Part shown: piece after piece, positions 1 to 37,968 of the stretch
How the letters are laid out: the number at the start of each line of letters is the position of its first letter
How positions within the stretch are numbered: the first letter of the stretch is position 1
From: an uncultured Verrucomicrobiota bacterium
GTDB lineage: Bacteria; Verrucomicrobiota; Kiritimatiellia; RFP12; UBA3636
Direction of reading: 5' to 3'
Assembly: GCA_949295265.1 (NCBI GenBank)
Contig: CASFKR010000007.1
Location: 1 to 37,968, forward strand
Length of the DNA: 37,968 bases
Notes under the pieces: generated by a model
Databases searched by the model: none
Seen by the model: the letters and a program-made list of their open reading frames with translations, nothing else
Told to the model about the DNA's origin: nothing
Program-made: the position numbers and the translations under genes

Positions 1-792
1 GAACAGCCAGGGATTGCCCACGGCGGCGCGACCGAGCATCACGCCGGCGGCACCCGTCTTCGCGAGCAAATCCAGTGCAACGGCGGCCGAATCGATGCCG
101 CCGTTGACGAGCACCGGGATGCGCACCGCCTGCACCGCAGATGCGAGCGCGTCCGCGTGCACGGGCCCCGAGTGAAACGCGGCTGCGTAGCGGCCGTGCA
201 TGGAGAGCAGCGCGGCGCCGGCATCCTCCGCAATCCGCGCCAGCTCCGCCGCCAGCGGAGCGGCGGGGACGGCGCCGATGCGCGTCTTGACCGTCACCGG
301 CAGCGACGTCGCACGCACCGCCGCTGCAATCAGTGCGCCGTAAAGCGGCAGATTCCGCAGGAGCGCCGCGCCGCCGCCGGTGCGCACCACCTTGGGCGCC
401 GGGCACCCCGCATTCAGATTGATGGCGTCGAAAATCCCCAGATCGGAAACGATGCGGACGGCTTCCGCCATTTCGGCAGGATTCGAGCCGTAGAGTTGCG
501 CAACGAGCGGACGCCCGCGCTCCTCCGGCAGCGGCAACAGGAGCAACGGCGAAGCGGCGGAACCGTGCGTCAGCCCCGCCGCGGAAACCATCTCCGTCCA
601 GCAGGCGTCGGCACCGGCTTCAAACGCCATGACGCGATACGCCGCATCGGTGATTTCCGCCATCGGAGCGGAAACCACGACCGGACGCGGCGCTGCATCT
701 GCGCCCTGCCGGAGCAAGGCGCGAAAAGGCGACGGCGTCCCCGCCGCTTCGGCGCGGGGGGCGGCGGAGGATGGACCGCAATCAGCGTGCAT
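1..792 (-). CDS. dus: tRNA-dihydrouridine synthase (Dus family), 3' end beyond window
   Basis: Flavoenzyme that reduces uridine to dihydrouridine in tRNA D-loops. Reading the minus strand from position 792 gives an open frame to the window edge. It shows the family landmarks in order: SAPMAEITDAAYR at the N-terminus of the barrel, NAGCPAPKV with the catalytic cysteine (near 391), TVKTRIG, HGR, and the FMN-phosphate-binding stretch VNGGIDS followed by GVMLGRAAVGNPW. The ATG at 792 lies inside the end of gltA, an 11-bp overlap, so the gene is probably co-transcribed with and translated after gltA. The first 30 or so residues before the barrel are low-complexity, so a start further inside cannot be excluded. 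The C-terminal helical domain lies outside the window. The family call is firm; the DusA/B/C subgroup (B-like) is not settled. Confidence 0.9.
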   Translation of the reverse strand, partial: MHADCGPSSAAPRAEAAGTPSPFRALLRQGADAAPRPVVVSAPMAEITDAAYRVMAFEAGADACWTEMVSAAGLTHGSAASPLLLLPLPEERGRPLVAQLYGSNPAEMAEAVRIVSDLGIFDAINLNAGCPAPKVVRTGGGAALLRNLPLYGALIAAAVRATSLPVTVKTRIGAVPAAPLAAELARIAEDAGAALLSMHGRYAAAFHSGPVHADALASAVQAVRIPVLVNGGIDSAAVALDLLAKTGAAGVMLGRAAVGNPWLF

Positions 793-2167
793 CCATCGGA
801 ACGTACGGGACCGACTTCATCACGCATTTGTACGCAGGGCGGATAATGCGCGAATTACCGTTGAATTCCTCGAGCCGGTGCGCACACCAGCCGGGAATGC
901 GCCCCACCGCAAACAGCGGCGTAAACAGATCCGTCGGGATGCCCAGCATCTTGTAGACGAAGCCCGAATAGAAGTCGACATTCGTCGGCAGCGGACGCTC
1001 CGTGTGGTGCCGCTCCATGTAGAGCTCGCTCCCGATGCGCGCAATCCGGTTGAGGAATTCGAATTCCTCCTCGTTTTCGGGCGTTTCCTTGGCGAGTTGA
1101 GCGGCTTTCTCCTTGAGAATCTCCGCACGCGGATCGGAAATCTTGTAGACGGCGTGACCGAGCCCGTAAATGAGGCCGGTGCGGTCGAAGGCCTCCTTGT
1201 CGAGAATCTTGCCCAGATAATCGGCGATTTCACCTTCATTGGTCCAGTCTTTCACGTGCGCCTTGATGTCATCAATCATGCGCATGACCTGATGGTTCGC
1301 ACCGCCGTGGCGAGGACCTTTCAGGGAGAGGCAGGCTGCCGCAATCGCCGAATAGGTATCGGTGTAGGTGGAGGAGACGACGTGCGTCGTAAACGTGGAG
1401 TTGTTGCCGCCGCCGTGCTCCGCATGGATGACGAGGCAGAGGTCGAGCAGCTCGGCTTCGAGCCGCGTGTAGGCGCCGTACGGACGCAGCAGGCAGAGAA
1501 TGTGCTCCGCCGTCGAAAGACCCGGCGAGGGAATCCGCATGTGCAGACTCTTGCCGCCGTAGTAGTGCGACTTGGCCTGATAGCCGTAGACGGCATAGGT
1601 GGGCAGACGCGCAATCAGCCCGAGCGACTGGCGCAGTACATTCTGAATCGAGATTTCGTCCGGATTTTCATCAAACGCATACGAAGCGAGAATGCAGCGC
1701 GCCAGCTTGTTCATCACGTCCGGCGAAGGCATTCCGAGAATGGCCTCCTCTTTGAAATGCGGCGGCAGCGGCCGCAGCTGGTCGAGATTCGTGAAGAATT
1801 CTTCCATTTCCGCGTGATTCGGCAGACGTCCCATCAGGAGCAGGTAAATCGTCTCTTCAAAGCCGAAGCGCTTCTCGGACTGAAAGCCTTTCACCAGATC
1901 GTGCAGTTCGATGCCGCGGTACAGGAGACGTCCGGGCACGGGCACGAGTTCGCGGTCGACGATGGAGTAGCCCACGACGGCACCGACGGTGGTGAGCCCG
2001 ACGAGCACGCCGGAGCCGTCGGCGTTGCGGAGTCCGCGCTTGCAGTCGTACACCTGGTAGAGGGAGGAGTCGATTTCCGAGGCCTTGCCCGCCATCGTGG
2101 TGTAGCGCGCGAGAGCATCCTCGCTGATCGGCACGGCTGTACGGAGGGGAGTGAAGGGTGTGTTCAT
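782..2167 (-). CDS. gltA: Citrate synthase
   Basis: Condenses oxaloacetate with acetyl-CoA to citrate, the entry step of the TCA cycle, in the cytosol. The 461-residue product has the classic catalytic set: GPRHGGAN (His), GLGHAVYK (second His) and NVDFYSG (Asp). HAEHGGGNNSTF precedes the first catalytic His. The length is close to, slightly above, ordinary type II bacterial enzymes. The ATG at 2167 has no Shine-Dalgarno motif; the leader before it is pyrimidine-rich (ttcttccc). A near-consensus sigma70-type promoter lies 64-91 bp upstream. The next gene, dus, starts inside the 3' end. Methylcitrate synthase is the main alternative, but no prp genes are near. Confidence 0.95.
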   Translation of the reverse strand: MNTPFTPLRTAVPISEDALARYTTMAGKASEIDSSLYQVYDCKRGLRNADGSGVLVGLTTVGAVVGYSIVDRELVPVPGRLLYRGIELHDLVKGFQSEKRFGFEETIYLLLMGRLPNHAEMEEFFTNLDQLRPLPPHFKEEAILGMPSPDVMNKLARCILASYAFDENPDEISIQNVLRQSLGLIARLPTYAVYGYQAKSHYYGGKSLHMRIPSPGLSTAEHILCLLRPYGAYTRLEAELLDLCLVIHAEHGGGNNSTFTTHVVSSTYTDTYSAIAAACLSLKGPRHGGANHQVMRMIDDIKAHVKDWTNEGEIADYLGKILDKEAFDRTGLIYGLGHAVYKISDPRAEILKEKAAQLAKETPENEEEFEFLNRIARIGSELYMERHHTERPLPTNVDFYSGFVYKMLGIPTDLFTPLFAVGRIPGWCAHRLEEFNGNSRIIRPAYKCVMKSVPYVPMDAR

Positions 2168-2230
2168 GGGAAGAAAAATTGGGGAGCCGTCGGGTCTGAA
2201 GAAGTGCGGTTCAACCGGAATCGGGCGAGC

Positions 2231-2258
2231 ATTCTAGCACCCGAACCGGGAATGTCAA
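2231..2258 (-). promoter_or_regulatory. Sigma70-type promoter of gltA-dus
   Basis: On the minus strand TTGACA (2258-2253) and TAGAAT (2236-2231) are separated by 16 bp. This predicts a transcription start near 2224 and a leader of about 57 nt before gltA. It is the best -35/-10 pair in the window. Confidence 0.75.
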
Positions 2259-2361
2259 AGGATTTAAGCGGATCAAATCAGCAGAAAGCACATGTCGGCG
2301 GGACCGGACGGCTTCGGAAACCGGGGGAAATGCCGGGCGCGGCAAGTCCGGCCGGGGAGGG

Positions 2362-2400
2362 AAAAAGTTGCGCCGCGGAGAGGACACTCTCCGGCGGCGC
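2362..2400 (-). terminator. Intrinsic terminator downstream of nadB
   Basis: Read on the minus strand, two arms of 13-14 nt (2400-2387 and 2382-2370) pair around a 4-nt loop with one bulged base. A run of five T (complement of 2362-2366) follows 3 nt later. It sits about 30 bp after the nadB stop codon, as expected for the end of the GDT1-HNH-nadB transcript. Confidence 0.75.
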
Positions 2401-2429
2401 AGCGGTCAGAACCGTTTCCGTCTGTCGTT

Positions 2430-4016
2430 TTATGGACGGGTGTAACCGGAAATGACGGTGTCTTTCGGCTCCGAAGAGCGCTCCGGGTAATCCAGCGTGT
2501 AGTGCAAACCGCGCGATTCTTTGCGTTGCATCGCGCACTGGATAATCAGATACGCCGCATCGGCAATATTGCGCAGTTCGAGCAGTTCCGAGGTCACCGA
2601 GTAATCGAAGTAGTACTGGCGGATTTCGTGCCGCAGATTCTCAATCCGGTGCAAAGCGCGCTCGAGGCGCTTGTTGGTGCGCACGATGCCCACGTAGTCC
2701 CACATGCAGGTACGGACTTCGTCCCAGTTATGGTTGACGACGACCAGTTCATCGGACGGCACCGCATCGCCGTAGACCCAGGCGGGAATCGGCGGCATGT
2801 TGTGCGGATCTTTCCGCGGGTGGCTCGTAATCCATTCCGCGCACTTGTGCGCGCAGACGATGGCCTCCAGCAGGGAGTTGGAAGCCAGGCGGTTCGCGCC
2901 GTGCAGTCCCGTGGAAGCGACCTCGCCGATGGCGAAAAGCCCGTCGATGTTCGTGCAGCCTTCGACCGTCGTCTTGACGCCGCCGCAGCAGTAATGCGCC
3001 GCCGGGACGATGGGAATCAGGTCTTTGGCCATGTCGATGCCGAAGCGCAGGCATTCGCGGTAGATGTTCGGGAAGCGCCGCGTCAGGAAGCCTACGCCCT
3101 TGTGCCGGATATCCAGGTACATGCACGGCAGGCCGCGCGTCTTCATCTCGTGGTCGATGGCACGCGCCACGATGTCGCGCGGGGCCAGCGAGCCGCGCCG
3201 GTCATACCGGTGCATGAACGGCACGCCGTCGGCGTCGCAAAGTTCCGCGCCTTCGCCGCGCACCGCTTCGGAAATGAGGAAGTTCTTCGCCTCCGGGTGA
3301 TACAGACATGTCGGGTGGAACTGGAAGAACTCCATGTTGCGGATTTCCGCACCGGCGCGCCAGGCCATCGCCAATCCGCCCGCCGTCGCCACATCCGGAT
3401 TGCACGTGTAGAGGTATACCTTGCCGGCACCGCCCGTGGCGAGAATCGTGCAGGCGGACTGCGCGGAAAAGATTTCGCCCGTCTTTGTGCCGAGCAGATA
3501 CGCGCCGATACAGGTCGTCTTTCCGTTTTCCCGGACGGTCACCAGATCGATGGCATGCGTATGCTCGAGAATCGTGATGTTGGGATGCGAAGCGGTCGCC
3601 TCAATGAGCGTCTGCTCGATGTGGCGCCCCGTGATATCGCCGGCATGCAGGATGCGGCGCATCGTGTGCCCGCCTTCGCGCCCGAGGTCCGGCGTGCCGT
3701 CCGGGCGCGTATCAAATTCCAGCCCCATCGCGCGCAAATCGTCCATGCGCGCGGGACCGTCCTCGACAATGGCGCGCACGGCATTTTCATCGCACAGACC
3801 CGCACCCGCATCCAGTGTGTCGGCGATGTGCTTCTCAAAGGTGTCCTCCGCCAGCGTCACGCACGAAATGCCGCCCTGCGCAAAATTTGTGTTGCAGTCG
3901 TTCTTTTCGCGCTTTGTGACGACGAGCACCTTGCCGTGCGGTGCCAAATAATGAGCCGCCGAGAGCCCGGCCAGACCCGATCCGATGATGAGGTAATCGC
4001 AATGGAGTATTTTCAT
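2430..4016 (-). CDS. nadB: L-aspartate oxidase (NAD biosynthesis)
   Basis: FAD enzyme that oxidises L-aspartate to iminoaspartate, which quinolinate synthase (NadA) uses for de novo NAD. The 528-residue protein opens with the dinucleotide fold LIIGSGLAGLSAAHYLA. It carries FHPTCLY, EAVRGEGAELCD, RGSLAPRDIVARAID and PAAHYCCGGVKT, all typical of NadB and of the related fumarate reductase/succinate dehydrogenase flavoproteins. The start at 4016 is chosen because GAGGTG lies about 6 nt upstream and the FAD fold begins within 10 residues. The frame stays open further upstream, but that stretch overlaps the HNH gene. The HNH stop is 2 bp away, so the SD overlaps the end of the upstream gene and translation is probably coupled. 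nadA and nadC are not in the window. Confidence 0.95.
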   Translation of the reverse strand: MKILHCDYLIIGSGLAGLSAAHYLAPHGKVLVVTKREKNDCNTNFAQGGISCVTLAEDTFEKHIADTLDAGAGLCDENAVRAIVEDGPARMDDLRAMGLEFDTRPDGTPDLGREGGHTMRRILHAGDITGRHIEQTLIEATASHPNITILEHTHAIDLVTVRENGKTTCIGAYLLGTKTGEIFSAQSACTILATGGAGKVYLYTCNPDVATAGGLAMAWRAGAEIRNMEFFQFHPTCLYHPEAKNFLISEAVRGEGAELCDADGVPFMHRYDRRGSLAPRDIVARAIDHEMKTRGLPCMYLDIRHKGVGFLTRRFPNIYRECLRFGIDMAKDLIPIVPAAHYCCGGVKTTVEGCTNIDGLFAIGEVASTGLHGANRLASNSLLEAIVCAHKCAEWITSHPRKDPHNMPPIPAWVYGDAVPSDELVVVNHNWDEVRTCMWDYVGIVRTNKRLERALHRIENLRHEIRQYYFDYSVTSELLELRNIADAAYLIIQCAMQRKESRGLHYTLDYPERSSEPKDTVISGYTRP

Positions 4017-4018
4017 GT

Positions 4019-4342
4019 TTACACCTCGTCCTTTCCGTTTTTTTGATCTAAAAGATCCAGTGCCGCTTCTGCAGGTGTGACGCACCGTTTGCTCTGATTG
4101 CAGGCGCGGCAGCAGGGCACCACATTGCCGCGCGTGGAGTGGCCGCCCCGGGCCACCGGGATGACGTGATCCATCGTCAGCTCGCCCGCCGGGAATTTCT
4201 TCCCGCAATAGTGGCAGATTCCGCGCTGAAGCTGTGCCTGCCACCAGGCGCTTTTGCGCAAGGCGCGGGCTTTTTCGCGCTCACGGCGGATGTGGGCTTC
4301 ATCCCGTTGAAAATCCACCCAGAATGAATCATCAAATTCCAT
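4019..4342 (-). CDS. Small HNH-motif nuclease-like protein
   Basis: A 107-residue protein with a compact HNH fold. A Cys pair CHYC (43-46) and a second pair CRAC (78-81) should bind a structural zinc. Between them MDHVIP (Asp58-His59) and RGNVVP (Asn73) form the HNH active-site signature, with CNQSK closing it. The N-terminal third is charged and helical. A clear AGGAG lies 8 nt before the ATG. It sits between a GDT1-like membrane gene and nadB in a tight minus-strand run. Free-standing HNH proteins of this size are widespread; the DNA target and cellular role are unknown, and nothing in the context indicates a restriction system or phage. Confidence 0.8.
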   Translation of the reverse strand: MEFDDSFWVDFQRDEAHIRREREKARALRKSAWWQAQLQRGICHYCGKKFPAGELTMDHVIPVARGGHSTRGNVVPCCRACNQSKRCVTPAEAALDLLDQKNGKDEV

Positions 4343-4381
4343 ATCGGACGCTCCTGTGGCGCTCCCCGACCGGCTGCACCG

Positions 4382-4747
4382 CTAGGGCGCGTCCGTGCCG
4401 CTGTCCTGTCCGGGTTCCCCGGGAGCCTCTGCTGCCGGAGGCGTTTCCGTCGCGGGTTCCGCGCGCATCGTGAAGGCTTCCTGCAAAAACAGGACGCCAA
4501 ACACGAGAAAGAGAATCCCGGAAGCCATCTTGACCCACTTCGGATTGATGCACCGCGAAAGCGCTTCCCCGAAAACCGCCGCAATCGCAGAGGTCAGAAT
4601 CAGCGCAAGAGCGGAGCCCAAAAAGACCAGCAGTTTCCCGTAGGGAACCTTCGCAGACGCGGCAAGAGCCAGGGCGGAAATCTGGGTTTTATCCCCCATT
4701 TCCGCCAGAAAAATCAGTCCAAATGCCTTGAGAAACAGAGAGAGCAT
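4382..4747 (-). CDS. Half-size GDT1/TMEM165 (UPF0016) family membrane protein
   Basis: Family members move Mn2+ or Ca2+ against protons across membranes. The 121-residue product has the signature E-M-G-D-K-T (Glu16 to Thr21) in the first membrane helix, then two more hydrophobic segments (about 35-60 and 74-92). It ends in a hydrophilic Pro/Glu/Ala-rich tail. Classical members have two such motifs in one chain of about 200 residues; here only one is present, so a homodimer or partner half would be needed. No second half gene lies alongside. It heads the minus-strand run with HNH and nadB. No Shine-Dalgarno motif is visible before the ATG. Confidence 0.85.
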   Translation of the reverse strand: MLSLFLKAFGLIFLAEMGDKTQISALALAASAKVPYGKLLVFLGSALALILTSAIAAVFGEALSRCINPKWVKMASGILFLVFGVLFLQEAFTMRAEPATETPPAAEAPGEPGQDSGTDAP

Positions 4748-4766
4748 GGCGTATTTTGCAATCAGT

Positions 4767-4814
4767 TTTTATGGAAAATGGGGACTTCCGGAGTCATCCC
4801 GTTTTCCCATAAAA
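4767..4814. repeat. Imperfect inverted repeat in divergent GDT1/GH16 spacer
   Basis: TTTTATGG (4767-4774) is matched by CCATAAAA (4807-4814). The arms continue inward as A-rich then GGG/CCC tracts with two mismatches, around an inner ACTTCCGGAGT. It lies 20-67 bp upstream of the GDT1-like start, within the divergent spacer. It could be an operator or a transcribed hairpin; I do not recognise it as the Mn2+-sensing yybP-ykoY element. Confidence 0.5.
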
Positions 4815-4874
4815 TTGGATGACGCAAAAAGATACGAAAATATCCTCCCCTTGTCTATCTGCCCGCATTACGGG

Positions 4875-4903
4875 TTGCCCGGGGCGGCGGGAATCGGTAT
4901 GTT
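4875..4903 (+). promoter_or_regulatory. Probable promoter of the GH16 gene
   Basis: TTGCCC (4875-4880) and TATGTT (4898-4903) are separated by 17 bp, predicting a start near 4910 and a leader of about 60 nt. The leader contains complementary GTTCGG and CCGAAC stretches. The elements are imperfect, so this is a moderate call. Confidence 0.45.
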
Positions 4904-4972
4904 TTAGGGAGGCGCCCGGAACGGTTCGGGTGTCCTTCCTCACCATCAAAACCGAACAAGCGTCAGACTGTT

Positions 4973-5791
4973 ATGCAGACCTTTACCGTAGATGGACATG
5001 AACCGAGCCTGCTGCCCGAAGGCAAAAACTGGAAGTTGGTTTGGAGCGACGAATTCGACGGTACAGAACTCGACCGCTCCAAATGGGGCTTTCGCCTGAA
5101 TTTCTGGGGGAAGCGCTTTCACGCCTATACCGATGAAGGCGTTATTCTGGATGGAAAGAGCAACGTGGAAATTCATCTGCTCTGCAAGGACGGACAGTAC
5201 TGCTCCGCACAGCTGCAGACCGGTGCCCTCACCTACGACGCGCCCCGCCCGGTCGACGCCGGTCTGCAGCGGGCGGTGGTCTGGCCCTTCGGGGAAATGG
5301 AGAAGCCGCGCTTCATGCATCGCTACGGCTACTACGAATGCCGCTGCAAACTGCAGAAACAGCGGGGCTGGTGGTCGGCTTTCTGGCTGCAAGCTCCGTC
5401 GGTCGGCTCCGCCCCCAATGCTGAATACTGCGGCATCGAAAACGACATCATGGAGTGCTTCGGGCCGCCGGAAGTGACCAGCGGCAATTTCTACGATCCG
5501 TACGTCAGCACCATTGTGAAGAGAGACGCACGCGTCCACTACAATGTGGAAGGCGGCCCCGATACGTGGCACCGGTTTGGCATGGACTGGAGCAAAGACG
5601 GCTACGTGTTTTACTGCGACGGACGCGAAACCGCCCGCTCCACGGGTCCGGTTTCCCGGGTTGAGCAGTTTATCCTGCTCACGACGGAATGCATGGGATA
5701 CCGCGATGGCGGTCCCAGCGAAGACCTGAAAAAGGCCGTTCTCCCGGACTGCTTCACGGTCGATTACGTGCGCGTTTTCGACGCCGTCTGA
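4973..5791 (+). CDS. Glycoside hydrolase family 16 protein
   Basis: GH16 enzymes cleave beta-1,3/1,4-glucans, laminarin, agar, porphyran or related glycans with retention. The 272-residue chain is one jelly-roll catalytic domain. WSDEFDG (about 24-30) is the usual opening. GYYECRCKL and WWSAFWLQ precede the active-site strand E156-N-D158-I-M-E161, which fits ExDxxE (nucleophile, assisting Asp, acid/base). DYVRVF closes the domain. There is no signal peptide or lipobox, so the enzyme appears cytosolic, which is unusual for GH16. No polysaccharide-utilisation genes adjoin it. The ATG has no clear SD. The family is firm; the substrate cannot be told from this. Confidence 0.9.
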   Translation: MQTFTVDGHEPSLLPEGKNWKLVWSDEFDGTELDRSKWGFRLNFWGKRFHAYTDEGVILDGKSNVEIHLLCKDGQYCSAQLQTGALTYDAPRPVDAGLQRAVVWPFGEMEKPRFMHRYGYYECRCKLQKQRGWWSAFWLQAPSVGSAPNAEYCGIENDIMECFGPPEVTSGNFYDPYVSTIVKRDARVHYNVEGGPDTWHRFGMDWSKDGYVFYCDGRETARSTGPVSRVEQFILLTTECMGYRDGGPSEDLKKAVLPDCFTVDYVRVFDAV

Positions 5792-6129
5792 CGCACCCTG
5801 CAGCATTCGCCCGGCATCGCCCGTCGCCCGGGCAAAGCCAGCAAAACGAGCCCAAGACAGGACGAACACGCCCCTCAAAGGGGGCGAATCATGCAAACCT
5901 CAAACGGCAGATTGCCGCCCTCGGGATGAGCGACGGCGAATCCCGAGGTAGAGCATCCCCTATATCCCGCCCCTGAAGAGGTCAAACAGTCCTGCGAAGG
6001 AAGAGCGGAGGGAGGCGCGGCACTTCCAGTGGCCCGGCAGCCTCACTCCCAGGAGCCCCGGATGGCACGCTTCTTTCTTCCGCTCTCCATGCCGCAAGGA
6101 AACCGGGATAAGCCTGGCGCGGGGCTGAG
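5792..6129. repeat. Gene-free spacer with hairpins and repeat-family modules
   Basis: No coding region seen. The stretch holds about 1.5 copies of a 9-bp unit (ACAGGACGA, then ACACG, 5857-5870) also found at 11557 and 18096. A hairpin CGCCCC/GGGGCG lies at 5869-5886, and a 9-bp perfect stem (CCTCGGGAT, 5919-5927, with ATCCCGAGG, 5940-5948). CCTCACTCCCAG-NN-GCCCCGGAT (6041-6063) is repeated at 18178-18200. It lies between GH16 and dapA; either hairpin may stop GH16 transcription, but no T-run follows. Confidence 0.6.
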
Positions 6130-6159
6130 TTGGAAGGCTTCTGCGCTTTTTGGTAGGAT
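6130..6159 (+). promoter_or_regulatory. Possible promoter of dapA
   Basis: TTGGAA (6130-6135) and TAGGAT (6154-6159) with an 18-bp spacer predict a start near 6166, about 30 nt before dapA. The match to consensus is partial. Confidence 0.4.
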
Positions 6160-6195
6160 TGAAGACACTGCTCGTTCAACGCAAAGGATCCTGTC

Positions 6196-7068
6196 ATGTT
6201 CAAAGGAACGTATACGGCTCTTGTCACCCCTTTCAACCGCGACGGTTCGGTCGATTACGGATGTCTCCGTGCCCTCATCGACCGCCAGGCCGCGGCCGGA
6301 ATTACCGGTGTGTGCCCGGTCGGCACCACAGGGGAATCCCCCACCCTCACCTACGAAGAACACGGCGAGGTGATTCGCAAGTCGGTGGAATTCTCCGCCG
6401 GGCGCATGCAAATCGTAGCCGGTTCCGGCGCCAACTGCACCCGCGAAGCGGTCGATCTCACGCGCCGCGCCATCGACGCCGGCGCCGATGCCACGCTCCA
6501 GATTGCGCCCTACTACAACAAGCCCTCTCCCGAGGGGCTGTACCGCCATTTTTCGGAAGTGGCGGAGCTCGGGCTGCCCGTGCTACTCTACAATGCGCCC
6601 GGGCGCACCTCGCGCGATATTCCCGTTGCTGTGGTTCAGCGCCTTGCGGAACACCCGATGATCCGGGGCATCAAGGAGGCGGCCGGCGACGTTGCGCGCG
6701 TCAATCAGATTCGCGCCGCGCTGGGCGACCGCATCGACATTCTTTCCGGCGATGACCCGCTCACGCTTCCCATGATGGCCGCCGGTGCACTCGGTGTCGT
6801 CTCCGTCGCCTCCAATGTGGTGCCGGCGGACCTCGTCCAGATGGTCAATCTGGCTCTGACGAACGACTACGAGGCCGCCCGCAAGATTCACGAGCGTCTG
6901 ATGCCGCTCTTCGTGGACCTGTTCATCGAAGTGAACCCGGTTCCCGTAAAGGCCGCCATGGCCATGATGGGCACGCTCACGGAGGTCTACCGGCTGCCGC
7001 TCTGCGAGATGACCGCCGAGCATCGCGACAAACTCCGCGCCACGCTCGCTGCGCTCAACCTCATCTGA
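6196..7068 (+). CDS. dapA: 4-hydroxy-tetrahydrodipicolinate synthase
   Basis: Condenses pyruvate with aspartate semialdehyde, the first committed step to meso-DAP and lysine. The 290-residue TIM barrel shows GTTGESPTL (active-site Thr-Thr), LLYNAPGRT (Tyr) and GIKEAAGD, whose Lys forms the Schiff base with pyruvate. Length matches the family (about 290). AAGGA lies about 8 nt before the ATG. dapB follows 147 bp later on the same strand, so the two steps are encoded together. Related N-acetylneuraminate lyases share the fold, but the dapB neighbour argues for DapA. Confidence 0.95.
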   Translation: MFKGTYTALVTPFNRDGSVDYGCLRALIDRQAAAGITGVCPVGTTGESPTLTYEEHGEVIRKSVEFSAGRMQIVAGSGANCTREAVDLTRRAIDAGADATLQIAPYYNKPSPEGLYRHFSEVAELGLPVLLYNAPGRTSRDIPVAVVQRLAEHPMIRGIKEAAGDVARVNQIRAALGDRIDILSGDDPLTLPMMAAGALGVVSVASNVVPADLVQMVNLALTNDYEAARKIHERLMPLFVDLFIEVNPVPVKAAMAMMGTLTEVYRLPLCEMTAEHRDKLRATLAALNLI

Positions 7069-7215
7069 CGCCGGTCGCCGCCCGAGGCGGTCTGCCCGCA
7101 TTGCCGCCCCGCCGCGCATCCCGGCACGGACGCCGGAACCGCAACGGGGCGGCTTTTTCTGCCGTCCGGCACCTTTCCTGCTCTTTTCCTTTCTTCATCT
7201 CCTTCGCTTCACGCC

Positions 7216-8019
7216 ATGCTCAAGCTTGCGATTTTCGGCGCCGGTGGGCGCATGGGCGGCTCGCTCCTGCGCGACCTTGCCCAATTCCCGGATTACACGC
7301 TCGTTGCCGCCATTGACCGCGCGGACCACCCCGCGCAGGGGCAGGATTCCGGTCTTCTGGCCGGAGCGGGCGCCAACGGCATCCCGCTCAGCGCCGATGC
7401 CGCCGCGGCCGTCCGTGAAGCCGATGCCATCATCGACTTCACCTTCCACACCTCGGTTCCCGGCACCGCCGCTCTGCTGCGCGAAACACCGCGCCCGTGG
7501 CTCATCGGCACGACGGCCCTCGACGCCGCGGAACGCGCCGCCGTGGAGGACATTGCCCGCGTGGCACCCGTGCTGCTCGCCTCAAATATGTCGCTGGGCA
7601 TCAATCTGCTCGCGGGGCTCATCCGCCGCGCCGCCGCCATCCTGCCGCCCGGGTACGACATCGAAGTGGTCGAAATGCACCACCGCCACAAAAAGGACGC
7701 GCCCTCCGGCACGGCCATCACGCTCGCGGAAGCCGCCGCCGAGGGACGCAAACTCGCGCTCGACGACGTCGCCTGCTACGGACGCCACGGCGTCACGGGC
7801 GAACGCGACGCCGACACCATCGCCATCCATGCGTTGCGTGGCGGCGATGTCGTTGGCGACCACACCGTCATTTTCGCCGGGGACGGCGAGCGCATTGAGT
7901 TCACGCACAAAGCCTCCTCGCGCCAGTGTTTCTCTTCGGGGGCGCTGCGCACCATCCGCTGGCTGGCCGCGCAGCCCGCAGGACTCTATTCGATGAAGGA
8001 CGTCCTTCCCTCCGTCTGA
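7216..8019 (+). CDS. dapB: 4-hydroxy-tetrahydrodipicolinate reductase
   Basis: NAD(P)H reductase of the second step of the DAP branch, using the product of DapA. The 267-residue protein begins with the Rossmann motif FGAGGRMG. It has the substrate-binding and catalytic block EMHHRHKKDAPSGTA, including the paired His and the Lys, and ends in the tetramerisation half with GEFITF-like strand ERIEFTHKASSR. Length is normal. The ATG follows a pyrimidine-rich leader without an SD. The 147-bp gap after dapA has no obvious promoter; both genes are probably on one transcript. Confidence 0.95.
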   Translation: MLKLAIFGAGGRMGGSLLRDLAQFPDYTLVAAIDRADHPAQGQDSGLLAGAGANGIPLSADAAAAVREADAIIDFTFHTSVPGTAALLRETPRPWLIGTTALDAAERAAVEDIARVAPVLLASNMSLGINLLAGLIRRAAAILPPGYDIEVVEMHHRHKKDAPSGTAITLAEAAAEGRKLALDDVACYGRHGVTGERDADTIAIHALRGGDVVGDHTVIFAGDGERIEFTHKASSRQCFSSGALRTIRWLAAQPAGLYSMKDVLPSV

Positions 8020-8053
8020 ACTGCTTTCCAGCCGCTGTACCGCACTGCTGCCC

Positions 8054-9313
8054 ATGTCCGCTTTCAATCAGGAACAATACCGCCCCGCGCTCCATGCGGC
8101 CTTGCGGGAATTCTCGGCTCTCATTTTTGAAGCGCCCGGTTTCCAGTCCGCTTCGTTCCGATTTTCGGAGCCCATCGGTCCCGGCGAAAATCAGGAGCTG
8201 AAAATCCGTCCCGTTGTGGTGGCGGAGCGTCCCCTCTGGCAGAACACCCGCGCGGGGCTTGCCGAAAATCTCGGGTGCGGCGCCTCCAAAAAGCTGCTCT
8301 GGGAACTGGCCAACTCCTCGCGCATCCTCCTCGAAGCACATGCCGCCACCACCGATGGCGCGGCCCTCCATCTGCGCACCACGCGCAAGGGGCATGTGCT
8401 CATCGACCGCGTGCGCGCCACCAAAGCCGCCGCCGAAGCGGCCGGGGGCGCCGCGCACGACCGGCAGAAGGACTACCCGCTCACGCGCTTCGACGCCAAG
8501 CGGCTGCTCATTGCGCTGGGTTTCGCCGGACCGGACGGCACACTCAAGCCTTCCATGCACGCGAAATACCGCCAGGTAAACGAATTCCTGCGCATCGTCG
8601 ATGCCGTGCTGGATGAACTGCCCCCGCGCAAAAACGCCACCGCCTCCACACCGCTGGTGCTCGTGGACTGCGGCTGCGGCAAAGCCTACCTCTCCTTTGC
8701 CGCCAAGGCCTATCTGGAAGCCGTCCGGAACGTACCGGTCCGCCTCATCGGCGTCGACCGCAACCCCAACGTCATTGCCTTCTGCCGCCGCACCGCCGAA
8801 TCGCTCGAAATGGCCGATTCCTGCACCTTTGCGGACGCTGCCATCGGCGAATTCCGTCCCGATGCACAGCCGGATCTGGTTCTTTCCCTGCATGCCTGCG
8901 ACACGGCGACCGATGACGCGCTCGCGTTCGGTGTTCTCAAGGGTGCCCGCGCCATTCTCTGCGCACCCTGCTTCCAGCACGAACTGCAAAAGACCCTTTC
9001 CGCCAACCTTCGGCCTCACCGCGCCATCCTCCGCAACGGCATCCTGCGCGAACGCCTTGCCGATTTGCTGACCGACGCCTTCCGGGCGCAGATTCTCCGC
9101 GTCGTCGGCTACCGCTCCACAGTGGTCGAATTCGTCGACCCCGAAGCCACGGCGCGCAATATCCTCATCCGCGCGGCGCGCGTTTCCCGCCCCGGAACCG
9201 GCACGGCGCTCTCCGATTATGAGGATTTGCGCGAAGCCTGGGGCGTCACCCCCTACCTGGCGCAACAGCTCTCTTCCATCGAGCCCGCCCTCGCCCAAAA
9301 AACAGACGCCTGA
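8054..9313 (+). CDS. Class I SAM-dependent methyltransferase (Methyltransf_32-like)
   Basis: The 419-residue protein has an N-terminal domain of about 190 residues without a recognised family. A Rossmann methyltransferase domain follows: VLVDCGCGKAYLSF (about 202-215) is the SAM-binding motif I, IGVDRNP is the acidic end of strand 2, and DLVLSLHACDTATD resembles motif IV/post-I of the Methyltransf_32 group (METTL25/GSTCD-like). The CGCGKAYLS signature is typical of that group. The substrate is unknown; the group includes RNA and protein methylases. It lies 34 bp after dapB and has no SD, so it is probably read from the dap transcript. Confidence 0.75.
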   Translation: MSAFNQEQYRPALHAALREFSALIFEAPGFQSASFRFSEPIGPGENQELKIRPVVVAERPLWQNTRAGLAENLGCGASKKLLWELANSSRILLEAHAATTDGAALHLRTTRKGHVLIDRVRATKAAAEAAGGAAHDRQKDYPLTRFDAKRLLIALGFAGPDGTLKPSMHAKYRQVNEFLRIVDAVLDELPPRKNATASTPLVLVDCGCGKAYLSFAAKAYLEAVRNVPVRLIGVDRNPNVIAFCRRTAESLEMADSCTFADAAIGEFRPDAQPDLVLSLHACDTATDDALAFGVLKGARAILCAPCFQHELQKTLSANLRPHRAILRNGILRERLADLLTDAFRAQILRVVGYRSTVVEFVDPEATARNILIRAARVSRPGTGTALSDYEDLREAWGVTPYLAQQLSSIEPALAQKTDA

Positions 9314-9410
9314 CGCCGCGCCCGCTTTTATCGCACAACCGCTTTTTCGGCACAACCGTGCCCTTGGCACACCCGTGCCCTGTCCTCCCAACCACCTCCC
9401 CGGACCCGTC

Positions 9411-10196
9411 ATGATTCTCGCCATTGCGAACCAGAAAGGCGGCGTCGGCAAAACGACCACCGTGGTCAATCTTGCCGCCGCCATCGCCGCCCGCAAAAAG
9501 AACGTCCTCGTCATTGACCTCGATCCGCAGGCCAATGCGACCTCCGGGCTTGGCGTCGAGCCAACCGAGGGGGTCAGCCTGCTCAATGCCCTGCTCAACG
9601 TCGCCTCCATCGATGATTACATCGTCGGCACGTGCGTTGATCGCGTCAACCTCATTCCCGCCGAAATCAACCTTTCCGGCGTGGAAGTCGAAATCGCCCG
9701 GCAGGACGATCATCTGCACGTGCTAAACCGCGTGCTGCGTCCCATCGAGGAATCCGGCGTTTTCGATTACATTCTGCTCGACTGCCCACCGTCGCTCGGC
9801 ATCCTGATGACCAATGCGCTGGCCAGCGCGGATGCCCTGCTCATCCCCATGCAGTGCGAATACTACGCCATGGAGGGGCTCTCCATCATCCTGCAGATTG
9901 TCGAGCGCATGCGCGCCAACGGGCAAAACCCCAACCTGCGGCTCGAAGGTATCGTCATGACCATGTACTCGCGCACGCGCCTTGCCGATGAAGTCGTTTC
10001 GCAGGTGCATGCGCACTACGGCGACACCGTTTACAAGACGATTATTCCGCGCTCCATCCGTGCCGGCGAAGCCCCCTCCTTCGGCATCCCGCTCGTCGCC
10101 TACGCGCCCTCCTCCCCCGTCGCCCAATCCTACTTCGCGCTCGCCAACGAATTTCTCGCGCGCCAGCGCCGCGCCTCCGCCCATCGCGACGCCTAG
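9411..10196 (+). CDS. parA: ParA/Soj-type chromosome partitioning ATPase
   Basis: Deviant-Walker ATPase that moves ParB-parS complexes over the nucleoid. The 261-residue chain begins at once with ANQKGGVGKTTT (deviant Walker A with the signature Lys), then VIDLDPQANATSGLG (A' motif) and LLDCPPSLG (Walker B). The start at 9411 is chosen because the ATPase fold begins within four residues; the frame is open upstream only as a shadow of the methyltransferase end. No parB follows: the next gene is fmt. A MinD or septum-site role is less likely, because no C-terminal amphipathic targeting helix is seen. Confidence 0.9.
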   Translation: MILAIANQKGGVGKTTTVVNLAAAIAARKKNVLVIDLDPQANATSGLGVEPTEGVSLLNALLNVASIDDYIVGTCVDRVNLIPAEINLSGVEVEIARQDDHLHVLNRVLRPIEESGVFDYILLDCPPSLGILMTNALASADALLIPMQCEYYAMEGLSIILQIVERMRANGQNPNLRLEGIVMTMYSRTRLADEVVSQVHAHYGDTVYKTIIPRSIRAGEAPSFGIPLVAYAPSSPVAQSYFALANEFLARQRRASAHRDA

Positions 10197-10240
10197 CCCC
10201 CCGGTGCCCTCGCCCGCGCCCGTCAAAAACCGCATACGGA

Positions 10241-10270
10241 TTGGACATTCCGTTCGCCTTCTTGTATAAT
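10241..10270 (+). promoter_or_regulatory. Sigma70-type promoter of fmt
   Basis: TGGACA (10242-10247) and a perfect TATAAT (10265-10270) with 17-bp spacing predict a start near 10277 and a leader of about 72 nt before the fmt ATG at 10349. It lies in the spacer after parA, so fmt can be expressed independently. Confidence 0.75.
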
Positions 10271-10348
10271 CCGGCGTTAATTCACGGGTTTCAGAACGTC
10301 CCTTTCGCAAGGCACTTCCCCGCTTCCAACCCTGTTTCCGTTTCGTCT

Positions 10349-11416
10349 ATGGCAGCTTCTCGCCCCCTCCGGGTGGTCTTCATGGGCTCCGATGAGCTCT
10401 CCTGCCCCTTCCTTGCCGCGCTGGCGGACAGCCCTGACATGCACGTCGTGGCCGTCATCACCCAGCCAGACCGCGGAAAGGGGCGCCACCTCCGTGTTCA
10501 ACCGGGGCCGGTGAAGCAACTCGCGCAATCCCATGACATCCCGGTGATGACCCCCATACGGGTCAACTCCCCCATCGTCATGGAAACGCTGGCCGGGCTG
10601 GGCATCGATGTCATCGTGGTGATGGCGTACGGACAATTCTTGGGCGACCTCCTCCTGAGCCTTCCACCCTACGGGTGCATCAATCTGCACGTCTCCCTGC
10701 TCCCGCGCTGGCGCGGTGCCACCCCCATCCACCATGCCCTCCTCGCGGGCGATACGACGACGGGCGTCACCGCCATGATGATGGACCGCGGGATGGATAC
10801 CGGCGACATTCTGGGGCAGATCAAGTGCGCCATTGAACCCAACGACACCACGGGCACCATTGCCACGCGCCTCGCATTCCAGGGGGCCGGGCTCATGATC
10901 GACGTCCTGCGCAAACTCGCCGACGGCACCTGTCCCCGCTGCCCGCAGGATCATTCGCTCGCCACATACGCGCCCAAAATCCACTCGGCGGAAGAGAGTC
11001 TCGACTGGACCAAAAGCGCCGTCGAAAACGAGCGCAAAATCCGCGCTTTTTCTCCGCGCCCCGGTGCCGCCACCTACATTCCCGGGCCTCCCGGTAAGCC
11101 GGGCATGCGCCTCAAGGTCATGTCCGCCGTGGTCGAGGACCTCCCGAAAACCATCGGCTTTGCCCTGCCGGGCACGCTCCTCGAGATGGACTCCCAAAAG
11201 GGCCCCCTCATCGCCGGTGGAGCCGGACGCGCCCTGCGCCTCACGATGGTCCGTCCCGAAGGCGGCAAACTCATGTCCGGCGGCGCCTTTGCCAACGGCT
11301 ACCGCGCGCGTACGCCCATCGGCATCCGCTTCGAGAATCTGCCCGCTGCGCCGACGGCCCAAAAGCGTCCCTCTCCGCAAGGCGCCATGCCCGAGACCTC
11401 CGGACCGTCCCGCTGA
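10349..11416 (+). CDS. fmt: Methionyl-tRNA formyltransferase
   Basis: Formylates initiator Met-tRNA using 10-formyl-THF. The 355-residue protein has the N-terminal Rossmann start RVVFMGS. The catalytic block is INLHVSLLPRWRGATPI (Asn and His), followed by TTTGVTAMMMDRGMDTGDI with the catalytic Asp. The C-terminal tRNA-binding barrel contains RKIRAFSPRPGAAT. The start at 10349 is preferred over in-frame upstream non-ATG codons because those would lie at the -35 of the promoter. The tail after about residue 330 is Pro/Arg-rich. No def (peptide deformylase) is adjacent, although fmt is often next to it. Confidence 0.95.
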   Translation: MAASRPLRVVFMGSDELSCPFLAALADSPDMHVVAVITQPDRGKGRHLRVQPGPVKQLAQSHDIPVMTPIRVNSPIVMETLAGLGIDVIVVMAYGQFLGDLLLSLPPYGCINLHVSLLPRWRGATPIHHALLAGDTTTGVTAMMMDRGMDTGDILGQIKCAIEPNDTTGTIATRLAFQGAGLMIDVLRKLADGTCPRCPQDHSLATYAPKIHSAEESLDWTKSAVENERKIRAFSPRPGAATYIPGPPGKPGMRLKVMSAVVEDLPKTIGFALPGTLLEMDSQKGPLIAGGAGRALRLTMVRPEGGKLMSGGAFANGYRARTPIGIRFENLPAAPTAQKRPSPQGAMPETSGPSR

Positions 11417-11437
11417 ATTTTCCTCTCCTTTCCGCTC

Positions 11438-11485
11438 AAAAAAAGCCGTTGCGTTCCTGCGCAACGCGTTTTTTTTTTTTTTTTT
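11438..11485 (+). terminator. Intrinsic terminator after fmt, possibly bidirectional
   Basis: A CGTTGCG/CGCAACG stem (11447-11453 and 11460-11466) with a 6-nt loop is followed by 17 consecutive T (11469-11485). On the other strand the same hairpin is followed by seven T (complement of 11438-11444). It could therefore stop both fmt and leftward read-through past the GH42 gene. Confidence 0.85.
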
Positions 11486-11594
11486 GTGTGTGTGTTTCCC
11501 GCAGAGACGCAGAGTAAAAGCCACACCGGGGAGGGAGCCTGCGCAGCGGCCCGAAAACACGATGGACAGGACGAACAGGACGACTCGCTACCGC
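11486..11594. repeat. GT microsatellite, GCAGAGAC direct repeat and 9-bp repeat array
   Basis: No gene. After the T17 tract comes a short GT run, then CGCAGAGACGCAGAG (about 11502-11516). From 11557 there are three 9-bp units (ACACGATGG, ACAGGACGA, ACAGGACGA), directly followed by CTCGCTACCGC (11584-11594). The same unit and the same flank occur at 18096-18169, so this is a member of the window's dispersed repeat family. Confidence 0.65.
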
Positions 11595-11645
11595 ACGAAG
11601 CGCGCGTGGCGCAAATTTCCCCTGAGAAGTGACCAGGGAGAAGAA

Positions 11646-11679
11646 ACCGCTCCGGCGCGCGGAGGCGCACCGGAGCGGT
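11646..11679 (-). terminator. Hairpin terminator downstream of GH42
   Basis: A perfect 10-bp stem, ACCGCTCCGG (11646-11655) with CCGGAGCGGT (11670-11679), and a 14-nt loop. On the minus strand it lies 27 bp past the GH42 stop and is followed by TTCTTCTCC, a weak U-tract. Confidence 0.65.
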
Positions 11680-11705
11680 GGGATATACAGATGGGAGCAG
11701 GCGGG

Positions 11706-13874
11706 TCAGCGCACGAGGACGCGGGTTTGCCAGGAGCCGAGGTGGACCGACTGCGCGGCCGGTTCCCCTGTAAAGGCGTCCTGCCAGGTGTGCGCACCCA
11801 GATTGATCCAGGCTTCCTCCTTGGTCGGATTGATGAGGAACAGGTATTCCTTGCCGTCCGCCGCCACGCGCAGCGAGACGTCGAGCCACGTGGGCAGCTC
11901 CGATTCCACCAGCCGCGGAATGCCGATGCGGTCGATGAGCTTCGCATAGAAGGCGGCCACGCCGTCATCGCAGCAATCCGCCGCAAAGTACCAGGCCTGA
12001 CCCTTGCCGACCTTCCGGCAGGTGACGGCCGGTTCACCGGCATAGAAGTCTTTGCCGTAGGTGGCGATGACATCGGCATTTTCCGCATGGATGCGGCTGC
12101 AGACGTTGCGCACCTCCCAGGTACCCGTGATGCGCGGCGATTCCTCGCTGGCAAAGATGATTTCGTTGCGCTCTTCCGGGTAGAGGTAGTCGATTTCCTC
12201 ATCCCAGACGCCGAAGAGCTCGCGCAGACCGTCGCCCGGGAAGCCATGCTGGAACGTGAGGCAGGAACTGTTGACGATGCCCGTCAGGTAGGTCGCCACA
12301 AGCGTGCCGCCATTTTCCACGAAGGCTTTGCACTTGTCCGAAAAACCGTCCTGCAGCAGATACAGGGACGGCAGTACGATCAACTCGTAACGCGAAAAAT
12401 CGCGGTCCGGCGGAATCACATCCACACAGATGCCGTGGCGGCGCATGCCGTCGAAGTGCTTGCGGACGACATGGCCGACATCATGCCCGACATTGCTGGG
12501 ACCCTGTGCGAGCTCGAGCGCCCAGCGGCTCTCCCAGTCGTACACGAGGGCGGCGCGGGCGGGGGTATAGGCGCCGGCAAGCGGCTTGAGGGCATCCAGG
12601 GCTTTGGAAACCTGCTGCACCTCCTGGAACATCCGCATCTTGGGCGTTTCGGCACCGCAATGGTCGATGACGGCGGCATGGAACTTCTCCGAGCCGCCAC
12701 GCCCCTTGCGGATCTGGAAGTACAGCACGGAATCCGAGCCGTGGGCAACGGCCTGGAGCGACTTGGCCAGGTGCTGCCCCGGACGGAGCAGACGGTTGAC
12801 GGGAGCCCAGTTCACCGGGCCGGGCGAAGACTCCATAAGGATGAAGGGCTTATCCTTGAGCCCGCGATTGAGCACATGCGCGAGTGCCTGAACCCGGGTT
12901 TCCTCGGTATTGGGCTGATCGTGATACCGCGGATAGCAGTCCCACGAAATCACATCGAGCACCTTGGCCATCTTGAAGTGGTCATACCCGGGATAGAAAC
13001 CCATCATATTCGTCGTCACCGGAATGCCCGGCGCGTACTTGCGGAGCACCTCGGCCTCGGCGGCGCAGAAATCAATCGTCCGGTCGGAGCAGAACCGGCG
13101 CCAGTCGAGCGCGAGCCCTTCGATGGAGGTGTCAATCGTCGTAATCTGGTCCCAGCTTTGGAAGCGGTGCGACCAAAACCCGGTCCACCACGCCTCATTG
13201 AGGGCGTCGAGCGTCTTGTACTTGGCCTTGAGCCATTCGCGAAACGCCGCATAGCAGAGCGGGCAATGGCACTCGCCGCCGAATTCATTGGAAATGTGCC
13301 ACATGGCGAGCGCGGGGTGGGAGCCGTAGCGCTCGGCGAGACGGCGGTCGACTTCCGCGACCTTCTGGCGGTAAACGGGAGACGTGTAGCAGTGGTTGTG
13401 GCGCAGATGCTGCTCCTCGCGAACCGGCGGCATACCGGCCCAGTTGCCGTGGCGGGACATCCGCCGCACCTCCGGATACTTGTGCGCGAGCCAGTTGGGC
13501 TTGCCGCCGGAGGGCGTGGCCAGAATGACGGCTACACCGGCTTTTTGCGCGCGATCGAAGATGTCATCCATCCAATCAAACGTAAACACGCCTTCCTCGG
13601 GCTCCAGATGCGCCCACGAGAAAATGCCGAGCGAAATCGCGTTGACGCCGGCTTCCTTGAACAGGCGGAAATCCTCATCCACCGTTCCGGGATACTTGAA
13701 CCATTGGTCCGGATTGTAATCGCCGCCATGCCACAGATACGGAAACCGCGGATTGACGGGCGGAAACGCATGGAACGGACCCGCACCCGGATCCGCCGGT
13801 TCGCTGACAGGTACGGCCGGCAGAATTTCCGCCACCGGAGAACAGGATGCTACCTCCTCGAGATTCTGGCTCAT
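11706..13874 (-). CDS. Glycoside hydrolase family 42 beta-galactosidase
   Basis: Retaining beta-galactosidase acting on lactose-like or pectin/host-derived galactosides. The 722-residue chain has the GH42 order. The TIM barrel opens with WHGGDYNPDQW (about 48-58). WHISNEFGG holds acid/base Glu197. CHCPLC right after it is the zinc-binding cysteine cluster of the family. ILMESSPG holds nucleophile Glu348. A Rossmann-like trimerisation domain follows (about 430-640), then a small beta domain to the end. The first 40 residues are a Pro-rich extension, not a signal peptide, so the enzyme is probably cytosolic. AAAGGG sits 6-7 nt upstream of the ATG. It is monocistronic with its own terminator and no transporter or regulator beside it. 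Confidence 0.92.
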   Translation of the reverse strand: MSQNLEEVASCSPVAEILPAVPVSEPADPGAGPFHAFPPVNPRFPYLWHGGDYNPDQWFKYPGTVDEDFRLFKEAGVNAISLGIFSWAHLEPEEGVFTFDWMDDIFDRAQKAGVAVILATPSGGKPNWLAHKYPEVRRMSRHGNWAGMPPVREEQHLRHNHCYTSPVYRQKVAEVDRRLAERYGSHPALAMWHISNEFGGECHCPLCYAAFREWLKAKYKTLDALNEAWWTGFWSHRFQSWDQITTIDTSIEGLALDWRRFCSDRTIDFCAAEAEVLRKYAPGIPVTTNMMGFYPGYDHFKMAKVLDVISWDCYPRYHDQPNTEETRVQALAHVLNRGLKDKPFILMESSPGPVNWAPVNRLLRPGQHLAKSLQAVAHGSDSVLYFQIRKGRGGSEKFHAAVIDHCGAETPKMRMFQEVQQVSKALDALKPLAGAYTPARAALVYDWESRWALELAQGPSNVGHDVGHVVRKHFDGMRRHGICVDVIPPDRDFSRYELIVLPSLYLLQDGFSDKCKAFVENGGTLVATYLTGIVNSSCLTFQHGFPGDGLRELFGVWDEEIDYLYPEERNEIIFASEESPRITGTWEVRNVCSRIHAENADVIATYGKDFYAGEPAVTCRKVGKGQAWYFAADCCDDGVAAFYAKLIDRIGIPRLVESELPTWLDVSLRVAADGKEYLFLINPTKEEAWINLGAHTWQDAFTGEPAAQSVHLGSWQTRVLVR

Positions 13875-13951
13875 GATTGCCCTTTCGCTTCCGGCCTTCG
13901 CCGGATGGATGAATAATAAACGCTTCAGGTCACGATGGTACGGAGCAGGAA

Positions 13952-14028
13952 TGGTACCCCAGGCCGGGTTCGAACCGGCGACCCACTGCTTAGAAGGCAG
14001 TTGCTCTGTCCAACTGAGCTACTGGGGT
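13952..14028 (-). tRNA. tRNA-Arg, anticodon UCU
   Basis: Minus-strand cloverleaf. The 7-bp acceptor stem is ACCCCAG/CTGGGGT, then TAGCTCAG of the D arm. The anticodon stem ACTGC/GCAGT encloses loop CTTCTAA with anticodon TCT, and the T-arm contains GGTTCGAACC. The discriminator is A and CCA is encoded (13954-13952). It reads AGA/AGG codons. It stands alone between GH42 and the LRR gene with its own promoter. Confidence 0.95.
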
Positions 14029-14059
14029 ATGTGACTTCCAGACTCCGGAAATCGTGGCC

Positions 14060-14088
14060 ATTGTACGGGATTTCCGGGAAAAGGACAA
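14060..14088 (-). promoter_or_regulatory. Promoter of tRNA-Arg
   Basis: On the minus strand TTGTCC (14088-14083) and TACAAT (14065-14060) are separated by 17 bp, placing the start about 25 nt before the mature tRNA. Confidence 0.6.
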
Positions 14089-14188
14089 TCGCGGGAAGGC
14101 GGAAATTTCGTGCCTGCGGGGCGTCCGTGTGACGGGGTGTGCCGTACGGGGCGGAGGGGACCCGGGAGGGAGGGAGTTTCGGAGGCGT

Positions 14189-15076
14189 CTAAAACGCGAT
14201 AAAGAAGCGGACGCGGTCGGGCGCGTCCTTGCGGATGCGGGCGATTTCGTTGGAATCGATGCCCGTTCCGTACAGGAAAACGTGACTCAGCGCGGGCATT
14301 TTGGCGAAGTCCGCCGGGAGGTGCTTGAGACGCTTGTTGCCGTCCAGATCGATGCGCTCGAGGTTGGGCAGTTTTTCGCAGAGTGCCTCGGGAAGCGACG
14401 TGAGGTCGTTGTCGCCGAGGTCGAGCTGCTCAAGCGAAGTCATTTCGAGAATCTGCGGCGGGAACTCGGTCAGCCGGTTGCCGCGCAGGTAGAGGCGGCG
14501 GACGTCCTTCCAGTTGACGGCGCTGTCGGGAAGGGCGGTCAGACGATTGCCGTTGAGGCGCACCCAGCGCAGGGCGCGGAGATTGCCGACCGACTCGGGA
14601 AGCGCCGTGAGCGCATTGCGGTCGAGGTTGAGATAGCGGAGCGCGGGCAGCGTGGTGACGCCCGGCGGCAGGGCGGGCAGCCGGTTGTCACCCAGGTAGA
14701 GATTGCGCAGAGACGTCAGCCCGGAAAGGTCTTCCGGGAGTGTTTGCAGCCCCGTTGCGGCGAGGTCCAGCTCCACCAGACCGGGGAGAGAGGTGAGCGC
14801 GGCCGGGAGTTCCGCGAGCCCCTGCCGGTTGCGGAAACTCACACGCCGCAAGGCCGGGCAATCCGCAAGCGATTCCGGGAAATCCGTCAGCGCCGCAGGC
14901 GCCGCACCATCGGCAACGCTCAGGTTCAGAACCGTCACCGAAGCGCGCATCTCCGCGGGAATCGGGAGCTGATTCACCACTGTCTCACGGTTCGGCGCAC
15001 CCCGCTCGAAACAACCGGATACGAGCAAAGAGGCCGACAACATCAGAGGGGTCAAAAGCGTGGAGAACGGGCGCAT
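14189..15076 (-). CDS. Leucine-rich-repeat lipoprotein
   Basis: A 295-residue protein with a lipoprotein signal: hydrophobic stretch to LVSGC, lipobox Cys22. From about residue 70 on it consists of roughly eight LRR units of about 23 residues (pattern LxxLxLxxNxLxxLPxx, e.g. LRNLYLGDNRLPALPPG). Such repeats form a curved protein-binding surface. It should be anchored to a membrane and face the periplasm or outside. AAAGGA lies 8 nt before the ATG and a good promoter lies upstream. No transmembrane or enzymatic domain is attached. The binding partner is unknown. Confidence 0.85.
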   Translation of the reverse strand: MRPFSTLLTPLMLSASLLVSGCFERGAPNRETVVNQLPIPAEMRASVTVLNLSVADGAAPAALTDFPESLADCPALRRVSFRNRQGLAELPAALTSLPGLVELDLAATGLQTLPEDLSGLTSLRNLYLGDNRLPALPPGVTTLPALRYLNLDRNALTALPESVGNLRALRWVRLNGNRLTALPDSAVNWKDVRRLYLRGNRLTEFPPQILEMTSLEQLDLGDNDLTSLPEALCEKLPNLERIDLDGNKRLKHLPADFAKMPALSHVFLYGTGIDSNEIARIRKDAPDRVRFFIAF

Positions 15077-15155
15077 ACAAGATTCCTTTGTTTTTTACAG
15101 CCATTTCCGATAGAATTTCTCGATACATTCCGTTCCGGAAAAAAGCCGTGAACCG

Positions 15156-15184
15156 ATTATAGAAAAACGGTCCCGCCCCTTCAA
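15156..15184 (-). promoter_or_regulatory. Promoter of the LRR lipoprotein gene
   Basis: On the minus strand TTGAAG (15184-15179) and a perfect TATAAT (15161-15156) with 17-bp spacing predict a start near 15149 and a leader of about 73 nt. It lies in the 130-bp divergent spacer shared with valS. Confidence 0.7.
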
Positions 15185-15206
15185 CCGGACCCCATTCTTC
15201 TCCGCC

Positions 15207-17936
15207 ATGGATAAGCATTACGACCCGCAAGCCATTGAAGCCAAGTGGTATCCCCGCTGGGAAAAATCCGGCGCCTTCCGTCCGGACCCCGAGCACAAGG
15301 GGGAACCCTACTGCATTGTCATCCCCCCGCCGAATGTGACGGGCATTCTCCACATGGGGCACGCCCTCAACGACACCATTCAGGACGTGCTCATCCGCTG
15401 GAACCGGATGCGCGGCAAGGACGTGCTCTGGGTACCCGGAACGGATCATGCCGGCATCGCAACGCAGAACGTCGTGGAAAAGGCGCTGCGCAAAGAAGGC
15501 ATTTCCCGCAAGGACCTGGGCCGCGAAAAGTTCATTGAGCGCGTCTGGGAATGGCGCAAGCAATATGGCGGCACGATTGTCCGGCAGCTGCGGGCGCTGG
15601 GCTGCTCGTGCGACTGGGATCACGAGCGCTTCACGATGGATGAAGGGCTCTGCCGCGCGGTGGCGGAGGTCTTCTGCGAAATGTACGAGAAAGACCTCAT
15701 CTATCGCGGCAACTACATCGTGAACTGGTGCCCGCGATGCGGCACGGCGCTCGCCGATGACGAAATCGTGCACGAGCCGCATGACGGCTTCCTGTGGCAC
15801 ATCCGCTACCCGGTGGCGGGGAGCGAGGGCGAATATGTGGAGGTGGCGACCACGCGCCCCGAAACGCTGCCCGGCGATACCGCAGTGGCGGTCAACCCCA
15901 AGGATGAGCGCTACTTCCATCTGCACGGCCGCAAGGTGATTCTCCCGCTTTCGAACCGCGAAATTCCCGTCGTTGTCGATGACTACGTGGAGCGCGAATT
16001 CGGCACGGGCGTCGTGAAAATCACGCCTGCGCACGACCCGAACGACTTCCAGGTCGCAGCCCGCCACAACCTCGAGCAGATCAACATCATGAACGGCGAC
16101 GGCACGATGAACGAGCTTGCGGGCGCCGCCTATGCGGGGCTCGACCGCTTCGAATGCCGCAAGCGCATCGTGGAGGACCTCGAGAAGGGCGGCTACCTCG
16201 TGCGCGTGGAGCCGTACCAGAACTCCGTGGGGCACTGCTACCGGTGCCACACCGTCGTGGAATCGCGCCTCTCCAAACAGTGGTTCGTCCGCATGAAGCC
16301 GCTCGCGGAAAAGGCGATGGAGGCGGTCCGCTCCGGGAAAATCGTCTTCACGCCCAAACGCTACGAAAACACGTATTTCCTCTGGATGGAAAACATCCGG
16401 GACTGGTGCATTTCCCGCCAGATCTGGTGGGGGCACCGCATTCCGGTCTACATCTGCCAGGACTGCGGTCACGAATGGGCGGCCCCGAGCACACCGGCCG
16501 CTTGCCCCAAGTGCGGCGCCGCCGCCGACCGCATCGACCAGGATCCGGATGTGCTCGACACCTGGTTCTCGTCGTGGCTCTGGCCTTTCTCGACGCTCGG
16601 CTGGCCCGAGCGCACCGCGGACCTTCAGCGCTACTATCCGACCGCCGATCTGTGCACGGCGCCGGACATCATCTTCTTCTGGGTTGCGCGCATGATCATG
16701 GCGGGTTGCCGCTTCATGGACGAAGTACCCTTCCGCAACGTGGTTTTCCACGGTGTGGTGCGCGATGACAAGGGTCGCAAGATGTCCAAGTCCCTCGGCA
16801 ACTCCATCGACCCGCTCGAGGTCATCCGCAAATACTCGGCGGATGCGCTGCGCTTCACGCTGATGCAGACGACTTCGCCGGGCATCGATGTGTTCATTTC
16901 GATGGACAAGTTCGAGATCGGGCGCAACTTCGGCACGAAGATCTGGAATGCCGCGCGCTTCATCCTCATGCATGCGGAGAAGTGTCCGGAAGTGGACTTC
17001 CACGCCGCTGCCACGGCCGCCGCACCCGCGCTCGATCCGGCGCTGCTTTCCGACTCCGACCGCCACATCCTCGCCACCGCCGATGCCGCGCTCGCGGCAA
17101 CCGACGCCGCCCTCAAGGCGTACCGCTTCCAGGATGCCGCGCTGGCCGTCTACGACTTCGTCTGGAGCCAGTTCTGCGACTGGTATCTGGAGGATGCCAA
17201 GCGCAACCTCTACGGCGACAATCCGGCGCTGCGGACGCAGACCGTGCGCATTCTCGCGGATGTCTTCGGCCGCGCCCTGCGCATGATTCACCCGTTCATG
17301 CCGTTTGTGACCGAGGAAATCTGGAACCAGATGCACTATGCGGGCTCCGAGGACGACACCATTTCGCACGCCCCGTGGCCGCAGGCATACCCCGCCGAGA
17401 GCCGCGAGGCCTGGCAACTCACCGAAGCGGTGCGCACGTTCGTCAACAACCGTCACGCCCTCATCACCGCCGGTCGCGCGCTGCGCACCAACTCTAATGT
17501 GCCGCCTTCCGCGAAACCGGAATTCTCCGTGAGCCTCAAATCGGCCGACGATGCCGAACGGCTTTCGGCAGATGTCGACGCACTCGTGACGGCGCTCAAC
17601 GCCTCGAAGGTAACCATCCTGCACGATGCGCACCTCTCGGGCATTCCGACGGCCGACACCCCGCTGGGCGTCATCGGTCTCCACCTCGCCGACGTCGTGG
17701 ATACCGCCGCCGAACGCCAGAAGGTCACCGAGGAAATCGCCAAACTGCAGGGCTTCCTCAAGACGGTCGAAAGCAAGCTCACCAACGAGCGCTTCCTCGA
17801 GAAAGCACCGCCCGCCATCGTCAACCAGCAGAAAGCCCGCAAGGCTGAACTGCTCGCCGACATCGCGCGCAAAACCAAACTCCTCCAATCCCTCGGCGGG
17901 GCGGCAGACGCCGCCTCTTCTGCCGCCCGGCCTTAA
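15207..17936 (+). CDS. valS: Valyl-tRNA synthetase
   Basis: Charges tRNA-Val. The 909-residue class I synthetase has PPPNVTGILHMGHAL (HIGH motif, about 49-52), an editing domain with TTRPETLPGDTAV, and GRKMSKSLGNS (KMSKS near 525-529). Anticodon-binding helices (PFVTEEIWNQM) follow, and the C-terminal coiled-coil arm is rich in Lys/Glu. Length is typical. The ATG follows a pyrimidine-rich leader without SD, and no T-box leader is visible. The last residues (ADAASSAARP) are encoded by DNA that is repeated 40 bp downstream in the intergenic repeat. The stop codon lies in the loop of a 9-bp hairpin (17922-17930 with 17937-17945). Confidence 0.97.
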   Translation: MDKHYDPQAIEAKWYPRWEKSGAFRPDPEHKGEPYCIVIPPPNVTGILHMGHALNDTIQDVLIRWNRMRGKDVLWVPGTDHAGIATQNVVEKALRKEGISRKDLGREKFIERVWEWRKQYGGTIVRQLRALGCSCDWDHERFTMDEGLCRAVAEVFCEMYEKDLIYRGNYIVNWCPRCGTALADDEIVHEPHDGFLWHIRYPVAGSEGEYVEVATTRPETLPGDTAVAVNPKDERYFHLHGRKVILPLSNREIPVVVDDYVEREFGTGVVKITPAHDPNDFQVAARHNLEQINIMNGDGTMNELAGAAYAGLDRFECRKRIVEDLEKGGYLVRVEPYQNSVGHCYRCHTVVESRLSKQWFVRMKPLAEKAMEAVRSGKIVFTPKRYENTYFLWMENIRDWCISRQIWWGHRIPVYICQDCGHEWAAPSTPAACPKCGAAADRIDQDPDVLDTWFSSWLWPFSTLGWPERTADLQRYYPTADLCTAPDIIFFWVARMIMAGCRFMDEVPFRNVVFHGVVRDDKGRKMSKSLGNSIDPLEVIRKYSADALRFTLMQTTSPGIDVFISMDKFEIGRNFGTKIWNAARFILMHAEKCPEVDFHAAATAAAPALDPALLSDSDRHILATADAALAATDAALKAYRFQDAALAVYDFVWSQFCDWYLEDAKRNLYGDNPALRTQTVRILADVFGRALRMIHPFMPFVTEEIWNQMHYAGSEDDTISHAPWPQAYPAESREAWQLTEAVRTFVNNRHALITAGRALRTNSNVPPSAKPEFSVSLKSADDAERLSADVDALVTALNASKVTILHDAHLSGIPTADTPLGVIGLHLADVVDTAAERQKVTEEIAKLQGFLKTVESKLTNERFLEKAPPAIVNQQKARKAELLADIARKTKLLQSLGGAADAASSAARP

Positions 17937-18341
17937 CCGGGCGGCGGTTGCCGCCTCTTCTGCCGCTCGGCTTCTCAGGCAGTGGATTACCGCCGACCGG
18001 CCCCTCCGAGGCCGACATAGCCAGCGAAGATGGCTCCTTGCGGGCGCGTGATGCGAAAGCACACGCGCCCGCCTCCATTCCGGAGGTGTGGGGGGACACG
18101 ACGAACAGGACGGACACGACGAACACGACGAACAGGACGTACAGGACGAACACGACGGCTCGCTACCGCGTGTAGCGCCTCACTCCCAGTTGCCCCGGAT
18201 AGCCGCCAGCCTCCCCCGCACCATACTGCTGCCGTAGGCAGCGGGGTGGCTTGGGACGGGCGAGCCGCAGGTAGCGGCAGGCGCAGCCCGGTTCCGGAAG
18301 CGTAAAGAGCGGTCAAAAACGCTTTTCTTCTGTGGATAACC
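17937..18341. repeat. Gene-free spacer filled by the fullest copy of the repeat family
   Basis: No gene seen. In order: GGGCGGCGGTTGCCGCC with a near-copy of the valS 3' end (17950-17970 repeats 17910-17930 at 20 of 21 positions). Next is a strong hairpin, 18040-18072: 11-bp stem, one bulged A, 3-bp upper stem, GAAA loop. Then come seven 9-bp units of consensus ACA(C/G)GACGA (18096-18158), and CTCGCTACCGC with a 6-bp hairpin (18161-18177). CCTCACTCCCAG-NN-GCCCCGGAT (18178-18200) follows, then a GCTGCC/GGCAGC hairpin near 18229-18243. Modules are shared with spacers at 5857-6063, 11557-11594 and 24376-24560. Confidence 0.7.
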
Positions 18342-18350
18342 TGATATAAT
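18342..18350 (+). promoter_or_regulatory. Extended -10 promoter of the PIG-L gene
   Basis: TG-A-TATAAT (TG at 18342-18343, perfect -10 at 18345-18350) with no good -35 box. It predicts a start near 18357. Confidence 0.55.
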
Positions 18351-18379
18351 ATGCATTTCTAACTGTAAAACCATTCCCG

Positions 18380-19300
18380 ATGGCACCCGGATACCGGCTC
18401 CCGCTTGCGGGGCAATTCCGTTCCGCAGCGGTTCCGGCACTCCGCACCATCGGATGGGCTGAAAACATGAGCACTTTTGAACGTTTGCTTCCAGACGGTA
18501 CCCGTCGCTCCTCGACGCAACCCGGTGACATTTTTCCGGATTGGGCCGGGGACGCCGAGCATTGGCTGTTCGTCTCCCCACACGATGACGACATCATCCT
18601 CGGCTCCGGTCTCCTGTTTCTCTCCGCAATGGCCGCCGGCGTAAAAGTTTCGGCCGCCATTTCGACCATCGGTGACTCCGGCTACTGCAAACTCGAGCAG
18701 CGGGACACCATCGCCACCATCCGCCGCGCCGAAACACTCGATTCCTTCCGCATCCTCGGTCTGCCGGAGGACAGACTCCACTTCCTCAACTACCACGACT
18801 GCGGACTGGAACACTACACCGGCCACTACCCGGCCGTGCCCGGGCCGACCACCATCGCCGGCTCCACGGGTCTCTCCAATTCCTACGTCTGGCTGCTGCG
18901 CCACGTGCGGCCGACCCGCATTTTCCTGACGACGCACACGGACATCCATCCGGATCACCAGATTGTGAACCACGAGATGCAAATCTGCGTCTTCCATGCG
19001 CAGGGGGCCATCTGGCCGGAGTTGGGCGAACCGCTCCCGGCGATTCCGGAAATCTACGAGTTTTCGACGTACAGCGACTTCTCTGAGCCGCCGGATTTCC
19101 GCGTCATCGCCACCGAAGAACTGCTGGACCGGAAACTGTCCGGCATCGCGGCGTACCGCTCGCAGGACCAGATTGCGGAGCTCATCAAACTCCACCGTCA
19201 GGCAGGCGTACGCGAATATTTCCGGCGCATGCGCTTCCCGCTGCTGACGCCCGGCAAATACAACGCGCTCTTTGACGATGCGCCGCTGGCCAAAGACTGA
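18380..19300 (+). CDS. PIG-L/LmbE-family deacetylase
   Basis: Zinc enzymes of this family remove acetyl groups from N-acetylglucosamine-type sugars (GlcNAc-PI, mycothiol and bacillithiol precursors, chitobiose). The zinc motif is SPHDDDIILGSG (family PHPDDE with Asp ligands), with TTHTDIHPDHQIVNHE supplying the later His ligand. The product is 306 residues from 18380, or 277 from the in-frame ATG at 18467 (MSTFERLLPDG). The promoter position suits 18380, but neither start has an SD and the first 29 residues show no family features, so 18467 is an equal candidate. No signal peptide. The substrate is not indicated by the neighbours. Confidence 0.85.
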   Translation: MAPGYRLPLAGQFRSAAVPALRTIGWAENMSTFERLLPDGTRRSSTQPGDIFPDWAGDAEHWLFVSPHDDDIILGSGLLFLSAMAAGVKVSAAISTIGDSGYCKLEQRDTIATIRRAETLDSFRILGLPEDRLHFLNYHDCGLEHYTGHYPAVPGPTTIAGSTGLSNSYVWLLRHVRPTRIFLTTHTDIHPDHQIVNHEMQICVFHAQGAIWPELGEPLPAIPEIYEFSTYSDFSEPPDFRVIATEELLDRKLSGIAAYRSQDQIAELIKLHRQAGVREYFRRMRFPLLTPGKYNALFDDAPLAKD

Positions 19301-19320
19301 GCCGCGCCCTCCCCTACCCG

Positions 19321-20451
19321 ATGACCCGTTCCATGCCCCGCTCCTCTTTTGTCCGCCAGGATGACGATGCCGGGAATTCATCCCGGCTCCAATGTGTGCT
19401 TGCCCGGCTCGGCGTCGCCTCGCGGCGGCGGTGCGCCGCCATCATTGCCGGAGGCGCCGTCAGCGTCAACGGCACCATCATCCGGGAACCCGGCTACCAC
19501 GTCGAAAACCCGGAGCAAGACGTCATCTGCGTACAGGGGCAGCAGGTTTCACCGCCTCAGGAAGCGCCCGCGCGGCGTGTCCTGATGTTCAACAAACCGG
19601 TCGGCGTACTCTGCACGGCTTCCACCACGGAGAACCGCCGGACGATTTTCGACCTGCTCAAGGGCTTCCGGGAACGGCTCGTTTCCGCCGGACGGCTGGA
19701 CCTGCATTCGCAAGGGCTCCTCATCCTTTCGAACGACGGTGCCCTGATTGACCGTCTGACGCATCCCCGCTACGGACACACGAAGATCTACCTCGTGGAT
19801 GTCAGTGGCGGGGACTTTTCCGCTTCCACCCTCGACGTCCTCCAGTCGCCCATGACGCTGGAGGACGGCTACCAGATCCGGCCTGCCCGCGTCGAGTACA
19901 TCAAGCCGCTCCACGGCGCCATGGGCACGCGGCTGCACCGGCTCCGGTTCACGCTCCGGGAGGGACGCAACCGACAGATTCGCCAGATGTGCGAACAGGC
20001 GGGTCTCAAAGTCGTCAACCTCACGCGTGTGGCGATCAACGGGCTCCATCTGCCGCCAGACCTCAAGCCGGGGCAAGCGCGCGACCTCTCGGCGCGCCAA
20101 CTGGCGCTTCTGGAGGAGATCGACGGCCGCCCGCTCCGTCCGTGGCGCTACACGGACTCGACCTTTTTCCGCGAGACGGGGCGTCCCCCGTGGGATGAAC
20201 CGCTCGATTTTTCGGTGCGCATTCCCGCAACGGAACCCAAGAGCCGCGCGGCGCGCAGCGCGACCGCCGCGAAAACCGCGAAAGCTGTATCCTGCGGCGA
20301 GCGCAACCTGCGTAGCGAGCGCAGCCCGCGCAGCGAACGCACTCCGCGTAGCGAGCGCACTCCGCGCAGCACGCCGGGGCGGAAGCCCAGGAGCGCCCGC
20401 ACCTTCGACAAACCCATTTCCCGCGGTCGCAAACCGCGCGGCAACCGCTGA
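19321..20451 (+). CDS. Pseudouridine synthase, RsuA/RluB/RluF family
   Basis: Isomerises uridine to pseudouridine in rRNA. An N-terminal S4 RNA-binding domain (RLQCVLARLGVASRRRC, then GGAVSVNG) precedes the catalytic domain. That domain has RVLMFNKPVGVLCT, SAGRLDLHSQGLLILSNDG (catalytic Asp in GRLD) and REGRNRQIRQMCEQ. The core ends near residue 290. A basic, low-complexity tail of about 85 residues follows, including RSER(S/T)P repeats encoded by four 18-bp DNA units (20308-20373); it probably binds RNA non-specifically. It is 20 bp after the PIG-L gene. Start at the first ATG; no SD. Which rRNA position is modified cannot be told. Confidence 0.9.
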   Translation: MTRSMPRSSFVRQDDDAGNSSRLQCVLARLGVASRRRCAAIIAGGAVSVNGTIIREPGYHVENPEQDVICVQGQQVSPPQEAPARRVLMFNKPVGVLCTASTTENRRTIFDLLKGFRERLVSAGRLDLHSQGLLILSNDGALIDRLTHPRYGHTKIYLVDVSGGDFSASTLDVLQSPMTLEDGYQIRPARVEYIKPLHGAMGTRLHRLRFTLREGRNRQIRQMCEQAGLKVVNLTRVAINGLHLPPDLKPGQARDLSARQLALLEEIDGRPLRPWRYTDSTFFRETGRPPWDEPLDFSVRIPATEPKSRAARSATAAKTAKAVSCGERNLRSERSPRSERTPRSERTPRSTPGRKPRSARTFDKPISRGRKPRGNR

Positions 20452-20493
20452 ACAAGGCGGCATCCCTGATGCCGACCGTTGTTTCTCTGCTGT

Positions 20494-21915
20494 ATGATTT
20501 TCAATCGGCCCCTGACCGAAGAAGAACGGCGCATTTCCGTTCGCAACCTGTTTATCCACAACCGGATCAACGGCGCGGCGTACATCTGCGTCGGCGAGAT
20601 GATTATGATTCTGCTCGCCGTCCGCATCCACTGTCCGGACGCCGTTGTGACAGCGCTGGGCGCGATGTTCTATCTGGGGTTTCTGATGCTGCCGCTCGGG
20701 CGCACCGTCGCCGCGCACGTCGGTGCCGCCAAATGCGAAGGTTTTTTCTGGGCGATGCGCAATGTCTGCGCGCTGTGCTTTGCATCGGCCGCGCTGTGGG
20801 CTTCGCTGGGCTGGAATACACTGGCGGCGGTGACGGTGCTGCTGTTTTCTTTCGGCTTTTACGGATGCCGCGCGGCGGCCGTCGTGCTGCAGCAGCCGCT
20901 GATCGGCGACATCACGCTGCCGGAAGAACGCGCCGAAAACATTGGCCGGTCCGGAAAGTATTTCTACCTCTATGCGACCATCGGGCTCATCCTCATTATT
21001 TCCGTGCTGACGCTGCATGAGACGCTGGGAACGCTCCTAGTCATCATTTTCACCGGCTCGGTTCTGGGCGTTGTTTCCGCCTACTATCTGACGCTCATCC
21101 ACGAAACAGATGTGCTGAGAAATTCGGCCCGCAAACCGCTGCGGGCGGATTTGCGGCTGTTGCGGAACAACGGGATCTTTCGCCGGCTGATTTATGCGTG
21201 CATCGCGCTCAATCTTTCCTCGATGCTCATTCTGCCCACGTTGCTCCTGGTGCTCAAACGCGGATACGGCATGACCGATTTGAACGCCTCCGTCATGAAT
21301 CTGGCGCAGTGGGTCGCGGCCATTGCGGGCTCCTCGCTTTCGGCCTGGGCGGGGAAAAAATACGGACCGCGCCTCGAAATGGTGGATGCCTACTTCGCGC
21401 TGACGGGCGTCTCGCTGCTGGTCGTCGTGCTCACGAGCTTCGCGCCGTCGCCCTTTGTGTTGATTGTGTTTTTCTGGCTCATCGCCCTGTTTATCGGCGG
21501 AATGGCGCGCATGGTGCATGAATGCGCCGTGACGCACTACTTCCTGACGGTTGTCGACCAGAATCAGCGGATTCCCGGCTCCATTGTGCTGTACACGTGC
21601 ATGGGTGCCATCGCGGGCATTCTGGGCATTCTCATCTCCTCTTCCATCATGGTCTGGATCGGACGCGACGGCGCGACCGCCGAGCCCGGCATGCGCGCCT
21701 TGCACGCCTACCGGACCTACTTCGCGGTCGTTGCGCTCTTGCAGATTCTCGCCACCCCGCTTGTTCTGCGCCTGAAACCGCTCCAGCCGGAAGAGCGCAC
21801 GCTCATTCAGCCGCACGAGCAGCATCCGCACCGCACCCGCTTCCGCCCCCCGATTCTCTTTCGTTTCCCGGTTCACAAGAACCATCATACTCCCACTCCC
21901 CCGGACTCCAAATGA
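20494..21915 (+). CDS. MFS-type transporter, probably for cellobiose or related disaccharide
   Basis: A 473-residue polytopic membrane protein with about 12 hydrophobic helices arranged in two halves around a charged loop (about 205-225, [18 protein letters not shown]). The tail is hydrophilic and His/Pro-rich. It lacks strong MFS signature motifs, so the superfamily call rests on layout. Its stop (TGA, 21913-21915) overlaps the ATG of cellobiose phosphorylase (ATGA), so the two are translationally coupled. From that context I infer uptake of the phosphorylase substrate. The ATG at 20494 is chosen over a TTG 15 bp upstream. Confidence 0.75.
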
Positions 21916-24374
21916 AATTCGGATTCTTCGACGACGCATCCCGCGAGTACGTCATCACGACGCCCTCGACGCCTTACCCCTGGATTAACTATCTCGGCAA
22001 CGAGAAGTTTTTCTCCCTCATCTCCAACACCGCCGGCGGCTACGCCTTCCACACCGATGCCCGGTTGCGGCGCCTCACCCGCTACCGCTACAACGATGTG
22101 CCGCTCGACAACAACGGGTGCTACCTCTACATCCGCCACAACGGCGTCGTCTGGAATCCCGGCTACAAACCCGTCCGCACCCCGCTCGACGCCTACGAGT
22201 GCCGCCACGGCTTCGGCTACACGAAGATCGCCTCCGCCAAAAACGGCATCCGCGCCGAAGTGCTCTACCTCGTGCCCAACGGCACCGATGCGGAAATCCA
22301 GATGGTGACGCTCCGCAACGAAACGGATGCCCCGCAAAGCCTTTCGCTCGTCTCCTACGTCGAATGGTGTCTCTACAATGCGCAGGATGATACGACCAAC
22401 TTCCAGCGCAATTTCTCCACCGGCGAAGTCGAAATCGAAGGCGGCGCCATCTACCACAAGACGGAATACCGCGAGCGCCGCAACCACTACGCCTTCTTCT
22501 CGGTCAACACGCAGCCGGACGGCTTCGACACCGACCGCGAAACCTTCCTCGGGCGCGACAACGGCTACGATGCGCCGGAAACGGTGATGCGCGGCCAAAG
22601 CGGCAACTCGGTCGCCGACGGCTGGGCGCCCGTGGCTTCGCACCGCATCGAGATGACGCTCGCGCCGGGTGCCTCGCGCACCCTCATCTTCATCCTCGGC
22701 TACATCGAGAATCCGGTCGATGAAAAATGGGATGCCGCCCCGGCGCCGGGGCTGCTCCAGACCAATCCCGCGATGCGCGTCATCAACAAGACGCGCGCCC
22801 GCGCCCTGCAGGCACGCTTCGACACCCCGGAAAAGGTGCAGGCCGCCTACGATGAACTGCGCGCTTTCTGGGATTCGCTGCTCTCGAACTTCACGCTCTC
22901 CACCGGCGATGAAAAGCTCGACCGCATGGCTGTCTGGAATCAGTATCAGTGCATCGTGACGTACAACTTCGCCCGCTCGGCCTCGTACTTCGAATCCGGC
23001 ATCGGGCGCGGCATCGGCTTCCGCGACACGTCGCAGGACATGCTCGGCGTCGTGCACCAGATTCCCGCCCGTGCGCGCGAACGGCTCTTCGACGTCGCCT
23101 CCACCCAGTTCGAAGACGGCTCCGCCTACCACCAGTTCCAGCCGCTCACCAAACGCGGCAACGCCGATATCGGTTCGCACTTCAACGATGACCCGCTCTG
23201 GCTCATTCTGGGCGTGGGCGGCTACATCCGCGAAACGGGCGACACGGCGTTCCTCAACGAGATGGTGCCGTTCGAAAACTCGGAGACCAACAAGGCGACG
23301 ATGTTCGAACACCTGCGCCGCTCCTATCGCTACATCACCACGCATATCGGGCCCCATGGGCTGCCGCTCATCGGGCGCGCCGACTGGAATGACTGCCTGA
23401 ACCTCAACTGCTTCAGCACCGATCCGAACGACTCTTTCCAGACGTGCACGAACAAGGAAGGCAAGAATGCCGAATCCGTCATGATTGCCCAGATGTTCGT
23501 CTACGTGACGCCCGACTACGCCGCGATGTGCCGTCTGCAGGGCGATGAAGCCGAAGCCGCCTGGGCCGAGGCGCAAGCCGCTCAGATGGCGGAGCAGATC
23601 TGCAAAACCGGCTGGGACGGCGCCTGGTATCTGCGCGCCTACGACGACTTCGGCAACAAGGTCGGTTCCCACGAATGCGAAGACGGGCAGATTTTCATTG
23701 AGACGCAGGGCTTCGGCTCCATGGCGCGCATCGGCGCGGACAAGGGCTACCCCATCCGGGCGCTCGACTCCGTCCGGGAACGGCTCGACACGAAGTACGG
23801 CATCGTCATTCTCGATCCGCCGTACCGCGATTATCACGTGGAGCTCGGCGAGGTTTCCTCCTATCCCCCGGGCTACAAGGAGAATGCGGGCATTTTCTGC
23901 CACAACAATCCGTGGGTCATCATCGGCGAAGTGGCGAACGGGCGTCCCGAACAGGCGTGGACCTACTACAAGAAGATTGCGCCGGCCTTCCTCGAGGATA
24001 TCTCGGACATTCACCGCCTCGAGCCGTACGTCTACGCGCAGATGATTGCGGGCAAAGCAGCCCGCCGTCACGGCGAGGCCAAGAACTCCTGGCTGACGGG
24101 CACGGCCGCCTGGAATTTCGTGGCGCTTTCGCAGTGGATCTGCGGTCTGCGCGCGGAAATGGACGGGCTGCGCGTCGAGCCGCGCCTCCCCTCGCATGTG
24201 CGCGAAGCCACGCTGGGTCGCGTCTACCGCGGCACGCGCTACACCATCCACGTGCACAACCGCAACAACACGGGCGCCGTATCCGTGCAGCTTCGCTCCG
24301 GTAATGCCGTTGTGGACGGCACGCTCGTCCGCGCCTCCTCCCCCGAAGTCGTCCTCGACGTCACCGTCGGCTAG
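21912..24374 (+). CDS. Cellobiose phosphorylase (GH94)
   Basis: Splits cellobiose with phosphate into glucose 1-phosphate and glucose, saving one ATP compared with hydrolysis. The 820-residue product matches the cellobiose phosphorylase subgroup from its first residues ([16 protein letters not shown], then [10 protein letters not shown]). It contains [10 protein letters not shown] and [10 protein letters not shown], where Asp494 is the catalytic acid position of GH94. No signal peptide, so it is cytosolic. Start at 21912: the family N-terminus begins exactly here and the ATG overlaps the upstream MFS stop. The frame is open further upstream only as a shadow of the MFS gene. Its 3' end is immediately followed by the repeat family. 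Confidence 0.95.
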
Positions 24375-24375
24375 C

Positions 24376-24560
24376 GGGGGCGGCGGTTGCCGCCTTTCTG
24401 CCGGTCGGGGCGGCGGTTGCCGCTTTAAAAAGACCGACCGGCCTCAGTCGGCGGCTCATGAGCCGACCGGACACTCCGAGACCGGTAAAGCCTTGCGGGC
24501 GCGTGTTGCGACAGCACACGCGCCCGCTTCCGTTCCGGCGTACCGGACGGACCGGACAAA
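24376..24560. repeat. Copy of the intergenic repeat family after the GH94 gene
   Basis: Starts 1-2 bp after the GH94 stop. GGGGCGGCGGTTGCCGC occurs twice (about 24378 and 24408) and matches 17937-17953. The hairpin at 24495-24527 repeats the one at 18040-18072: identical 11-bp arms GCGGGCGCGTG/CACGCGCCCGC, the same bulge position and 3-bp upper stem, loop GACA instead of GAAA. The following TCCGTTCCGG also matches. The 9-bp units are degenerate here. The repeat appears to have replaced the 3' end of the minus-strand gene remnant next to it. Confidence 0.65.
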
Positions 24561-25371
24561 ACTGTCCCACACCCGACGCAGGCTCCTGAGCCTGTTCAAC
24601 CTTCTGCGAGTCTTGCTGTTCGGCAGTAGGTTGAATCGCCGCTTCCTGTTGCGGTTCTGCAACAGGTTCTTGTTCAGCAACATGCGGTACTGTGGCCTCC
24701 GCACTGACAGAAGTCTGCGCCTCCGGCCCTTCTGTCTGTGAAGGGACGGCTGGAGTAGGCTCAGAAACTGGCTCTGTGGCGTTCGCAGGTTCTCCGGCGC
24801 CAGTTGCCGCCTGTCCTTGTTCAACCGCCTCCTGAGAACCCTGCCGGGCGTCAGAACCCGTTTTCTGTTTGGCGGTTCCTTCGACTGCTCCATCGTACGG
24901 ATTCTGCTCTCCGGCGGCTTCGAACATCGCGTCTTCCGTTTTCTTCAGGTCAACGTCCTGCGCCTCAGCCTGAGCCGCATCTGCCGCTATCTGTTCTTCC
25001 GGAGATGGCGGCAACAGTTCACCGAAAGAAAAGTCGAACCCTTCATCGGTATAAGACATCCATTGCTCGTCTTGGTCCTCCTGCTCGCTCTGCTCAGGAG
25101 TGACAGCCAAGCGCATGGCTCTGTCACGCAAACCTTTCAGTTCGCGGATCTTTTTAATCGCACGGGCTTTCGTGTAAAGTCTGGAACGCGCTCCCCAGTG
25201 AAGATTATCACCAAAGATTCCTTCCAAGAGTCTGAGCGCGCCTTCGTCTTCAAGGAGTTTTCCTGCTTCGCGGTTTACAACGTAGTCAGGTTCGCTGGTA
25301 TATCCATGGTCGATGTCGTTTCGAAGTGCGATAAGATTGTCACGGAATGCAATCTGCCCTATCTGTCTGCC
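24561..25371 (-). pseudogene. Remnant of an unrecognised gene, truncated at both ends
   Basis: An open minus-strand frame runs from just after a TAG (25374-25372) with no ATG, GTG or TTG near its 5' end. It begins with protein-like sequence (FRDNLIALRNDIDHGYTSEP, then YVVNREAGKLLEDEGALRLL, IFGDNLHWGARSRLYTKARA). It then turns into a long acidic Glu/Gln/Ala/Pro-rich region (about 24600-25060). After VGQF (about 24566) it runs into the dispersed repeat and stops only at 24361, inside the GH94 3' end. Both natural ends are therefore missing. GC content is about 50%, well below the neighbours (over 60%). The charged helical part plus acidic linker resembles large mobile-element proteins, but I cannot assign a family. 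Confidence 0.55.
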
Positions 25372-25379
25372 CTATCTGT
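25354..25379. repeat. 13-bp tandem duplication at the junction of two gene remnants
   Basis: CTGCCCTATCTGT occurs twice head to tail (25354-25366 and 25367-25379). The open part of the minus-strand remnant ends and the plus-strand remnant begins exactly here, which marks the recombination joint. Confidence 0.8.
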
Positions 25380-25892
25380 GGGACGATGCCAAAGATCCGG
25401 GCGAAGCGTATCTGATTGGCGATTTTGTCTGCCTGTTCGCCGTACAGCCCCGCTGGATGGATTACTTTCTTCTGGATCGGGCCCTGAAAAAAAGGGGAGA
25501 TTACCAAAGACGAATATGACAAGGAAGCACAGCCTTTTCTGTCGGGCAAGGCGGTTTTCACCTACCCCTACCTGTTGAGCTGTTTCTGGCATCCCCGGCT
25601 GCTGGGAGACGAAATATTGCCGGTTCCGGCCAAGGTCTATGCGATTGAGTACAGCCCGGCAAGCAAGAATGAGCCGTATCACTGCTGCTGGCTTCCCGAC
25701 TGCCATTAGAATTACGGCGTTCTCCCGGAACCCGTCACGCGGGAAAGTGTTCTGGCAGCCTTTCTGAATGCGGCGACAGACGGCCATCCGGAACAGGCCA
25801 AACACATCGGTCCATTGCGGGAAGGCCTCTGGCTGGTGGTGCACCGCGACCCGCCTCCCGGAGAAAAGACCGTTGGCGACGCGAGGAAATAG
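25367..25892 (+). pseudogene. Broken hypothetical gene with frameshift and in-frame stop
   Basis: Protein-like plus-strand sequence starts without a start codon (PYLWDDAKDPGEAYLIGDFV, then RWMDYFLLDRALKK). It changes frame at an A7 tract (25487-25493). With six A the reading continues smoothly as KKGEITKDEYDKEAQPFLSG, so this is a +1 slip. It then runs through YLLSCFWHPRLLGDEILPVP to a TAG at 25707-25709, and on through GPLREGLWLVVHRDPPPGEK to TAG at 25890-25892. There are three lesions: missing 5' end, frameshift, premature stop. The Cys/Trp-rich composition and about 55% GC differ from the neighbours. No family recognised. It ends 28 bp before the convergent priA stop. Confidence 0.7.
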
Positions 25893-25919
25893 CGCGGCGG
25901 CGTTTTCCGCGGAAACGGG

Positions 25920-28157
25920 TCAGGGGACGGTAAGCGCGTCGACGTCGATGGCGACGGAGAGCCCGTGCGGGACGGGGCAGGCCGCCATCGCCGTGCGCAG
26001 ACGCGTCAGGAGGAGCCGCGGACTTTCCCCGCGCAGTGTCATCTGGTACAGATAGAGCCCTTTGGCTTTTTCGATGCTCGCCGGACCGGGTTCGCCCACC
26101 ACAAAGGCGTCGCCGCCCGGGCCGATGACCTTCGCGAACGCTTCGGCATATTGCCGCGTCTGCTCCGCGTCTTCGCCCTTGAACGTCACGCAGATGAAGT
26201 GCGTATACGGGGGGTAATGGAGTGCGGCGCGCTGCTGGAGCTCCTCCTGCGCAAAGGCGACGAAATTTTCGGTCCGCGCCAGTTCAATGGCGGGCGCTTC
26301 CGGCGTGGCGGTCTGCACGATGACCGTTCCGGGCTTGACGCCGCGGCCGACCCGGCCCGCCATTTGCGCGATGAGCTGGAAGGTGCGTTCGGAGGCGCGA
26401 AAATCGGGGACGGACAGGCTGATATCGGCGTTGAGAATCCCGGCGAGCGTCACATTCGGGAAATCGAGTCCCTTGGCAATCATCTGCGTCCCGATGAGAA
26501 TGTCGGTCTGCCCGGCGCGGAACCGTCCGAGGATTTCCTCGTGGGAAGCCTTGCGCGTCGTGACATCCAGATCCATGCGCTCAATGCGGGCGGAGGGAAA
26601 GAGGCGTTGCGCGATGGTCTCGACGCGCTGGGTGCCGAAACCGCTTTCGCGATACTGATCGGACCCGCATTGCGGACAGACTTTCGGCTTGGGCCGGTAG
26701 GCGCCGCAGAGGTGGCAGCGGAGCACCTGGTCGTCGCGGTGATACGTCATGCTGACGGAGCAGTTTTCGCACGTCTCGGTATACCCGCATGCCGGGCAGG
26801 AGATGGTGGGCGCATAGCCGCGGCGGTTCAGGAAGAGCATCACCTGCTCGCCGGCATCGAGGCAGCGGTGGATTTCCTGAATCAGCACATCGGAAAAGAG
26901 CGGACGCCTGCCGCCGGCGCGCGCGGTTTCCGCCCGCATATCCGCCAGCACGGTATGGGGCATTTCCTGCGCGGCGGCCCGGTGCCGCAGCGTGGACAGC
27001 AGGTACTTACCCGTCTGCGCATTGTGCCAGCTCTCGAGCGAAGGCGTTGCTGAAGCCAGCACGATGGCGCATCCTTCGAGGTGGGCGCGCATCACGGCGA
27101 CGTCGCGGCCCTGATAGCGCGGCGGAGAATCCTCCTGCTTGTAGCTGAATTCCTGCTCTTCATCGACAACAATGAGGCCGAGACGCGCGACAGGCGCAAA
27201 GAGCGCCGAACGCGGTCCCACGGCGACGCGCGCCTCGCCGGAGCGGATGCGCTGCCACTCGTCGTGGCGCTCGCCGGTGCTCAGGTTGCTGTGCAGCACG
27301 GCGACGGTATCCCCGAAGCGAGAGACGAACCGCCGGATGGTCTGCGGCGTGAGCGAAATCTCCGGCACGAGGACGATGGCGCCGCCGCCCTTGCTGAGCA
27401 CTTCGGCAATCGCCTGGAGAAAAACCTCGGTCTTACCGCTGGCGGTGACGCCGTGGAGCAGCACGGGCTTCGGCGCAGGGGATGCCGCGGTGCCGTCCGG
27501 ATGGAGTGCGGCGCAGTGCGCCAGTTCGCCGCGGATGAGCTCGAGCGCGGTGCGCTGCTCCTCCGTGAGCGGAAGCGGCGAGGTGCGCAGAATGGTCCGC
27601 CCGGCGAGCGGATTGCGCCGCGCGATTTTCTCCTCGATGACGACGAGGCCGTCGCGCGCCATGCGCCGGAGGCGCGCCGCCGAAAAATGCCACGCGCGGC
27701 AGAAGCCCGCGAGCAGTTCCGTCCCGTCGCCGAGCCGCTCGAGCACCTCGCGGTCCTTCGGCGCCGGCTCCAGGAGTCGGCCCTGCGCCGGAGCGGCGCG
27801 CACCGTGAGCTGGCGCTTGAAACCGTCGGAAAGGACGCCGCCGCGCACATCGGGCGGAAACATGAATTTGAGGCAGCGCTCCAGCGGCGCCAGATAGTAG
27901 GCGGCCATCCATTTGGCGAGGCGCAGCAGCGCCGGGGAAACGAGCGGCTCGCCGTCGGCAACGCCGAGAATCGGCTTGAGCGTCCCTGCATACGCCGTGG
28001 CGTCGGAAAGCTCCATCACGAAGCCGTCCAGTTCGCGGTTGCCGAAGCTGATGCGCACGAGCGTACCCGGCTGCACCCGCGCGGCAAACGCCTCCGGCAC
28101 CTCGTAGTCGAAGGTACGCCCCAAGGCGGCGTCCGTTGCTACCCGCGCCACTTTCAT
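25920..28157 (-). CDS. priA: Primosomal protein N', replication restart helicase PriA
   Basis: Recognises stalled forks and reloads the replicative helicase. The 745-residue chain has an N-terminal DNA 3'-end-binding domain (RTFDYEVPE, RVQPGTLVRISFGNRELDGFV). Walker A is GVTASGKTEVF, and helicase motif II reads DEEQ where PriA usually has DEEH, followed by FSYKQEDSPPRYQGRDVA. The four-pair zinc module is CPACGYTETCENC then CHLCGAYRPKPKVCPQCG. The C-terminal helicase motifs include GTQMIAKGLDFPNVTL and QMAGRVGRG. Length is normal. It is the last gene of the gmk-coaC-kinase-priA run, 24 bp after the kinase stop; no SD. Confidence 0.95.
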   Translation of the reverse strand: MKVARVATDAALGRTFDYEVPEAFAARVQPGTLVRISFGNRELDGFVMELSDATAYAGTLKPILGVADGEPLVSPALLRLAKWMAAYYLAPLERCLKFMFPPDVRGGVLSDGFKRQLTVRAAPAQGRLLEPAPKDREVLERLGDGTELLAGFCRAWHFSAARLRRMARDGLVVIEEKIARRNPLAGRTILRTSPLPLTEEQRTALELIRGELAHCAALHPDGTAASPAPKPVLLHGVTASGKTEVFLQAIAEVLSKGGGAIVLVPEISLTPQTIRRFVSRFGDTVAVLHSNLSTGERHDEWQRIRSGEARVAVGPRSALFAPVARLGLIVVDEEQEFSYKQEDSPPRYQGRDVAVMRAHLEGCAIVLASATPSLESWHNAQTGKYLLSTLRHRAAAQEMPHTVLADMRAETARAGGRRPLFSDVLIQEIHRCLDAGEQVMLFLNRRGYAPTISCPACGYTETCENCSVSMTYHRDDQVLRCHLCGAYRPKPKVCPQCGSDQYRESGFGTQRVETIAQRLFPSARIERMDLDVTTRKASHEEILGRFRAGQTDILIGTQMIAKGLDFPNVTLAGILNADISLSVPDFRASERTFQLIAQMAGRVGRGVKPGTVIVQTATPEAPAIELARTENFVAFAQEELQQRAALHYPPYTHFICVTFKGEDAEQTRQYAEAFAKVIGPGGDAFVVGEPGPASIEKAKGLYLYQMTLRGESPRLLLTRLRTAMAACPVPHGLSVAIDVDALTVP

Positions 28158-28181
28158 CCTGCGCCATCTCCGGGGCGGACG

Positions 28182-29465
28182 CTACTCCGCCAACTGGCCC
28201 TTTTCGAGGACGATGGGATCGTAGGGGCTGGCCAGCACCCAGTCCGCACCGAACACCGCAAGCACGTCCTTCATGAACGCGGTCACGCCCGGATAGCGGT
28301 CCGAAGGCTCGGCGGCGGTGGCGCGCGAAAGAACGGCGGCGAGCTCCGGCGGCAGCGCCTCGAAGGTGGGTGCCACGCCCTGCAGGAGCGCTTCCGGCGT
28401 TGTATCCGGCGGATACGGGAAGTACCCGGTGAGCAGCAGATAGGTGAGAATGCCCAGCGCAAACTGGTCTGTTGCCGGGCCCACCACTTCGCCGCGCAGC
28501 TGCTCGGGGCTCATGTAGGCGGGCGTGCCGACGATGTAGCCCTGCGCATCGGTGGCGGCGGAGTTCAGGGTCGCACTGCCCCAGTCGATGATCTTCAGTT
28601 CACCCGCCTCGGATACGTAGATATTCTCCGGCTTGATGTCCTGGTGAATGACGTTGTGCGAGTGCGCATACTCGAAGGCGGACGAAAGCTGCATCAGGAT
28701 GCGGCAGACCGTTGCCGGGGAAAAACAGCCGTACTCGATGACCAGATCGCGGAGCGAACTGCCGCGGACGTTTTCCATGACGATGTAGGAACACCCGTTG
28801 TAGGCGCTGAAGGTGTACAGCCGCAGGATGAACCGATGCGAAAGCTGCATCGTGATGCGCGCCTCATTTTTGAAGGCGCGCAGCGTATCCTCGTCCGCCA
28901 CCAGTTTCGGGTTGATGACCTTGATGGCCACATCCATGTCGAGGAAGCGGTCCCGCGCGAGAAAAACGGTTCCCGTACCGCCGGAGCCGAGCACTTCGCG
29001 CAGTTCGTAGAGATTCGGATCGGGGCCGTGCGCATGCTCGCCGACTCCGCCGACGGCCGCAAAGGAGCCGACGCCGCCGTTGACCGTCGCCTTCCGCCAA
29101 GCGTCCACCAGCACGGAAGCCGTTTTGCGCAGCGAAATGCCGTTCCACGGCTTGTAGACAATCGAGCCGGGCATTTCCAGCTGCTCGAGCAGACGCCGCG
29201 CCATGGGCTCCTGCACATGGGCGCACGCCAGCAGCACGCGCACCTGCGGCGAAGTCGTGCGCGCAATTTTGCAGATGCGCTCCAGGTCGTGCTGCGGCAA
29301 CGAAAGATCCGCCAAAACAACCGCCAGCATCATCGTGGAGGCGGCATGGACGGCCATCGGCACATTGGAGACGAGCACGACGATGCGGTCCGGACTTTCC
29401 AGAAACTTCCGGACCGGTGAAACAGCCTGCGGATCGATAGCCAAAATGGTGGCGGGCGTGCTCAT
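28182..29465 (-). CDS. Receiver domain-Ser/Thr protein kinase fusion
   Basis: The 427-residue chain joins two signalling modules. Residues 1-125 look like a CheY-type receiver: ILAID (one acidic residue, Asp11), VVLADLSLP with the probable phosphoacceptor Asp53, and YKPWN with the conserved Lys105. The usual Thr is absent (LLACAH). A Gly-rich linker leads to a Hanks-type kinase (about 150-400): GSGGTGTVFLARD, VAIKVI (Lys182), Glu201, HQDIKPEN (Asp276, Lys278, Asn281), DWG instead of DFG (294-296), and GTPAYMSPEQL. Catalytic residues are intact, so activity is likely. HQD rather than HRD suggests no need for activation-loop phosphorylation. No membrane segment. Its ATG overlaps the coaC stop (ATGA). 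The frame is open upstream only as a coaC shadow. Confidence 0.85.
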   Translation of the reverse strand: MSTPATILAIDPQAVSPVRKFLESPDRIVVLVSNVPMAVHAASTMMLAVVLADLSLPQHDLERICKIARTTSPQVRVLLACAHVQEPMARRLLEQLEMPGSIVYKPWNGISLRKTASVLVDAWRKATVNGGVGSFAAVGGVGEHAHGPDPNLYELREVLGSGGTGTVFLARDRFLDMDVAIKVINPKLVADEDTLRAFKNEARITMQLSHRFILRLYTFSAYNGCSYIVMENVRGSSLRDLVIEYGCFSPATVCRILMQLSSAFEYAHSHNVIHQDIKPENIYVSEAGELKIIDWGSATLNSAATDAQGYIVGTPAYMSPEQLRGEVVGPATDQFALGILTYLLLTGYFPYPPDTTPEALLQGVAPTFEALPPELAAVLSRATAAEPSDRYPGVTAFMKDVLAVFGADWVLASPYDPIVLEKGQLAE

Positions 29466-30031
29466 CCGTGCAGACACGCCTCCGTTGCGGCGAAAATCAC
29501 AGGCGGCTCCGGCATGCGCCCCTTGCCTTCGGTGGCGCAGGCCAGCTCGCCGGTATCGGCCTCCAGAATGGTTACCCCGTACGAGCGGAGCCGCGCGATA
29601 TTGTCCTGCGTGGCGGGGTTTACGAGCATGCCGGTATTCATCGCGGGTGCGAGGAGTTTCGGCTTGCGGCAAGCCAGCGCGAGGCTGCTGAGCAGGTCAT
29701 CGGCAAGTCCGCAGGCCATTTTCGCCATCACATTGGCGGTGCAGGGGGCGATGACGAAGACGTCGCACCAGTCGGCGAGGCTCACATGTTCCGGCACCCA
29801 TCCGCCGGAGCGGTGGAACAGGTCGCACTCCACGGGGCGCCGCGAAAGCGTCTGGAACGTCAGCGTCCCCACAAACTCGGTGGCGGCGCGCGTCATGACA
29901 ACGCTCACCTCCGCCCCGGCCTTCACGTACAAACGGGTCAGTTCGCAGGCCTTGTAGGCGGCAATGGACCCCGTCACGCCGAGGACGATTTTCTTTCCGG
30001 CGAGCGGGCTTGTTTCCGGCGGTTGCGTCAT
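29462..30031 (-). CDS. coaC: Phosphopantothenoylcysteine decarboxylase (CoaC only)
   Basis: FMN enzyme that decarboxylates phosphopantothenoylcysteine to phosphopantetheine in CoA synthesis. The 189-residue protein has GVTGSIAAYKACELTR, then EHVSLADWCD with the catalytic His, and APCTANVMAKMACGLADDLL. The PAMNTGMLVNPATQDN clamp motif follows, with the later GELACATEGKGRMPEP flap. Bacterial enzymes are usually bifunctional CoaBC of about 400 residues; here the CoaB ligase half is missing and the chain ends in a stop that overlaps the kinase gene. A separate coaB must exist elsewhere. The start at 30031 lies just before the flavoprotein fold; the frame is open upstream without coding features. 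Other HFCD flavoproteins (UbiX, EpiD) are less likely given the gmk/priA context. Confidence 0.88.
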   Translation of the reverse strand: MTQPPETSPLAGKKIVLGVTGSIAAYKACELTRLYVKAGAEVSVVMTRAATEFVGTLTFQTLSRRPVECDLFHRSGGWVPEHVSLADWCDVFVIAPCTANVMAKMACGLADDLLSSLALACRKPKLLAPAMNTGMLVNPATQDNIARLRSYGVTILEADTGELACATEGKGRMPEPPVIFAATEACLHG

Positions 30032-30095
30032 TTCAGTGAAATCTCCGTGAAGAATCCATGCGGATGCGGGCGGCGGCCGCGCGTCGGGGGAGCGC

Positions 30096-30701
30096 TCAGC
30101 GCAACGCCTTTTCGAGCAAAAGGGTGCGCAGTTCCCGGTACGCCCGGTCGAGGTCATCGTTGACGACGATGGCGGCAAATTCGTGGCGGTGCGCCCGCTC
30201 GCCCGCGGCATTGTTCAGGCGTTGCTCGATGACCTCAGGCGCGTCCTCCGCGCGCTTGACGAGCCGCCGGCGCAGTTCGTCCAGACTCGGCACATCGATG
30301 AAAACATCGAAAAAGGCGCGGCGCAGAAGCGAGTCCTCCGGCTCCTTGGCGATGAGCGCGCGCACCTGCGCCGCCCCCGCCACATCGATATCCAGCAGGA
30401 GCGAACAGCCGCGCCGCATCGGCTCTTCCACCGCCGACCGGAGCGTCCCGTACTGATGCCCGTGCACCACCGCATGCTCGAGAAATTCGCCCGCCGCAAC
30501 CCGCCGGTCGAACTCCGCATCCGTGAGAAAATGGTACGCCTCGCCATCGCGTTCCTGGCCGCGCGGCGCCCGCGTCGTGCACGACACCGAGTACGTAAAA
30601 CAGGCGAACTCCTCCCGCAACCGGCGGATGAGCGTGGATTTGCCGGCTCCGGAAGGTGCCGTCAAAACAAGGAAAACAGGATGGGGAAGCGTGCCGGACA
30701 T
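30096..30701 (-). CDS. gmk: Guanylate kinase
   Basis: Phosphorylates GMP to GDP. The 201-residue protein has the P-loop APSGAGKST (15-23), the GMP-binding region SCTTRAPRGQERDGEAYHFL and EFLEHAVVHGHQYGT, then LLLDIDVAGAAQV. Length matches the family. First gene of the minus-strand run, 64 bp before coaC. rpoZ, often between gmk and coaBC, is absent. No SD before the ATG; a probable promoter lies 31-59 bp upstream. Confidence 0.95.
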   Translation of the reverse strand: MSGTLPHPVFLVLTAPSGAGKSTLIRRLREEFACFTYSVSCTTRAPRGQERDGEAYHFLTDAEFDRRVAAGEFLEHAVVHGHQYGTLRSAVEEPMRRGCSLLLDIDVAGAAQVRALIAKEPEDSLLRRAFFDVFIDVPSLDELRRRLVKRAEDAPEVIEQRLNNAAGERAHRHEFAAIVVNDDLDRAYRELRTLLLEKALR

Positions 30702-30731
30702 AGGCGGTTGAGGAGATTGGGAACTGCGCGA

Positions 30732-30760
30732 AATCTAACAAAAGGGGTGCGCATGCGCAA
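30732..30760 (-). promoter_or_regulatory. Probable promoter of gmk with overlapping palindrome
   Basis: On the minus strand TTGCGC (30760-30755) and TAGATT (30737-30732) are 17 bp apart, with a TG extension before the -10. A perfect 12-bp palindrome, TGCGCATGCGCA (30748-30759), overlaps the -35 and could be an operator. Confidence 0.45.
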
Positions 30761-30837
30761 GCGTTCACGCGCGCGCAACGTCCCGCGGCGGTGTGTGCTC
30801 ACGGTGCGTCCAATCCCCTGTTTTGCGGCGGGCTCGC

Positions 30838-30866
30838 TTGCTTTTCGACCCTCTTTGTGGGAGAAT
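30838..30866 (+). promoter_or_regulatory. Weak candidate promoter of purA
   Basis: TTGCTT (30838-30843) and GAGAAT (30861-30866) with 17-bp spacing. Both boxes are imperfect; a start near 30873 would leave a leader of about 95 nt. Confidence 0.3.
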
Positions 30867-30931
30867 TTTTGCCCTCTTTCCGGCGGGGGCTGACACGCCT
30901 CTGACGGCTCGTTCACAGAACTCTGACCCAT

Positions 30932-30960
30932 CCCGGCATGCGAAGCCGGGCTTTTGAGGA
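30932..30960 (+). promoter_or_regulatory. purA leader hairpin and Shine-Dalgarno
   Basis: A CCCGGC/GCCGGG stem (30932-30937, 30945-30950) with a 7-nt loop is followed by CTTTT, then GAGGA (30956-30960) 8 nt before the purA ATG. The hairpin plus U-run next to the SD could act as a weak terminator or attenuator. Confidence 0.45.
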
Positions 30961-30968
30961 AACCTGCG

Positions 30969-32258
30969 ATGGCAACAGCAATTGTCGGCGCCAACTGGGG
31001 CGACGAAGGCAAAGGTAAAATGACGGATCTGCTGGCGGCGAATTCCGATATCGTCGTCCGTTTCCAGGGCGGCAGCAATGCCGGACATACCATCATCAAC
31101 GACTTTGGCCGCTTCGCCCTCCACCTGTTGCCGTCCGGCTGCTTCAACCCCGCCGTCACCAACGTCATCGGTCCGGGCGTTGCGCTGAACATCCGCGCCT
31201 TCCAGAAGGAACTCACCGATCTGCAGGCCGCCGGCATCCGCCCCAACATCATTGTGAGCGACCGCGCGCAGGTGCTGCTGGACATCCACAAACAGCTCGA
31301 CGCGCTCGAAGAGGAGCGGCTCGGCAAAGCCGGCTTCGGCTCCACCAAATCGGGGATCGCCCCCTTCTACGCGGACAAGTTTTCGAAAATCGGCTTCCAG
31401 GTCTGCGAGTTGTTCTTCCTCGATGAAATGGAAGACCGCATCCGCCTGTTCTGCGACCGCAAAAACCCGATGCTGACGACGGTGTACGGGCGCCCGGCGC
31501 TCGATCCGGTTCAAATTAAGCAGGAACTCGCGGAACTCGCCGACATCATCCGCCCCTTCGCCCGCGATACCAACCACTTCTTCCGCGAAGCCGTGCGCGA
31601 AGGCAAGCGCATCCTCCTCGAAGGGCAGCTCGGCACCCTGAAGGACCCCGACCACGGCATCTACCCGATGGTCACCTCCTCTTCGCCGCTGGCCGGGTAC
31701 GCCGCCATCGGCGCGGGGCTTCCGCCGTACGAAATCAAGGACGTCATCACCGTCGTCAAAGCCTATTCCAGCGCCGTCGGTGCGGGTCCGTTCGTCTCGG
31801 AGATTTTCGGGGACGAGGCGGAGGCACTCCGCCGCCACGGGGGCGACAAGGGCGAATACGGTGCCACGACGGGGCGGCCGCGCCGCGTCGGCTGGTTCGA
31901 CGTTCCGGCCACCCGCTACGGATGCCAGATGCAGGGCGCGACGGAAATCGCCCTGACGCTCGTCGATGCGCTCAGCTATCTCGATGAAATCCCGGTCTGC
32001 GTGGGCTACGAGGTTGACGGCAAGCGCATCGACTACTTCCCCGCAACGCCCTACCTCTACAAGGCCAAGCCCATCCTCGAAACGCTCCCCGGCTGGAAGA
32101 CCGACATCCGCGGCGCCCGCGACTGGGACGCGCTCCCGAAAGCCGCCCGCGACTACGTCGAATATATCGAGCGCTGCCTCGGCGTTCCCGTCACCTTCTT
32201 CTCAACGGGTCCCGGGCGCGACGACATCATCCTCCGCCACGGCCGTACCCTCGGCTGA
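30969..32258 (+). CDS. purA: Adenylosuccinate synthetase
   Basis: Joins IMP and aspartate with GTP to adenylosuccinate. The 429-residue protein begins with the P-loop-like GANWGDEGKGK (catalytic Asp), then GGSNAGHT (catalytic His), LEGQLGTLKDPDHGIYP and a C-terminal GWFDVP block. The ATG at 30969 is selected because GAGGA lies 8 nt upstream and the conserved start MATAIVGANWG begins there; the frame extends five codons further to a TTG. purB follows after 34 bp, giving both enzymes from IMP to AMP together. Confidence 0.96.
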   Translation: MATAIVGANWGDEGKGKMTDLLAANSDIVVRFQGGSNAGHTIINDFGRFALHLLPSGCFNPAVTNVIGPGVALNIRAFQKELTDLQAAGIRPNIIVSDRAQVLLDIHKQLDALEEERLGKAGFGSTKSGIAPFYADKFSKIGFQVCELFFLDEMEDRIRLFCDRKNPMLTTVYGRPALDPVQIKQELAELADIIRPFARDTNHFFREAVREGKRILLEGQLGTLKDPDHGIYPMVTSSSPLAGYAAIGAGLPPYEIKDVITVVKAYSSAVGAGPFVSEIFGDEAEALRRHGGDKGEYGATTGRPRRVGWFDVPATRYGCQMQGATEIALTLVDALSYLDEIPVCVGYEVDGKRIDYFPATPYLYKAKPILETLPGWKTDIRGARDWDALPKAARDYVEYIERCLGVPVTFFSTGPGRDDIILRHGRTLG

Positions 32259-32292
32259 GTTTTGCCCTTTTCATATCCAACTGCCGCTTCCC

Positions 32293-33597
32293 ATGATTCA
32301 ACGCTACACCCGGCCTGAGATGGCCGCCATCTGGACGCTTCAGCACAAATTCGAAACCTGGCTCGAGGTTGAACTCGCCGCCACCGAAGCCTGGGAGGCG
32401 CTCGGCACCGTGCCCGCCGGCACCGCCGCACGGATGCGCAAGCATGCGACCTTTACGGTGGAAGATATTCTGGAGCTCGAGAAATCGACGAATCACGACG
32501 TCGTGGCGTTCACGCGCACGGTGGCGCGCTCGCTGGGCGACGATTCCAAGTGGCTCCACTACGGCCTCACCTCCACGGATGTCGTGGACACCGCCTATGC
32601 GGTCAACATCCGCCGCGCGCTCCAGATCATCATCGAAGACTGCCGCGCTTTCATCGAGGTGCTCGCCGCGCAGGCCCGCCGCTACCAGCACACGCCCGTG
32701 ATGGGGCGTACGCATGGCGTCCATGCGGAGCCGACCACCTTCGGGATGAAGTTCCTCCTCTGGCATGCGGACATGAAGCGCTGCCTGCGCCGCCTCGAAC
32801 AGGCGGCGGAGACGATGCGCGTGGGCAAGCTCTCCGGCGCCGTCGGCAACTACGGCAACATTTCCCCGGCCATCGAGCGCTACGTCTGCGAGCGGCTCGG
32901 GCTCGTGCCCGCCAGCGTCTCCACGCAGGTGCTCCAGCGCGACCGCCATGCCGAAATGATGGCCGCCGTCGCCATCACCGGCGCCTGCATCGAGAAGATT
33001 GCCACCGAAGTGCGCCACTGCCAGCGCACGGAACTGCGCGAGGCCGAAGAGCCGTTCGCCAAGGGGCAGAAGGGCTCTTCGACCATGCCGCACAAGCGCA
33101 ACCCCGTCAAGAGCGAAAACCTCTGCGGGCTGGCGCGCGTGCTCCGCGGCTATGCGATGACCGCCATGGAAAATATCGCTCTCTGGCATGAGCGCGACAT
33201 CTCGCACTCCTCCGCCGAGCGCATCATCATCCCCGACGGGCTGACGCTGCTCGACTATATGTTCGAGCGCATCACCTTCATCATCGGCGGGCTCCTCGTC
33301 CATCCGCAGAACATGGTCCGCTCGATGAACATGAGCCACGGGCTCGTCTACTCGCAGCGCGCCATGCTCGCGCTCGTCGCCAAGGGCATGCTCCGCGAGG
33401 AGGCGTACGACCTCGTGCAGAAGCTCGCAATGCAGGCCTGGGCCGAGGATGCCGATTACCCGACGCTCCTCAAGAACGAGCCCGCCGTTGCCGCCAAGCT
33501 CTCCGCCGCGGAGATTGACGACATTTGCCGCCCCGAAAACAGCTTCGTCCACATCGACGAGATTTTCGACCGCGAACTCGGTCCCGCGCAGGCCTGA
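32293..33597 (+). CDS. purB: Adenylosuccinate lyase
   Basis: Releases fumarate from adenylosuccinate and from SAICAR. The 434-residue fumarase/aspartase-fold enzyme has LTSTDVVDTAYAVN, GRTHGVHAEPTTFG (catalytic His) and the signature GSSTMPHKRNPVKSEN with the mobile-loop Ser. The N-terminus IQRYTRPEMAAIW is typical of the short-form enzyme and fixes the start at 32293; the frame is open upstream as a purA shadow. No SD; leader ccgcttccc. Part of the purA-purB-rnc run. Confidence 0.96.
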   Translation: MIQRYTRPEMAAIWTLQHKFETWLEVELAATEAWEALGTVPAGTAARMRKHATFTVEDILELEKSTNHDVVAFTRTVARSLGDDSKWLHYGLTSTDVVDTAYAVNIRRALQIIIEDCRAFIEVLAAQARRYQHTPVMGRTHGVHAEPTTFGMKFLLWHADMKRCLRRLEQAAETMRVGKLSGAVGNYGNISPAIERYVCERLGLVPASVSTQVLQRDRHAEMMAAVAITGACIEKIATEVRHCQRTELREAEEPFAKGQKGSSTMPHKRNPVKSENLCGLARVLRGYAMTAMENIALWHERDISHSSAERIIIPDGLTLLDYMFERITFIIGGLLVHPQNMVRSMNMSHGLVYSQRAMLALVAKGMLREEAYDLVQKLAMQAWAEDADYPTLLKNEPAVAAKLSAAEIDDICRPENSFVHIDEIFDRELGPAQA

Positions 33598-33630
33598 CGC
33601 CCTGACGCTGCCAGTCGCCCGCCCCGCTTC

Positions 33631-34452
33631 ATGGAACCGCTTTCCCAGAAGACCGCCGAGAGCTGCCCGCCCGCAACCGAAGACGCCGGGCATGCTCCGG
33701 CGCCGTCCGTTCCGGATGCGAAGCCGGTTGCGGAGGAAACGCAGGCGGCGGTTGCGCTTTGCGCCCGGATTGAGCCCTCGCTCGGCTACCATTTTCGCGA
33801 CCCCGTCCTCCTGCTCACGGCGTTCACCCACCCGTCTTACACCTTCGAACATCCGCAGACGCCGCACAATCAGCGGCTCGAATTTCTGGGCGACGCGGTG
33901 CTCGGCCTCCTCCTGGCCGATGCGGTGTTCCGCCGCTTTGCGGATTCGCGAGAGGGCGAGCTCACCGCCCTGCGCGCCAACATCGCTTCCGGCACGGCGC
34001 TGACCGAAATCGGCCGCGCCCGCCGCTACGGGGAGGCGCTCCGCCTCGATAAAGGCGCGCGCCAGTCAGGCGGTGCCGACAACGCGCACAACCTCGCGGA
34101 CATTATCGAGTCGATTCTCGGTGCCGCGTGGCTCGATGGCGGGCTTCCCGCCGCGCAAACCATTTTTGAACGCTTCTTCGCCGACCGCCTTGAAGCCCTC
34201 GTCCGCCAGCCCGCCTGGCGCACCAATCCGCGGGGCCATCTCCAGACCATCGCGCAACGCCGCTACAGCTGTGAACCGGTCTACGATGAGCCGAGCCGCA
34301 CCGGCCCCGACTCCGATCCCCTGTTCCACGCATCGGTCAGCCTTGCCGGGAAAACGGGGCATGGAACGGGGCATTCCAAACGCGATGCCCAGGCGCAGGC
34401 CGCCGCCGACCTGCTGCGCCTCTTCGTCGAAGAAGACGCCGGTTCCGAGTAG
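33631..34452 (+). CDS. rnc: Ribonuclease III
   Basis: Cleaves double-stranded RNA, including rRNA precursors. The 273-residue protein has the metal-binding signature QRLEFLGDAVLGL (Glu84, Asp88) and a second site ADIIESILGAAWLDGG, then a dsRNA-binding domain from about residue 200 (PRGHLQTIAQRR to SKRDAQAQAAADLL). An unusual Pro/Ala-rich N-terminal extension of about 40 residues precedes the domain (usual length about 225-240). A later start is not available as ATG, so the extension seems real. It is 33 bp after purB. Confidence 0.93.
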   Translation: MEPLSQKTAESCPPATEDAGHAPAPSVPDAKPVAEETQAAVALCARIEPSLGYHFRDPVLLLTAFTHPSYTFEHPQTPHNQRLEFLGDAVLGLLLADAVFRRFADSREGELTALRANIASGTALTEIGRARRYGEALRLDKGARQSGGADNAHNLADIIESILGAAWLDGGLPAAQTIFERFFADRLEALVRQPAWRTNPRGHLQTIAQRRYSCEPVYDEPSRTGPDSDPLFHASVSLAGKTGHGTGHSKRDAQAQAAADLLRLFVEEDAGSE

Positions 34453-34493
34453 CCCTGCAACAGCGGTCGCCGCCGCCGCGGTCCTTTTTCCAT

Positions 34494-36350
34494 ATGAGCT
34501 TTTCCATTCGCAAACGTTTCGCCGCCTTCGGGCGCCTTCTTCGCACGGCTCCGGATGCCGAGGGCGTCGGCGCGGTCCGGACGCTCCTGCTGTCCGTCCT
34601 GGTCGGACTCTTTGCCGGTGGCGGCGCGATTCTGCTCACCTCGATGCTGCAGGTGACGACGTGGCTGTTCCTCGGGAAAATCGCGGGCGTCGCGATGGAG
34701 GGGGCGGCGCACGAGCCGGAGCCCTTCAACCTGCCCGCCATCCTGGGTCCTGTCCGCCCGTGGCTTCTCCTGTTCCTGCCGGCGGCGGGTGCGCTGCTTT
34801 CCGGCTGGTTTGTGAACCGGTTTGCGCCGGAAGCCGCCGGGCACGGTACCGACGCGGCCATCGAGTCGTACCACTTCCGCGGCGGCCGCGTCCGTCCGAT
34901 TGCGGTGCCCGTCAAGGCGATTGCCACTTCGATTGTCATCGGTTCGGGCGGCTCCGCCGGCTGCGAGGGCCCGATTACGCAAATCGGCGCCGGGTTCGGT
35001 TCCATGATTGCCAATGCGCTGGGGCTTTCCGTCGCTTCGCGCCGCAAACTCATGGCCGCCGGCATGGGTGCGGGCGTGGGCGCACTCTTCCATGCGCCGC
35101 TGGCCGGTGCGATTTTTGCGGCGGAACTGCTCTACCGCGACCTCGATCTGGAATACGAGGTGCTCGTGCCCTCCATCATTGCATCGGTGACGAGCTACTC
35201 GCTCTATTCCTCCGTCTTCGGGTTCAGTCCCCTCTTCGAAACGCCGCAGGCCATCTTCCACCATCCCGAGCGCCTCATTCTGTACATCGCGCTGGCGTTT
35301 GTGCTGGCGCTCGGCGCCCGGTTCTACACCTGGTGCTTCTACTCGATGCATGAGCGCTTCTCGCGCTCGGCGATTCCGGTGTGGCTGCGCCCCGCCGTGG
35401 GCGGGCTCGTCACCGGGCTCATCGGCGTCTTTTTCGTGCAGGCGCTGGGCTCGGGTTACGGCACGCTGCAGGAGGCGCTGACGTTCGACTACACGTACAC
35501 CGTCACGCGTCATCCCGAGTGGTTCTGGGTGCTGCTGGGCGTCTTTTTCCTCAAGACGCTGACCACGGCCTTCTCCGTGGGCTCCGGCGGTTCGGGCGGT
35601 ATCTTCGGCCCCGCGCTGGTCATCGGCGGCTCGCTCGGCGGCTGCGTCGGCATGCTCTTTGCGACGCTTCTGCCCGGCTGGTTCCTGCCGGTCGGCTCCT
35701 TCGTCCTCGTGGGCATGGTGGCTTTCTTCGGCTGCGCCGCCAAAACGCCGATTTCCACGATTATCATGATTGGCGAGATGACCGGGAACTACAACCTCCT
35801 CGTGCCGTCGATGTTTGTGTGCATCATTGCATACCTGCTCTCGCGCAAGGTCTCGCTCTACCGCAGCCAGTTGCCCAACCGCTTCGAAGCGCCCGTACAC
35901 CGCGGTTCACTCATCTCCGGAACGCTCGGTGCCTTTACGGTGCGCGACATTCTCAACGTGCAGCCCAAAGACCGCGAATTCCTTTCCGTCGAAAGCACGA
36001 CGCCGCTCTCCACGCTCATCGACCGGCTTACCGCCTCCACGCAGGAGGTCTTCCCCGTCATCGCCCGCGATGGTTCGCTCACCGCCATTGCGGCGCGCAG
36101 CGACTTGAGCGCCGCCCTTTCCGCCGACCCCGTGTTCCGCCAGACCATGCTGCTGGATGACCTCACCCTGCGCGAGCATCCCGTGGTCTTCGAAAGCGAG
36201 CCGCTCCGGTCCGTTCTCGCCAAAATGGATATGGACGACGCGGAGGCGATCGTCGTCGCTTCTTCCACGCAGCCCCGCAAGCCCATCGGCATCGTCACCC
36301 ACAACGATATCGCCCAGGCCTATCAGCAGGAAATGTCCGCCAACCGCTGA
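34494..36350 (+). CDS. CLC-family chloride channel/antiporter with CBS domains
   Basis: Moves Cl- (or F-) with or without H+ exchange. The 618-residue chain has about 10-12 membrane helices to residue 460, followed by two CBS-like segments (about 480-615, e.g. FTVRDILNVQ and PIGIVTHNDIAQAY) that usually bind nucleotides. Filter motifs: GSGGSAGCEGPITQIG, where the gating Glu158 is kept but Cys157 replaces the usual Arg of GREGP, and GSGGSGGIFGPALVIGG (GxFxP). No SD. It lies 41 bp after rnc in a plus-strand run, with no functional link evident. Confidence 0.88.
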   Translation: MSFSIRKRFAAFGRLLRTAPDAEGVGAVRTLLLSVLVGLFAGGGAILLTSMLQVTTWLFLGKIAGVAMEGAAHEPEPFNLPAILGPVRPWLLLFLPAAGALLSGWFVNRFAPEAAGHGTDAAIESYHFRGGRVRPIAVPVKAIATSIVIGSGGSAGCEGPITQIGAGFGSMIANALGLSVASRRKLMAAGMGAGVGALFHAPLAGAIFAAELLYRDLDLEYEVLVPSIIASVTSYSLYSSVFGFSPLFETPQAIFHHPERLILYIALAFVLALGARFYTWCFYSMHERFSRSAIPVWLRPAVGGLVTGLIGVFFVQALGSGYGTLQEALTFDYTYTVTRHPEWFWVLLGVFFLKTLTTAFSVGSGGSGGIFGPALVIGGSLGGCVGMLFATLLPGWFLPVGSFVLVGMVAFFGCAAKTPISTIIMIGEMTGNYNLLVPSMFVCIIAYLLSRKVSLYRSQLPNRFEAPVHRGSLISGTLGAFTVRDILNVQPKDREFLSVESTTPLSTLIDRLTASTQEVFPVIARDGSLTAIAARSDLSAALSADPVFRQTMLLDDLTLREHPVVFESEPLRSVLAKMDMDDAEAIVVASSTQPRKPIGIVTHNDIAQAYQQEMSANR

Positions 36351-36405
36351 CCCGGCTCCGCCCCTTTCATCCTCCCCTTTCCGCCGCCTTTGCGGTCCGT
36401 TCCCG

Positions 36406-36927
36406 ATGAATCTCCCCAACAAACTCACGCTCCTGCGCATCGTCCTGATTCCCGTCTTCATGGGCGTGCTCTACACCGGCTGGGCGCATGCCGGCACGAT
36501 TGCGCTCCTCATCTTCATCGCCGCCAGTTTCACAGACTGGCTCGACGGGCATATCGCCCGCAAACAGGGGCTGGTGACGGACTTCGGTAAATTCGCCGAT
36601 CCGCTGGCAGACAAAATGCTCGTTGCCGCGGCGATGCTCTGGTTCGTCGAAACCGGTGTCATGCCCGCCTGGATCGTGCTGCTCGTCATCTGCCGCGAAT
36701 TTGCGGTGAGCGGGCTGCGCATGGTCGCCGGCGCCAAGGGTGTGGTCATCGCCGCCGGGCAGTCGGGCAAGGTCAAAACCGCCGCCACGATGATCTGCCT
36801 GTGCGTGCTGTTTCTCCCCGTGAACGGCACCGTCGTCACGCTCTGCAATCTCGTGATTCTGCTGACGACGCTCTGGTCGGGCATTGAATATTTCGTGCGC
36901 AACCGCGCCCTGCTCGCCAACGCCTGA
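36406..36927 (+). CDS. pgsA: CDP-diacylglycerol-glycerol-3-phosphate 3-phosphatidyltransferase
   Basis: Makes phosphatidylglycerol phosphate at the inner membrane. The 173-residue protein begins NLPNKLTLLRI, typical for PgsA. It carries the complete CDP-alcohol phosphotransferase motif: DWLDGHIAR (Asp44, Asp47), then Gly61, Asp65 and Asp69 in the spacing D-x2-D-G-x2-A-R-x8-G-x3-D-x3-D. About five hydrophobic helices. The start at 36406 fits the family N-terminus; the frame is open upstream as a CLC shadow. No SD. Confidence 0.93.
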   Translation: MNLPNKLTLLRIVLIPVFMGVLYTGWAHAGTIALLIFIAASFTDWLDGHIARKQGLVTDFGKFADPLADKMLVAAAMLWFVETGVMPAWIVLLVICREFAVSGLRMVAGAKGVVIAAGQSGKVKTAATMICLCVLFLPVNGTVVTLCNLVILLTTLWSGIEYFVRNRALLANA

Positions 36928-36941
36928 CCGCTGCCACGCCC

Positions 36942-37757
36942 ATGCCACGTTACCGCGTAACCGTATCCTACGACGGCACCGATTTCCACGGCTGGCAGAA
37001 GCAGCCCGGCTTCCGCACCGTTCAGGAGGAAATCGAGCAGGCGCTCGTGCCGCTCTCGCCGGAAGGCGCGCCCGTCTCCGTCCATGGAGCCGGGCGCACC
37101 GATGCCGGGGTGCATGCGCGCGGTCAGGTTGCGCACTTCGATCTGGCGCGCGACATTGCGCCCGCCTCACTGCGGCGCGCGCTCAACGACCGCCTTGCGG
37201 GCGACGTCCGCATTCTCGACGCGCGCGTCTGCGCCGATGATTTTGATGCGCAACGCTCCGCCCACGCCAAGGAATACCGCTACCGTATCTGGAATGCGGA
37301 AGTGATGGCGCCGACCCTGCGCCGGTACCGCTGCCGCGTGGGGCGCGCGCTCAATCTCGCCGCCATGCGCCGCGCCGCAGCCGACTACGTGGGCGAACAC
37401 GACTTCGCCGCCTTTTCCGCCAATCCGCAACGCGAAATCGGCTCAACCGTGCGCCACGTCTACTCCGTGGAAATTCACGCAGACTTGCCGGAGGTCGAAA
37501 TCCGCGTCACCGGCAACGGCTTCCTCTACAAAATGGTGCGCTCCCTCTCCGGTTATCTCATCTCCGTCGGGACCGGACGCGCCCCCGCCGACGCCGTTCC
37601 CGCCATCCTGGCTTCGCGCGTCCGCACCGCCCGCGTGGAATCCGCCCCGCCGCAGGGCCTGTTTTTGTGGCAAGTGTGGTATGATGAGGGCGAACGGCTC
37701 CGTATCGACCAGAATCTCTTCCCCGCATACGCGCCTGCCGGACGCAATTCGCCGTAA
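36942..37757 (+). CDS. truA: tRNA pseudouridine synthase A
   Basis: Makes pseudouridine at tRNA positions 38-40. The 271-residue protein has VSYDGTDFHGWQKQP at the N-terminus and GAGRTDAGVHARGQVAHF with the catalytic Asp (about residue 53). KEYRYRI and GNGFLYKMVRSLSGYL complete the family pattern. Length is typical. It is 14 bp after pgsA and ends the plus-strand run; no terminator is obvious after it. Confidence 0.95.
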   Translation: MPRYRVTVSYDGTDFHGWQKQPGFRTVQEEIEQALVPLSPEGAPVSVHGAGRTDAGVHARGQVAHFDLARDIAPASLRRALNDRLAGDVRILDARVCADDFDAQRSAHAKEYRYRIWNAEVMAPTLRRYRCRVGRALNLAAMRRAAADYVGEHDFAAFSANPQREIGSTVRHVYSVEIHADLPEVEIRVTGNGFLYKMVRSLSGYLISVGTGRAPADAVPAILASRVRTARVESAPPQGLFLWQVWYDEGERLRIDQNLFPAYAPAGRNSP

Positions 37758-37824
37758 TTCCGTCCGTTCTCGACCCTCGATTCTCCGCTCCAGACGCTGA
37801 AAATCAGGAAAAAGTTGAACGATA

Positions 37825-37853
37825 TTGCTAAAAAGTGAATATTCGTTCATAAT
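37825..37853 (+). promoter_or_regulatory. Promoter of the gene entering at the right edge
   Basis: TTGCTA (37825-37830) and CATAAT (37848-37853), 17 bp apart, in an AT-rich stretch. Start near 37860; the spacer contains the 8-bp palindrome GAATATTC. Confidence 0.65.
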
Positions 37854-37906
37854 TAGGCGTCAAAACAGGAGAAAACCCATTCACCCCTTTTTGAAAGGAG
37901 TCAACC

Positions 37907-37968
37907 ATGAACAAGCATCGCATTCATACGGTTACGGCAGTGCTCCTCACCGCCCTGTTTCTGTGTCC
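37907..37968 (+). CDS. Start of a secreted or membrane protein, cut by window edge
   Basis: The first 20 codons read MNKHRIHTVTAVLLTALFLC: a positively charged start followed by a hydrophobic core, as in a signal peptide; the Cys could be a lipobox. AAAGGAG (37894-37900) lies 6 nt before the ATG and is one of the strongest SD sites in the window. A promoter is visible upstream. The function cannot be judged from the fragment. Confidence 0.7.
   Translation, partial: MNKHRIHTVTAVLLTALFLC

Follow-up and report, generated by a model that had tools for sequence, protein, structure and literature searches.

Comparison with described repeat families

The STRR and LTRR families of filamentous cyanobacteria consist of short head-to-tail units that are multi-copy, intergenic and variable in unit number (LTRR are cited in PMC2408588), and arrays of the heptamer TAACTGA are found in Beggiatoaceae, Cyanobacteria and Bacteroidetes (PMC4679880). 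The arrays described here, from the draft genome of an uncultured Verrucomicrobiota bacterium, resemble both in being mixed with other repeats and amplified in a lineage-specific manner. In contrast to STRR and TAACTGA arrays, their unit is 9 bp instead of 7 bp and unrelated in sequence, palindromic arms often enclose the array, a second 9-bp array lies downstream, and they are not positioned just upstream of start codons. The arrays work like STRR; they are not STRR in the strict sense, because their unit is not a heptanucleotide. With REP/REPIN elements and their RAYT transposases they share the extragenic location, the high copy number, the clustering in mosaics and, for part of the arrays, the palindromic sequences (PMC3116915). 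However, the body of the array is made of tandem 9-bp units, no RAYT is recognised by the curated cut-off, the transposase gene is not flanked by the array element, abundance across the order is not tied to Y1 transposases, and no GTAG/CGTC tag (classes in PMC3733652) was seen as defining an array end. Ordinary VNTRs or minisatellites also differ in unit number between copies, as is seen here within the one genome of the genus that was analysed; unlike them, the present arrays belong to a single family that has common flanking arms and occupies well over a hundred sites. The literature searched contains no identical family and no description of 9-bp arrays of such kind, and a search of the whole window against Rfam at gathering score matched no repeat family and one tRNA only, in line with a preliminary description that could not assign the repeat to a known family.

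With moderate confidence, we read the arrays as a dispersed intergenic family of the STRR kind, in which labile 9-bp arrays sit in small palindromic elements that spread by recombination or copying and whose core is possibly recognised.

The arrays of the window

The window is the whole stretch of DNA that was analysed, 37,968 nucleotides in length. Its features comprise arrays of a 9-bp unit, ACASGACRD (X), modules of a second 9-bp array, (CYCAGTDGC)n (Y), and associated palindromes:

5847..5856, + strand: left arm CGAGCCCAAG of a truncated element
5857..5870, + strand: X array remnant of 1.5 units (ACAGGACGA followed by ACACG)
5920..5949, + strand: different palindromic repeat CTCGGGAT...ATCCCGAG, between the 5857 array remnant and the Y module
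6042..6063, + strand: Y module CTCACTCCCAGGAGCCCCGGAT, 22 bp
9349..9379, + strand: small hairpin GGCACAMCCGTGCC, two copies; elsewhere it punctuates Y arrays
11546..11556, + strand: degenerate left arm GCGGCCCGAAA (consensus GCGAGCCGAAA) of the 11557 element
11557..11583, + strand: X array of three units, the first degenerate (ACACGATGG), then ACAGGACGA twice
11584..11594, + strand: right tail CTCGCTACCGC of the 11557 element
18096..18158, + strand: X array of seven 9-bp units of ACASGACRD, read in the sequence
18157..18169, + strand: right arm GGCTCGC and conserved tail CTCGCTACCGC of the 18096 element
18179..18200, + strand: Y module CTCACTCCCAGTTGCCCCGGAT, 22 bp, a short degenerate copy of (CYCAGTDGC)n

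Reading the sequence bore out the 7, 3 and 1.5 units of the preliminary description. The largest array has exactly seven, in the order ACACGACGA ACAGGACGG ACACGACGA ACACGACGA ACAGGACGT ACAGGACGA ACACGACGG. The claim that one and the same sequence directly follows the two larger arrays also holds: the exact 11-mer CTCGCTACCGC starts at 11584 and at 18159, and there is no third exact copy in the window. Both of these intact arrays, located after fmt and after valS, have a weak or missing left arm; the 18096 copy has the right arm only, its left arm being not recognisable. At 5857 only the left half of an element is present (a CGAGCC arm and 1.5 units), and it runs into the different palindromic repeat at 5920-5949; other copies of that palindromic repeat lie on both sides of the genome's only Y1 transposase gene. 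A two-unit pattern allowing up to three mismatches has nine matches in the window, vs a mean of 0.08 in dinucleotide-preserving shuffles, an excess of about a hundredfold. A higher-order unit of 27 bp, which had been reported for the window copy, was rejected as not general; lag-3 identity does not exceed that of shuffles. The window also contains a run of 17 T at 11469-11485, after fmt and followed by GTGTGTGTG, and, inside a called gene at 20297-20374, 4.1 copies of an 18-bp tandem repeat, GCGAGCGCAACCCGCGTA.

Abundance in the genome

The draft genome of the host has a size of 2.82 Mb in 199 contigs and is 91.5% complete. The preliminary description had held the arrays to be more than chance low complexity, and far from being confined to the three sites of the window, the three-unit pattern has 524 matches genome-wide vs two for the reversed pattern, a more than hundredfold excess. 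Stretches amounting to about 1.15 Mb of the genome were read, some of them chosen because of matches. They contained 111 arrays, ranging from 2 to 13 units; 91 of these arrays have three units or more. Contigs that were not picked for matches have 48 arrays per Mb, corresponding to about 136 genome-wide, and scaling by matches gives about 150; the genome is therefore estimated to hold about 136-150 arrays of at least three units, and such draft-genome numbers are probably low, several arrays being located at contig ends.

Structure of the element

Over 545 copies the unit reads A-C-A-(G/C)-G-A-C-(G/A)-(A/G/T), with ACA and GAC invariant at about 97% or more and restricted variation at positions 4 (S), 8 (R) and 9 (not C). 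The preliminary consensus, ACA(C/G)GACGA, was right as to a 9-bp unit; however, position 8 is R and position 9 is A, G or T, hence ACASGACRD. The sequence ACACGAC, i.e. without GGAC, is read in 31% of units. The register is strict, 403 of 431 successive motifs being spaced by 9 bp.

The commonest frame is GCGAGCC-GNAA-(unit)n-GGCTCGC with 2-13 units. Where the arm pair GCGAGCC...GGCTCGC occurs within 150 bp, it encloses an array in 55 of 59 strand-counted matches, and a second, unrelated arm pair, TGTGGCGGC...GCCGCCACA, does so in all eight of its matches. The short palindromes around arrays, GCGAGCC/GGCTCGC and GGTGTGGCGGC/GCCGCCACACC, are unrelated to each other. Stems of at least 8 bp anchored at the array ends are present in 21 of 90 arrays, vs 4.7 when the flank partners are shuffled and 0.2 at intergenic points drawn at random; palindromic arms of at least 6 bp were found in 35 of the 90, and the remaining arms are degenerate or absent. 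In minimum-energy RNA folds a stem spans the array in 68 of 91 cases, leaving about a quarter of arrays without one, vs 36 of 91 random intergenic segments; since random segments often fold with a spanning stem too, folding alone is a weak test. Covariation of the outer stem pairs is seen only at the first pair outside the 7-bp stem (p = 0.0016) and possibly reflects subfamily structure. The conservation of the flanks is far below that of the unit core.

In 24 of 36 neighbouring X-Y pairs, Y is located downstream of X in the same orientation, often at a distance of about 50 bp, and Y arrays also carry small hairpins, AAAAGGCACAACCGTGCC. Several further repeats make up a mosaic in the intergenic space, and X arrays are joined to them. 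Two other high-copy intergenic repeats were observed, TTGAGCCACACGGA with 88 copies in 1.15 Mb and ACACCTTGGTCGGAACGT with 52 exact ones, usually joined to a GGCGGC..GCCGCC hairpin with GAGAAAAAGTCC (e.g. L060:17095 and L076:15993).

Related arrays in the order and possible recognition of the core

The exact unit is practically host-specific, with one match in 40 relatives at three mismatches. Among 84,980 genomes, from which the host's own was possibly left out, it was found in 39 scattered stretches; the ones that were inspected proved to be repeats in coding sequence or arrays standing alone. A relaxed unit, MYRGGACRN, designed post hoc after weak matches had been seen, is present in 86 of 346 genomes of the class and, at five or more matches, in about 30 of the 163 genomes of the order (counts read from tables); in the same 163 genomes the reversed pattern reached 2, two shuffled cores 0 and 0, and their reversals 1 and 7. 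Units are lineage-specific, such as ATAGGACRT in G021, ATGGGACGA in G028 and ACGGGACRR in G083 and G093, and the flanks of the relatives' arrays are unrelated. In several relatives (stretches L170, L172, L174, L177, L236 and L237), a 9-bp array is followed by an inverted array, (GTCCCGTDA)n, giving a long imperfect two-array hairpin.

Short arrays of 7-9 bp units with other cores also occur in relatives (G021, G081). In G081, 117 matches to another 9-bp unit, NRCGGARYM, were met as a reversed control of a shuffled pattern, which suggests that the order may have further families of 9-bp arrays. The group appears to be generally rich in such repeats, with GGAC the most recurrent of the cores tested and not the sole one; because GGAC was picked as the pattern only after weak matches had been seen, its recurrence is to be taken as provisional. 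With relatives in the order carrying their own versions around a common GGAC core, the arrays represent a new lineage-wide family of intergenic repeat elements. Such repeated survival of the core suggests recognition by some putative factor. A core common to distant genera would be surprising if the satellites were purely neutral and had each arisen independently, which counts against the reading we prefer.

Two stronger readings start from this core. According to the first, which we rate as unlikely, the arrays would serve as binding sites in tandem: the order would possess a conserved factor that binds DNA or RNA and reads the GGAC-core 9-mer, and the arrays would be kept as platforms for chromosome organisation, RNA sequestration or regulation. 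The near-invariant core with its restricted variable positions, the weaker conservation of the flanks, and the multi-copy occurrence of MYRGGACRN next to differing flanks argue for such binding. However, rare alleles at about 1% at all positions indicate that recency accounts for much of the uniformity of the units; outside arrays the ACASGACRD motif shows no enrichment, its 25 intergenic singletons lying in the range of 13-60 seen for control motifs; the arrays follow no rule of position or orientation; and GGAC is missing from nearly a third of units. No known protein is a candidate, and CsrA, which would be the obvious one to bind GGA, is absent (no PF02599 match in the 91.5%-complete host genome). 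A sponge of CsrA/RsmA type was rejected on the same absence and on the units without GGA. The second reading, equally doubtful, is an order-wide system in which each lineage would amplify its own unit because a putative, undescribed factor, conserved and acting in trans, reads the 9-nt register; this factor could be a protein that binds DNA/RNA or an enzyme that copies. If true, it would represent a functional or selfish class of satellites not previously described in bacteria.

Dynamics and mode of spread

The proposal that a single element underlies the arrays and that its copies differ in unit number holds: of 60 array pairs whose right flanks share 80% identity or more, just six agree in unit number. 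Units within one array are barely more alike than random units (0.188 vs 0.142). The rare alleles are spread fairly evenly over all unit positions, as would fit a pool of variants that was amplified recently. In 34 elements, direct repeats in the flanks were not in excess; with no target-site duplications to point to a mechanism, the modes of spread considered below are proposals. Derivation from a DDE transposon (MITE) is not supported, no target-site duplication being present beside the terminal inverted repeats of these 34 elements.

An alternative that we consider improbable, more so than the two readings based on the core, is a miniature mobile element moved by a Y1 transposase of the IS200/RAYT type, as for REP/REPIN. 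The arrays do sit between palindromic arms, and the genome contains one Y1 transposase gene with inverted copies of a palindromic repeat on both sides; however, that repeat is a family different from the arrays, and by its score the Y1 protein belongs with IS200/IS605, the 24 bits that it reaches as a REP-associated transposase being below the cut-off of 80. In addition, the array-rich relatives G021, G028, G055 and G056, which are 92-95% complete, have no PF01797 protein, Y1 (PF01797) is present in 20 of 30 array-rich vs 97 of 133 other genomes of the order (p = 0.5; no association), and the elements lack target duplications. Mobilisation by Y1/RAYT as a general mechanism is disfavoured on account of the gene adjoining another repeat and of the array-rich relatives without PF01797. 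The Y1 locus itself (L040:18288-18743, in C12 of the genome), a single IS200/IS605-like gene between inverted CGACCCTGAAGGGGTCG / CTCGGGAT..ATCCCGAG copies, resembles a REPtron, with a protein below the RAYT cut-off.

For the dispersed STRR-like family that we prefer, we infer a mechanism from these patterns, in which replication slippage or unequal exchange inside the array would change the unit number, and recombination, template switching or gene conversion between intergenic repeats would disperse the copies. Dispersal would proceed without a dedicated IS200/RAYT transposase, most copies would have no gene-specific regulatory role, and the GGAC core may be recognised by some putative factor.

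Gene context

Genes were called by a simple hexamer script, so that start sites and short genes are approximate. Of the 111 arrays, 98 neither lie within a called gene nor overlap one in part, and the spacers that bear arrays have a median length of 656 bp, vs 223 bp for all spacers. Array orientation relative to the replication strand, taken from coding GC skew, gives no signal (46 of 87).

A role as transcription terminators or as stabilisers of mRNA 3' ends is very unlikely. The stem-loop shape of the element and the location of both intact window arrays after genes would agree with it, and the preliminary description had asked whether sites lie consistently 3' of genes. That pattern does not extend to the genome, where the nearest gene end is 3' in 35 arrays and 5' in 38, on either strand, and where tandem, convergent and divergent spacers all hold arrays in proportion to their length; moreover, the stem is just 7-12 bp around a long array loop and there is no T-run. 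Decayed coding repeats or chance low complexity have a negligible probability: the period of 9 is a multiple of 3, but the variable positions (4, 8 and 9 in X; 2 and 7 in Y) are not codon-periodic, the arrays lie mostly outside called genes, and chance is ruled out by the shuffles and the reversed controls.

Implications

Bacterial genomes are usually thought to be satellite-poor, and in this order as a whole, intergenic arrays of 9-bp units with one core have been amplified repeatedly, apparently without a dedicated transposase. The arrays could serve as markers for strain typing and may explain broken assemblies in the group. The order offers a natural series of genomes for asking how small repeats multiply and whether a factor recognises them.
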